DNA of 64,000 bases, from the NCBI RefSeq assembly GCF_950295315.1, contig NC_080164.1:9242502-9306501 (forward strand), written 5' to 3'. The DNA comes from Erinaceus europaeus. Lineage: Eukaryota > Chordata > Mammalia > Eulipotyphla > Erinaceidae. The translations under genes and the position numbers were made by a program. Below the pieces are notes generated by a model. That model was given only the letters and a program-made list of their open reading frames with translations, was not told where the DNA came from and made no database searches. This document shows, piece after piece, positions 1 through 64,000 of this stretch (within the stretch, counting starts at the first letter, position 1; each line of letters begins with the position of its first letter).

Positions 1-519
1 ATAAATCAGACTTTAAATGAAAGAGGAGGCATCACAACAGACACCACAGAAATTCAACATATCATGTGAGACTTCTATGAACAACTATATGCCACCAAGC
101 TAGAGAACCTGGAAAAAAGGCACAATTTCCTAGATAATTAGGAACTTTCAAAATTAAATAAAGAGGAACTAGATAATATGAACAGACCCATCACAGCTAA
201 TGAAATTGAAATTGAAGGTTATCCAAAACCTTCCCAAGAATAAAATCCTGGACCAGATGGTTTTACAAATGAATTCTATAAAACCTTCAAAGAAGAACTA
301 ATACTTCTATTTTTTAAAAGTCTTCCAGAAGATTGAAGACACTGGAATACTTCCTTCCAGTTTCTATAAAGCCAACATCTTTGATAACAAAAGCAGACAG
401 GGACACATCCAAAAAAGAAAACTACAGACCAGTATCTCTGATGAACATAGATGCTAAAATATTGAAAAAATCCTAGCCAAGTCAATACAGCAGTACATTA
501 AAAAGATTGTTCATAATGA

Positions 520-1343
520 CTAAGTGGGGTTTATCCCAGGGATGCAAGGTTGGTTTAATATATCTGAATTAATCAATGTGATCCACCACATCAATAAAAG
601 CAAGAACAAAAACCACATGTTCATATCAATAGATGCAGAGAAAGCCTTTGACAAAATCCAGCATCCCTTTATGATCAAAATATTATAAGAAATGGGAATA
701 GATGGAAAATTCCTGAAGATAGTGGAGTCTATATATAGCAAACCTACAGCCAACATCATACTCAATGGTAAAAAAACTGGAATCATTTCCCCTCAGATCA
801 GATACTAGACAGGCTGCCCACTACCACCATTACTATTTAACATATTGTTGGAAGTATTGCCATAGCAATCATGCAGGAGCAAGGAATCAAAGGCATACAG
901 ATTGGAAGAGAAGAAGTCAGACACTCCCTAATTGCAGATGACATGATATTATACATAGAAAGACCTAAGGAATCCAGCATGAAGCTTTTGGAAATCATCA
1001 GGCAATATATTAATGTGTCAGGCTACAAAAATAACATTAAAAAGTCAGTGGCATTCTTCTATGCAAACACTAATTTAGAAGAAGTTGAAATTCAGAAATC
1101 AATTCATTTACTGTAGCAACAAAAACAATAAAATATCTTGGACTAAACCTAACCAAAGAAGTGAAAGACTTGTATACTGAAAATTATGAGTCACTACTCA
1201 AGGAAATTGAAAAAGACACAAAGAAGTGGAAAGATATTCCATGTTCATGGGTTGGAAGAATTAACATCATCAAAATGAATACACTACCCAGTACCATCTA
1301 CAATTTAATGCTATCCCCATCAAAATCTCAAACACATTTTTAG
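520..1343 (+). pseudogene. L1 ORF2 reverse transcriptase remnant (copy A)
   Basis: Broken L1 ORF2. Frame-shifted translations give the [12 protein letters not shown] motif-A segment (about 630-665), the LIADDM catalytic loop (about 928-945) and the conserved post-RT segment containing [20 protein letters not shown] (about 1185-1245). In-frame stops at several points, such as TAA near 688, separate the pieces. No start codon or complete domain survives. The family normally encodes an endonuclease-reverse transcriptase of about 1,270 residues; here only fragments remain. Confidence 0.9.
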
Positions 1344-2721
1344 GAGAATAGGACAAATGCTACAAATGTTTATCTGGAACTAGAAAAGATCTAGAATTGC
1401 CAAAACAATCTTGAAAAGAAAGAACAGAACTGGAGGCATCACACTCCCAGAACTCAAATTGTATTACAGGGTCATTGTAATCAAAACTGCTTTGTACTGG
1501 AACGTGAATAGACACACTGATCAGTGGAATAGAATTGAGACCCCAGAAGTAAGTCCCCACACCTATGGACACCTAATCATTGACAAAGGTGCCCAGACTA
1601 TTAAATGGGGAAAGCAGAGTGTCTTCAACAAATGGTGTTGGAAAAATTGGGTTGAAACATGCAGAAGAATGAAACTGAACCACTGTATTACACCAAATAC
1701 AAAAGTCAATTCCAAGGGGATCAAGGGCCTGGATGTTATACCAGAAACTACCAGATACTTAGAGGAAAATATTGACAGAACTCTTTTCCGCATATATTTT
1801 AAAGACATCTTCAATGAAACAAATCCTATTACAAAGAAGACTAAGGCAAGCATAAACCTGTGGATTACATCAAAGTAAAAATATTCTGCACAGCAAAATA
1901 CTAAAAAAAAAAAAAAAAGACCCCTCAGAATGGGAGAAGATCTTTACATGCCATACATCAGATAATAGGGTAATAACCAAAATATATAAAGATCTTGCCA
2001 AATTCAACAACAAGAAAACAAATGACCCTTTCCAAAAATGGGGAGAGGACAAAGACAAAATATTCACCACAGAAGAGATCCCAAAGGACGAGAAACACAT
2101 GAAGCAATGCTCCAAGTCTTTGATTGTCAGAGAAATGCAACTAAAGACAACAATGAGATACCACTTTGTGAGAATGTCATACATTAGAAAAAGTAGCAGC
2201 AACAAATCTGGAGAAGCTGTGGGGTCAAAGGAACCCTCCTGTACAGCTGGTGGGAATGTCAATTGGTCCAAGCACTGTGGAGAACAGTCTAGAGAACTCT
2301 CAGAAGGCTAGAAATGGACCCACCCTATGATCCTGTAATTCCTCTCCTGGGGATATATCCTAAGGAACCTCACACACCCATACAAAAATATCTGTGTATA
2401 CCTAAGTTCATAGCAGCACCATTTATAATAGCCAAAACCTGGAAGCAACCCAGGTGTCCAACAACAGATGAGTGGCTGAACAAGCTGTGGTTTATATACA
2501 ATATGGAATACTACTCAGCTATTAAAAATAGTGATTTCACCATTTTCATCCCATCTTGGATGGGGCTTGAAGAAATCTAGTTAAGTGAAATAAGTCAGAA
2601 ACAGAAGGATGAATATGGGATGATCTCACTCTCAGGCAGAATTTGTAAAACAATAACAGAAAACACATGTAGAACCTGAACTGGAGTTTGTATATTGCAC
2701 CAAATAAAAAACTCTGATGTT

Positions 2722-3300
2722 GGGAGTCTGGCGGTAGTGCAGAGGGTTAAGCACACGTGGTGCAAAGTGCAAGGACCCTCCTAAGGATCCCCGTTGGAGC
2801 TCCTGGGGAGTCGCTTCACAGGCAGTGAAGCAGGTCTGCAGGTGTCTATCTTTCTCTCCCCCCTCTATCTTCCCCCCTCTCTCCATTTCTCTGTCCTATC
2901 CAGAAACAACAACATCAATAACTGTCGTTAGAGTTCGGGGCTCTAGTAGGCCAGGCTAGCTTCGCAGCAGGAGACAGAAACAAAGACTCGAGGACACAGG
3001 GCTGGGCAGAAAAGCTGTATTTCTTTATTCACAAGCAACGATTCAGAAAATAACCTAAAACCAATCACCACACAGATCTGCCCTACATCCTTCTCCTGTG
3101 GTGGCCGCAACAAGTCTGCCCGTCCGTCGGGGTTCTGGGGCAGGGACAAGCAGCCGTGAAACTAGCAGGGCTAAACCACACCTAGAGGTGGGGGGAAGGG
3201 GATCAAACCAATATGAAGAATACCAATAAATCACAACAATAATAACCACAACAATAAAACAAGGGTGACAAAAGGGAATAAATATTTTAAAATAATAATA
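2722..3300 (+). mobile_element. Hedgehog-type tRNA-like SINE inserted in L1 A, itself split by an LTR
   Basis: The SINE body runs 2722-2922 ('gggagtctggcggtagtgcag', then 'gaagcaggtctgcaggtgtctatc'). Its CAA/AAT-rich tail resumes at 3226-3300 ('acaagggtgacaaaagggaataaat'). The flanking L1 sequence is duplicated imperfectly (near 2706-2721 'aaaaaactctgatgtt' and 3301-3316 'aaaaaacactcttgtg'), which supports retroposition into the L1 3' UTR. The SINE interior is interrupted by a solo LTR at 2923-3225. Confidence 0.85.
2923..3225 (-). mobile_element. Solo LTR of an endogenous retrovirus-like element, inside a SINE
   Basis: About 303 bp starting TG and ending CA on the plus strand. It contains 'ggccaggctagcttcgc', shared with the LTRs at 15433, 22561 and 29335. 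In minus orientation it has a polyadenylation signal (complement of 'ctttattc' at about 3023) followed by the 'GCTAGCCTGGCC' end region. It differs from its relatives by about 25 extra bases at its left (3' LTR) end. The flanking duplication is unclear (AATAAC versus ATAAAT). No internal retroviral genes are present. Confidence 0.65.
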
Positions 3301-3473
3301 AAAAAACACTCTTGTGTGGGTCAGGAGTGGGGAGAGTACAGGTCCTGGAAAAGGATGGCAGAGGACCTAGTGGGGGTTGTATTTTTATGTAGAAAACTGA
3401 TCATTATTATGCATGTACAAACTATTATATTTACTGTCTACTGTAAAACATTTATTCCCCCAATAAAGAAATT

Positions 3474-3790
3474 AAAAAGAAGGAGGAGGAGAAGGAGAAG
3501 AAGAAAGAAGAAGGAGGAGGAGGAGGAGGAGGAGGAGGAGGAGGAGGAGGAGAAAAAGAAGAAGAAGGAGAAGGAGAAGAAGAAGAAGGAGAAGGAGAAG
3601 GAGAAGGAGGAGAAGGAGGAGAAGAAGGAGGAGAAGAAGGAGGAGAAGAAGGAGGAGAAGAAGGAGGAGAAGAAGGAGGAGAAGGAGGAGGAGGAGAAGG
3701 AGGAGGAGGAGGAGGAGGAGGAGGAGGAGGAGGAGGAGGTGGTGGTGGTGGTGGTGGTGGTGATGATGATGATAATGATGATGATAAATG
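3474..3790. repeat. Purine-only microsatellite (GAA/GGA)n followed by (GGT)n(GAT)n
   Basis: This directly follows the A-rich tail of L1 copy A, so it probably grew from that tail. About 260 bp is pure purine on the plus strand (GGA, GAA, GAAG mixtures) and then switches to GGT and GAT triplets at about 3738-3788. The long open frames across it on both strands (poly-E/K one way, poly-S/L the other) are composition artefacts. Confidence 0.95.
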
Positions 3791-5364
3791 TCCACAATGA
3801 GAAAAAGGGAGATGAGATGGTGTAAGAGGAAAAACCTGGGACCAGAACAGCTTGGGGGGGCAGTGGTGTCCACAAATTGGAGGGACAACTATATATCTCT
3901 ACATCAACAAAATGAAATTATTTCTATCTCCCATCAACTTGCATGGCACTTAAGAGCTTACAAATACTCATCAGCTCATGCTGATACCCAATCAACTCTT
4001 AGGGTAGGGAAGGTCCATGGTGCAGATGCTAAGTTCAAGATCCATAAAGCTCACATATGCTATGAAGAGAAAGTCACATGTAAACTCATAACTCATGCCT
4101 GCCTTACCCCAGACTTTATCATAGCAAACCTTCTTTCTGCCCTTGCTGTAGTCAAAGCTTTGCTTTCACATTCTCTCCTGTTATCTTTCTGATGACCCTG
4201 GGTTCCCCCCTCTTTCCTTCCACCCTCTCTTTAAGCTCCTACCCTCCTCCCGTCACTTTGTGAAATAGGAGCTCAGCCTCCTCCAGCAAGTCAAAAAGAA
4301 GTAAGTCAGGGAGAGTTCATATGTCCCACCTGGGCATCCATCGTTCATTCCACCCACCTGAACAAGAATTCTAAACCCCCTCTCTGCACAGACCTTGGCC
4401 TGGAAGACCTTAAGGCAGTGTCCATCACATAAGCATCATAAAGTATCATGCTCCATCCCCCACCCCCCATGGCCTTGGCTAATTCAGCTCCTGCTCATTT
4501 AAATGCCAGCACTCCAAGGGCTAAGCTGGCCCTTCCCAGGGAGGGAGAAAACAGGACAATTAAGGCTGATGGGGAAGAGAGGGGATTCTCAGGTCAAACA
4601 TGAGAGGGGGTCAGAGATTTGTATCCAATGCCTTGATTGGAAGGGAATGTGGGCTCCTGCCAGCTTAGGAAGTGGTTTGGGCCTTAGTGATCACATTTCT
4701 GTTCCACACCACAAGATGTAAACACCCATTCAACAAGACAGACAGCCTCTTACCACACTTGGAAAAAAAAAAAAAACGTGTTTTTCACTGATTCCCTTCA
4801 GTATTGAAAACTTTTTAAAATACATTATGATTTGGCAGCTCCTTGAGAAGAGTCAAAAGCAGAAAGGCCTGCAAACAGGTTGGTGTTCTCTACAATGACA
4901 GAGTAAAGAATCCTCCACCGGGAATGTTACACACTTGCTGGATCCAAACTCTGCCAATCTCCCAGCCCCTGTTGAAAGGTCTCCTTCACAAAGCCAACAC
5001 CGTGCCAGGCACTGAGATTAGAATGGTGACTGTCATCAACCAGGGTGCAGCTTCTAATCCCAATACTTGGCACAGTGTTGGCTTGCTCTGCCCTTATAGA
5101 AAACATGATCTTAAGACCTTTTGTGGGCTTCTCCATGACCTTCCCTCACTGTAAAGTAGCAATGGTATGGACTTCCCTACTCTCTGAAGGAAGGCTGGAT
5201 CATCCCACCCTGCCACTCAAGGAAAACTGATCCTGAAATGAGTGCAGCCTAGAATGTTCCCAGCTGTGACCACAAACTATGAGCTCAAACTGACAGGGAC
5301 TCAAAGGTTACACAGGCTCCTGTGTTAAATATGAATATCTATGGTCCCTAGATCAGATTGACAT
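3791..5364. other. Non-coding sequence, no gene or recognised repeat
   Basis: No open frame with gene-like composition and no recognisable SINE or L1 sequence. Translations here, including a 134-codon frame at 3788-4192 and a 103-codon frame at 4843-5154, match no family I know and lack paired splice signals. A T-to-C-rich stretch and one A-run (4762-4775) are the only local features. Confidence 0.6.
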
Positions 5365-5380
5365 GGTAAACATAATTTTT

Positions 5381-5585
5381 TTAATTATCTTTATTTACTG
5401 GATAGAGACATCCAGATATAGAGAGGGGAAGGGGAGATAGAGAGGGAGAGAGACAGAGACATACCTACAGCCCTGCTTCACCACTTGTGAAGCTTTTCCC
5501 CTGCAGGTGGGGACTGGGGGCTCAAACCCAGGTCCTTGTGTGCTGTAACATGTGCACTCAACCATGTGCACCACTGCCTAACCTA
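5381..5585 (-). mobile_element. tRNA-like SINE, minus orientation
   Basis: The minus-strand body runs from the T-rich tail ('ttatctttatttactggatagaga') to the head ('ggctcaaacccaggtccttgtg ... caccactgcctaacc'). It is flanked by an imperfect duplication, GGTAAACATAATTTTT (5365-5380) and GGTAAAAAGCTAATTTT (5586-5602). Confidence 0.9.
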
Positions 5586-5602
5586 GGTAAAAAGCTAATT
5601 TT

Positions 5603-6291
5603 ATTTATATACTTTCTTCAAGTTTAGGAGCTACTCTTTACCCTGACTGAGATTACTAGTCCTATTCTCAAATCTGTGTCATCTGACACTATCTCCCCAG
5701 ACAATATTTGTAGTCTAACTCTAAATTAACTATCAAACTCAAGCAAAAATTACTAAAGTCATGGACCCTTAGGGATATACTTAAAATGGACTTCCTAGCT
5801 TCTTTGTACCCTATGACCCCTATTTTCATCTGCTCTATTCCTACTTTTTTGTTCCTATTTATTAAATATATTTCCTGCTTTGTATCTTACCATCTTTCAC
5901 CCACCAAATTGAGGATGCCACTATAACTTTATTCTGACTTCTCTGGACATATGACCTTACCTGTATGTCTCAGAACCTCAGATCTCCAGAGTCCTACCCA
6001 ACTAGGGAAAGACAAAAACAGGCTGGGGTTATGGATCCACCCACCAATGCCCATGTCAAGCTGAGAAGCAATTACAGAAGCCAGACCTCCTACCTTCTGC
6101 ATCCCATAAAGAATTTTGGTCCATACCCCCAGAGGGGTATAAATGATAGGGGAAGAATACCAGAGAGCTCTGAACTCAAATTCCATCAAGACCCAGAGAG
6201 AGAAGAGGAAAAAAGAAAAGACATTCAGAGGTAGTGATAGATATAGCTGTAACTTAGAAAGGAAGAGAAGGCAGGACCATAGAGAAAACTG

Positions 6292-6355
<64 letters not shown>

Positions 6356-6510
6356 GTTAACCTATATCTGTGACCTTAGGAGAACTACCGCAGTTTCCAG
6401 TTTCCAGTGGAGGGAATAGAGACACAGGGATACAGAATTCTGGTGGTAGGAACAGTATGGAATTATACCCCTGTTATCTCATAAATTTGTAAATCAATAT
6501 TAAATCATTA
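5603..6510 (+). mobile_element. Dispersed repeat family X, copy 1 (long)
   Basis: This poly-A-tailed repeat recurs at least seven times in the window and I cannot name it. Shared landmarks are 'actatctccccagacaat', 'aaagtcatggacccttaggg', 'atggatccacccaccaatgcc', 'gaagcaattacagaagccag', 'ccataccccca', and a 3' end of 'ggtgggaattgtgtggaattgtacccct' type sequence with a short AATAAA/A-rich terminus. This copy contains an (AT)n tract at 6293-6352 and an extended 3' part (6170-6500). It has no coding potential. Confidence 0.75.
6293..6352. repeat. (AT)n microsatellite
   Basis: Uninterrupted TA dinucleotides of about 60 bp inside family X copy 1. Confidence 0.98.
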
Positions 6511-6699
6511 ATTTAAAAAGAGAGAGAACCTTGAGCTTCTGTTACATGATGATGGAAAAGAACTGAATTATGACTGACAGTCTTTAGCAGAGAACTTTCA
6601 AGGAAAGATGAGAGACTATAACCATGTGTCAACAGTTGCACCATAAACCATGAACCCCCATGAAAAATTTTTTTAAAAAGTGTGACCTTATACTGCCCT

Positions 6700-7100
6700 G
6701 TCATACACTGAATGAAGTCCTAAACTCCCAGTTCCTGAGAATATGACCATTTGGGGGGGGGGGGAAGAGCTTGCAGACACAATTACTTAAGATGAGGGCT
6801 TGGATGGACTCCCAATACAATGTGATTAGTATCCTCTTTAAAAGGAGAGATTGGAGACAAACTCCCAGGGATAGTCACACCAGGAGAACAACAAGTGAAG
6901 TTGAAGGCAGGACTCCAGGTCACACATCTACAAGGTAGGGAGCTCCCAAGGTCACAATCAAACCAACAGAAGTGGAGAAAGGAGTCTGAAACATTTTTCC
7001 CTCAACACCTGAAACAAAACAACCCTACAGGCCCTTGGTCTTGGACTTTGGGATTTCAGAATCATGACCCACTATACCTATTCCTTTTTGAATGAGTCCA
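6700..7100 (+). mobile_element. Old MaLR (MLT1-like) LTR remnant
   Basis: The order of landmarks resembles mammalian MLT1-type LTRs: a 'gaatatgaccatttggg' start, 'acaattacttaagatgag', 'ccaatacaatgtgattagtatcctctttaaaagg', then 'cttggactttgggatttcagaat'. A G-run interrupts it at 6752-6764. It is highly diverged. The assignment is from memory of the consensus layout, so subfamily is not claimed. Confidence 0.6.
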
Positions 7101-7655
7101 TTCCATTCTTGCATATGATGTGCTGGGGTCCAAAGCTGGGGCACCCTTCTTCACTGTGACCCCAACTTCAAACTCTCCTGACTTCCCTCCTCCCTCATGA
7201 ACTCCTCAAAATCCTTAACTGACTCCTCTCTTTACTGCCCACTCCTCTGTATGCAAAACTAAGATTGGCTGAACTCTGCCAGTCACCTTATATCTCCCCT
7301 CCTCCCACTGCCCTAGCTGATTTAAGTAGCTCCATTGGGTCCTAGGACCTACATCTATGCCAACATTTAATATACCCCTCCTGGATATAGCACTCCAACT
7401 GCCTACCTGCGTGGTAGCTCATTGTTAATGCTTAACAATCACCTACCAAGGCTGTCTGCAGAGAAGTGAGTGTCATAGGGGCCCCTTCAGGTCAAGTCTC
7501 AGGACCAACTGAAGCTGCCTCCCCAGGAGGAAGGGCACATGTTCTGCTGGCAAGGTGACTCAAAGGGACTAAAGTCCCTGCACATTCTGGATGTTCTAGA
7601 TACCTGCAGTACAAGACAAAAACCTTTCCTGCCTTCTTGGAAACCATATTTTAGG
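7101..7655. other. Non-coding sequence, nothing recognised
   Basis: C/T-rich single-copy-looking DNA without credible open frames, RNA genes or familiar repeats. Confidence 0.55.
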
Positions 7656-7870
7656 GGGCCAGGTGGTGGTGCATCTGGTTAAGCACACATATTACAGCGC
7701 ACAAGGATGCAGGTTCAAGCTTCTGGTCCCTGCCTGCAGGGGGAAAGCTTCACAAGAGTGATGATAGGCTACAGGTGACTTCCTGTCCCTTCCCCTCTCA
7801 ATTTTTCTCTCTTCTCAATTTCTGTCTGCCTCTATCCAATCAAAAGTAAATGAAAATAACTTTTTTAAGA
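7656..7870 (+). mobile_element. tRNA-like SINE
   Basis: Head 'gggggccaggtggtggtgca', B-box-like 'ggttcaagctt', body 'ggggaaagcttcaca', pyrimidine-rich 3' part and an A-rich end. The flanks show an imperfect duplication of 'gaaaccatatttta' (about 7638-7652) and 'agaaatgatattct' (about 7868-7881). Confidence 0.85.
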
Positions 7871-8358
7871 AATGATATTCTAGATTTCTCCCCCAATCAG
7901 TTCCATCAGCCATGAGAATGTGGATGCTACCAGGCAGGGCCTAGCAGCAACCCTCTCAGAATTCTGAAATGAATGGCTCAGCCTCTTTTGTAATAACAGA
8001 AGTCCACTTTTTTTTAACATTATAAAATGAATTAACTGAGAAGGGGAGGAAAAGGGTTGTGAAATACCAATTTCTAGGAACTGGATGGTGGAGTAAAGGT
8101 CAGGGTGGAGACAGACTGTGTACTGAACAGACTGACCCCTGCTGATTATTATGAACTGTTTGAAGGTGTCTGTACAGATTCTCCCAAAGTATAACCATAC
8201 TCATCCAAAAAGTTAGATCAGCATTCAGAATTTGCACAGTGGACAAAGAGATATGTCTCTGCACATTTCCTGGACAGAAGTGTGAGGCTGCATCTCTCTC
8301 ACCTCCTTACAGGCTGTGCAGATAAGCTGAGCCTTGGAGGTGCACCAGGAATTTCACA
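7871..8358. other. Non-coding sequence, nothing recognised
   Basis: No gene, RNA or known repeat seen. It ends at the left arm of an inverted repeat. Confidence 0.5.
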
Positions 8359-8413
8359 GATGATCAGGTAAACTCAAGGCTTATTAGAACAGTTCAGGTA
8401 AACTCAAGGATTA
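8359..8413 (+). repeat. Left arm of a 55-bp inverted repeat
   Basis: It pairs with 8916-8970 on the opposite strand at about 52 of 55 positions. The arm itself contains two direct copies of a 'caggtaaactcaagg' core. The loop of about 500 bp holds a family X fragment and a CA-rich microsatellite. Confidence 0.9.
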
Positions 8414-8449
8414 TATGCATCACTTCATATAGAGAAAACAGTTCTAAAA

Positions 8450-8650
8450 AAAAATAATTTGGGTCCATATTCACAGAAGGGGAGAAATGACAGCAGAAGT
8501 TGACAACAGGGCTCTGAACTCCAATTCCATCAGTGCCTAGAGAGAGAATATAGGAAAAAAGGAAGGACATTCGTAGGTAGTAACAGGTGTGGGGTGGCTT
8601 AGAAAGGAAGAGACCTTGCCCTCACTGCAGAGCAGCAATGGTAGGGACTG
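8450..8650 (+). mobile_element. Family X fragment (copy 2)
   Basis: Matches the extended 3' section of family X copy 1 (6110-6280): 'gggtccatattcacag', 'gggctctgaactccaattcc', 'agaaaggaagagacc'. Both ends are truncated. It runs into the CA microsatellite. Confidence 0.7.
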
Positions 8651-8653
8651 CCA

Positions 8654-8654
8654 G

Positions 8655-8685
<31 letters not shown>

Positions 8686-8818
8686 GCACACATAGACACA
8701 CAGACACACACACACAGACACACGCACACACATGCACACGCACACACAGAGACACACATGCACACACATACATACACACACATACACACATGCACACACA
8801 CACACACACACACATACA
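8654..8818. repeat. Compound (CA)n microsatellite
   Basis: About 165 bp of CA repeats with ACAG, ACGC, ATGC and ATAC interruptions. Long Thr/His or Cys/Val frames across it are artefacts. Confidence 0.97.
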
Positions 8819-8915
8819 CCCAGGTCTCCATTTTCACCTTTCTTACATAGTCAATTGCTCTCTCAGCTGTGTAAATGTTCTCTAGTCCCATCTTTTGAAC
8901 TTAAAGTTATATGTG

Positions 8916-8964
8916 TAAGCCTTGAGTTTACCTGAACAATTCTAATAAGCCTTGAGTTTACCTG

Positions 8965-8970
<6 letters not shown>
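8916..8970 (-). repeat. Right arm of a 55-bp inverted repeat
   Basis: Reverse complement of 8359-8413 with about three mismatches. It abuts a (TC)n(TA)n tract, so similarity stops abruptly on the outer side. Confidence 0.9.

Positions 8971-9059
<89 letters not shown>
8968..9059. repeat. (TC)n(TA)n microsatellite
   Basis: About 35 bp of TC followed by about 57 bp of TA. Confidence 0.98.
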
Positions 9060-9062
<3 letters not shown>

Positions 9063-9082
9063 ACAGTTCTAGAATGACAAAT

Positions 9083-9365
9083 GAGAGTTGGGAGTCTGGC
9101 AGGTGACTCGCCCAGTAGACTTCACACATAGCAATGGACAAAGACCTGGCTTCAAGCCCTTGGCCACAGGGGGAAGCTTTACAAAAGCAGTGGTGTGGTG
9201 TCTCCATTTCCCTATCTCTCTCTCCCTCTCCCTCTCTGTCGCTCTGTGTTTCAACTTCTAGAGGAAAGAACGAGGACAGCCACTGAGAGCAGTGAAGTCA
9301 GGCAGATCTCTCTCTTTCTCTTACCCCTCCCCGCTTCTTACTCATGAGGAATAAATAAATGAAAA
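9083..9365 (+). mobile_element. Divergent tRNA-like SINE
   Basis: 'gttgggagtctggcagg', 'tggcttcaagcccttggccacagggggaagcttta' and the pyrimidine-rich 3' region match the local SINE. A run near 9270-9350 ('actgagagcagtgaag' then 'aataaataaatgaaa') looks like its late extension and tail. Confidence 0.7.
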
Positions 9366-9389
9366 ACAAAGCTGGACTGGGAAGGCCTC

Positions 9390-9748
9390 TCAGTGGTAGC
9401 TGTAGTGTGCACAAGGTCGTGAGGCCAGTCCCTCGCCCCACATAAGTTTGGTTTTTGATGACCACCAGGGTTAATCCTGGCGTTTGGTGTCATCACTACA
9501 AGCCCACTGCTTTTGGCAGCCATTTTTTCTTTTTGCTTTTTCCATTTATTTTCTTATTAGATCGGACAAAAAAAAAAAAAAAAACTGAGAAGAAAGAGGA
9601 GGTAGAAAGGAAGAGAGAAACAGAGATACCCATAGACCTGCTTCACCATTCCTGAGGAGTCCTTTCTGAGGGTGGGGAGCAGGGACTCAAACCAAGATCC
9701 TTGGCCACTGTGTGCAGTTAGTAGGTGCTCCACCACCCAGCCCCACCA
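9390..9748 (-). mobile_element. Long-form tRNA-like SINE, minus orientation
   Basis: Contains the complement of the late SINE extension ('gggttaatcctggcgtttgg ... cccactgctttt'), the T-rich tail, then the body ('gcttcaccattcctgaggag') and head ('caaaccaagatccttgg ... ccacccagcccc'). Confidence 0.8.
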
Positions 9749-9775
9749 CATAACAACTACAGATAAAAACTGAAG

Positions 9776-10041
9776 GGGCCTGATGACGGCATCCCTGATA
9801 AAGTGCACTTGTTGCTATGTGCAAGGACCTGGGTTCAAGCCCCCAGTTCCCACCTGCGTGGATAAAGCTTCACAAGTGATAGAGCAGAGCTGTGAGTGTT
9901 TCTCTCCCTCCTGCTCTGTCTCCCTCTCCTCTCTTAGCTTCTCTGTGGCGTCTCAAATATGAAAAGGGGGAGCATGGCCACTAGGAGCTGTGGACTCATT
10001 GTTCAGGCACTGAGCCCCAGTGATAACCCTGGTTGAAAACT
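9776..10041 (+). mobile_element. Long-form tRNA-like SINE with GAAA tail
   Basis: Head 'ggggcctgatgacggcatcc', 'gggttcaagcccccagttccc', body and the late 'gcactgagccccagtgataaccctgg' extension. Its 3' A-tail has become the (GAAA)n tract at 10042-10123. Confidence 0.85.
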
Positions 10042-10043
10042 GA

Positions 10044-10090
<47 letters not shown>

Positions 10091-10123
10091 GGAAAAAAAG
10101 AAAAGAAGAGAAAAGAAAAGAAA
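10042..10123. repeat. (GAAA)n microsatellite
   Basis: About 12 AAAG units then GAAAA-type degeneracy, continuous with the tail of the preceding SINE. Confidence 0.97.
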
Positions 10124-10247
10124 ACTGAGTAGGTGAACACAGGAACCAGATACCAGAATTTCAGACCAGAATTTCACTCAGCCTTCATCTTCTGGAACCT
10201 TCCCTTACAAACCCCCTGCTTGGCAGTGTGCCCACACAGAATTCCAA

Positions 10248-10248
10248 G

Positions 10249-10288
<40 letters not shown>

Positions 10289-10293
10289 TCTCT

Positions 10294-10334
<41 letters not shown>

Positions 10335-10348
10335 ACACACACACACAG
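10248..10348. repeat. (TC)n(AC)n microsatellite
   Basis: CT repeats to about 10292, then AC repeats to 10348. Confidence 0.97.
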
Positions 10349-11180
10349 AGCCTTCCCAGGGCCCCCTTTCTAATCTCTAGGACGTTCTGAACACTCAACT
10401 AGAAATGTTGAAAACTTGATTGGAGTTTGAAAAACAAAGTGATCATGACAATCTGGGCTCCTCTCCTCCCTTGCGAGAGAGCCCAGATCCCCTGTGAGAG
10501 GAGGCTGAATTGCAAGGCCCTCTGACCTCCAGACTCTCAAGAGATCCAGCCTTCCCTCACACACAGTCTGTGGGAAAGGAGGTTGCTGTGTGACTACAGC
10601 CCAGGGCCAAATTTCTTTTAAGTCATCTTAGTCTCTGAGGGAGAAAACACGGAGCTACCCTGAGGCTGAAGAGAACAACCTGGACCTGGAAGAGACACTG
10701 GGGACAGAATCATGTTTAACTCACTTTCAACCAGAGTCTAAATTGTTCCGTCTTATTCTGTGCTGATAATTAATGGATTTCTGCCCCTCCCCTGTTGCCA
10801 TGACAGCCTGTCAACAAACAAGGGACCTGGAGGAACTCAGAAGACTCCCCACAGGTCCAGATGCCCCAGCAGCCTCTGCGTTATACCAGTCTATACCTGT
10901 TCCAGAGGCCAACCCAGGTCCCCAGTTCAGCAGCAGCTTCCTGTCTAGAGCCCAGGCATATCCCTTGGCCTCCTCTCCCCTTACAGCAGCAGACACCACC
11001 ACAAAGCCTGGGGGCCTGCGCCCTCCCCAAGAACATGACCTTCACTGGCTCCTCCTCAGGTGTCCAGCCCCATCCCAGGAGCCTGGTAGGCCAGCGGGCA
11101 CCTGTGCTGAGCAGGTAACACTTCCGTGTGTTTGCAACTTGCAGGATGTTCACAGGTCGTAACACATGTCGCCTTGCCAG
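10349..11180. other. Non-coding sequence, no gene supported
   Basis: GC-rich single-copy-looking DNA. Overlapping frames of 85-129 codons on both strands (10773-11165) have no recognisable domain and no clear splice context, so they are not called. Confidence 0.5.
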
Positions 11181-11184
11181 CCAC

Positions 11185-11330
11185 TCTATAGAGAAGCCCC
11201 CATCCCCATCTCACTGATGGAAAGTGTAATGGAGACACAGAAAGGCTAGAAAGACCTCGCTGATGCACAGCCACTGATGACTGGACCGGGATTTGTCCAC
11301 ATCTGGAGCCTGAGCAGGCTGTCACTAGCT
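11185..11330 (+). mobile_element. MIR-like ancient SINE remnant
   Basis: The sequence order 'catccccatctcactgatgg ... aggctagaaagacctcgctgatgcacagccactgatgactgg ... gatttgtcc' follows the MIR core (Pol III SINE common to mammals), heavily diverged. Confidence 0.5.
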
Positions 11331-11536
11331 TTGCTTCTGACAGCTGGACGATGACTTAGACTCACCAATGACTCTCACCCATGGCCTTTGCACCACAACC
11401 TCATCAGCCTGATATGCTCAGCCTCTCATAGCTTTACTTCCTCAGTCTCTGGTCCAGTGACCCGTACACCAGCGACATCCCTCATCATATTCTTTTTGTT
11501 GTTGTTCTTGTTGTTAATTTATTTTATAAAGTAAAA

Positions 11537-11866
11537 GGGATGCATTGGATCGACCTTCCCGTGGTGCATCCCGTGATTTACCAATTCACTGGGGAAACTG
11601 ACGATCCTTCCTAGCCGACTGAATCCACATGGATCCCAGTCACTTTCAAAGCCAGCAACAAGCAGCTCCTGACAGATTTCAAGCTGTTGGTCCTGCTCTT
11701 CAAGTCCTCCAACTTAATGTTGAGGGGCTATCCTTTGCCCAAACGCGTTACCCACATAGTCAACGACTGCCACCTCTCCAGATTCAAAGGAGGTTTCGAA
11801 ACTTTACATCAGGCTCAACCTGATGTGTTGACTGGCTACGGAAGAAGGGCAAACGCTAGAAGAAGA
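11537..11866 (+). mobile_element. 330-bp internal-deletion derivative of a Jockey/CR1-like LINE
   Basis: Flanked by near-identical ATAAAGTAAAA (11526-11536) and ATAAAATAAAA (11867-11877). The left about 205 bp holds a roughly 92-bp leader and the start of an open frame (ATG at 11629) reading to LQLNVEGLS, the first strand motif of the apurinic-type endonuclease of this LINE group. From about 11750 it switches to the last about 115 bp of the same element's ORF, closely matching the 62774-62890 region of the minus-strand copy ('cacatagtcaacgactgcc', 'gaagaagggcaaacgctag'). A one-base deletion near 11825 shifts the end frame. Both LINE ends without the middle indicates a non-autonomous derivative mobilised in trans. 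That function is inferred. Confidence 0.82.
11629..11823 (+). pseudogene. Truncated endonuclease-start frame of the LINE derivative
   Basis: A 64-codon frame. The first about 40 residues look like the N-terminus of a non-LTR retrotransposon polyprotein, with the LNVEGL endonuclease motif at about residues 29-34. After the deletion junction the frame reads the 3' end of the element out of phase and stops. It cannot encode a working enzyme. Its value is as a marker of where the parent element's ORF begins and how short its leader is. Confidence 0.7.
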
Positions 11867-11974
11867 ATAAAATAAAAACATTGATAAGACCCTAGGTTAA
11901 GAGGGGTACAATTCCACACAATTTCCAACACCAGGGTTCCATATCCCATTCCCTCCCTTGAAAGTTTTCCTATT

Positions 11975-14650
11975 TTTTTTTTAAATTTCTTTATTGGGGG
12001 AGTAATGGTTTACAGTCAACAATAAAATACAGTAGTCTGTACATGCATGACATTTCCACATAAAAACTCAACCCCCACTAGGTCCTTCTCTGCCATCATG
12101 TTCCAGGACCTGAAGCCCTTCCACCCCCAAAGTCTTTTACTTTGGTCCAATACACCAGCTCCAGTCCAAGTTCTGCTTTGTGTTTATTTTTCAGTGTTTG
12201 AATTGTATTCATTTCATTGAAGATGGCTTTAAAATTTAGATGGAAAAGAGTTCCGCCAATATTTTCCTCTAAGTATTTGATAGTTTCTGGTCTAACATAC
12301 GAGGAGTGTTGAAATCTCCTCCTACTACTGTGTTGCTGTTAATATATTGTTGTAGCTCCTTCAGTAGATTTTTGATATATTTATATGGCCTCTCCTTGGG
12401 TGTATAGATTTAATAATCATTAAGTCCTCTTGATTGACTGATCCTCTGAGCATTAAGTAATGCCCACCCTTATCTTTTTAATTTTTATTTATTTTAAGGT
12501 CAATCCTGTTAGATTGAGAATAACTGTTCCTGCCCCTTTTTGGTTTGTGTTTTCTGATCTATCTTCCTACTCTGTGCTTTTTAATAGGTGAATTCAGGCC
12601 ATTGAGATTTATTAATATTATAGAGGGAGGATATTTTAATGCCATTATTCTAAAATTTTAGAGTGTTCTGATATATGACATGTTTATGATAATGTCATTG
12701 TTTATAAGAGATCTTTCAGAACTTCTTGCTGGGCAGGCTTGGTGATAGTTCATTCCTTCAACTGTTGCTTGTCTGAGAAGGCTTTTATGCCTCCATCTAG
12801 TCTGAATGTCAGTCTAGCAGGAAAAAGTAGTTTTGGTTGAAAGCCTTTCTCACTGAGCACTGGATAGATATCTTTCCATTCTCTTCTGGCCTGTAGTGTT
12901 TGTGTGGAGAAGTCTGCTGCTAATCTTATGGCTTTTCCTCTGTAAGTGATTCTTCTTTTTCTCTCTCTTGTAGCCTCCAGGATCCTTTTCTTATCTTTAT
13001 TCCTTTTCATTCTATATATGATATATCTTGGTGTTTTTAAGTCTGGGTTAATTCTGTTTGGGACCCTCTGAGTTTCTTGAACCTTTATGTCTTTTATGTT
13101 GTCTAGACCAGAGAAGTTTTCATATATTATGTCTTATAGAATGCTTTCTTCCACTCCCCCTCTTTCTTCCTCTGGTAGGACTATAATGCATATATTACCT
13201 TTTTTGAAGTCATCCCATCTGCTCTTGTTTTCAGTATCTCTTAATCTCTTTTTGAGATCTCTTACTTCTTTCTTAGTTTTCTCTAATTCATCCTCAATAT
13301 TGCTAATTCTATTTTCTGCCTCACTTATTCTAGTCTCTCTCCCCTCTATTGTTTTCTGTAACTCAGCTATTTTGTTACCCTGTTCTGATACTGTTTTAGC
13401 TTGTGCAACTAGTTGTGTTCTTACCTCAGCTATTTCAGCTTTCAGATATCTAATCACCTCAAGATAGTTAGTGTTTTCTTTCAGAGTCTTATTTGCAGTT
13501 TCCCTATTTCTGATATTACTTTCAAACTCTTTCCTCACTCCTATGACTAATACCTCATTAGTGTTTGCATCTTTTTCTCAATCTTATGTGCTTTTACCTT
13601 TGGGTGGGTTTTATCTGGGATTTTGTCCTGGTTCATTTCTCCAATGTTTCTTCTTGGTTTAACCATTGTATATGGTGTGTTATAAGGTCTCTGTTTCAGT
13701 ACTATTCAATCCACTAATCACACTTACCTGGATCAACTTGTGTCTAAGTATGGTACTGATAGAGTCCACAGTTATGAAAATAACAGTTGTTCTAATGTTG
13801 TCTCAATCCTTGAGGTGAGACACTGCAGCTGTTAAAGCCTCTTTTGATCTTTATCTTCCCTGTAGGCTATAGGAGCTTGTAGGCTTTATAACTATAAGTA
13901 AAATTTTTTAACTTAATTACTCCTAACCTAGAGATAAAACAGGAAGGGGAAGAGATAGCACAGAGGTTATGCAAAGAGACTCCCATGCCTCAAGGGTCCA
14001 AAACTCCAGGCCCAATTCAGCTTCTCTGACAGCAGTCAGAGCCAAGAAGGGCAGCAGTCCTTTGCTCTGTGAGTTTCTAAACAAATCCTGTTTGTACTCT
14101 GTGGGTTCTGAGGCAATTATTCAATGTGTCTCTGAATTTGTTTGAAGAACAATGTGGAAAGGCTGACACTATACAGCCCCATTTCCAGATCACTGGGAGT
14201 GTACTTCTCCTGAGTTGCCCAATCAGGTCTCTGCCCCCAATGCCAGCACAGGGCTTCCCAACTGCTGGTCCAGCCTCCAGAGACAGTAGCAATGGAGATT
14301 CACAGTTGTATTTGGTGAGTCTTAGGGGATCCTCTCCTCTCATCAGCAGTTTATTTGTTGATAAAACTAAGACCAGAGGTGGTGTCTCAACTGGCAAACT
14401 GTTGAACTGTTACCAATCATTCCTGAGTAGGTAAGGGCTCTCAGACCCAGAAATCTCTCCTTAGGGCCCTCTCTTTCCATGAGCCACACATGTTTGCATT
14501 CACCCATGACTTGGTGAGTTCCCGAAGTATTATGAGTCTTGTCTTGTTGCATTCTCAGGTGATCTTCTTTGTTATTCTTAGTTGACCTGGAGAGGAGAGA
14601 AAAACAGCTGCTGCCACTTTGTAGCCTGCCTTTGGAAGACTGCCTAAAAA
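11975..14650 (-). mobile_element. L1 LINE copy C, antisense, full ends but internally deleted
   Basis: Minus-strand L1 with a perfect 9-bp duplication TTTCCTATT at 11966-11974 and 14651-14659 and a poly-A (T-run) at 11975-11983. Reading along the minus strand: 5' UTR (14650 to about 13690), ORF1 (about 13675-12750), the start of ORF2 endonuclease (to about 12300, ending at the GGDFNTP motif), then a jump to about 100 bp of late ORF2 (12200-12298), then another jump into the 3' UTR (11984-12190). The whole reverse transcriptase is absent, so the copy could move only in trans. Confidence 0.9.
12750..13675 (-). pseudogene. L1 ORF1 RNA-binding protein remnant (copy C)
   Basis: Two frames on the minus strand. 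The first, 13538-13134 (134 codons), is a heptad-rich coiled coil (repeated E/K/L/I spacing) ending at the start of the RNA-recognition segment (DDFKKGN.. then LPEEERGG). The second, 13010-12750 (86 codons), is the C-terminal domain with the RRITYRGK and FRLDGGIKAFSDKQQL segments typical of mammalian L1 ORF1p. A frameshift/stop between them, near 13020-13140, disables it. In intact L1 the protein is about 300-350 residues, trimerises and coats L1 RNA. Upstream is its 5' UTR; downstream is truncated ORF2. Confidence 0.88.
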
Positions 14651-15380
14651 TTTCCTATTCTTAATCTTTCTGGGATCATGGACCCAGTATCATTGTGGGG
14701 TGCAGAAATGGAAGGTCTGGCTTCTGTAATTACTTCTCCACTGAACGTGGGCATTGGCAGTTTGATCCATACTCCCAGTCTGTTTCTGTCTTTCTCTATT
14801 CGGGCAGGGCTCTGGATATTGGTGAGGTACTCTGTCCTGGGAAGTCATATTGACATCATGGTAGCATCTGCAACTTGGTGACTGAAAAAGCATTAAGATA
14901 CAAAGAAGAACAAAATAGGACTTCATCAAATTGAAAAGCTTCTGCACAGGAAAAAAAAAAATTCCCAAACAAAGAAACCCCTCATAGAATAGGAGAAGAT
15001 CTTCACATGCCATACATCAGACAACAGGCTAATAACCAAAATATATAAAGAGCTCACCAAACTCTGCACCAAAAAAGCAAATGACCCAATCCAAAAGTGT
15101 GATGAGGATATGAACAGAATATTCACTACAGAAGAGATACAAAAGGCCAACAGACATATGAAGAATTTCTCCAGGTCACTTATTGTCAGAGAAATGCAAA
15201 TAAAGGAAACTATGAGATACCACCTCACCCTTGTGAGAATGGCACACATCAAAACAACAGTAACAACAAATGCTGGGGAGGTTGTGGGGTCAAAGGAACA
15301 CTTCTGCACTGCTTGTGGGAATTTCAATTGGTCCAGCCCCTCTGGAGATCAGTCTGGAGAACACTCAGAAGGCTAGAAAT

Positions 15381-16033
15381 CAGGGCTGGATGGTGGCTCA
15401 CCTGGTTGAGTACATATGCTATAATGCATGAGTACTGGGCTAGCTAGCTTCATGGGCGGGAGACAGACGACCAGGGACTCATGGCTGAGCTGTATGCAGT
15501 ATCTCTTTATTCATGTGGAATACTGCACAATCTAAGCCAAGCTAAACTAAACTAAACTAAACTATAATCACAATCCTGTCCTTATATATATATACTTGCC
15601 AAGTAGGGTGTAAACAGGATGTGATGTAGAGAGGGTGGAGCGAAAAGTGACTGGTGCAAATCAGGGTGTACTATGAGAGGGGGTGGAGCAAAAAGACATC
15701 ATGAACCAGTAGGGATTAAACCAATGCCCTGCAGGCAGGGTGGTGCTTCGTTAACAGTGGTTATGTAAATAGAATACAGTGTTAAGCAGGGGGGATTAAA
15801 CCAATGAAACAGAAGGGGGTTTTAGAAGCAGAATTAGAAGCATACCAACACATGAGCACCCAGGTTTGAGTCCCCAGACCTCACCTGCAGGAGGAAAACA
15901 TCACAAGTGATGAAGCAGTGCTACAGGTGTCTCTCTGTCTCTCTTTCTCTCTAATCTCCTTTCCATCTCAATTTCTGGCTATTTCTATGCAGTAAATAAA
16001 TAAATAAAGATAATAAAAAAAATTTTTTAAAGA
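15381..16033 (+). mobile_element. tRNA-like SINE inside L1 E, split by a solo LTR
   Basis: The SINE body is in two parts, 15381-15432 ('gggctggatggtggctcacctgg') and 15851-16033 ('cccaggtttgagtccccag ... aataaataaataaag'). Duplicated L1 target: GAAGGCTAGAAAT (15368-15380) and GAAGCTAGAAAT (16034-16045). Confidence 0.92.
15433..15850 (-). mobile_element. Solo LTR (LTR type A) with perfect 6-bp target duplication
   Basis: A 418-bp insert flanked by CATGAG at 15427-15432 and 15851-15856. Read on the minus strand it starts TGTTGG. It then has two ATTGG/CCAAT-type boxes ('ccattggtttaatcc'), a TATATATATAAGG promoter box (complement of 15584-15596) and AATAAAG (complement near 15510), and ends in GCTAGCCCAGTA, a decayed form of GCTAGCCTGGCA. 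This is normal U3-R-U5 order. The 6-bp duplication fits a class II-like endogenous retrovirus. A CTAAA tandem sits at 15541-15561. No viral genes remain. Confidence 0.9.
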
Positions 16034-16265
16034 GAAGCTAGAAATGGATCTTCCATATGACCCAGTAATTCCTCTCCTAGGGATATATCCTAAGGACAAA
16101 ATCACACATATCCAAAAAGATATGTGCACACCTATGTTCATAGAAGTACAATTCATAATAGCCAAAACCTGGAAGCAACCCAGGTGCCCAACAACAGATG
16201 AGTGGCTGAGCAAGTTACGGTATATATACTCAATGGAATACTACTCAGCTATCAAGAATAATGAA

Positions 16266-16950
16266 CCCAACTTCTCTGATTATATTCTAATGTGCTGTCT
16301 CCTGCCTGAGTGCTAGGCAGTCTCTACTGATCCCTTGTTTATGTACTCACTGTTCTCTGACATGACCCTGCTTACTGGTTCACCTCCATGTGATATATCT
16401 TCCTCCAAGGTTTACTTAAAACTAGTTCTGAACAATATACAATACCAGTATCTAAATTTATCACATGTGTGAATTAATGAGTGAAAAAGAGAGTAGAAGT
16501 CTCAAGAGCAGGACTCTAACCTAGTAGAAAAGGGGTGGAGAGTGTTTGGCCCAAGAAAGCACTCAGTCTGTCCCAAGCAAAGCCAGCAGGCAGGACTCAA
16601 AATTCCATAGGTCTAAGAGCTCTTTTCACAGCAACATTAGGTGTTAATTTTTTTAAGTTGATATTTTTGTGCAGTCCATGAATGATGTTGGAAAGAGCCA
16701 AGTGGTTGTTGGCAGAAGAAAATCCCCCACTGCTGACCTAGAAGCCCACAGATCTGCCAGCAAGTTCAGAATTGTGAGGCAGCTTCACGAAGGCCAGAGG
16801 TCTCAGCCTCAACCCCTTGAGCCCCAAGATCACATGTCTGCTTGGAGCCTGAAAAGGGATGCCCTTGTGTAACAAACATGGCTCCTGAATTGTTACCAAC
16901 TTGGTTGCGATTACGGCCAGCAAGCTGAACTCCTCAATTAATTTCTAAAT
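16266..16950. other. Non-coding sequence, nothing recognised
   Basis: A/T-rich DNA without plausible coding frames or known repeats. Confidence 0.5.
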
Positions 16951-16954
16951 TGTA

Positions 16955-17078
16955 AGACTGGTTTTATTTTTACTGAAAGAGACCAGAGTACTTCTCTGTC
17001 ATTGCATGATATACTGAGGGTCGAACCTCAGGCCTCACTTATCCAAGGAAGAATTCCACCTCCCTGGCCCCTCGTATT
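16955..17078 (-). mobile_element. Second SINE type (short), minus orientation, diverged
   Basis: 'ttactgaaagagaccagag ... catgatatactgagggtcgaacctcaggcctcac ... ctccctggcccc' parallels the copy at 55075-55232. In plus sense this type reads '...ggttatgcaaa ... ctcaggttc.acccc'. Confidence 0.6.
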
Positions 17079-17079
17079 A

Positions 17080-17878
17080 TGTTATTTGAATTAATTCAAA
17101 ATTAATACCTGATGCACAAGATATTCATCAGAAAGCTTTTCAGTATGTTTGGAGCAATGTAAGCATGTGAATCTAATAGTTTCAACACTTGATTTTATGA
17201 ACTCCAAATACAGATCAGGTACTGCCAAGGAAAATTTAGCATCTGAATTGAAATATGCTCAAAGTGTAAAACACACACTAGATTTTGAAGACTGAGTACA
17301 GAAAAGAATGTTAAAATATCACATTAGTGCTTTTCTGTGGATTATGTGTCGACACGATAATATTTTGGATACAGTGGGTTAAACAAAATACACTAAAATT
17401 AATTTCACCTGGTTCCTTGTCCCTTTTTGTGGGACTACTACTAAACTGTAAATTATTTACACATAGCTCATATTTTATTTCTTCTGGACAGGGCTAGAGT
17501 CCAACAGAACTGAATTTATGACATGAAAACAATGGACTCAGATTGGCTTTTAGCAAGAGATAAGCTATATAACTGTTAGAGAAAAGACCCCTTAATTGAC
17601 CAGTCTTGTCCCTGGGATTCTGGAGGGGGCAGGGTCCTTAAGGGCACTGGGACATCCTTGGCCTAAAACCATGAACCACAATAGCAGACTGGCCAGGAGA
17701 CTGAAATTCAAAGATCAAAACCCTCAGATCAAAAACCCTCCTGCCTCCCACCATCAGTCTGTTTCATTCCTTCCCCTAAACAGAAATATTTTCTCCCACT
17801 CTCATATTACCAGCTGGATGTTTTCAGATGGAAAGGAAGAATCAAATTAATCCAGCTGTGTAACAGTGGTCTTCCTCT
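17080..17878. other. Non-coding A/T-rich sequence, nothing recognised
   Basis: No coding or RNA signal identified. Confidence 0.5.
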
Positions 17879-17879
17879 G

Positions 17880-18085
17880 GGGGCCAGGTGGTAGCACACC
17901 TGGTTGGCCTCTCCTGTTATAATGTACAAGGACACAGGTTCAAGCTCCTGGTCCCCACATACAGGGGGAAGCTTCACAAGAGGTGAAGCAGAGCTATAAG
18001 TGTCTCTCTTTCTCCCTCTCTATTTCCCCTTTCATCTCAATTTATCTCTGTCTCTATTCAAGAAATAATAAATGAATTGTTTAAA
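17880..18085 (+). mobile_element. tRNA-like SINE
   Basis: 'gggggccaggtggtagcacacctgg', 'caggttcaagctcctggtccc', 'ggtgaagcagagctataag', and an A-rich tail 'aagaaataataaatgaa'. Confidence 0.9.
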
Positions 18086-19072
18086 AGAACAATAACAAAG
18101 GCTCCCTCTGACCTCCAGGAAGTATGTGAAGGAAGGTTGACAATTTTCTCCATAAATACCATCTAAAACCAGTGGAAAGGAGTCCCCTACATTTGAGATA
18201 GAGCCTGAGCCTTAATGGGTAGCTCAGTAGGGAAAATTCTTGGCAAGCAGTGACTAATAGCTAATGTTGTTCCTTTCTCTAATGGCTTGGACTCAAAAGA
18301 ACTCAGCCACCAATTCACTGGAGATTCAGATACTGTCAGTGAATGAGTTGGTAGCCGAATTAGTGAACAAACTTACTGATTCTCAAAAAGAAAGAACAAA
18401 AGAAAGAAGAGAAGAGAAGAGAAGAGAAGAGAAGAGAAGAGAAGAGAAGAGAAGAGAAGAGAAGAGAAAATTAGTCACACAGAAAGAAAAACAAACTAAC
18501 CACATCTTGACATGAAATTCTCAAGGAAAAGACTTGAAACGGGCTTGAGAGGCAAGAGGGGTTCCCAAAGTCTGGGAAACCCTTCTTATGGCATTTCTTG
18601 GACAACATTTTTTTGAGTGAAAAGCCCTGTTAAACAGCTGGCAGCCAGCCCCTTGTTTCTGAGTTGTCAACATTTTAAAGGGAGGGAAACCTTGCCCAGC
18701 AGGCAATGAGTTTATCAAGTTCAGTGGGTCTATCACAGTGGAATGAATGATCTAGTTCACCTGCAGTTTGGACCTTGGCTCACCTGCACCTTCTCCCCTA
18801 CCCCACAGTAAGATAATTACTGGAGGAGAGGCTCCTGCTTGTTGGGTTCCAGAGTTTGAGGTTACCATAGAGGTGTAAAGGGCAGGGACTCCCCTCCCTG
18901 TGGAAAGGGATCTCTGGGAAGGCACCAGTTCTGAATTCAAAAGAATGCCTAGCAACGAATTAAGAATAAAAAGTCACACTCACTGGGGCCAGGTTGCTAG
19001 AGGCAAAATAAGGACCAGACAAGGACAGCGCAGAATGACCTGAGACTGTGGTTTCCAGAGTAAGAAAAAGAG
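18086..19072. other. Non-coding sequence with an (AGAAG)n tract
   Basis: No gene seen. The pentanucleotide tract at 18405-18469 is the only clear feature. Confidence 0.55.
18405..18469. repeat. (AGAAG)n microsatellite
   Basis: About 13 near-perfect AGAAG units. Confidence 0.97.
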
Positions 19073-19074
19073 TC

Positions 19075-19250
19075 AGCGTGGCTTAGGCAGGAGAAAGACG
19101 CAGGTTACCAAGTGCAAGTTCCTAGGTATGAGCAGTGAAGCAGGTCTGCAGGTGTCTGTCTCCCTTTCTCTCTCCCTCTCTACTTCCTCTTCTCTCTCAA
19201 TTTCTCTGTGTCCTGTCAAGTAAAAATAAAATAGAAAGAAAAAAATCTTA
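19075..19250 (+). mobile_element. Diverged tRNA-like SINE
   Basis: A weak head, then clear body 'gcagtgaagcaggtctgcaggtgtctg' and 'ctctctcaatttctctgtgtcctgtc' with an A-rich end. Confidence 0.75.
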
Positions 19251-19270
19251 AAAATAAAAATAAACAAATA

Positions 19271-19490
19271 GGGGCTTAGTGGTGGTGCATGTGGTTGAGC
19301 GGACATGTTACAATGCACAAAGCCCCAGGCTGGAGGCCCCAGTTCCCACCTGCAGGGGAGAAGCTTTGCAAGTGGTGAAGCAGGGCTGCAGGTGTCTCTC
19401 TTCCTCTCTAACTCTCCCTTCCCTCTCAATTTTTCATAGTCTCTATCCATCCAATCAATCAATAAAGAAAATAAAAATTAAAAAATCATA
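19271..19490 (+). mobile_element. tRNA-like SINE
   Basis: 'ggggcttagtggtggtgcatgtgg', 'tgcaggggagaagctttgc', 'gtgaagcagggctgcagg', A-rich tail. Confidence 0.9.
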
Positions 19491-19509
19491 AATAACAAAA
19501 TAAATAGTT

Positions 19510-20496
19510 TTTTTTAAGAAAGCGTCTCATCGAAAATAAAGATCATTTAGAAGCATAAGAGACCACCCACGCTTGCCTAAGTCTCTTTCTTCCTTCCCTT
19601 TGCCTGCTCCAACCCCAATACAAACAGCCCCCTGCACTTTGTGTCCAACTGCTGCACCTGTGACCTCAGCCACCGACCTTTGCCCAGTGTCCCCGAGACA
19701 GAATTACTGGAGCCCTTTGCCTTGTTCCCCCTCCCTCTTAATTATATAGTATTGAACAACTGTGCTGCTAACCGAAATTGGGACAGCTACTTGCCTCTGA
19801 AAGTCCATAATTATCCCCAGGGGAACAACATGTACCAGCAGGGCTCCCCCACCTGTCCCAGGCAGCCCCTGGAAAGCAGGCCACCCCTCCCAGCCAATCT
19901 GGAAAGCCCACGCCCATTCCTCCAGCACAGGGAGGGCAGGTGGGGCAGGGGAAGCCTCTGGCCTTGTGGGCCAGGCTCCTTTGGCATTGGAGTCCTGCGT
20001 CTTCCTTATAAAGGGATGTTGTCTCCGCAGGTAACCAAATGGGCCCCCTCAGAGCATCTGGGAACACTTTGAGTGATTGCTGGGGAGAGAAGATATGCCG
20101 GTCTTAACTAATGATCAACATCCACTTTTAATCAGGGGAAGCCGTCATAATGTGGGTATACTCCAGAGAAACAAGGCCCTTTCACCTTCAGGGGGTCTGC
20201 AGTAGCATGAACATCTGGGGAACACGGAGAGTCTGGTCCAGGTAGAGGGACAGTGAGAAGAACCGTGAGGACCCAGCAGCCTTGAACTAGGCAGCCTCAC
20301 CTGCGGTCTCTTGTTTGCTGATCCCCCGACACACACACACACACAACCACCACTCACAAGTCTTGAACAGCTTGGGGACTCCATGGAAGGTCAAAACCAA
20401 GCCAGCTGGCCCTCAGCCTGGAGTTTAGATTTCTCAAGTCTGTGACAGAGCTGGAGTTTTATCATGTCTGACAAGTTCTCTCTCTCTCTCTCTCTC
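19510..20496. other. Non-coding sequence, no gene supported
   Basis: Overlapping frames on both strands (a 143-codon plus frame at 19641-20072 and minus frames of 74-99 codons) lack recognisable domains. A short (AC)n lies at 20332-20346 and a (TC)n at 20478-20498. Confidence 0.5.
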
Positions 20497-20700
20497 CCTT
20501 ATTTATTTACTGGATAGAGACATCCAGAAATCGAGAGGGAAGGGGGTGATAGAGAGGGAGAAAGAAAGAGAGACATCAGCAACACTGCTTCACCACTCAA
20601 AAAGCTTTCCCCCTGCAAGTGGGGACTGGGGGGCTCAAACCTGGGTCCTCACGCATTATAACATGTGCGCTCAGCCACGTGCTCCACCACGTGGCCCCGA
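20497..20700 (-). mobile_element. tRNA-like SINE, minus orientation
   Basis: 'cccttatttatttactggatagag', 'gcttcaccactcaaaaagctttccccctgc', 'gctcaaacctgggtcctcacgc', and head 'ctccaccacgtggcccc'. Confidence 0.92.
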
Positions 20701-20814
20701 CCGCTCTCCCTTGTAATGTCAGTTTGAGTGACACAACAGTAGACCCGGCTCTAGAGGGAGAAAGTCCCTCTGTGTGTTGTCTTCTGTGGGCAGGCACTCT
20801 TACAAAGACCATGT

Positions 20815-20975
20815 CAGCTGATCCCTGCAAATCCCTCTAGAAGTCTATGATTACCCCTATTTTCCTCAAAGAAAAGCTGAGGACCAGAGTAATGTAGTTT
20901 CCTGGTTAAGCCCTTATGACCACACTGCTAGATTGTAGCCAAGGATTCATTCACAACCCAGGGTCTATGAAAGGG
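20815..20975 (+). mobile_element. MIR-like remnant
   Basis: 'gattacccctattttcctcaaagaaaagctgaggaccagag ... gaccacactgctagattgtagccaaggattca' follows the MIR core order, diverged. Confidence 0.55.
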
Positions 20976-21639
20976 CAAGGACATTAGTCCAGTTACAGTC
21001 ACAAGAGAGACTGAGGCTATAAAGTGGAGTGGAGGCTGGACTCACGAGGTGCCAGGAAATCAAGAGACAACAGTCCTTGTGGGCACTGTAGCTTGGATCT
21101 GGGTGTCTTGTGACAAGGCTGCTGTACCATTGACACATGGGATGTTGTATTCCTGGATCCTTCTGGAAAACTTGTCGGCCTCGAATTCTTCCTGCCCAGA
21201 GACAGTGGCACCGTCCCAGTGCAGACTCTCCTGCATCTCCAGGTCCATGAGGTGGTTTCCTCTGTCTGGATCCAGGGGCTCAGGTAGTGTCTACTCCAGC
21301 ATCTGGTAGGAAGGCAAAGATTGGGTCTTCTCCTCTGTAACCCAGCTCAGTGCTATTGGCTCAAAGCACGTCTTTGCTGATCAGTAGTGGTGGTTTCTCA
21401 AAGAGCTGGTGTCCTCACACTTCTGTTTCCCAAGGTCTCCAAGCCAACATGAGGACAGATGGCTCACCACTCATGAATCTTCTCCCACACTTAGAATTAA
21501 GGGGAATCTGGTACAACCAGGTGTAAGAGGAAAGAACAATTACAATAACAGTCACGAACTTGGACTGGGTTTGGTGTATTGCACCAAAGTAAAGGACGAA
21601 GAGGTGGTGGTGGTGTTTTCAGGACCTGGTGAACCTAGG
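20976..21639. other. Non-coding sequence, nothing recognised
   Basis: Small overlapping frames only. No domain, RNA or repeat recognised. Confidence 0.5.
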
Positions 21640-21768
21640 TGTGTGTGGTGGGGGGTAGCATAGTCATTATGCAAACAGACTGTCATGCCTGAGGCTCCAA
21701 GGTCCCAGATTCAATCCCCCACACCACCATAAACCAGAATTGAGCAGTGCTCTGGTAAAAAAGGAAAA
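21640..21768 (+). mobile_element. Second SINE type (short)
   Basis: 'ggggggtagcatagtcattatgcaaaca', 'catgcctgaggctccaagg', 'caatcccccacaccaccataaaccagaa', 'gagcagtgctctggt'. Related copies lie at 24128, 46290 (minus) and 23640. Confidence 0.8.
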
Positions 21769-21774
21769 AAAAAA

Positions 21775-22065
21775 ACAGGCAGTAGTTCAGTGGGTTAAGT
21801 GCAGGTGGCACAAAGCACAGCTAATGGCATAAGGATCCCCATTGGAGCCCCTCGTTCCAGCCCCTAGCTCCCCACATGCAGGGGAATCACTACACAGGGT
21901 GAAGCAGGTCTGCAGGCATCTTTCTCTCTCCCTCTCTGTCTTCCCCTCCTGTCTCCATTTCTTTCTGTCTTATTCAACAACAATGACATCAATAACAACA
22001 ATAATAACTACAACAATAAAAAACAACAAGGGCAACAAAAGGGAATAAATAAATATTTTTTAAAG
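21775..22065 (+). mobile_element. tRNA-like SINE with CAA/AAT-rich tail
   Basis: 'ggcagtagttcagtgggttaagtgc', body, then 'caacaacaatgacatcaataac ... gggcaacaaaagggaataaat'. Confidence 0.9.
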
Positions 22066-22076
22066 GGAATTAATTA

Positions 22077-22285
22077 GGGACCGAGGTGGTGGTGCATCTG
22101 GTTGAGTGCACATGTTACAATCCACAAGGATCCAGGTTCAAGCCCACAGTCCACACTTTCAAGGGGAAAGCTTAAAGAGTGGTGAAGCAATGTTGCAGGT
22201 GTCTCTCTCCCTCACTATCTTCCCCCTACCTCTCAATTTCTCTCTCTGTCTCTATCCAAAAAATAAGTATTTTTTTCTTAAAAAA
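22077..22285 (+). mobile_element. tRNA-like SINE
   Basis: 'gggaccgaggtggtggtgcatctgg', 'caggttcaagcccac', 'tggtgaagcaatgttgcaggtgtctc', A-rich end. Confidence 0.9.
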
Positions 22286-22299
22286 GAAAAGACCTGGGC

Positions 22300-22392
22300 A
22301 GGGTGAGAGTGTTTTGCAGAAAACTGAGAAATGTTACATATGCACCAACAACAGTATTTACTGTTGACTATAAAGCATTAATTCCTTCCATT
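22300..22392 (+). mobile_element. L1 3' UTR fragment
   Basis: 'cagaaaactgagaaatgttaca ... aacaacagtatttactgttgactataaagcattaattcc' matches the terminal 90 bp of L1 copies A, B and D. Confidence 0.8.
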
Positions 22393-22395
22393 TTT

Positions 22396-23172
22396 TTTTT
22401 TTTGCCTCCAGGGCTATCACTGGGCCTCAGTGCTGGTGCTAGAATCCACTGTCCTAACAGCCTTTTTTTTTCTTTTCTTTCCTTTTATTTATTATTATTT
22501 TTTTTTGTATAGGACAGAAAGAAATTGAGAGAGGAGGGGATGGTAGAGAGGGCACCAGAATGCCAGGCTAGCATCACAGGCGAGAGACCAGGAACTCATG
22601 GTGGCATGGTAATACAATTCTTTATTAAGGCAGGAGCTCCAGAGTCAGGTGTGAGCACAGCAGGTTAAGCCACATGGCGCCAATCAGCAATGACTGCCTC
22701 TTTCTCTGCACACCAGCCCTTCTCCAGGTCAGGACACAGGAGAGAAAAAGAGTGAAACCAGGAACAGAAGTGGGTTTTATGGGATAAAACCACAAGTGGC
22801 AAGTCAGGAACAGAGATGGCTAGGAAAGGGGGCAGAGAACGAAAAAGGCATGCTGGGAACTTCCTTAACTACCATTGCTATGGTTTTAGCTGGCAGGAAT
22901 AATGTACCCTGCAGGCAGGGTGGGTCTTGAGGTAGGAAGAAGATCAGGCAAAACAATGATTATGTAAATAGGCCATAATGTCAGCAGTGGAGGATGGAGC
23001 AGGGGGGCTGCCCAACATCAAAGAAAGATAGAAACCTGCAGACCTGCTTCACTGCCTGTGAAGTGACTCCCCTACAGGTGGGCAGCACAGAGCTTGAACT
23101 GGGATCTTTGAGCCGGTCCTTGTGCTTTGCACCACGTGTGCTTAAATCACTGCACTACTACCCAACTCCAGC
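22396..23172 (-). mobile_element. Long-form tRNA-like SINE, minus, split by an LTR
   Basis: The 3' extension complement ('tgcctccagggctatcactgg ... ccactgtcc') and body run 22396-22560. The body and head resume at 23018-23172 ('agaaagatagaaacctgcagacctgcttcactgcc ... cactactacccaactcc'). Confidence 0.88.
22561..23017 (-). mobile_element. Solo LTR (LTR type B) inside a SINE
   Basis: 457 bp starting TGCCAGGCTAGC and ending CCCAACA on the plus strand (TG...CA). On the minus strand it opens TGTTGGG, contains AATAAAG (complement near 22620) and ends GCTAGCCTGGCA. Compared with type A its U3 is different and longer. The closest relative in the window is 33290-33753. Flanks CCAGAA/TCAAAG are too diverged to call a duplication. 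Confidence 0.85.
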
Positions 23173-23534
23173 CCAGTAATTTTTTTTAATGGCAGTCACA
23201 CAGCCCCTTGCTGTGAGCCTTTTACCCTGAGCACTTTATCTGTATCCAGCCCTCACACTGTTTACACCACAAGTGGCAGAGCCAGGATGTGAACTGATGT
23301 CCCCTGGCCCTGAGCCTTGCCTACATCCACACAATCTGGACTGAAGTGAATGATTAAATCCCAGGCCCTCGGTAGCCCCCTCCCCAAATATGCTGACCTC
23401 CCAGGGGGAGCAGGAAGAAGAGAAACTATAGGGGTGTTTGTGGTTGTTATAAAAGCTATAGTAGTTATTGTTACAGTTGAGTAGGAGAAACAAAATTCAC
23501 AAACTGAGATCTAATTAGCTTCATGAAAAAAAAT
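23173..23534. other. Non-coding sequence with a MIR-like segment
   Basis: 'gagcactttatctgtatccagccctcacactg ... caagtggcagagccaggatgtgaa' (about 23225-23300) resembles MIR. Otherwise nothing is recognised. Confidence 0.45.
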
Positions 23535-23624
23535 CTGAGGGTCAGGGCAGCAGTGCACCTGGTGAAGAAAAATTGACTGGCAGGGCAGCACCAAGTGGAG
23601 GGGCCTTATAGATGGAAAGAGGGT

Positions 23625-23728
23625 GTGAGAGGGGCTATAACCAAAGACTCTCATGTGTGAGGCTCTGTGGTCCCGGGTTCGATCCCCAGCATCACCACCA
23701 TAAGACAACAAAAATTCAATAATCCAAA
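23625..23728 (+). mobile_element. Second SINE type fragment
   Basis: 'actctcatgtgtgaggctctgtggtcccgggttcgatccccagcatcaccaccataag' shows a tRNA-like B box (gggttcgatcc). Confidence 0.7.
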
Positions 23729-23754
23729 GTTTGGGGGGTATAAAAGTGGTGTTG

Positions 23755-24110
23755 GGGTGGGAGGTAGGAAGTGGTGTAGATAGTAGTGTGCAGAGTTTAC
23801 CATGCATAAGGACCTGAGTTCAAGCCTCCCGATCCTCATCTGGAAACACTGAAGCAAGGCTACAGGTGTCTGACTTTCTCTCCTCTCTATCTTTGCCTCC
23901 ACTCTCCATTTCTTTCTGTCTTATTAAATTAAAAAAAAGAGAAGGGGGAGGAAGAAAGGAAGGAAGGAAGGAAGGAAGGAAGGAAAGAAGGAAGGAAGGA
24001 AGGAAGGAAGAAGGGAGGATAGAAGGGAGGGAGGGAAAACAAACATCTACCAGGAGCAGTAGATTTGCTATGTAGACATTAAGCCCCAGTGATAACAATG
24101 GTGAGAAATT
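23755..24110 (+). mobile_element. Long-form tRNA-like SINE with internal (GGAA)n
   Basis: Body 'gagttcaagcctcccgatcc ... ctacaggtgtctgac', A-rich run, (GGAA)n at 23954-24030, then the late extension 'accaggagcagtagatttgc ... aagccccagtgataac'. Confidence 0.8.
23954..24030. repeat. (GGAA)n microsatellite
   Basis: GGAAG tetranucleotide repeats with a few interruptions, arisen in the SINE A-rich region. Confidence 0.97.
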
Positions 24111-24127
24111 TAAAAATTAAATAAAAT

Positions 24128-24235
24128 AAAGCAGAGGAGATAGAATAATGGTTATGCAAAAGGCATTCATACCTAAAGTCCCAGGCTCAATCTAGCACTA
24201 CCACAATAAGCCAGAGCTGAGATGTCTGTCATGCT
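24128..24235 (+). mobile_element. Second SINE type
   Basis: 'gaggagatagaataatggttatgcaaaaggc', 'cataagccagagctgag'. It runs directly into the (CTAT)n tract. Confidence 0.75.
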
Positions 24236-24241
24236 ACCTAC

Positions 24242-24285
<44 letters not shown>

Positions 24286-24332
24286 TTCCTATCTATCTAG
24301 CATCTATCTGTCTAATCTATCTACCTATCTAT
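24231..24332. repeat. (CTAT)n microsatellite
   Basis: About 14 perfect CTAT units then degenerate CTAT/CTGT to 24332. Confidence 0.97.
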
Positions 24333-25532
24333 ATCTCTCTCTTTAAATAACAAAATGTTCAAAATAACTTCAACAACAAAAGAGAAAGAGAGAGCACAAT
24401 CATCCCAGAGGAGACTCTAGAACCTCAAAGTCAGTTTAACTATAAAAAAAAAATGGTGGTGACCTCCAGAGGCAGGGCTACAGAGCAGCAGCAGCTGTGT
24501 TTCTCTCCCCTCCTCTCCTGGGTCAACAAGGAATACCAAAGGAGACCACCTGGGACTGCAACAAGTCAATACTAGCATGGCTTCAGGAAGCCACCAAATC
24601 ACCAGTGAGTACAAACACGTGTGAATTGTAGACAGAGAGGAGCCTAGGGAGAGATTAAGTGGCTGGTAACAGTCAGGCAGTTTACCAGTTAAGATGCCAT
24701 CTCCAGTCTGTTTCACCAACAAAAAGATGGATGAAGGGAGGAGAGGACCCTCCCACAAGACTCACCAAATGCAACTGTGAGTCCCCAAGCTACTGTCCTC
24801 AGATTTTAGAGGAGAAGGGGAGAGGCCCTGTGCTGAAAGTAGGAGATAGAAAACTAACGAGGAAACTCAGGAGAAGATCTATAGGTCAGTGGCTTAGCGG
24901 TGGGACTGTGAGAGTCTCTGCATTACCAATGGATTATCTCTGCCCCCCTTTGCTTTATCTCTTGCTCAGTAGTCAGTGATTAAGTTAAGAAGCCAACTTA
25001 TAGCTTAAATGCCCTCAGGCTCCCATAGCCTACAGGGAAGAAAAAGGACAAAAGAGGCTTTTAAGCCACTGTGCTCCAACTCAGGGATTAAAATAATATT
25101 CATATTGAAACAACTGTCAATTTCCACAACTGTGAACCCTTTAATTACTCATCACAGCTAATGAAGTTGAAACAGTTATCAAAAACCTTCCCAAGAATAA
25201 AATCCTGGACCAGATGGTTTTACTAATAAATTCTACAAAATCTTCAAAGAATAACTAATACTTCTACTTTTAAAAGTCATCCAGAAGATTGAAGATACTG
25301 GAATACTCCCAGATTCTATAAAGCCAGCATCACTTTGATTCCAAAAGCATACAGGGACACAACCAAAAAATAAAACTACAGACCAATATCTCTGATGAAC
25401 ATAGATGCTTAAATATTGAACAAAATTCTAGTGAACTGGAAACAGAAGTATATTAAAAAGACTGTTCATCATGACCAAATGGGGTTTATCCCAGGAATGC
25501 AAGCTTGATTTAATATATGTAAATCAATCAAT

Positions 25533-26309
25533 GTGATCCACCACATCAATAAAAGCAAGAACAAAAACCACATGTTCATATCAATAGATGCAGAGAAAGC
25601 CTTTGACAAAATCCAGCATCCCTTTATGATCAAAATATTACAAGAAATGGGAATAGATGGAAAATTCCTGAAGATAGTGGAGTCTATATATAGCAAACCT
25701 ACAGCCAACATCATACTCAATGGTGAAAAACAGGAAGTATGTCCTCTCAGATCAGGTACTAGACAGGGTTGTCCACTATCAACATTATTATTCAAAATAG
25801 TGTTGGAAGTTCTTGCCATAGCAATCAGGCAGGAGCAAGCAATCAAAAGGGTGCAGATTGGAAGAGAAGAAGTCAAACTCTCCCTATTTGCAAATGACAT
25901 GGTAGTATACATAGAAAAACCTAAGGAATCCAGCAAGAAGCTTATGAAAATCATCAGGCAATACAGTAAGGTGTCAGGCTACAAAATTCACATTCAAAAG
26001 TCAGTGGCATTCCTCTATGCAAACACTAAGTTAGAAGAAATTGAAATCCAGAAATCAATTCCTTTTACTATAGCAACAAAAACAATAAAATATCTAAGAA
26101 CAAGCCTAACCAAAGAAGTGAAAGATTTGTATATTGAAAATTATGAGTCACTACTCATGGAAATTGAAAAAGACACAAAGAAATGGAAAGATATTCCATG
26201 TTCATGGGTTGGAAGAACTAACATCATCAAAATGAATGTACTACCCAGAGCCATATACAAATTTAATGCTATCCCCATCAATATCCCAAACACATTCTTA
26301 GGAGATTAG
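25533..26309 (+). pseudogene. L1 ORF2 reverse transcriptase, 258-codon open segment with catalytic D-to-N change
   Basis: The longest uninterrupted L1 frame in the window. Visible motifs in order: motif A in [17 protein letters not shown] (residues about 14-30), fingers/palm segment [12 protein letters not shown] (about 76-87), catalytic loop L-F-A-N-D-M (about 118-123) where the usual F-A-D-D has its first aspartate (residue 121) replaced by asparagine (codon AAT at 25893-25895), then the thumb and the [25 protein letters not shown] post-RT region. An intact ORF2p is about five times longer; here the endonuclease and C-terminus are out of frame or deleted. The metal-binding Asp is required by all reverse transcriptases, so this product would be inactive. 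Whether the mutation arose before or after insertion cannot be told. Confidence 0.9.
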
Positions 26310-26416
26310 AACAAATGCTACAAATGTTTATCTGGAACCAGAAAAGACCTAGAATTGCCAAAACAGTCTTGAGAAGATAGAACAGAACTGGAGGCATCAC
26401 ACTCCCAGATCTCAAA

Positions 26417-26932
26417 TTGTATTACAGGGCCATTGTCATCAAAACTGCTTGGTGCTGGAACATGAATAGACACACTGACCAGTGGAATAGAATTTTGAGC
26501 CCAGAAGTAAGCCCCCACACCTATGGACATCTAATCTTTTACAAAGGTGCCCAGACTATTAAATGGGGGAAGCAGAGTCCCTTCAACAAATGGTGTTGGA
26601 TAAAATGGGTTGAAACAAGCAGAAGAATGAAACTAAACCACTATATTTCACCAAATGCAAAAGTAAATTCCAAATGGATCAAGGACTTGGACGTTAGACC
26701 AGAAACTATCAGATACTCAGAGGAAAATATTAGCAGAACTCTTTTCCACACAAATTTTAAAGACATTTTCAATGAAACAAATCCAATTACAAAGAAAACT
26801 AAGGCAAGCATAAACCTATGGGACTACATCAAAGTAAAAAGCTTCTGCACAGCAAAAGAAACCACTGCCCAAAGAGACCCCTCACAGAATGGGAGAAGAT
26901 CTTCACATGCCATTCATCAGATGATAGGCTAA
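26417..26932 (+). pseudogene. L1 ORF2 C-terminal region remnant (copy B)
   Basis: A 171-codon frame that continues the same ORF2 after a frameshift near 26310. It contains the [23 protein letters not shown] and NKWCWIKWVETSRRMKLNHYI-type segments of the mammalian L1 ORF2 C-terminal domain, including the positions used for its cysteine-rich motif further downstream. It ends where homology shifts frame again. It is not a separate gene. Confidence 0.85.
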
Positions 26933-27837
26933 TAACCAAAATATAAAAATAGCTTGCCAAACTCAACAACAAGAAAAAAATAACCCCATCCAAAAATAGG
27001 GAGAGGACATGGACAGATTATCCACCACAGAAGAGATCCCAAAGGACGAGAAACACATGAAAAAATGCTCCAAGTCTTTGATTGTAAGAGAAATGCAAAT
27101 AAGGAAAACAATGAGATAACACTTCACTCCTGTGAGAATGTCTTACATCAGAAAAAGTAACAGCAGCAAATTCTGGAGTTGTTGTGTGGTCAAAGGAACC
27201 CTTCTGCACTGCCGGTGGGAATGTCAATTGGTCCAAGCTCTGTGGAGAACAGTCTGGAAAATTCTCAGAAGGGTAGCAATGGACCTACCTTATGATCCTG
27301 AAATTCCCCTTCTGGGAATATCCTATGGAACCCAACACACCCATCCAAAAAGATCTGTGTACACGTATGTTCTTAGCAGCACAATTTGTAATAGCCAAAA
27401 CCTTGATACAATCCATTTGTCCAACAACAGATGAGTGGCTGAGCAAGCTGTGGTTTATATACAATATGGAATACTACACAGCTATTAAAAACGGTGATTT
27501 CACGTTTTCAGCTCATCTTGGATGGACCTTGAAAAAATCATGTTAAGTAAAATAAGTCAGAAGTATGAATATGGAATAATCTCCATCTCAGGCAGAAGTT
27601 GAAAAACAAGTTCAGAAGAGAAAACACAAGTAGAACCTGAACTGGAATTGACCTATTGCACCAAAGTAAAAAACTCTGAGGTGCTTTAGGGGGAGAATAC
27701 TGGTCCAGAAAGGATGACAGAGGACCTAGTGGGGGTTGTATTATTATGTAGAAAACTGGGAAATGTTATGCATGTACAAACTATTGTATTTACTATCAAA
27801 TGTAAAACATTAATTCCCCAACAAAGAAATTTGAAAG

Positions 27838-27892
27838 AAAGAAAGGAAGGAAGGAAGGAAGGAAGGAAGGAAGGAAGGAAGGAAGGAAGAAA
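27838..27892. repeat. (GGAA)n microsatellite at the L1 B tail
   Basis: About 13 GGAA/GAAG units replacing the poly-A of L1 copy B. Confidence 0.97.
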
Positions 27893-27894
27893 GG

Positions 27895-28330
27895 GGACTA
27901 AAATAGACCACCTCACCTCATGCATCTCTTGTGGAAATAAATGAGAGACTCCACACCCAGGCCTTAGTTCCTAAGCAGCTGATTCTCTATGGGTGATGTT
28001 AGATAATGACAGAAGCAGGTACACTATTTCTGGTGAGAGTGTGAAAGGCAGTGTTAGCCAGTGGGGGGGGGGGGGGGCGGGATTTGAACAGGTGCTGACA
28101 GTAGAGTGTGCCAGCCTGCAAGGAATCCCCAGACAGTCCGAGACGCTTCCCCATACCCACCTTCCCTGTCGCCTTCTCCAGAGCTTCAGCGCAACTGTGG
28201 GTGCTAGAATGGTTCAGTGCTGTCATCCTTGTCCTGCTTTCTGTGGATGCTCCCCTCAGCCCCTGCTTTCTCTTAATAGCCATCCTGTCATGCATTCAGC
28301 TAGCATTACTGGTTGGTTTTCTTTTCCTTT
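27895..28330. other. Non-coding sequence with a G-run
   Basis: A G homopolymer at 28064-28077 is present. Overlapping frames on both strands have no recognisable domain. Confidence 0.5.
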
Positions 28331-28334
28331 TTCT

Positions 28335-28545
28335 TAATTTATTTTATTTATTTTGGATAGAAACAGAAAGAAATCAAGAGGGAAGGGGAAGGTAGAAAGG
28401 AAGAGCAAGAAAGAGAAACACTCACAGCTCTTCTTCAAAGCTCATGAAGCTATCCCCACTCAGGTAGGGACCAGGGGCTGGACCTGGAGCTTTGCACATG
28501 GTGATATGAATGCTCAAGCAGATGCAGCACTGCCTAGCTTTGACT
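28335..28545 (-). mobile_element. tRNA-like SINE, minus orientation
   Basis: 'cttaatttattttatttattttggatag', 'gcttcaaagctcatg', 'accaggggctgg', head '...cagcactgcctagct'. Moderately diverged. Confidence 0.85.
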
Positions 28546-29171
28546 TCTTTTCTTGGGCAGCACAGGCAAGACAATTAAATACCCAGATGGGGTAAGAAGT
28601 TGTCAGTGGAATCACTGCTAACAGGTGTCCTGAGCCCTCAGGGTGAGGCCATGAGTTGGAACAACCTCTGTCCTAAGATCCTGGTTGCCCTCCAGAAAAG
28701 AGAGGACAGGGAAAGCCTCCGGCCTTATTGAATGTGGCTCAGGCTGGGGCCTCCTGGATGAGACTGGGATCTGGCAGGCCCCTCAGCTCTACCTTGGAAA
28801 CTGCATCACTGTCCCCACCCAACCACTCACCAGCTCAGAGAGGTTGACCAGTGAGGTGTTACCTCACCCTGGTGCTGCCAGACATTGTAGGAATCTGAGT
28901 TCCAGTGCCAGCAGAGCAAGCTGACTGAACTACATGCCACTCATGCACCTATGCTTACTTTCTGTTCTTCTCAATCTGCCTGGTTCTTCTTAATTGTTCT
29001 GGTCTCTGCAGAAGCCAGGAAGGTTCTAGATGATCTAGCTGATGCTTCTCAGTGACCTCTCTGGAGCTTCAGTATAAAAATCAGAAACACTTCAAGACAC
29101 TGTTTTCAGAGAGGGATGATGATTCTGGATAGAAGGGGTAAACTGAGCAATAGTGGGAAAAAATGATGGCA
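28546..29171. other. Non-coding sequence, nothing recognised
   Basis: No credible frame, RNA or repeat identified. Confidence 0.5.
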
Positions 29172-29185
29172 GAAAATACAAAAGG

Positions 29186-29745
29186 AAGGGGCCAGGTGGT
29201 GGTACACCTGGTTAAGTGCACACATTACAATGCATGAGGACCTGGGTTCAAGCCCCTGGTCCCCACTTGCAGGGGGCAAGCTCTCAATTTATCTTTGTCT
29301 CTATTAAATAAATAAATAAAAGTGTTTCTTAAGGTGCCAGGCTAGCTTCGCGGGCGGGAGACAGATGACCAGAGACTCATGGCTGAGCTGTACGCAGTTT
29401 CTCTGTATTCATGTAGAACGCAGCACAATCTAAGCCAAGCTATCTAAACTAACTATAATCACAATCCTGTCCTTATATATATATACTCGCCAAGTAGGGT
29501 GTAAACAGGATGTGATATAGAGAGGGTGGAGAGAAAAGAGACTGGTGAAAATCAGGGTGTGACGGGGGGGGGGGGGGAGCAAAAAGACATCATGAACCAG
29601 TGGGGATTAAACCAATGCCCTGCAGAAAGGGCGATGCTTAGTTAACAGTGGTTATGTAAATAGACTACAGTGTTAAGCAGGGGGGATTAAACCAATGAAA
29701 CAGAAGGGGTTTCCGAAGCAGAATTAGAAGCAAACCAACATTAAA
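29186..29745 (+). mobile_element. tRNA-like SINE with an LTR in its tail
   Basis: SINE body 29186-29328 (with an internal deletion after 'cagggggcaagctctc'). The duplicated target GAAAATACAAAAGG (29172-29185) and GGAAATACAAAAGG (29746-29759) encloses both SINE and LTR, proving the LTR came later. Confidence 0.9.
29335..29740 (-). mobile_element. Solo LTR (LTR type A)
   Basis: 406 bp from TGCCAGGCTAGC to ACCAACA. Flanks TTAAGG (29329-29334) and TTAAAG (29741-29746) match 5 of 6. Roughly 90% like 15433-15850 by eye, including 'gactggtg.aaatcagggtgt' and 'gggattaaaccaatgaaacag'. On the minus strand it has a TATATATATAAGG box. A G-run (29565-29577) lies in U3. It is less decayed at its ends than the 15433 copy. 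Confidence 0.9.
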
Positions 29746-29759
29746 GGAAATACAAAAGG

Positions 29760-30590
29760 GCAGGCAGAAATGAGGGGGTTGAAAAGCACAAGTTGGGGAC
29801 ACAAAGAGGGACTCCTGGGACTCCAGAAAGTTCCCATCTGGTGTACCAAGATGGCGGGATGTTCTTCTCAGGAGCTCTCGTCGATCAGGCTAACTGTTCT
29901 CTCTTCTGCATGCAGTGGCGAGGCAGGGAGGCCTTGGGGACAGAACAGCAGGGGAGTCCTCTTGGCCAGGCTTTGCTGGCTGGGCTGGGCTGGTGAGCAA
30001 AGACCAAGGGAATAAATGCCACATCAGGAGACGTTCAAGGCAGACCCATGTAGTAGATTCTTCAAATGAATCCCAAAACCTATAAATGAGCGACGTTTTG
30101 TGAATCTAAACTATGTACATCTCCTGAGGGTCTGATTTTCCCTGTGCACCGCAACTGTGAGATTCCTAACCGAGTGGAGAAATCTCTTCCTTCTGCCCCA
30201 GCTGCAAATAAAATGACAGCTGTTGGTTCAAAAATTCAGGGCATGAGTGGCTTCTGCAGGAACCTTCCACTTAGTCCTGTGGCCTTCTGCTCCAGAAACC
30301 CACCGTCTTCTTTCTCTGGGCCTATTGAATTAACAGTGAGCGGGCTTGCGACCCTGTACAGCAACCTTCCCTGAGAATGCACACCTTAAGTGCCTCAAGA
30401 TATCCTAGGAACATCAAAGCAGAGGAAAATTATTCTTTGACTATCCCATAGAATACAAATCCTGACATCCCACTGCTGGAAACAAAAGCTCAGGACTGCT
30501 CCTGCTGTGCCCACTAAGAAAAAAAAAAAAAAAGAGGAACTTGTTCCAGCCCTACAAGGCTTTAGCCTACCGTCACCTGCGTTTATTTTT
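29760..30590. other. Non-coding sequence, no gene supported
   Basis: Plus-strand frames of 76-81 codons (29770-30015, 30144-30374) have no recognised domain. An A-run is at 30519-30533. Confidence 0.5.
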
Positions 30591-30597
30591 TCCTTCA

Positions 30598-30855
30598 GGC
30601 TTTTCCCTGAGGCTCAGTGCCTGCACTACAAATTCACTGCTCCTGTGGCTAATTTTTGGATAGAACAGATAGAAATTTAGAGGCAAGGGGAAGATAGAAA
30701 AGAAGAGAGAAAGATAGACACCTGCAGACATGCTTTACGGCTTGTGAAATGACTCCTCTGCAGGTGGGGAGCTGGGGACTTGAACCGGGACCCTGGAGCG
30801 AGTCCTTGCACTTCATACTATGTGTGCTTAACAAGGTGAACCACCGCCTACCTCT
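30598..30855 (-). mobile_element. Long-form tRNA-like SINE, minus orientation
   Basis: Complement of the late extension ('ggctcagtgcctgcactacaaattcactgctcc'), body 'acacctgcagacatgctttacgg', and head 'gaaccgggaccctggagcgagtccttgc'. Confidence 0.9.
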
Positions 30856-31595
30856 GTCAGGGCATTTACAGTGAAGGAAGAAGAGAAAAGATGCCTTTAT
30901 TTAGTATTGCCTGCCAAAATGGGCATGAAACCTGCGGAAGGACACGCTTTGGGCCTCTCTGCTCAAGCCGCATGCTAGAAGCTGTTGCCTCCTCTTTAAG
31001 GCAAGGTTCCCCTTTGGAAAAGGAAGAACCTGCTCCTGCAGAAATAATCAGCGCTTGCCATGCACCAGGCCAAGCCCAACAGGCCAGACCTCTTCACTTC
31101 TCTAAAGGCTCCCCATAAGTCTGTCTTGTCCCAGTGCTGATGGAGGAAGGAAAAATAGCACAGGCATTGTCTTACCACTATAGCATCTGAGACATGGCTG
31201 CTAGCATGGGAATGTTTCTAGAAACAGCTAGGACATGGTTCCTTGTGTGAGCCGAAAGGAGGGCAAGCAGTTCTGGATTCAACTGTGAAATCGTTCAAGC
31301 TATCTGATTTTTTTTTGTTTTGTTCTAGAAATGAAAACTAAAGAGTCACCAAAGACAAACATTTCATGGTTTCTCCTACAGCTGAAAGAGCTCTGTTGAA
31401 TTCTGGGATTTCTGCCCATGCCTCCATGATGAGAGGCCAGCATCCATGAATAACTTTGCTGGCCTCCCCACTGGCAAATCTTTGTGTCACTAATGCCCAT
31501 CAAGTTCGCAAGAATGAGAATTGTAGACAGATGGATTTCCCTCAAGCCACAGAGAATAAACATTTTTATTTAAAGAGTATATATTGGTGGTGGGG
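30856..31595. other. Non-coding sequence, nothing recognised
   Basis: Frames of 60-87 codons on both strands lack family resemblance. Confidence 0.5.
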
Positions 31596-31599
31596 GGAG

Positions 31600-31960
31600 G
31601 GTTTCAGGCAACAGCACATCTGGTTGAGTACACAGGTTACAGTGCACAGGGACGCACGTTCAAGACGCCAGTCCCCACCTGCAGGAGGAAAATTTCTTGA
31701 GAGGTGAAGCAGTGCTGCAGATGTCTCTCTCTTCCTTTCTATCTCCCCTTTCCCTCTAAATTTATCTCTGCCTTTACCAAGTAAATAAATAATTTCTCTA
31801 CTTTTCTCTCTACATCTTTCTGCTTCTCTCTCTCTCTCTCTCTCTCTGTCTTTCACCTTCTACCTATAGGGAAGACAAAAGAATGGCCTCTGGGATCAAC
31901 GGAATTATGCAGGTACTAATCCCTAGTGATAACCCTGGTGGTAGAAAAAAAAAGAATAAA
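31600..31960 (+). mobile_element. Long-form tRNA-like SINE with internal (TC)n
   Basis: 'tttcaggcaacagcacatctgg', 'gcagtgctgcagatgtctctc', a (TC)n run at 31819-31849, and the late extension 'aatccctagtgataaccctgg'. Confidence 0.8.
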
Positions 31961-31964
31961 TTAA

Positions 31965-32320
31965 CTTAATAATAGCCTTTAATGCTTTAATGTTATTAAT
32001 GCTTCTTTTGCAAAATGCCCAGGTTCTGAAGTGATGCCTTGAACTCTGGTTATGTACCTATGCATCAAGCTCAACCCCTGACTCTTTCATAGGGACACCA
32101 TGTGACAAGGGCCCTACCACCTGTACTATGGAGGTCACTGGGAATTAGGCAGAAAGGACTCAAAGTGACCCCAAGTCAGTATCTTTCTAAGAGTGTCCTT
32201 TCAACTCTACCTCTGTAACCATGCTTTCTCTTCCTCTGTACCTGAGGGGCGTAGACATTCCCTAGTATCCTCCCCACTTCCAAACACTGCTAATCTCTCT
32301 CTCTGTCTCTATCTCTCTCT
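31965..32320. other. Non-coding sequence, nothing recognised
   Basis: Ends in a (TC)n stretch (32294-32328). Confidence 0.45.
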
Positions 32321-32327
32321 CTCTCCT

Positions 32328-32915
32328 CTTTCTTTTATTTCTTTATTAGGGGATTAATGGCTTATGGTCAACAGTAAATAAAATAGTTTGTACTTGCATA
32401 ACATTTCCACTTAACAATAGCCTAGCCCTCACCAGGTCCTCCTCTGCCATCATGTTCCAGGGCCTGAAGCCCCCACCCCCCATCCCAAAGTCTTTTACTT
32501 TGGTGCAATACACCAACTCCAGTACAAGTTCTGCTTTGTGTTTTCCCTTATGATCTGTTTTTCAATTTCTGCTATGAGTGAGATCATCCCATATTCATCC
32601 TTCTGTTTCTGACTTATTTCACTTAAAATGACTTCTTCACACTCCATCTAAGATGGACAAAAATGGTGAAGTCACCTTTTTCATAGCTGGTAGTATTCCA
32701 TTGTGTATATAAACCACAACTTGCTCAGCCACTCATCTGTTGTTGAACAGCTGGGTTGCTCCCATATTTTCAATATTAAAAATTATGCTCCTACCAACAT
32801 AGGTGTATACAAATCTTTTTGGATAGGTGTGTTTGGTTCCTTAGGATCTATCCCCAGGAGAGGAATTGCAGGGCTATAGGACAGGCCTACATCTAGCCTT
32901 CTAAGGTTTTTCTGC
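32328..32915 (-). mobile_element. L1 LINE copy F, antisense 3' end
   Basis: Minus-strand L1 3' UTR ('tttctttattaggggattaatgg', 'gtaaataaaatagtttgtac', 'ccaggtcctcctctgccatcatgttcc') followed by late ORF2 ('tgctcagccactcatctgttgttgaac ... cccaggagaggaattgcagggc'). 5' truncated at about 32915. Confidence 0.93.
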
Positions 32916-33283
32916 TACTGATCTTCTCTTCAGATCCACTGCCCTGAATAGCTGAATCACCCAGTTATAATCTTGAGTTGATCCAAGGCTCAAGTGCAGA
33001 GATTGCCTTGCCTACCTTTCTACCTCTAATGGGAGAGAAATGCAGAATTACACTACTAAATGCTTCTATATAACAAGAGTGGTGGATGGATCTGTCAGTC
33101 ATAAGTAAATGAATAAATCCAAGAAGAAATTCCCATGAAAGTTTTGAACCCTGATGGTGAGAGTACTGACCTCCCCCACCCCACCCCCAGAGTTCATCCC
33201 AAGTCGTCCAGCTTGACCAAATGAAGGTTGACCACCTTCATCACCAGGATTCATTCTGAATCATATATCTTCCCCAGAATGTC
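32916..33283. other. Non-coding sequence, nothing recognised
   Basis: Short spacer between L1 F and the next LTR. Confidence 0.45.
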
Positions 33284-33289
33284 ACTGTC

Positions 33290-33753
33290 TGTCTGGGTTG
33301 CATCGCAGGAGAGAGAAAAGACCAGGAACTAATGGCGGCATGGTAATACAATTCTTTATTGATGCGGGAGCTCCAGAGTTGGGTGTGAGCACAGCAGGTT
33401 TAGGCCACATGGAGCTAGCAAAATGGCTGCCTCCCACTATGCACACCAACCCTTCTCCACTATGCACACCAGCCCTTCTCCAGGTCTGGACACAGGAGAG
33501 AAAGAGAGTGAAACCAGAATAGCAGTGGGAATTATAGGGTAAAGACAGAAGTGGCAAGTCAGGAATGGGATTGGCTAGGAAAGGGGGTGGAGAGAGGCAA
33601 AAGGCATGCTGGGAAGGTGGAAGCATCCTTAACAACAGTTGCGATGGTTTTAACTGAATTAGCAATACCCTGAGGAGATAAAGTGGTGTGGATATTTCAG
33701 GCAAAACAATGATTATGTAAGCAGAGCAGGGGGGCTGGCTGTAAGGCTCAACA
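33290..33753 (-). mobile_element. Solo LTR (LTR type B)
   Basis: 464 bp with TG...CA ends, flanked by ACTGTC (33284-33289) and GCTGTC (33754-33759). It aligns with 22561-23017 throughout ('ctttattgatgcgggagctccagag', 'aggtctggacacaggagag', 'ggcatgctgggaa', 'aaaacaatgattatgtaa'). It carries an extra tandem duplication of 'cactatgcacaccarccctt' at about 33436-33482. Confidence 0.88.
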
Positions 33754-33759
33754 GCTGTC

Positions 33760-34800
33760 CCCATTACTTAGTCATGATGACAACTTAACCGGAGGAACAG
33801 CAGGTACTAGTGCTGTCACACCTGCTTGAGACTGGGAAGAGATGTGACCTCTCTGTTTGGAAGTTCCTTGAAGGTCATCTTCTGAGGGGCTAGAAATTCC
33901 CCAGCATCTTCTCCGCTTCCTTAGTATCAAGATCTTGAGCTCAATTTCTCATAGGAGGTTAGTGGTCCTCAGTGGACCCCAAATAAAGGTCTTTAGCTGA
34001 GCCTGACCCCTAAGCTAACCCACCCTCATCACCATACTCCCAAGAATAAGAGGATTTGGCTTGCATGGAAATACATCTCTCCCTGAATTGAGATGAAGAT
34101 TTTCTTATGAGAGTAGCCTGCCAAGACAGAACAACTCCAATGATGGGATATGAATATAGAAGATACCTCTCTTGCTCCTCTCCCAGGAGACACCAAACTG
34201 AGTCTCCCTGAGGGCATGACCTGCAGAGCAGCAGAACCTAGATGGGACCAATATTCACGTCCACTGGTAGCCTTTTCCTCCAAGTGCCCAAATCGGTGGA
34301 ACAACATACAGCAATGCCAAAGACACAGGACTATGTCCCAATCTCTCCCATCCCCAGTAGAACAAGATTAAAGAATGCCGTTGTCCTGTGATAGTCATTA
34401 GGATCGACCAGTCACATTCCTATTATACAGATGGGGAAAGTGAGTCACAGATTCCTGTTTTCTTGGCCCTGCAGAACTTACACATGATTTACCATGTGAG
34501 GGTCACTAGTGGTCAGCCAGTGGGGCTGGGCTGGAAGGCTGGGATTCTTCCACAATTCTTCCAGAAGATCCCCATTACCAGCCTGGGCTTCCTACTGAAG
34601 CCACTGAGTGGAGGAAATAGTAATGGAGATTGAAAGGCACTCTGCATTTGACCTTCTGCAACCCCACCTTTTTTTTTCAGTAGAACCCGATATGACTCAA
34701 TCACATCTGTTCTCAATAGCAAATATAAAAAATGACCTGCAGTTTTAAGACCTGAAAAACATAAACTTATGTTAAGACTGGAGATAGATGGAGAGAGGAA
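33760..34800. other. Non-coding sequence, nothing recognised
   Basis: A short MIR-like piece ('cctattatacagatggggaaagtgagtcac', 34418-34447) is the only familiar feature. Confidence 0.45.
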
Positions 34801-34807
34801 AGAAGGG

Positions 34808-34842
<35 letters not shown>

Positions 34843-34875
34843 TGATAGATTATATATAATATATATATATATTAG
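34808..34875. repeat. (AT)n-rich tract
   Basis: Interrupted TA repeats with TGATAG and TAATAT interruptions. Confidence 0.95.
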
Positions 34876-34879
34876 ATGA

Positions 34880-36170
34880 TAGAGATTGAGATCTATGAAC
34901 TTTGCAGATGATGTCATTCAAGTGCACACACTTTGCAGTAACAATCATCCTGAGGCCATACCCTGGACCTGAGCTCTCCTACCTGGAGAACATAAGCCAT
35001 CCTGGTCCCCCTGAGTGGTATCCAGGAGACTGGTCATGTAGTAGGCCTATAGGGTCAGGGTCGGTCTTCTGGATACCACCAGGACCTGCACTACAGAAAA
35101 TATCAACTTATCTCATTCCTCACTTGAAACTTGGGGCTAAACTCCAGAAAAGGTGTTGGGAATGACATTCTGAAAAGTTCAGAACAAGCTGGGCTCTGCC
35201 ACAGTCCCAGGGAATCTCCCAGAATTGATCAGAGGTCAGTGAACCTTTTGAGAATCTAGAGGCTCCTCACCGGCCCTGGACTGGGTGCTCCTGGTGACTA
35301 TTCTGAGTGTGGAAGTCAGTTAAAATGATGCTCAGACTGACCTGACAGTCAAGTGGAAATGCAGTGTGACCAGCTTCCTTCCCAAAGAATCTTGCCCACT
35401 TTACTCATTTCCAGTCTCACCTCCTGCATCACTCACTTTCATCAGGGGCTGTGGGAGCTCGTGAATAGTGGGAAGTTAAGAGAGACCCTTGGGGGACATT
35501 GGAAGGTTCAGTACGACAAGTCATCCTCAAGCTACACATGTCAGAGACTCCTTCTGGGCCAGGTACTGTGCCTGGGGCCAGGGACTTATGGACCTTCTGG
35601 AGTTCAATCCCAGATAAGACTCACACAGACCACACACATTCAAGGCTCAAATGAAACATCCTGAACTCCAGGAGGGAGAATGGATAGTTATGATGAAAAT
35701 ACATCTGTAAAGTCCAGAACCTGTCAAACACTGTCATTATATCAGTTTCTATGTGACACCAGTTATGACTAATATGTGGGTAGAGAACCTTTGCCAGTTG
35801 CCAGGACCCTGAGAATCAACACATGCCAGGGCTGAGGGAAATTCACTTCAGTCATATGCCATTGATCTGAAGAAATGTGGAGGGACCCACACAAGGCACT
35901 CTGAGCTGGGGCAGTACCAAGAGTGAGCTGCTGTTGCCAGCTTCTTTCAGAGTTCTTATTGATAAACTTACACATTATATCACAAAGGAATGAGGTACAT
36001 TGAAGTTTTTCTTTTTTTAATTAAAACATACATCAGTGGTAAATGTCAAGGCACTAATAATAGGTAGTTAAACATCAGTATAAAAACATATTTAATAAGA
36101 TATTTAATATCAGAATCAATAACATATTTTCATGGTGGTAGAAAACATTAGAAATTTATGTAAAGGTGTT
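34880..36170. other. Non-coding sequence, no gene supported
   Basis: Plus-strand frames of 87-103 codons (34902-35165, 35353-35664) have no recognisable domain. The last 170 bp is A/T-rich. Confidence 0.5.
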
Positions 36171-36186
36171 TAAAACTACCATTGTC

Positions 36187-36543
36187 TTGGGAGCTGGGCA
36201 GGAGCACAGTTGGTTAAGCACACATAAAGTGCACTGACAAGCGTAAGGATACCAGTTCGATCCCTCAACTCCCCACCTGCAGAGGGGTTGCTTCCCAGGT
36301 TGTGAAGAAGGTCTGCATGTGTCTATCTTTCTCTCACCCTCTCTGTCTTCCCCTCCACTCTCGATTTCTCTCTGTCCTATGCTATAATAATGACAACAAT
36401 AAAACTAATAACAGCAACTACAACAATGATAAACAAGGGCAACAAAAGGGAAAAAACAGCCTCCAGGGACAGTGGATTCATAGTGCAGGCACAAATCCCC
36501 AACAATAACCCTGGAGACAAAAAACAAAACAACAACAAAAAAA
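36187..36543 (+). mobile_element. Long-form tRNA-like SINE with clear target duplication
   Basis: The full long form: head, body, CAA-rich linker, late extension 'gacagtggattcatagtgcaggcac', 'ataaccctggagac', A-rich tail. Duplication AAAACTACCATTGTC (36172-36186) versus AAAACTGCCATTGTC (36544-36558). Confidence 0.95.
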
Positions 36544-37524
36544 AAAACTGCCATTGTCCGAATGTCATTACATCTGATACATTCTTTTAATGTCATAAGA
36601 TATTGAGCTTATGGACTTTCAGAGGCAGGGATATGGAGCAGCAGCAGCTGTGAGTCTCTCCTCTCCTCTCTTGGGTCAAGTAGGAATACCAAAGGAGATT
36701 ACCAAGTACTGCAACAAGGCAGGACTAAAATGACTTCAGGAACCCATAAAACCACCGATGAGTGCAAACAAGTGTGGCTCATGGCCAGGGAGGAACCTAA
36801 GGAGAGATTGAGCGGTTGGTAACAGTCTGGCAGTTTACCAGTTGAGGCACCACTTCCAGTCTGGTTTACCAAAAAAAGATGGCGGAAGGGAAAAGAGAAC
36901 TCCCCTAAGATAAGACTCACCAAATGCTACTGTGAGTCTCCATTGCTACTACCGTCAGAGGCTGGAACAGCAGAGGGGAGGCCCTTGTGCTGACATCTGG
37001 GAAAAGAAAACTGACCAGGAAACTCAGGGGAAGAGCTAAACCTCGGTGGCCTAGCAGTGGGGCAGTATAGTGGGAGACTTTCCACATTGTTCTCCTAATG
37101 AGAACATGGGGAATAATTACATCAGAATCTACAGACTATAAACGGGATATGTTTAGACACTCACAGGGCCCAGAAGTGCTGCCCAGCTTGACAGAGAGGC
37201 AGAATTGAGCTTGGAGCTTTGGATCCTTGGGGTGTGAGAGTCTCTTTGCATAACCACTGTGCTATCTCTCCCCCAATCCTGCTTTATCTTTTGGTCAGGA
37301 GGGAGTGATTAAGGTAAGAAGCCTACTTATAGCTTAAAAGCCCTCAGGCTCCCATAGTCTACAAGGGAAAAAAAGAACAAAAGATACTTCTAACAGCCTC
37401 TTTAATCAAACTCAGGGATTGAAATAATATTGAAACAACTGTTAGTTTGTGAACTCTTTAAGTACCTCATTTAGACACAAGTCAATCCAAGCAAGAGTGA
37501 TCAGTAATTTGAAAAGTACTGAGA

Positions 37525-39268
<1,744 letters not shown>

Positions 39269-39349
39269 AAACAGTTAGACCACCATAAATATACCATATA
39301 TCAGAATACTCAAAAATCTACAATAATAGCATTAAAATATCTTCAATCT

Positions 39350-39900
39350 ATGATATCAATAAATATCAATGTCATGAATTCACCCATTAAAAGGCACAGA
39401 GTAGGAAGATGGATCATAAAACACAACCCAATAATATGCCGTCTACAGGAAACCCACCTAACTCAACCAGACAAACACAGATACAAAGTGAAAGAATGGA
39501 AAACCATCAGACAAGCCAATGGCCCACAAAAAAGAGGAGGAACAGCTATTGTTATATTTGACATGATAGACTTCAAAATAAATAAAATTTAAAAAGATAG
39601 GGATAAACATAATTTAATACTCAGAGGATCAGTCAACCAAGAGGACTTAACAATTATTAACACCTATGCACCCAATGAGAAGCCATCTAAATATATCAAA
39701 CAGCTACTGAGAGAGCTACAGCAATATATCAACAGCGACATAGTCATAGTAGGGGATGTGAACACCCCACTATCCCAACTTGACAAATCCTCCAGGCAGA
39801 AAATCAACAAAGAACTGAGGTATCTAAATGAGGAGCTAGATATACTAGACCTACTGGGCATTTTCAAGTCATTTACCCCAAGAAACGGGAATACACATTT
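39350..39900 (+). pseudogene. L1 ORF2 endonuclease-domain remnant (copy D)
   Basis: The 80-codon frame 39350-39592 holds the N-terminus of ORF2p with the endonuclease Glu segment (ICRLQETHL at residues about 29-37; ETH is the catalytic motif) and RGGTAIVI. After a stop (TAA at about 39590) a second frame carries INTYAPNE and the GDVNTPLSQLDKSS segment (usual GDFNTPLS). At about 39900 it fuses to the post-RT region ([28 protein letters not shown]), deleting the reverse transcriptase. Non-functional. Confidence 0.85.
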
Positions 39901-40755
39901 TACTAATTTTACTGTAGCAGCAATAAAATATCTAGGAATAAATCTAACCAAAGAAGTGAAAGATTTGTATACTGAAAATTATGAGTCACTACTCAAAGAA
40001 ATAGAAAAAGACACAGAGAAGTGGAAAAACATTCCATGTTGATAGGTTGGAAGAATTAACATTATCAAAGTAAATATACTACACAGAGCCATATACAAAT
40101 TTAATGCTATCCCCATCAAGATCCCAAACACATTTTTTAGGAGAATAGAAAAAATGTTACAAATGTTTATCTGGAACCAGAATAGACATAGAATTGCCAA
40201 AACAATCTTGAGAAGATAGAACAGAACTGGGAGCATCACACTCCCAGATCTCAAATTGTATTATACAGCCATTGTGATCAAAACAGCTTGGTGCTGGAAC
40301 ATGAATAGACACACTAACTCACAGGCAGAAATTGAAAAACAAGTTCAGAAGAGAAAATACTAGTAGAACCTGAACTGGAGTTGGTGCATTGCACCAAAGT
40401 AAAAGACTCTGGGGTGGGTGGGAGGGAGAGTACCACTCCAAATAGGATGACAGATAACCTAGTGAGAGTTGTATTGTTATGTGGAAAACTGAAAAATGTT
40501 ACGCATGTACAAACTATTGTATTTACTGTCAAATGTAAAACATTAATCCCCCCAATAAAGAAATTTAAAAAAAAAGTCTTTGGGGTGGGAGGGAGGGTTC
40601 AGGTCCTGGAACATGATGACAGAGAGTACCTAGCAGGGGTTGAATTATTATGTGGAAAACACAAAAGTGTTAAACACATACAAACTACTGTATTTTACTA
40701 TTGTCTGTAAATCATTAATCCCCCAATAAAGAAAAAAATTCTAAAATGATATTGA

Positions 40756-41185
40756 ATTTTATCCAGTTATCCTATGAACAATCTCTAGACCCTCAGGGCA
40801 GCAGCCAGACATCAAAGTGCTAGGTGATTGCATGCAGTGATACAACCCTTATACTTAGCCTGTGGTCCAAGAAAAATATCTGGTATATCCAGACTTTGCC
40901 CTAGAGCAGGATCCTTATACTAAAGGGCACAGCCTGAAAAACAGGCCTCACGATGCTATTAGTCAAAGGAATGTACATGTAAGACAAACAAAACATATTT
41001 TTTTCAAACATAGATGCAAAGGTAACAATCAGTACGATTTCTGATAACAAGTATCAGGGAAGTCTAGGATCAGAAAACGATTTATATGATTGTTTCAATT
41101 GATTTATATGATAGTTTCAAATTTTTTCACACATTTTCAAAAGGACATGGCCACATCATGCCAGTGTCAAAATGCCACAATCTCC
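40756..41185. other. Non-coding sequence, nothing recognised
   Basis: Spacer between L1 copy D and an older antisense L1 fragment. Confidence 0.45.
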
Positions 41186-41189
41186 TCTA

Positions 41190-41565
41190 CCACCATCCAC
41201 TGAACCGTCTTCACTCTCTGCCTCCCCATAAATATGTCTACTCTCTCTGGCAGTCTCAAATCTGTAGTCCAAATCCCAGGGTTAGTTGTGCCTGTCTTTG
41301 ATGTGCTTCCTTATACCCCAACTTTGAATAAAATCCTCCAATATCTGTCCTTTTCCTTCTGACTATCTCACTTAACATAACTTAATCCCTTCCAATTCTA
41401 CATATGTTGGAGTAAATGGCAAGGTTTTCTCTCTCTTATAACTCACTGGTATTCGAAAGCAGACATACACCACATTTTCTTGATCTGATCATCTGTTTAG
41501 GGTGCTTGGATTAGTTCCATAATGACTATTGTAAGTGGCATTATATTTCTTTTTCTCTTTCTTTC

Positions 41566-41596
<31 letters not shown>

Positions 41597-41900
41597 TTTT
41601 TTTTTTTGGTTTTAAGACAAAGACAGAAAAGGAGAAATGCAGAGAAGGAGCAAAGAGGGGATCATAACACCAAAATTTCCTTCACTGTGGTGGGGGCCAA
41701 CCTCAAAGTTAGGTCATGCAAATAACAAAGCAGCACACTGGTCAACCAACACTGGTTGTGTTTCCATATTCTTCAGAAAGATGGCGAGGGATGAAGTTGC
41801 TGGATCATAGTGTAATCTATGTCCTGCAGAATACATCAGGTTTCTGAATTAGACAAAATTTCATTGTTTTCTTTAGTTCTAGGTGATAATCCAGAGGGAC
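41190..41900 (-). mobile_element. Ancient antisense L1 fragment, interrupted
   Basis: 'tccttctgactatctcacttaacataactt ... aattctacatatgttggagtaaatggcaagg', 'ataactcactggtattcg ... acaccacattttcttgatctgatcatctg', 'gactattgtaagtggc' and, after an insertion, 'gaagttgctggatcatagtg' follow the order of an old mammalian L1 3' region on the minus strand. Much more diverged than copies A-F. Interrupted at 41548-41735. Confidence 0.75.
41548..41735 (-). mobile_element. Second SINE type, minus, with long T-run
   Basis: A T-rich tail (41548-41609) then 'ttttaagacaaagacagaaaaggag ... ccaacctcaaagttaggtcatgca'. Inserted in the ancient L1. Confidence 0.6.
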
Positions 41901-42039
41901 AATGACTATATATTCCCATATAGTTCCCATTTGTTTTCCTCAAGATGGAGACAAAGAAGCTAGCATGCACCTAGCACCTATATGTTCACACATCAGGCAA
42001 GATGGCTGCACTCTCTTCTTACTTCCGGGACTGATTAAA

Positions 42040-42228
42040 ACTGGGCATAAGGAGGGGCCTGGGACTGGCTCATGTAGAGTTCATATGCCTTCTGTGTGTG
42101 GGGCCCTGTAGTCAGTGCACTCCCAGCACCACGTGGTCATGGACAGCACCAAGGGAACTTCATGGACTTTGAAGCAGTGCTGTAATGACTCTCCCTCTCC
42201 TTTTCCATCTTTCTAAATATAAGATAGA
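42040..42228 (+). mobile_element. Second SINE type, diverged
   Basis: 'gaggggcctgggactggctcatgtagagttcatatgcc ... ccagcaccacgtggtcatgg ... gaagcagtgctgtaatgactctccctctcc'. Family assignment from the layout only. Confidence 0.5.
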
Positions 42229-42243
42229 ACTTGGGCTGGGGGT

Positions 42244-42600
42244 GGGGGGGTCAGATAGTAGCACAGCAGATTAAGCGCACATAGCACCAAGCACAAGGAC
42301 CAACCTAAGGATAACGATTCTAGCCCCCAGCATAAAGATTCCAGTTTGAGCCCCAGGCTCCCCACCTGCAGGGGAGTCACTTCACAGGCCACAAAGCAGG
42401 TCTGCAGGTGTCTATCTTTCTCTCCCCCTCTCTGTCTCCCCTCCTCTCTCAATTTCTCTCTCTCCTATCAAACAACAACAACAGCAATGACAGTGATAAT
42501 AATAATAAGGGTGACAAAATGGGAAAAATGGCCTCTAGAAGCAGTGGATTCATAGTGCAGGCACCACACCCAGCAATAACCCTGGAGGCACCAAAAAAAA
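42244..42600 (+). mobile_element. Long-form tRNA-like SINE with 16-bp duplication
   Basis: Duplication AACTTGGGCTGGGGGT (42228-42243) and AAATTGGGCTGGGGGT (42601-42616). The head contains a local partial duplication ('agccccagcataaagattcc' beside 'agccccaggctccccacctgc'). Confidence 0.93.
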
Positions 42601-42639
42601 AAATTGGGCTGGGGGTAGCACCACATCTAATACATATAT

Positions 42640-42852
42640 GTCAAGTGGCGGTATACTTGGTTGAGTGCACATGTTTCAATAATCAAGGACCCAGGTTCAA
42701 TCCTCCAATCCCCACCTGCTGAAGGTGGAGAAGGAAAATGTTTCACAGTGAAGCAGTGCTGCAAGTGTGTGTCTTTATCCCTCTGTATCTCCCCCCTTCC
42801 CTCTCAATTTTTATCTGTCTCCAGACAAAATAAGTAAATAAAAAATTTAAGA
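42640..42852 (+). mobile_element. tRNA-like SINE
   Basis: 'tgtcaagtggcggtatacttgg', 'caggttcaatcctccaatcccc', 'gaagcagtgctgcaagtg', A-rich end. Confidence 0.88.
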
Positions 42853-42917
42853 AAGTAAAAGGCTTTAGCCTCTATGTTACCTCTCCAACCACATCCACAT
42901 TTTTATTGATAGATAGA

Positions 42918-42918
42918 C

Positions 42919-42950
<32 letters not shown>
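42918..42950. repeat. (GATT)n microsatellite
   Basis: About eight GATT units. Confidence 0.97.
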
Positions 42951-42959
42951 GAGCAGAAG

Positions 42960-43622
42960 GAATCAGGAAAACCCTTCTAGAAGAAGTGGCAAGTCTAGGT
43001 CACTATGAGTGAGGTTTGAATGATGAGAAGGCCTGAAAGAAAGACTTCTCCGTGGGAACATGCCAGCAGATCTCATGCCTAAGCAAGATGTCAATGTGTT
43101 GGCCAACCCAGTGAGCAATTCAAGCAGAATCCAGAGGGCGGGTGGGGGAACCTTGGCAGGGACCCAGCTCTGTTCTCAGTCCCCAAGCCCCAGCAGGCCA
43201 GCACCTTCAGGCTTCCCCGCCAGGTCCCCAGTGGTGAGAAGCCTCCAGGGTTACAGGAGCTTAGTTCCACCCAGGCCCCAGAGAACTGGAGGTCAGAGAG
43301 ACTTCCCCAAATTTGGCTTAAGAAAACAGTCACCAGCTGCCCTCACCAGAGCTTCTCTTCAATCAGGAAGGCGATGACAAAATAAACAGAGGGGACAGAA
43401 TTCCTGGGGACACTGAGACTCCAAAGGGTCTTTCCCCTCCATGGCAGGCCATCAGTGGGAATTTCACAGCTCAGGCAGCAGCAGGCACAGGGAGAGGCAG
43501 AGTCACCCTCAGGGTTCCCTGGGGACATGCAGGGATGGGGAAGGGGGACATGAGGCAGGTCAATGAAACTCACAAGAGAAGCCAGAGGCCTGAATTCCAG
43601 CCTCACCCCCAATACCAGAGTA

Positions 43623-43658
<36 letters not shown>

Positions 43659-44980
43659 CCCTCTCTTTCCCTCTCTTCATCTTAGTAAATAAGCTTTAAA
43701 AGAGAGAGAGGTTTTGTCTTTGATATAGTGATATGAATTTTAATTTGCATATAGAAAGAAGAATGAATTTATTTAGGTACAAGTTTAGTTACTGATATTT
43801 ACACTCAGATAAATTTAAATTTAATGTACATCTATGGCAATATGGAAATATATATATATATGTATAGACATATACATATATCCGCATGTATACCTATAAG
43901 CCATGTGTATAAACACGTACATAAACATATAACATAAACGTGTGTGTGTATTAACTATGTGTATGTCTCACCGCCCACCTTTCTGAAGGCTAGGGACTGA
44001 GGCACTACACTGCTGAGTTTATCTGAGTTAATTTCCTACATTCAACACTTCAACATTTTCTTCATTCTTCAAAGCCCATCTCAAGAACCTCTTTCAAGTC
44101 ACCTTCTCCAAACCGCAGGAGAGGTTCTCCCTCTTCCAAGGTCCTATGAGGTGCTTGAGGCATCCATGATCCAAAACAGCAGCTAGTTATTCAATTACTG
44201 CTTGAAGAAGGGCTCCTGCAGGACAGAATTCTCAGACTCCTGCAGAGGCTGCTCCAAGCAGGACTGCCCTCTGTAAAGGTGTGGATGCCCAAGCTGCTCT
44301 GTCAGCAGAGTGGATCAGAGAACGTTCACACACAGGATCCCTCCTTCAGAGGTTAGCTTGGATCTTGAACCCACACTCCTAAGCATATACCAGAAACAAC
44401 TCGAGTTTCCTACAAGACTAAATGTAAAACCTAAAGCTGTAAAGAAAAAACAAAATAAAATAGAGTCATTATTAATGTATGCCAGTCTCTTGCCCTTATT
44501 TAGCTTTTGCGGTCCTTACTTTGATAAGGTTAGCTTTGGAGTGACTGAGGGAAGTGTAATAGGAAGCAGGTGAGGAAGGTAGGTATCTAGGTCTAAGTAG
44601 AAACTATTTCATTGGGATCTTTATGGTGGCTTTATTGCTCCGGGACCAAAAATTTGCTGATCCCAACCTTATCAATGCAACACATATCACCTCAGCATGC
44701 TTCACTTCGGACTGTGTCTGGAGATGTCAGGTGTGCAATGTCAACTCTTCTGCCTCATTACTTGGGTGAGGCCTTTCCTTTCTCATAGGATTCTCTAATT
44801 CCACTTTGGCTGGTTCACTTCCTAACAAAGGCCCCAAACCTAGATATTGACCTAGTCCCATGATATAAGGCATATGTTCACATGCATCCATAAATTAGGG
44901 CAAAATATATACCTGAAAGCAAAATTGCACAATATGGTCTGCAGTGAGTCAATAAATGAAGCAAGCAAAGTTCCCATATT
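42960..44980. other. Non-coding sequence with (AC)n(AT)n
   Basis: No gene supported. A 105-codon plus frame (43060-43377) and a 97-codon minus frame (43636-43343) have no recognised domain. An (AC)n(AT)n tract lies at 43621-43659 and A/T-rich DNA at 43840-43950. Confidence 0.5.
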
Positions 44981-44984
44981 TGAA

Positions 44985-45625
44985 AAGCTCCTCTATTCCC
45001 TGATTCAGCTGTCTAGCCCTTTTTCCAGCCATGATATCATCTCCCCAGACAATAACTTGGGTCCACCTGTATATCAGATGACAGGCTCAGGCAAAATCTA
45101 GTAAAGTCATGGGCCCTTTGGAATATACTTAAAATAGACCTATTAGCTCTTTCCAAAATGGAGACCTCAAATTTTCACCTGCAATATTCTTGGCTTTAGG
45201 TTCATGATTAGTCAACAATGTGTTCTGCTTTCTATCTTAACTTCTTTTTTTTTTTCAGCCACCAGGTTCCAGAAGCTACCGTGTTGCCAACCAGACTTCA
45301 CTGGGCAGTGTGTCCTGGAGCCTCGCTTCCCCAAAGCTCTGCCCCACTAGGGAAAGAGAGAGGCAGGCTGGGAGTATGGATCGACCTGCCAACACCCATG
45401 TTCAGCAGGGAAGCAATTACAGAAGCCAGACTTTCCACCTTCTGCACCCCATAATGATCCTGGGTCCATACTTCCAGAGGATTAAAGAATAGGAAAGCTA
45501 TCAGAGAAGGGGATGCAATATTGAATTCTGTTGGTGGGAATTATGTGGAACTGTGCCCCTCTTATCCTTTGGTCTTGTCAGTGTTTCCATTTTATAAATA
45601 AAAATTAAAAAAAAGAAAAGAAAAG
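44985..45625 (+). mobile_element. Family X copy 4
   Basis: Spans the family landmarks 'atctccccagacaataact', 'aaagtcatgggccctttgg', 'gccccactagggaaagagag', 'gaagcaattacagaagccag', 'gggtccatacttccagagg' and the end 'cccctcttatcctttggtcttgtcagtgtttcc' with an A-rich terminus. It contains a strong polypyrimidine-CAG run at 45238-45259, resembling a splice acceptor. Confidence 0.85.
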
Positions 45626-46289
45626 AAAACAGAGGAACGGATTAAGAACCAGGGGGGTAAGCACAACAAAACACAAAAGCACAGATGATAGAAAAATTAA
45701 TAGCTTGGGCTTCTGCTCATTAAAAGACATAAACAATGAAATGACAAACCACGGGAAAATATTTACAAGAAATATCCAACAAAGAACTAGAGCCCATGCT
45801 GTATTTAAGAAACTCTCCTAAGTTAATTTTATAAAGACAATGTAAAGACAGGAAAGGACTTTGCTATATGGTTTACAAGAAAGAAATCCACATGGTTAAC
45901 AAACACATGACAAGATGTTTACACTTCTTTATGTGTCTAAGAACAAGGGGTTTCTCCTATACAACCACAATTATGCAAATATGAAATGCTACATGACTGA
46001 TACAGATGAAATGGTACTGAGATCATGCTTGCAATCCAAAGTTTATAAATACAATTGGGCCAGGTCGCTCAAAGAAGAAAGATGTTTAATGCCATTGGTA
46101 ACCAGGGCAAATACAAATTAAAACTACAATGGTGACTGACCACATATCCACCAGCATGACTGAAATCAACTATCAGTCCCAAGTGGTGGCAAAGTTAGAG
46201 AGCCGCTGGATCTTCCATATTTTGCTGGTAGAGAGTAAAATGGTATCATTTTTCCAGAGTGGACAAATATTCATTAAAGTCATATTTAT

Positions 46290-46445
46290 TTTTTTACTGT
46301 TTTGTTTTATATTGCTTTCCTTTGCTTTAGCAGAGCACTGCTCAGCTCTTGCTTATGATGGTGCAGAGGGCTGAACCTCGGACTTTGGAACTTCAGACAC
46401 GAGAGTCTCCTTGCATAACCATGAGGCTGTCTCCCCTGCCCTAAA
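46290..46445 (-). mobile_element. Second SINE type, minus orientation
   Basis: In plus sense of the element: 'ggcaggggagacagcctcatggttatgcaagg', 'actctcgtgtctgaagttcc', 'gagctgagcagtgctctgc'. A good representative of this type. Confidence 0.85.
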
Positions 46446-46525
46446 GTACTATTTGTATGCACACCTACCTACCTTCTTACAAATGCAGGAATTTCATCCC
46501 TATGCCAAGAAATGAAAACGGATGT

Positions 46526-46651
46526 CTACAAAAGATACATGGAGGGCTACAAAAGATACATGGAGGGCTACAAAAGATACACGGACTTGTACAAAAGATA
46601 CATGGAGGGCTACAAAAGATACACAGATGTCTACAAAAGATACATGTAAGT
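46526..46651. repeat. 21-bp minisatellite, six units
   Basis: Unit 'ctacaaaagatacatggaggg' repeated six times with substitutions in units 3-6. It begins exactly in ancient L1 sequence, so the array expanded from an L1 segment. The matching 7-residue periodic frames on both strands follow from the 21-bp period. Confidence 0.95.
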
Positions 46652-46789
46652 ACTCCCAACATTTTTTTTTGTAATCAAAACACTCCAAAGTATAAACAGT
46701 GCAATGGTAACAGATTACGAGCTAGGGACTATGGATGTGACCATGAACGGGATGTATCTCCTTCCTCAAGAAAGAATGAACGGAGATCA

Positions 46790-46915
46790 CAGAACTTTCA
46801 TGTATAGCCCCTGGGCTCAGCGCCAGCACCACATATGCCAGGAAAGGGCAGAGCAGTGCTCCGCTAGTCTTTCCCCACTCTCAATCTCTTTCCCCATAAA
46901 ATAAATCTTTTTTGA
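46790..46915 (+). mobile_element. Second SINE type, 3' part
   Basis: 'ctcagcgccagcaccacatatgcc ... agagcagtgctccgctagtc ... ataaaataaatc'. Confidence 0.6.
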
Positions 46916-46996
46916 AAATTAAGAAAAACAAGAGAATACAGATCATAAATGGTAAAGAAAAACAAAAAATGGAAATCATAAATGGTAAAGAGGTAG

Positions 46997-47283
46997 TCTC
47001 TGGGGTCATGTGGTAGTGCACCCGATTACACACAGTACTAAGCACAAGGACCCAGGCAAGGACTCAGAATCAGGTCCGGGCTCCTCTCCAGCAGGGGAGG
47101 ACACTTCACAAGTGGTGAAGCAGATCTTAAGGTGTCTCTCTTTCTCTATCCCTCTTTATCTCCCCCTCCTCTCTCAATTTCTTTCTGTCCTATCCAATAA
47201 AATGGGAAAAATGGACACTAGGAGCAGTGGATCCATGGTGCTGGCACCAAGCCCCAGCAGTAACCCGGGGGGGGGGGGGGGAA
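46997..47283 (+). mobile_element. Long-form tRNA-like SINE ending in a G-run
   Basis: 'ctctggggtcatgtggtagtgcaccc', 'gtgaagcagatcttaagg', late extension 'aggagcagtggatccatgg ... gccccagcagtaacccgg', then G14. Confidence 0.88.
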
Positions 47284-47289
47284 GAGGTA

Positions 47290-48200
47290 GCCTCTCCTCA
47301 CAATAGAAAAAAACTGTCTAAAAGAAACAGCAAATGAAGAAAAAATAAGTAGCCCTATGGTATTTTCCATATGCCTACCTTTTTTAGTAGCGGCAGCTTC
47401 TTCTAAGCCTTGCCAATAACCGTTTGTGCTGCAGCCCATACCCAGGCTTGCACACGTGTACACCCACAGAGAGAGAGAGGTGGCAGTGACTCCTCCCTCA
47501 GTGCCCTGGGTCTGGGATGTGCAGCAGTGCACAAACATCTGGATCTCAAAGAACCCACCAGAACTGAGCTATCCCCCAAATTAATCTCAGCAAGAAACTT
47601 GCAGAAGCTAACTTCCAGGTAAGAGCTAATTTCCACATAATGCCAAGATGACTCAAGTTTGAACTGCTTCTATACCTGCCTCTCCTCCCAGAGAAAGTCC
47701 CACCCTTCTCCTTTGGTTTGGGGTCTTGTCTTTAGATGGAGAGAGGCCATAAGAGGAAAAGAAAGATAGTCCTTGACCTTCTGGCTCCCAGCAGCCCCAC
47801 CTAGTCCCCCAGGGAAAGAAGAAATCCAAACAAAAGCCCATTCTCACAGACAGTCCTTCCAAAAAAAAAAAAAAAAAAAAGCAAGCTCTAGGAATGCCGG
47901 TGTGGTGTGAATAAGGGGAAAAATGCACAACTCCAAAAGAGGAAGTCTAAGAAGCCATTTCTTCCATTGAGTGTAGTATGAACATTAAAAGGACAAGAAA
48001 GTGGGTAGGAAGGAATCCCCAGACACTCTCAACTAACTTGCTACGGGGGCTTTTGGCCTCCAGTTACCAAGAATTTTCTTGGACTGAATCTGATTTTCAG
48101 TGACCCAAGAGGTGTCCCGTTATTTTTAATGTGTCAAATTCTATATCGGAAAGGCACTCGTTTCCAAAGTTTGGTTCCTTCAATGGGGTAAGATAATAGC
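47290..48200. other. Non-coding sequence, nothing recognised
   Basis: Overlapping 70-106 codon frames lack domains. An A-run is at 47861-47880. Confidence 0.5.
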
Positions 48201-48204
48201 AAAC

Positions 48205-48305
48205 CCCACCCTGGCTGGACATGGAGCTCAGTGGTGAGTGCATACCGTGCATTCATGAGGCCTTGGGTACAATCCATAGCACTACATAAAAGCGAAAGAG
48301 ACAGA
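48205..48305 (+). mobile_element. tRNA-derived short SINE (ID-like layout)
   Basis: 'ctggacatggagctcagtggtgagtgcatacc' is A-box-like and 'gggtacaatccatagcac' is B-box-like, a direct tRNA-type promoter layout different from the main SINE. Confidence 0.6.
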
Positions 48306-48382
48306 ATCAATATAGTGTCCTCAACGGCAGGAAAAAGTGTCTTTGGTTTTGGTTTCTGTCTCATATTAAAAACTAAAATCTC

Positions 48383-48660
48383 AGGGAGTCGGGTGGTAGC
48401 ACAGTGGGTTAAGCATATGTGGCTCAAAGCTCAAGGACCAACATAATGATCCCGGTTCAAGCCCCTGGCTCCCCACCTGCAAGGGAGTTGCTTCACAGGC
48501 GGTGAAGCAGGTCTGCAGGTGTCTGTCTTTCTCTCCCCCTCTCTGTCTTCCCTTCCTCTCTCTATTTCTCTCTGTCCTACCCAACAACAATGACATCAAT
48601 AACAACAACAATAATGACAACAACAAGGGCAACTAAACGGAATAAATAAATATTTTTAAA
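48383..48660 (+). mobile_element. tRNA-like SINE with perfect 15-bp target duplication
   Basis: AAAAACTAAAATCTC at 48368-48382 and again at 48661-48675. Nearly consensus body and CAA/AAT tail. One of the youngest-looking SINEs here. Confidence 0.96.
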
Positions 48661-48764
48661 AAAAACTAAAATCTCCACTCTGCCTGCTTCACAAGGGTGG
48701 AGAAGGGCTTTGCAGAAAACACAGATGTGACATGCTAAAACTTCTTGAACTGTCTGGGTAGAGA

Positions 48765-48980
48765 AGATAAAGGATCTATATTCAGTGGAATACTACTCTG
48801 CAACTAAAAAAAAAAACGCGATTGGATCATTTGGAACAAACTGATAACTCTGGAAGTGATTGAGTAAGTAAACTAAAAAAAAAAAAAATGAAGGACAACT
48901 ACCAGATGGTTTTGCTTAAATATGGGATATAGTTGACTAAAGTAAATAAACTTGCAAAAAAAAAAAAAAAAAAAAAAACA
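48765..48980 (+). mobile_element. Old L1 3' end with poly-A
   Basis: 'attcagtggaatactactctgcaac ... aaatatgggatatagttgactaaag' then an A22 run. Confidence 0.7.
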
Positions 48981-49106
48981 ATGTACGGTTACCAAACTGT
49001 GTAACTGTGTAAAAGTATAAGGACTTTTTAAGATCTAGGGTGGTCAGAGGCTGTGAGGACAGAAAAAAAAGATATATTTTTTATTTATTTGAAAAAGGAG
49101 ACAGTA

Positions 49107-49328
49107 GGCCGGGCCGTGGCGCACCTGGCTAAGCGCACATGTTGCAGCGTGCAAGGACCCGGTTCAAGCCCCCGTCCCCCCCTGCAGAAGGAAAGCTTTG
49201 TGAGTGGTGAAGCAGGGCTGCAGGTGTCTCTCTGTCTCTCTCCTTCTCCCTATCACCCCCTTCCTTCTCGATTTCTGGCTGTCTCTATCCAATAAGTAAA
49301 TAAAGATAATTTTTTTTAAAAAAATTTT
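49107..49328 (+). mobile_element. CpG-rich young tRNA-like SINE
   Basis: Duplication AAAGGAGACAGTA (49094-49106) and AAAGAGACAGTA (49329-49340). The head keeps several CpGs ('ggccgggccgtggcgcacc', 'gcgcac', 'gcagcgtgc'), which decay quickly in mammals. Confidence 0.94.
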
Positions 49329-49340
49329 AAAGAGACAGTA

Positions 49341-49518
49341 ACAAAACTGTAGGATAAGAGGGGTACAACTCCACACAATTCCCACAACCAGATCTCAGTA
49401 TCCCATCCCCTCCCTTGATAGTTTTCCTATTCTTTATCCCTCTAGGAGTATGGACCCAAGGTCATTGTGGGATGCAGAAGGTGGAAGGTCTGGCTTCTGT
49501 AATTGCTTCCCCAGAAAA

Positions 49519-49525
<7 letters not shown>
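49341..49525 (-). mobile_element. Family X copy 5, 5'-truncated
   Basis: 'ggataagaggggtacaactccac ... cccttgatagttttcctattc ... gtctggcttctgtaattgcttcccc'. This uninterrupted copy is the reference that reveals the insertions in copy 3. An A/(AT)n run follows at 49516-49557. Confidence 0.85.
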
Positions 49526-49559
<34 letters not shown>

Positions 49560-50880
49560 ACTCCTTGCATTGTTTGTAAGCCTCGTAGACCCTGAGGTGC
49601 AAACATCCCAGCCCTGGTTACCCTCTGGTCTTCAGGGCTTATAATGAAAAGAACGTGAGTTAACAGTTCTGGCTCTGTTTCTCTGAGTGGGATTCGGAAT
49701 CTGCTGCAAGGCCATGTTAATTGCTCCTAGAGATCTGCTGCAAAGGTGGTGCTGAGCCCCGGGAGCCCTAAGGAGAATGAGCCTTGACTACAACGCTAGC
49801 CTCCAGTCAACAGGGTGGCGATGATCCCCGCCATGCAGAGGGATCCACCTTGCCTCCCTCCGTGCTTAGGAGGAGCAAGCAACCTCGAGCTGGCCACATA
49901 AAATCCAGACACAAAGATGCAGATTTGTCCCTGCCTTCACCCACCCCCATCCTCCCGCCTAGGCACTGTGCTCACAGCTGTGCTCCGGCCTGCAGATGGC
50001 CATCTTTGCATCTGGGCATCTGTGGACACTGCAGCTAATGGGAAGACGTCATTTTCGCTTCTGAGAGCATAGCGCCCCGGGGAAGTCAGGGTGGGCTTGG
50101 GCTCACGTGACACAAAAGCAGGTGCCACTCCTAGATCTAAGACCGTGTGATTCCCAAGGCCCATCTCAGGCATATGGGATGTCAGCTTTGTCCTCCACTG
50201 TGACCCTGAATCCAGCTTTCAAACCCTATCCTGCCACTAGGGACACTGCAACTTCAGATACTGGACAGAGTCTAAATCTAAGGGACTCTACCTCAGTTGC
50301 CTGCATCCACACACACCCCATTTTTTCCCATCAGCTCCTGAGAACAATGCCCTCTCCCTTTCATGCCTGTGCTCTGCGAGAGATGTTGGTGAGAGTAGAC
50401 CAGCAAAAGGATAGTGAAGGTCTGTCCCCACCACACAGAGGTGGATGGATCAGCAAAGGCCTGCACGTCTCCCCTCCGGGGGTGCTGCTTGCTGAGCCTG
50501 GTGGAAGTGGTAACTGGGGAGCACAGGTAGGGTGAGGAGGAAGCATGAGAGGTGCATTAAGATTCCAGATGCCCCAGTTGTTCATCTGTGGAACTGCAGC
50601 CCAGAATGGCATGCAGGAACAGTGGTAGGTACAGCACTGTCTCCTGAGCAAGGGTGAGGGTGGGAGATGGGAGAGAAAAGAAAAAAAAGTGGGCTGTCAA
50701 TCAGAGGCACGTGCCACCCTCTCCCAACAAAGAGAAATCATTAAAAAAGGAGACTGAAATTGGACCAGTCATCCCAGGGGAGAAAGGACAGGTGCCCGGG
50801 GTGGAGGAGATACGTGGAGAATCTGGAGGGCAAATGCAAGGGTTTGCAGGTAGAAGGCACAGCTGAGTCCAAAGAGTGCA
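49560..50880. other. Non-coding GC-richer sequence, no gene supported
   Basis: A 142-codon plus frame (50107-50535) overlaps equally long minus frames. No domain or splice pattern convinces me it is coding. Confidence 0.5.
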
Positions 50881-50884
50881 GAAA

Positions 50885-51060
50885 AGAACATTACTCAGTG
50901 GGCACAGCACAAGCCTTACTTGGTATGAGAGCCTGGCGTCAGTTCCCAGCGCCATATGGGAGTACCGTGGGTGTCTCCACAGGAAATCTGTGCTTGGCGG
51001 ATCATTGCTTTGTCACCTCTCCCTCAGCCCCCTCTATTTCTTTCTGTAAAAATAAAGAAT
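50885..51060 (+). mobile_element. Second SINE type, diverged
   Basis: 'actcagtgggcacagcacaagcc ... gcgtcagttcccagcgccatatgg ... cacctctccctcagccccctctatttctttctgtaaaaataaag'. Confidence 0.55.
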
Positions 51061-51097
51061 GAAAAATGGGCTAGGAACTATATCAGATATATGCAGG

Positions 51098-51142
51098 TGG
51101 GTGGATGGATGGATGGATGGATGGATGGATGGATGGATGGAT
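51098..51142. repeat. (GGAT)n microsatellite
   Basis: About 11 GGAT units. Confidence 0.97.
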
Positions 51143-52520
51143 GAAAGTAAAGAGGAAGAGGAGGAGAGGCAGGCAAGCGTCCCAGTTTTGAAAACTATGG
51201 AAGTCCAGTCAGCTGGAGCACAGGAAGCAAGGTTGAGCTATCCATGTGAGAGTGGTCACTGGACACACAAGTCTCTCAGAGGGGTGGAGGGATGGACGGA
51301 TGAAGAGATGAAGGAAAGACATAACAGCCAGACTCACCCTATGGAGCAACAGTGTCCTCTGTGACAGTCAATAACACTCATTAGATCAATTAGAATTCAA
51401 TAAAGGCAAAAACATGGCACCTCAGTTGCATTAGCATTAGCTACACTTTGAGGCTCTGACAGTCACCTGTGACTAGTGGTACCTTGCTGGCCAGTGCAGA
51501 TCTAGAATGTTCCATCACCCTGGAAAGTTCTTTTGGATATCCCTACTTTAGAATACTAGTACCTTTGCCTTAAAATAAAACAAATTGAAGTCAAGAAGGC
51601 CAGACTGGGGAGAACATGTAAGGAAAGAGAGGACAAGGTCTGGAAAAGCCAGTTGCTGGAGGGAGGGGATAGACCAAGGATATGGGTTTCTCTCAACAAT
51701 GGCGGGTTCTCTAGCAAGGTCAGCAGTCATTTGGAAAGAGAAGAGAGAGGGGAGAGGCATGAGCAGATGTGTTGGTGCTCCCACTTTGGTCCTGCTCAGT
51801 GTGAGATGCTCCAGATGGGGCAGATGATATTCAGAGTGTCTGAGAGTCAGAGCTGACGTCTGTATGGGACTGTGAGACTGTACACTGAGGGATTCTGTGG
51901 GAGTCGGGGGCTCATATGGGTGCTGGAGTGTTCTTTCCTGTGTAGTGACAGTCCTCTGGGCAGAGAGGCTGAGCCCCTTTGGGGCTGGAGCTCTGGACAG
52001 CAGGGTAAGAATAGAATGGCTTCTGCACCTCTGTGGCCATGGACATGAGCTACCCAGGGACCAAGGGCATTCTGGTAAGAGTCTCCCTCTCTCCTCTAAG
52101 ATAGAAATTATGCCATAAAGTTGCAGGAGTAATCCCAGTCACTGGACACAGCCTGGGACTCGGGGACAGGGGGCAGATGGGCACGGGGACAGCAGCAGGC
52201 ACAGCAGCACAGGGTATGGCAAGCACCTGGCACTGGCTCAGAGACCTGGCGGGTAGCTCAGGAAGGGGCCTGGGCACGTCCCCACCTCAGCCCCCATGCA
52301 CGGGATGAGAGGGCACCAGAATGTTGTTCTCTAAAGCCACTGGAACACTTCCTGTCAGTCCTGTAATTGAGTATTACAGTATTTAAATTACAAATCGAAG
52401 GTTATTTTTACAGGTGTCGTTTTAAATAGAACACAAAATTTCTTGACATTACCTCAGCCCCACCACACAAACAGCTGCTCTGGCCGCCTGCATGTGTGCG
52501 ACACATGGCTGAGAGTGACA
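51143..52520. other. Non-coding sequence, nothing recognised
   Basis: Single-copy-looking DNA. No coding, RNA or repeat signal I can support. Confidence 0.5.
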
Positions 52521-52521
52521 A

Positions 52522-52523
<2 letters not shown>

Positions 52524-52574
<51 letters not shown>
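52524..52574. repeat. (TG)n microsatellite
   Basis: About 25 TG units. Confidence 0.98.
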
Positions 52575-52576
<2 letters not shown>

Positions 52577-53488
52577 CCCAAGTCCAGCAGGGATTGTGTG
52601 AAGGGTGTGAGTGTCCATGTGATCACTGTCTAAAATGGGTAAGTGCATATAAATGTGGGTGAGGAAGTCATATCTGTGCCCACAGGAAGGGGCCAGGGAC
52701 AGTAAGATGCCCTGCTTCCACCAGTGACTGCCCATAGGCAGGAAGAACTTGGCAGGTCTCTGTCCCCTCTAGGAATACCTCACCTTCCAGAAGGTGGCCA
52801 AGCTCCACCCTGGGGGCAGGGGTGCTGTGGGGGTAGCCCACGGTGGTGCTACAGTGCCCTCCAGTGGACACTGCCCCCTCCCCAACACTCGGTCAGACTC
52901 GGGCTGAAGAGAAAAGCACCACCTGTACTCTTCCTGTGTCTACCTGAATTTCTAGACATCCACCCACCCAAAGTGGGGCGGGAAGAGGCTACCCCAAATC
53001 TCCTTTAGCTCCCAAAACCCAAGGTCGAGAGGGACGCTAGTTGTGACTCTAATTCTCCTACTAGGACCCTATCGCCTCCCCCATTGGGCCCTGTCTCCCT
53101 GATATACCTTTCCCATCATGCCATTGCTCCACATCAAGGATGTGGGCAGCTGGGACTCCTCCAACAGATTCCCTTGAGCCCTCAGGAGAGATTAGCCTCT
53201 GCCACCCAGAGGCCCTTCCTTAAGGCACAGCTGGGTCTCTCAATGGCTCTGAGCCCTGAATGCCTCTGGGAACCCCAGAGTACAAGGCCTGGACCGTCAC
53301 CTTCTCTCCCCATCAACACAGCATGGACTGCAGGAAGATGCTCTTCAGAGTAGAAGCTGTTCGCTTGCAGGTGAGAGATAGCCCTAGTCTTTGGAAAGAG
53401 ATGGAGAGACAGAAAGAAAACACAGATACCATGTTCCCGCCATCACACTCTGTCCTGGACACTGGTCACAAAGATGAGGCTCTGATGT
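52575..53488. other. Non-coding sequence, nothing recognised
   Basis: Frames of 89-111 codons on the plus strand (52724-53595) have no recognised domain, and the last one reads into a SINE. Confidence 0.5.
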
Positions 53489-53491
53489 ATT

Positions 53492-53712
53492 TTGTTTATT
53501 TTTTTATTATCTTTATTTATTTATTGGATAGAGACAGTCAGAAATCCAGTAGAAGGGAGAGACAGAGAGGGAAAGAGACAGAAAGACACCTGTGACCCTG
53601 CTTTATCACTCCCAAAGCTTTCTCCCTGCAGGTGGGGACAGGGGACCTGAACCTGGGTCCTTGCGCATTGCAACACATGTGCTCAACCAGGTGCGCCACC
53701 ACCTACCCCCCC
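53492..53712 (-). mobile_element. tRNA-like SINE, minus orientation
   Basis: 'ttattatctttatttatttattggatagaga', 'ctgcaggtggggac', 'gaacctgggtccttgcgcattgc', head 'caaccaggtgcgccaccacc'. Confidence 0.94.
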
Positions 53713-54800
53713 CACCCCCAGGCTCTGTTCTTGAATAGTGTGAGTGGCTCAAACGTGGCAGCTAGTTTAGGAGGCCATTTTCAAAAAAGGGAACGGGAGA
53801 TCTCAGGAAGAGGCTGAAACCTAACAAAGGAAACCTCTGGCTTCCACGGTAGAAGAATGTTATTCACGGCACGATCAGGCCAATAGACTAGGATAAAGTA
53901 CAACTGTCGTGTCAGCTGTGTGAGCACAGTGGCCTTGGTTGGGTCGCCCAGGCTGAATGGATCTGTGGCAGCAGAGGCCCTGAGGCACGGGCCATTCCAG
54001 AGGAAAGCAGGGCCCTCCAACCACAGGGAGTCAGAGACCCAAGGACCGCCACCCAAAACCTGACTTCCCTCTTTCAGTGGCTGGTGACATTGGGATAAGG
54101 TGCAAACTCAGAATCTTCTGGACTCACTCCGGGCAGCTCAGTGGTCCAGGTCCAGCCTGCAAGGGTCTGTATCCCTTAGAGCCTATCACCTGAGCATCCA
54201 ACCCCTGGGGAGCTGGCCCACTCAGAGGCCCAGACATCCTCCCACCCTCTCCTCCCAGCCCAGCCGGTGTTGTTCCACTCCCAGCTCACTGAAGGAAGAG
54301 AGGGCAGGCAGAAGCCTCTGTGTGATGTGAGACGGCACGAAAGAGCAGCAAAGTTGTCAGTACAAGATGCTCAATCAACAGGGCGCTGAGAATGTGAACT
54401 GAAGGGCTCTGAAGATGTTTCTCAGCTGTGTCTGGAGCGAGTATAGCTGCTCAGCCCTAAAGCCAGGTGGCCAGCTTGTCCCCTGAGCTCTGAGCAGCCT
54501 TCTTCCAGGACCAGGGGCCCTGGCATGCACAGAACACAACTCCCTCCTGCCTCCTGACACACCCCTCCCTGCCCAAACACTAGAACCACCACAGGATATC
54601 AGAGCTGAGGAAGAGAGAAGGGCATGGGGTCGTGGGGTTAGTTAGAGCTCGATCCCCAACTCACAAAAATGTGTGTGAAATGTGGGAGCTTGCTCCCTGG
54701 TGCACAGAATGTGTGTGAAAGACTGAGCCGAAAGGCAGAGCAAGTCAGCGATGGCAGCCCCTATGATTTCCGGTTCCCCGATCTCTCTTCCCAGTCTGTG
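53713..54800. other. Non-coding sequence, nothing recognised
   Basis: No gene supported. Frames of 60-91 codons lie on both strands. Confidence 0.5.
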
Positions 54801-54801
54801 A

Positions 54802-55005
54802 CCTGGGGGTGGATGGTGGCACAGTTGCTAGAGTACACGGGGACTCTGGTTCAAGCTCCCTGCTCCCCACCTGTGGGGGGGGGGTGATTCACAGGCAGTG
54901 AAACAATGCTGCTGGTGTTTCTCTTTCTCTCTAGTTACCCCTCCACTCTCAATTTTACTGTACCTATCAAAGAAGAAAGAGAGAGAGATAAAGGAAGGAA
55001 GCAGA
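54802..55005 (+). mobile_element. tRNA-like SINE, diverged
   Basis: 'tgggggtggatggtggcacag', 'ctggttcaagctccctgctcccc', 'gcagtgaaacaatgctgctggtg', purine-rich tail. Confidence 0.82.
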
Positions 55006-55074
55006 GAGAGAGGGAGAGAGAGAGAAGGGAAGAACAGTTACTAAATATGCAACCTTTTGCTTTGTGTTTTCTTT

Positions 55075-55076
55075 CC

Positions 55077-55119
<43 letters not shown>

Positions 55120-55232
55120 TGAAAGAGAGGAGACCTCTGCTCTGTTATCATGCTGTAGGGTCAAACCCCAGGCCAGACACAGACATGCAAGGCATGCCCT
55201 CTACAGCCGAGCCATCTCCCCAGGTCCCTTGT
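55075..55232 (-). mobile_element. Second SINE type, minus, with (ATT)n tail
   Basis: (ATT)n at 55078-55119, then 'actgaaagagaggagacctctgctctgttatcatgctgtagggtcaaacccc ... gccgagccatctccccagg'. Confidence 0.75.
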
Positions 55233-55926
55233 GACCTTTTGTTTTGACTCTTGATGATGTCGTTGCTCATCTTCACTCTCTTATTCTTCACGGGAAACTC
55301 AGAAGGACCTTCACAGGCCACAGACACATCAGATAGGGCAGTGGCCCAGGCCTCAGCCTGCTGTAGCTACCAAGCCTGCCCTCTCTCAGCGCACCTCTCC
55401 ACATCTTGCAGGGCTACACATGGCACCATGACAGAAGCAGCTGGTGGTCTTCCTCCAGCAGCACAGCTGGGGGGGGGGGTGAGAAAGAGGGTGAGAATGG
55501 AGGTGAGACACAAGAGGACAAGAGGATGCCCGCTGAGTGCCTTTATGTACCACAGAACAGAAACCAGCATCGGAGTTGACGGCTCTTGAGCGCTTGTGGA
55601 TCCGGAGTCCTGTGCCAAGCGCTTTACACAGCTTATCTCATTTAACTTTTACAACCCATCCATGAAGGGGTCCAACTGTTCTCCCTCAGAACAGCTACAG
55701 AGCAAGACGGTGCCAGCTCCCCCCAGGCCGCAGCCCTGCCTTTCCAGCTCCTCCATTTGTCTGGCCCCTATTTTCTAAACTGTGGGAAGCAACTCCTCAG
55801 AGGGCTTATTAAATCAATGCAGTGGCTCACACGGTGTGATTTAAACAATAGCCTGGAGCTGTGTGTGCAGTGCCTATTCTGTGTGGTAGAGGCCAGTGTG
55901 CAAGGGAGTGTATGCCATCTGTATGG

Positions 55927-55928
<2 letters not shown>
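55233..55928. other. Non-coding sequence with a MIR-like segment
   Basis: 'gtgccaagcgctttacacagcttatctcatttaacttttacaaccc' (55612-55657) is a recognisable MIR core start. A 112-codon frame (55251-55589) has no known domain. Confidence 0.5.

Positions 55929-55967
<39 letters not shown>
55929..55967. repeat. (AC)n microsatellite
   Basis: About 19 AC units. Confidence 0.97.
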
Positions 55968-56067
55968 ATCGCTATGGTCAGAACATGCCACGGGATATCA
56001 TTTGTGAATGCACTCCTTCCTGTGCATAACTGTCACAAATATCTAAGTGAGGAAGAATCTAGAAACA

Positions 56068-56302
56068 GTGGCTAGAGGGCTGGGTGAAATGCACCCAGTT
56101 GAACACATATATTACAAGTGCACAAGGATCCAGGTTCAAGTCCCCATCCCCACAAGCTTCACAAGTGGTGAAGCAGGGCTGCAGTTCTCTCTCTGTCTCT
56201 CTCTCTGTCTCTGTCTCTCTCTCTCCTATCTATCTATCTATCTGTCTGTCTGTCTGTCTATTTATCTTCCCCTTCATTCTCTATTTCTCTCTGTCTCTGG
56301 TT
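56068..56302 (+). mobile_element. tRNA-like SINE with internal (CTAT)n(CTGT)n
   Basis: 'gggctgggtgaaatgcacccagttg', 'caggttcaagtccccatcccc', 'gtggtgaagcagggctgcag'. A tetranucleotide tract at 56226-56262 lies in the pyrimidine-rich part. Confidence 0.88.
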
Positions 56303-56304
56303 TA

Positions 56305-56945
56305 TAGTTAATGGTATTTATATTATTTCCTCATATATGGGAGCTACTCTCTGCCCTGTTCCAGCTTTCTGTTCTCTATTCTGACACCATCTTCCCACCT
56401 GCATGTTAGCTGTCAGGCTCAGACAAAAATTAAAGCCATAGGCAACTTGGAGCATGCCTAAAACAGACTTCTTAGCTTCTTCCCACATGAAGGCCCTTAG
56501 ATCTATCGGCTCTATTCTTACCTTTAGGTTCCTGATTATTACACAAATTTTCCTGTTTTGTATCTTATCAATTTTCAACTATCAATTTGCAGATGCTACT
56601 GTAACTCCATCCTGACTTCCCTGGGCAGATGAATTCACCAATGTGACCTGGATCCCCTCCTCCCCAGAGCCCTGCCCCACTAGAGAAAGAGAGAGACAGG
56701 TTGAGAGTATGGATCCACCTGCCAATGTCCAGGTACAGTGGAATAGCAAGTGTAGAATCCAGACATCCCACCTTCTGCACCACATAAAGATCCTGGGTCC
56801 ATACTCCCAGAGGGATAAAGAATAGGGAAGCTTCCAGTAGAAGTGGTTGGACACAGAGCTCTGGTGGTGGGAACCGCATGGAATTGTACCTGTTATCTTA
56901 CAATCTTGTCAATCATTATTAAAATACTAGTAAAAAAACAAGTGA
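56305..56945 (+). mobile_element. Family X copy 6
   Basis: Nearly full length: 'gggagctactctctgccc', 'gacaccatcttcccacctg', 'gccctgccccactagagaaagagag', 'atggatccacctgccaatg', 'gatcctgggtccatactcccagagggataaag', 'ggaattgtacctgttatc', 'attaaaatactag'. Confidence 0.88.
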
Positions 56946-59185
56946 GTAAATACAAAACAAAAAGAAGCAGTTGCTGGAGGGCATGGTTCTCCCTCCTCTC
57001 CTCTGTCTGGGCACTTCTATCTAGTTCTCCACACTTTGCTGTGTGGTCTCTTAATCACTCCCTGTGTCTGCCCCCACAATCCACTGCTGCCCAGGGCTAC
57101 TGGGAACAACCAGTGAGCCCTGTGGGCTTGGCTGAGCCTGGGCCATGGGCAAGCTGAGTTGCCCGGTTGAGGGGCAGAGTCCTGAGAGAGCCTTTACCAT
57201 CTTCTTCTATCTGTCCAGCAGGACTGATATCTCCCAGAAGAGGCATAACATGCCTATCACTCCAAGCTGTCAGGCTAGTGCCTTTGTCTACAGAATTAGC
57301 ACAGGGGCACCTGCAGGCTGGCGTCCTCATTAAACTATTTTCTGCATCTTGAGCCCATAAGGATGGTTCCAGGGGACCTTTCAAATCAACACTTCATTTG
57401 CAGTGGCCTCTCCGGATTGAGAAGGGTGGTCCCAATTTCCTTGGCAGAGCTGCAGAGGGGCCTGGGCCTCTCTGAGTTCTTCCCGCCGGTCAAGCCGAGC
57501 TGTGCCAGGAGCTGGTGGCAGCCTTGCTCTCAGCATGGGGCAGTTCCAGTGCAGAGCTTGGATTTAATTTGTTCGTATTCTGTGATGTTTCTCTTTAACC
57601 CAAAGGGCACTCTTTGAAAGAACAGATTCACTGGTAGTGGTGTTCCAGAAAAAGGAGACAGTATGGAATAGAAGGTTCCAGAAGCTGTCCCAGACCAATG
57701 CTCCCCTATTCTACTTCTGAGAGCCCCATCCCTATACTCTGTGTGACTCTCTGGACTCATATTTTTTAACTTTGTCCCATGACTACCAGTCCAAGGAGGA
57801 GGTCATGAGGCACAGTTGGGACTCTGGCCAGAAATTAACTTACCTTCTCCCTGAGAAGACAGAACCCCAAGGGTTAATGACAGACTGGAAACACAAAGAG
57901 GCAGTGTGGAGGGTCAGAGTTAGAACCAGAAGATTTCAGGAAAAGATGCCTATGGACAGATAAACTGTGAAAGTGGTGGGTTCCTAGAAATAGGAGTTGA
58001 TGTGAGCTCTTAACAAAAAAAAAAAAAAAAAAAAAAAAGCAGTAGATAAAGCAACCACTTAGAAGCTAAGGGAAGAAATGAGTGAAAAGGAGGGAGATGA
58101 GAACTCTGGAACATTTGGGGGGGGGACAGGTGGAGAGATTGGTTTAGCGAAATCAAGAGTCTTGTTTACAGGCACTGAGGCGGACACAGACCCAAGGGCA
58201 GTAGAGCTTCTCTACCAGGTTCCAAGTAGATGCAGGCACATGTCCACATGGAGACTCTCAGCCTCAGGGCTGGTGTGGGGGACACCGGGGCTGCTAAGCC
58301 TTGATTCAGTCTGAGGCAGTCCCACCCCACCCCCAGCAGATAGGATGTGGGTTTGCAGGCCGCAAAGGGGAGTAGTCGTGGAGATCATATCCCATTCCTG
58401 CATGCTGCCCCCACGTCAAGTCAGTCAGACACCCTCCCTCTCTCTCTGCTGGGAATCATGCTGAGTGCTTGGAATTCAGCAATGAATCAGACCTCACACA
58501 CCCCTACGCTCAAGACACAAGTGAGTGAAAAATCCCACCTTGGGAGAACAGCAGAGCAGGGACAGAGGTGTCTGTGGGGGGTGGGGGGGAGGAGACTCCT
58601 CACAAAGCTGACAGCTAACTGAATTTTAAAGGAAGAGGGGGAGTCCACCAGTGGATGGAGAGGAGGAGAAAAGGACATTCCGGAGCAAAGGAAGAGCACG
58701 AACAGAGGCAAAGTGGCCAGGGACCAGGGAAAGTGGAGGCAGGATCTAGAAACTGTCAAGACGGCTGGACATCTGCCAACATGTGGGACAAGGAGGATGT
58801 AGACTGTCTCCTCCAACACCACGTCTGCTCCTGGAGAAGAGAAAGGAGGAGTGGGGAGCAGTAGTACTGCCCCCATCCCCAAGAATGAGATTGCGGCTCC
58901 TGCTCTTCCAATGCTGGACACCCCCTGAGGTACCCTCCTCACTGGAGCACCACCAGACCCACAGTTACCAATATCCTTCCAGAATGCATATTCTCAGGAC
59001 AGGAAGGTCTGCAACCTTGCTTAGAGAGGAAAGCACAGTCTTTATAACTGTCCTTTCTAACCTTCCGAAGAATTATCACCCCACTGGCCTTCCGAAGGGC
59101 TGAACCTCCCCAGTATTCAAGGTCAGGTGAAGACATAAAGGATTTCCAGAGAATTGAGAAGAGAGTCCTGGTCTGCTTTCAACCC
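56946..59185. other. Non-coding sequence, no gene supported
   Basis: Several 60-151 codon frames overlap on both strands (for example minus 58942-58487 and plus 58783-59103). None shows a domain, periodic codon constraint or splice context. A23 at 58016-58038. Confidence 0.5.
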
Positions 59186-59189
59186 TTGC

Positions 59190-59462
59190 CTATTGTGAGT
59201 AATGCAGCAGTGAACTAAATGCCATCAGCGGATGACTAGAGAGAGATATTATGGGATAGATATATATCCCGTAAGATATATATTTTTTCCAGTGGATTAC
59301 TCTAATTTTTTAAAAAGATGATATTGTATATTTTTCAATAAAATGGATGTAGCTGGAGCTGATTATACTCCGTGAAGTAAGAGGGCAAAGACAATTGCTG
59401 GATGGTTTCACTTATGTGTAGAACACAGATCATTAAAGCACAGGAACTTTCACAAAATAATA
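59190..59462 (+). mobile_element. Old L1 3' region fragment
   Basis: 'attgtgagtaatgcagcagtgaac' then 'aataaaatggatgtagctggagctgattatactccgtgaagtaagagggcaaagacaa ... ggtttcacttatgtgtagaac' follow old L1 3' order. Diverged. Confidence 0.6.
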
Positions 59463-59888
59463 AAAGAATCAGACTATCTGCCATACTTTGTGAGAACTGT
59501 GGCGTTTATGAGGGCGTGGGAACACACAACTCTGGCTGTAGCTGTGGTGTGAAGCTACAGCCCCTGGACTCTTATTGACCATCATTAAGTCGCTAGTAAG
59601 AAAAGGAGAGTTCTGATTGAAATCTCCCAACGAAGAAGCTGTTCTCAGTGAAAATACACCTGACAAGAACATTCTAGTTTGCAGGCTTTTCCACCAGCAG
59701 ACACTTCTTTTAAAAGGCAGGGAGAAAGGTGACTCTGTAATTTGGTAAAAAGTGAAGAAGAAGACCATGAACCATTTGGAGGAAAGACAAAAGCTGATTG
59801 ATCTACTGGTCTGTATCTAAGTCATTGTAAACCCTAAATCTGGAAGGACACAATTCAGGTTTTTGAAAGACAGCAATTATTGACAATA
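59463..59888. other. Non-coding sequence, nothing recognised
   Basis: A 99-codon minus frame (59768-59469) has no recognised domain. Confidence 0.45.
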
Positions 59889-59889
59889 A

Positions 59890-60025
59890 AGAAAAGCAGA
59901 AGAATTATTGCAGTTTCCACTGGAGGGAAAAAGACACAGAATTCTGCTTATAAGGGTGGTATAGAGTCATACACACCGTATTATCTTATAATTTTGTAAA
60001 TCTCTATTAAACAATTTCTAAAAGA
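59890..60025 (+). mobile_element. Family X 3' fragment (copy 7)
   Basis: 'attgcagtttccactggaggg', 'acacagaattctgc', 'ttatcttataattttgtaaatctctattaaac' match the extended 3' end of copy 1 (6388-6500). Confidence 0.7.
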
Positions 60026-60084
60026 AAACCAGAGAAGAGCAGATGCAAAGGCTAAGTGCACTTGGCAAGGAATATAGGCATCTC

Positions 60085-60288
60085 AAAGGTACAGACGAGA
60101 TCGGGTGTGTTCAGGGTGGCATGGCCATAGACATCAAAGGTACAGACGAGATCAGGTGTGTTCAGGGTGGCATGGCCATAGACATCAAAGGTACAGACGA
60201 GATCAGGTGTGTTCAGGGTGGCATGGCCATAGACATCAAAGGTACAGACGAGATCAGGTGTGTTCAGGGTGGCATGGCCATAGACATC
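60085..60288 (-). repeat. Minisatellite of four 51-bp units derived from the 5' end of 5S rRNA
   Basis: Units start at 60085, 60136, 60187 and 60238. Units 2-4 are identical and unit 1 differs by one base (G for A at about 60104). In each unit 41 bases, read on the minus strand (GTCTATGGCCATGCCACCCT and so on to CTCGTCTG), match nucleotides 1-41 of vertebrate 5S rRNA at about 37 positions. The differences are transitions, three of them at CpG sites. The other 10 bases ('TACCTTTGAT' in the minus sense) link the units. The internal 5S promoter boxes (about nt 50 onward) are absent, so the units cannot be transcribed as 5S genes. Confidence 0.88.
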
Positions 60289-60870
60289 AATCGTACAGCT
60301 TGTGACTGCAGCGTCTCAATACCCTCCACCTCCAGCAGATGCCAAAGGAAGCAGATCTGAGCCCAGATCACAGAGATCGGAAAATGCCTCCCTTCTTGTC
60401 CAGACTCCCAAAGTCCCACTCATTGTGCTACCTCCCTCCCCCCATCCTGTGTGGCCTTCCCTTTCTACCTACCCATATCCTGCTCTCCAGAGAGCTGGTG
60501 CTTAGCTGCAGGAAAGGGAAGTCAGTCAATATATGTTCCCAACCTCTGGTCCCAAACTGGTAACCCGGGGAGATGCTCTTCTCACAAATCCTGATTCTTC
60601 TGCAAAGTCTTCCTACAAGCTTTCTTCCTTGTCCCAACATCCTAGAGCCCATTAAACCCATTTACACTTTCAGGTGGGGACTATTTGAAAAAGAGAATCA
60701 GGTTTCAGTCAGTCTCTACACCCCAAGATCTGTGAGCCTCCTCAGTGGTTCCAATCTCAGGCATGGACACCTTGACAGAGTCCAAGGAACAACATGTTCT
60801 GTCCAGGATTTTACTGGAAGCCTAAATAAAGCTCCTGAAAATTAAACCTACTTCTTTTTTCTATAGAGTT
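60289..60870. other. Non-coding sequence, nothing recognised
   Basis: Frames of 67-90 codons without domains. Confidence 0.45.
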
Positions 60871-60872
60871 TT

Positions 60873-61082
60873 ATTATTATGTTTGTTTATTTATTTATTG
60901 AATAGACATAGACAGAAATCAAGAGGGAAAGGGGTGATAGAGAGGGAGAAAAACAGACACCTGCAATACTAATTCACCACTAGCAAAGCTTTCCCCCTAT
61001 TGGTGGGGACCAGGGGTTCTAACCTGGGTCCTTGAACATTATAACATGTGCGCTTAACCAGGTACTCCATCACCCAGTGTCC
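60873..61082 (-). mobile_element. tRNA-like SINE, minus orientation
   Basis: 'tttatttatttattgaatagacatagac', 'aaagctttccccctattggtggggacc', 'ggtccttgaacattataacatgtgcgc', head '...ccatcacccagtgtcccc'. Confidence 0.92.
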
Positions 61083-61091
61083 CCTCCCCTT

Positions 61092-61211
61092 TATTATTTT
61101 TTTAATCCTAGGCTCCTGGTGGTTATTTTTGTTTTCTTTCTACTTTATTTTTACAGGACAGAGAGAAATTGAGAGGAAAGGGGAGATGACGATGATAGAC
61201 AGGTGATAGAT

Positions 61212-61254
<43 letters not shown>

Positions 61255-61398
61255 GATAGAAGACAGAAAGAGACACCTGCAGTCCTGTTTCAATCCTCAT
61301 GAAGAATTCTCCCTGCAGGTGGTAAATGGAGGTTTGAGCCCAGATCCTTGTGCATGGTGAAATGTGCACTTAACCAAGTGCACCACTGCCAGCCTCCA
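61092..61398 (-). mobile_element. Long-form tRNA-like SINE, minus, with (GATA)n
   Basis: 'cctaggctcctggtggttattt', 'acaggacagagagaaattgagagg', (GATA)n at 61211-61253, 'cctgcagtcctgtttcaatcc', head 'accaagtgcaccactgccagcc'. Confidence 0.85.
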
Positions 61399-61399
61399 A

Positions 61400-62000
61400 C
61401 CTTATTTTTTATTATTACTTATTATTACTTATTTTCATTATTTGCCCTTCCTTTATTCCACAGCTATGTTTTCAGCCCCTGGTGAAGATTAGGACGGGAA
61501 CACTTAGGTTGATCCCAGAGAGGAAGCAGGGCAGATATTGGAACCTAGGTGTTAGTAATGTCCAGTGACTTCTCTGGAGTTCTTGAGTGTTCTGAAGAAC
61601 AGTGACATCCTTCTGTTTGCTGTCCTGCAGGGCTGCAGGTGTCACTCTTTCTCTCTCCCTCTTGATTTCTTCCTCCAATTTCAATTTCTCCCTTTCTATC
61701 CACAATAAATAAATAAAATTAATGAATAGTGTTGAACATGCAGAAAATCAACATTATATGAATAATAATGAAGAGTGTAGCAGATAATTGAAATGCTGGA
61801 ATCAGCTGACAAGGGTTTTACAAGAATCCTAAGAGGCTCATGGTGGCCAGAAGGGACAGTGGAAGGTGGTAGACAGGTGAAGGTGAGCCCGGTCACACCA
61901 TACTCATGAAAGAAGCCTGATCCTGATGCAGAAGGGTCTGCATGGAAGTCTTCAAGTAGGTAAGTGAAGGTCAACTCCATACCTTAAAAAGATAAGACTG
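61400..62000. other. Non-coding sequence with a SINE 3' piece
   Basis: 61625-61722 ('cagggctgcaggtgtcactc ... ctatccacaataaataaataaaatt') is the 3' part of a tRNA-like SINE. The rest is unrecognised. Confidence 0.6.
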
Positions 62001-62002
62001 GA

Positions 62003-62300
62003 ACCCTGGAGACTGCACAGAGGTAGCACATGGAACTTGCATGTGAGAGGTCCCAGGTTCAAGCCTCTTCACCTCCAACAGCCAAAAGCAAGCTATGCTT
62101 AGCAAAGAACTGAAGATGGTCACATCCAAGAGAGAACCTTCCCCAGAAGAAAAGAAACTTTGCCATGCTTGAGGCCCTAGGTTCTAACACCCTGGCCGGT
62201 AGAGAGACAGCTTCACAAGCTCTGGACTGGTGCTGTGTTGTCTCTCATACTCTATCTAGAAAGTGAAAGAGTTGGCTGGGATGCAGATACCCCAGTGAAG
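62003..62300 (+). mobile_element. Diverged SINE fragments
   Basis: 'agactgcacagaggtagcacatgg ... gaggtcccaggttcaagcctc' (62010-62070) and 'gaggccctaggttctaacaccctgg ... gacagcttcacaagc' (62170-62222) look like heads and bodies of tRNA-related SINEs. Confidence 0.5.
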
Positions 62301-62369
62301 TTGAATTGGGGGGGGAGGCAACAAGAAGGAGAAGAAATATGACTCTAGGTGAAGGGTAAGAAGTCGATT

Positions 62370-62560
62370 AGGGTCGGCAGTATATTATAGATTACTTGGA
62401 TACTGTAATGCATTGCCATCTGTGTGACCCGGGTTCAAATCAAGCCCCCATCCTATGGAAGGAAATTTTGTTGCTGTGATATCCCTCTCTCTATATATAT
62501 ATCTCTCTCTGCCTCCATCTCTGTCAAAAAAATAAAAATAAATTAATCAATAAACCATCT
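62370..62560 (+). mobile_element. Diverged tRNA-like SINE
   Basis: 'gggtcggcagtatattatagattac', 'cccgggttcaaatcaagccccc', 'gatatccctctctc', A-rich end. Confidence 0.65.
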
Positions 62561-62761
62561 CTGCCCCCTCCAAAAAGAAAACAAATCAATCAAAGTCAAG
62601 CCTCAAGACATTCAATGTATCCTCCCCTGACATATTGAATAAAGAGAGCAGAAACTTCACATTTCCCCCATAAAGCCTATATTTCCCCCAGTCCTGGAAC
62701 GTCTAGGGTGGAGCTCACTTTCCTGCATGCTTCTCTCAATTCATACCAAATAATATTGCAT

Positions 62762-64000
62762 CCACTTCTTCTTCTAGCGTTTGCCCTTCTTCCGTAGCCA
62801 GTCAACAGCATCAGGTTGAGCCTGATGTAAAGTTTCGAGACCTCCTTTGAATCTGGAGAGGTGGCAGTCATTGACTATGTGGGTCATAGTCTGTCTGTAG
62901 CCGCAGGGGCAGTTCGGTTCGTCTCTGGCTCCCCAGCGATGGAACATAGCGGCGCACCGGCCGTGGCCTGTTCCATAGCGATTGAGGAGGGCCCAATCAT
63001 AACGTGCTAGGTCAAAGCCGGGTGGACGCTTGCAGGGGTCTGTGATGAGGTGTTTGTTCTTTACCTCAGCTGACTGCCAACTCTGTTTCCAAGAGTCTGG
63101 AACAGAGAAGTTCAGTGTAGGCATAGGGGACCGGATTGGGTGACGAGACGTCAAGCGTTGGACAGGGTGGGCGAAGATATCCGCGTATATTGGCAGGTCC
63201 GGTCGAGCGTAGACGTGGGAAATGAACTTAGATGATGCCGCATCCTGACGAATATCTGGTGGGGCGATGTTGCTAAGAACTGGCAGCCATGGAACTGGGG
63301 TGGAACGGATGGTTCCAGAAATTATCCTCATGGAGGAATATAATTTGGAATCAACCAAGTGGACATGGGGGCTACGGAACCATACTGGGGCACAGTATTC
63401 TGCAGTGGAATAACATAATGCCAGAGACGATGATCGTAGTGTGGAAGCGCTCGCGCCCCATGAGGAGCTGGCCAGTCTTGCAATGTTATTCCTCGCACCC
63501 ACCTTTGCTGCAGTTTTTATGAGATGTTTGTGAAATGACAGGGTGCGATCGAGAGTAACGCCAAGATAGACTGGCTGGGCTTCATGCCGGATTCTCATAT
63601 CACCAAGCTGCACATTAAGCTCACGCGAGGCCGAGGCATGGTGTAGATACAAAACAGATGATACCGTTTTTGCAGTGCTAGGGATTAGTCGCCATTTTTT
63701 ACAGTAATCAGATATCAGAGACATGTCTTTCGTGAGTGTTTCCTCAAGGATGTCGAACTTGGATGCCTGAGTTGCACAGCAGATGTCATCGGCGTAGATG
63801 AACTTCCTTGAAGAAGTTTCTGGGAGGTCATTGATGTAAATATTAAATAGCGTAGGAGCCAGAACAGAGCCCTGGGGGAGGCCACTTGAGACAAGTCTCC
63901 ATCTGCTAGACTTGTCACCCAGATGCACCCGGAATCTTCTGTTTTGGAGAAGAAACGATATAGTGTTGGCCACCCATGGAGGCAAGCATCTTGAGATCTT
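62762..64000 (-). mobile_element. Jockey/CR1-like non-LTR retrotransposon, 3' part, open at window edge
   Basis: Minus strand. It runs from the window edge to a very short 3' end: the ORF stops at 62776-62774 and is followed only by a GAAGAAGAAG-type tail before unrelated sequence. No L1-like 3' UTR or poly-A is present. The base composition is richer in G+C and CpG than the surrounding DNA. A short derivative with the same 3' end lies at 11537-11866. The 5' end is outside the window. Confidence 0.88.
62774..64000 (-). CDS. Reverse transcriptase C-terminal half of a Jockey/CR1-group LINE polyprotein (partial)
   Basis: The frame is open for 408 codons from the right edge with no stop. Numbering from the Leu codon at 63985: palm motif SGLPQGSVLAPTLFNIYIND (residues 34-53), catalytic FIYADD (62-67; YADD at 63796-63785), KKWRLIPSTAKT, then YLGVTLDRTLSF, the shape of the primer-grip motif in Jockey, CR1 and related clades. 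A conserved connection region (ARNNIARLASSSWGAS, ALCYSTAEYCAPVWFRS) and a C-terminal Cys/His motif CPCG-x7-H-x4-C (residues 359-374) follow, then RFKGG and stop. Endonuclease and fingers should lie upstream, outside the window. The enzyme would reverse-transcribe its own RNA at a nicked target. It is not L1 ORF2: L1 has FADD and a different C-terminus. Motif architecture resembles LINEs common in arthropods, cnidarians and molluscs. The intact catalytic residues and unbroken frame suggest a recent arrival, though the exact clade is not assigned. Confidence 0.88.
   Translation of the reverse strand, partial: KISRCLPPWVANTISFLLQNRRFRVHLGDKSSRWRLVSSGLPQGSVLAPTLFNIYINDLPETSSRKFIYADDICCATQASKFDILEETLTKDMSLISDYCKKWRLIPSTAKTVSSVLYLHHASASRELNVQLGDMRIRHEAQPVYLGVTLDRTLSFHKHLIKTAAKVGARNNIARLASSSWGASASTLRSSSLALCYSTAEYCAPVWFRSPHVHLVDSKLYSSMRIISGTIRSTPVPWLPVLSNIAPPDIRQDAASSKFISHVYARPDLPIYADIFAHPVQRLTSRHPIRSPMPTLNFSVPDSWKQSWQSAEVKNKHLITDPCKRPPGFDLARYDWALLNRYGTGHGRCAAMFHRWGARDEPNCPCGYRQTMTHIVNDCHLSRFKGGLETLHQAQPDAVDWLRKKGKR

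Follow-up and report, generated by a model that had tools for sequence, protein, structure and literature searches.

The window analysed here, a stretch of 64,000 nucleotides from the hedgehog Erinaceus europaeus, ends inside the 3′ part of what was probably once an autonomous LINE of the Vingi type (62766-64000, minus strand). Its 3′ end is set at the last base that it has in common with a second copy in the same window, while its 5′ half, which includes the endonuclease, lies outside the 64 kb. The feature that defines the element is an open reverse transcriptase (RT) frame of 408 codons plus a stop (62774-64000, minus strand), in which positions 62777-64000 are free of stops up to the window edge and the terminator occupies 62774-62776. 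No other stretch of the window is free of stops over such a length, the runner-up having 266 codons, and the chance that a random frame would stay open over 408 codons is about 3e-9 by a simple estimate (61/64 per codon). The translated frame matches the second half of the Pfam RVT_1 profile at residues 18-149 (E 1.3e-11), is followed by the C-terminal part of the protein, and contains the motifs YADD and YLGVTLDR and a terminal CPCG...H...C (C-x-C-x7-H-x4-C). An RNase H domain was sought in the window frame, taken to its own stop, in its closest database match (P0001) and in six long relatives, and none of the eight proteins gave a match at E values up to 10 in a scan run with the HMMER filters on and without a positive control. 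The stop codon directly abuts a short AAG-repeat tail (62766-62776, minus strand) with virtually no 3′ UTR between them, and the second copy has the same tail.

The element also stands apart in its base composition. The CpG observed/expected ratio is 0.69 in 62771-64000 versus 0.14 in the remainder of the window, and it lies above all 1231 windows of the same length sampled every 50 bases outside the element, among which the maximum was 0.40. The open frame, the RVT_1 match, the motifs and the CpG excess are real and far beyond chance. The open RT frame with YADD, LGVTLDR and CPCG..H..C and the CpG-rich composition described in the earlier note are thus all borne out, and the LINE appears to be young.

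The related fragment that had been reported some 50 kb away is likewise real. It lies on the opposite strand at 11750-11867 (plus strand) and consists of the 36 final codons plus the tail; aligned with 62766-62884 it agrees in 116 of 119 columns (97.5% identity, one gap; E 3e-52 in a comparison of the whole window). At 11629-11742 (plus strand) the same copy carries codons 1-38 of the endonuclease ORF (MDPSHF...LQLNVEGLSFAQ), which encode MDPSHFQSQQQAAPDRFQAVGPALQVLQLNVEGLSFAQ and were recognized in a blastp search of 65 relatives with 930 residues or more; the product matches the N-termini of full-length relatives, with its best match at residues 14-53 of P0128 (E 2e-9). A probable 5′ leader spans 11537-11628 (plus strand), its outer boundary being drawn from a candidate target-site duplication of 10 out of 11 bases (11526-11536 versus 11867-11877), which we treat as weak and do not rely on because 28 of 280 control windows equalled or bettered it. 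Since the 5′ and 3′ parts lie in different frames and there is in addition a one-base deletion, the second copy is unable to make the protein of the element, and judged by its sequence organization it is a non-autonomous derivative that arose by internal deletion and retained the element's start and its tail. The deletion junction itself (11743-11749, ACGCGTT) can be assigned to neither end and offers a lead on the origin of such derivatives. Taken together, the high CpG content and the 97.5% identity between the two copies show that the family was recently active.

A protein search with the window frame recovered 1272 proteins at E <= 0.001 among 4165 candidates. The closest of them, P0001, covers 100% of the window frame at 96% identity and is encoded on a 2-kb ENA contig, while the other 119 of the best 120 of the 1272 matches are 42-60% identical. 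Within these best 120 are an eel protein (60% identical over 71% of the frame), a turtle protein (53% over 82%), and proteins from a pseudoscorpion, beetles and a planthopper (43-48%). A further search from the longer relative P0009, in which the 7985 candidates sharing the most words were scored, gave among its best 120 matches many proteins of ~1000 residues in which a single ORF joins the endonuclease and RT domains; their contigs mostly measure 3-5 kb, and the matches include proteins from a sandfly, aphids and a pseudoscorpion that are 46-50% identical to P0009. The best PDB matches of P0009 are LINE-1 ORF2p and R2. No match in the two lists of best 120 relatives was labelled Vingi, and a scan of viral contigs with the window frame returned three matching stretches, none of them a relative. 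Residues 1-20 of P0001 resemble the antisense of the element (window positions 63136-63195, plus strand; 85% over 20 residues, E 3e-5), and from this similarity the P0001 contig may hold two pieces of the family placed head to head, through a nested or rearranged insertion or as an assembly chimera.

The relatives also allow the state of the window copy to be assessed. Among the 182 relatives, which are those of the 208 fetched proteins that have at least 395 residues, with P0001 excluded, conservation reaches 95% or more in 78 columns, of which four are changed in the window copy and one in P0001. Moreover, the window copy has lost one codon at a column that is ungapped in all 182 relatives. 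It differs from P0001 at 15 positions, some of them derived in P0001, which is therefore also imperfect as a master sequence. Hence the earlier description of the frame as unbroken is true of its stops, of which there are none over 408 codons, but not of its protein, in which a codon is missing and near-invariant residues are changed. An open frame may survive by chance in a copy that is only a few percent diverged, and a stop-free frame should not be taken as a sign of activity. Given the residue changes and the lost codon, it seems doubtful that a working protein could be made from the window copy, which on comparison with its relatives is probably a decaying copy, young but no longer fully functional.

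A partial check of the claim that every L1 around the element is broken found, as the longest RT stretch outside the element, 266 stop-free codons at 25509-26306 (plus strand), which match reverse transcriptase at E 1e-26 and are presumably a fairly long intact piece of L1 ORF2. A stop-free stretch of 181 codons at 38363-38905 (plus strand) has sub-threshold Pfam matches only; many of these hit coiled coils, and two hit the trimerization and RBD-like domains of L1 ORF1. Tandem repeats include a 51-base unit at 60083-60298 (4.2 copies, 98% matches), ~2.5 kb from the LINE, in which a repetitive frame stays open for 105 codons, a 21-base unit at 46526-46646 (5.8 copies), and an AGG array at 3481-3739 (86 copies, 85% matches) that is spanned by a stop-free frame of 202 codons. 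The window also has 14 tRNA-like SINE sites within two mismatches of a 13-base core, where ~1-2 would be expected by a simple estimate made with no control run, and we take these sites to resemble the SINEs of hedgehogs.

The relationships of the window copy were examined in two RT trees. The quick tree combined the window frame with 71 of the 208 fetched proteins, and the careful tree retained 62 rows after 10 rows with long branches or near-duplicates had been removed, two pseudoscorpion rows among them. In the careful tree, whose bootstrap values were high but not fully settled, the window copy and P0001 group with P0002 and P0003 (support 95/94) on a long stem of 0.63, and a branch with 100/99 support places the window copy in a set of 52 rows with the eel and the turtle and without the seven identified arthropod rows that were kept (pseudoscorpion, two aphids, two beetles, planthopper and sandfly). 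AU tests did not reject trees in which the window copy and P0001 were held with the arthropod side, defined as the identified arthropods plus four, or three, further rows (p 0.481 quick, 0.102 careful), or with the turtle (p 0.605 quick, 0.133 careful), nor did they reject those in which the window copy was placed with the eel pair (p 0.166 careful) or with the eel, P0007 and the turtle together (p 0.554 quick). In the quick analysis two of the three constrained trees, including the one constrained to the turtle, outscored the free tree. Hence, in spite of high bootstrap values, the RT tree decides neither for horizontal arrival nor for descent, since the AU tests reject none of the arthropod, turtle and eel placements, and no near donor is offered by this tree.

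We propose that the element represents the 3′ portion of a LINE, very likely of the Vingi-1 family, which would have been inserted by target-primed reverse transcription, a reading that we hold with high confidence. Vingi-1 fits a LINE that lacks a detectable RNase H, is young in a mammal with hedgehog-like SINEs and has an internally deleted derivative. Vingi was reportedly described by Kojima, Kapitonov and Jurka in 2011 as a new clade that is sister to Ingi and lacks RNase H, that had recently expanded in two species of hedgehog, and that includes 11 non-autonomous families formed by internal deletion; horizontal transfer was said to be implied, with vertical descent not ruled out. The proteins analysed here agree with that account. 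The window frame encodes a non-LTR reverse transcriptase, RNase H is undetected in all eight proteins, and the one internally deleted copy in the window (11629-11867) has both ends without the middle, as would a derivative of Vingi-1_EE. Endonuclease and RT are joined in the relatives of ~1000 residues, and the window itself shows nothing of the endonuclease ORF beyond the 38 initial codons kept in the second copy. Membership in Vingi is thus likely, judged on features and published descriptions. Since the family was described from hedgehogs in 2011, and horizontal transfer proposed then, the family is not new, and rather than a new invader the element is most likely an ordinary member of that known family. 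Vingi-1N3_EE is credited with 311 copies at <1% divergence in Erinaceus europaeus, and hedgehog Vingi is counted among likely horizontal transfers (PMC3183009). Among the papers listed by our search of open-licence literature, no later one is devoted to Vingi in hedgehogs.

A complete master element would encode a single protein of ~1000 residues, whose endonuclease would nick the target and whose RT would copy the element's own RNA starting from the 3′ tail, and the window copy would have been placed in this manner by target-primed reverse transcription. For the second, internally deleted copy we envisage mobilization in trans by the protein of complete copies.

Several explanations for the presence of such an element in a hedgehog have to be weighed. 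Contamination of the assembly by invertebrate DNA would fit a frame that stops at the window edge and a composition unlike that of the remainder, but the window contains, at a distance of 51 kb, the internally deleted second copy of the family, whose identity to the element is 97.5% across 119 columns, and tRNA-like SINE sites (61374 and 61058) lie 1.4-1.7 kb past the 3′ end of the element. The element belongs to the hedgehog genome because of this second copy, which in the main disposes of contamination, a possibility that the earlier note had already thought unlikely and to which we attach next to no credence. The same note suggested horizontal acquisition of a Jockey/CR1-like LINE, with ectoparasites such as ticks as possible vectors; in the form of a new acquisition from an arthropod, we regard this as very improbable. 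Arthropod relatives do exist, both of the window frame (43-48%) and of P0009 (46-50%), and arthropod-side placement is not rejected by the AU tests (p 0.48 and 0.10). However, the identified relatives with higher identity among the matches listed are the eel and the turtle, the 100/99 branch divides these and the window copy from the seven arthropod rows, and the family was already in print from hedgehogs. A recent transfer would moreover predict a near-identical arthropod sequence if the donor had been sampled, and there is none among the matches listed. The proposal of ticks finds no support, as no tick is present among the identified matches listed. The arthropod rows lie beyond the 100/99 branch, although the AU tests do not reject an arthropod placement.

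Two readings that concern the deeper history of Vingi deserve more weight. Under vertical inheritance the lineage would have descended from early amniotes and been lost in most mammals, which we consider doubtful but a serious candidate. Trees that join the window copy to the turtle are not rejected, but the careful tree joins it to P0002 and P0003 rather than to the turtle, and the high CpG content together with the identity of the two copies indicates recent activity, which descent permits yet does not explain. Against descent, the 2011 study also reportedly found Vingi in none of the 33 other mammals then sequenced. On the other side, published sources record Vingi from reptiles and Vingi remains (X12_LINE) in the human genome (PMC5753468) and tabulate one pre-amniote Vingi protein fossil (PMC9004415), and it is the old remnants in human that keep descent among the explanations to be considered. 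The other reading is that Vingi entered hedgehogs horizontally from a perhaps aquatic animal lineage, related to P0002 and P0003 and so far encountered in metagenomes only, and that complete copies are still jumping. We consider this combination rather unlikely, but if it were true the element would rank among the very few non-L1 LINEs still alive in placental mammals. On the preferred identification with Vingi-1, whichever way the family arrived, the window very likely adds one Vingi copy and one clear internally deleted example to a published non-L1 LINE that recently expanded in one mammalian lineage, and for which horizontal transfer is suspected but not proved.

Comparison with known LINE groups places the element more precisely. 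Jockey and CR1 elements have an apurinic-type endonuclease, an RT and a terminal CCHC-like motif, and they typically carry a separate ORF1. By description they are set apart from the long relatives found here, which have one endonuclease and RT ORF of ~1000 residues on contigs with little space for another. Vingi is a better fit than the Jockey/CR1-like label first given to the element. The Ingi clade (trypanosome ingi), which is said to be the sister of Vingi, also consists of endonuclease and RT LINEs, but Ingi elements carry RNase H, for which the window element has no match. Among eulipotyphlans a parallel is provided by RTE1_Sar of the common shrew, a LINE that is patchily distributed like the hedgehog element but belongs to the RTE clade, and for which horizontal acquisition from a nematode donor is argued and absence in the hedgehog reported (PMC6542046). 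The closest counterparts of the window element are Vingi-1_EE and the non-autonomous Vingi-1N_EE of Erinaceus europaeus, which it resembles, by description and with no known difference, in its mammalian host, its young copies, its RT without RNase H and its derivative formed by internal deletion.
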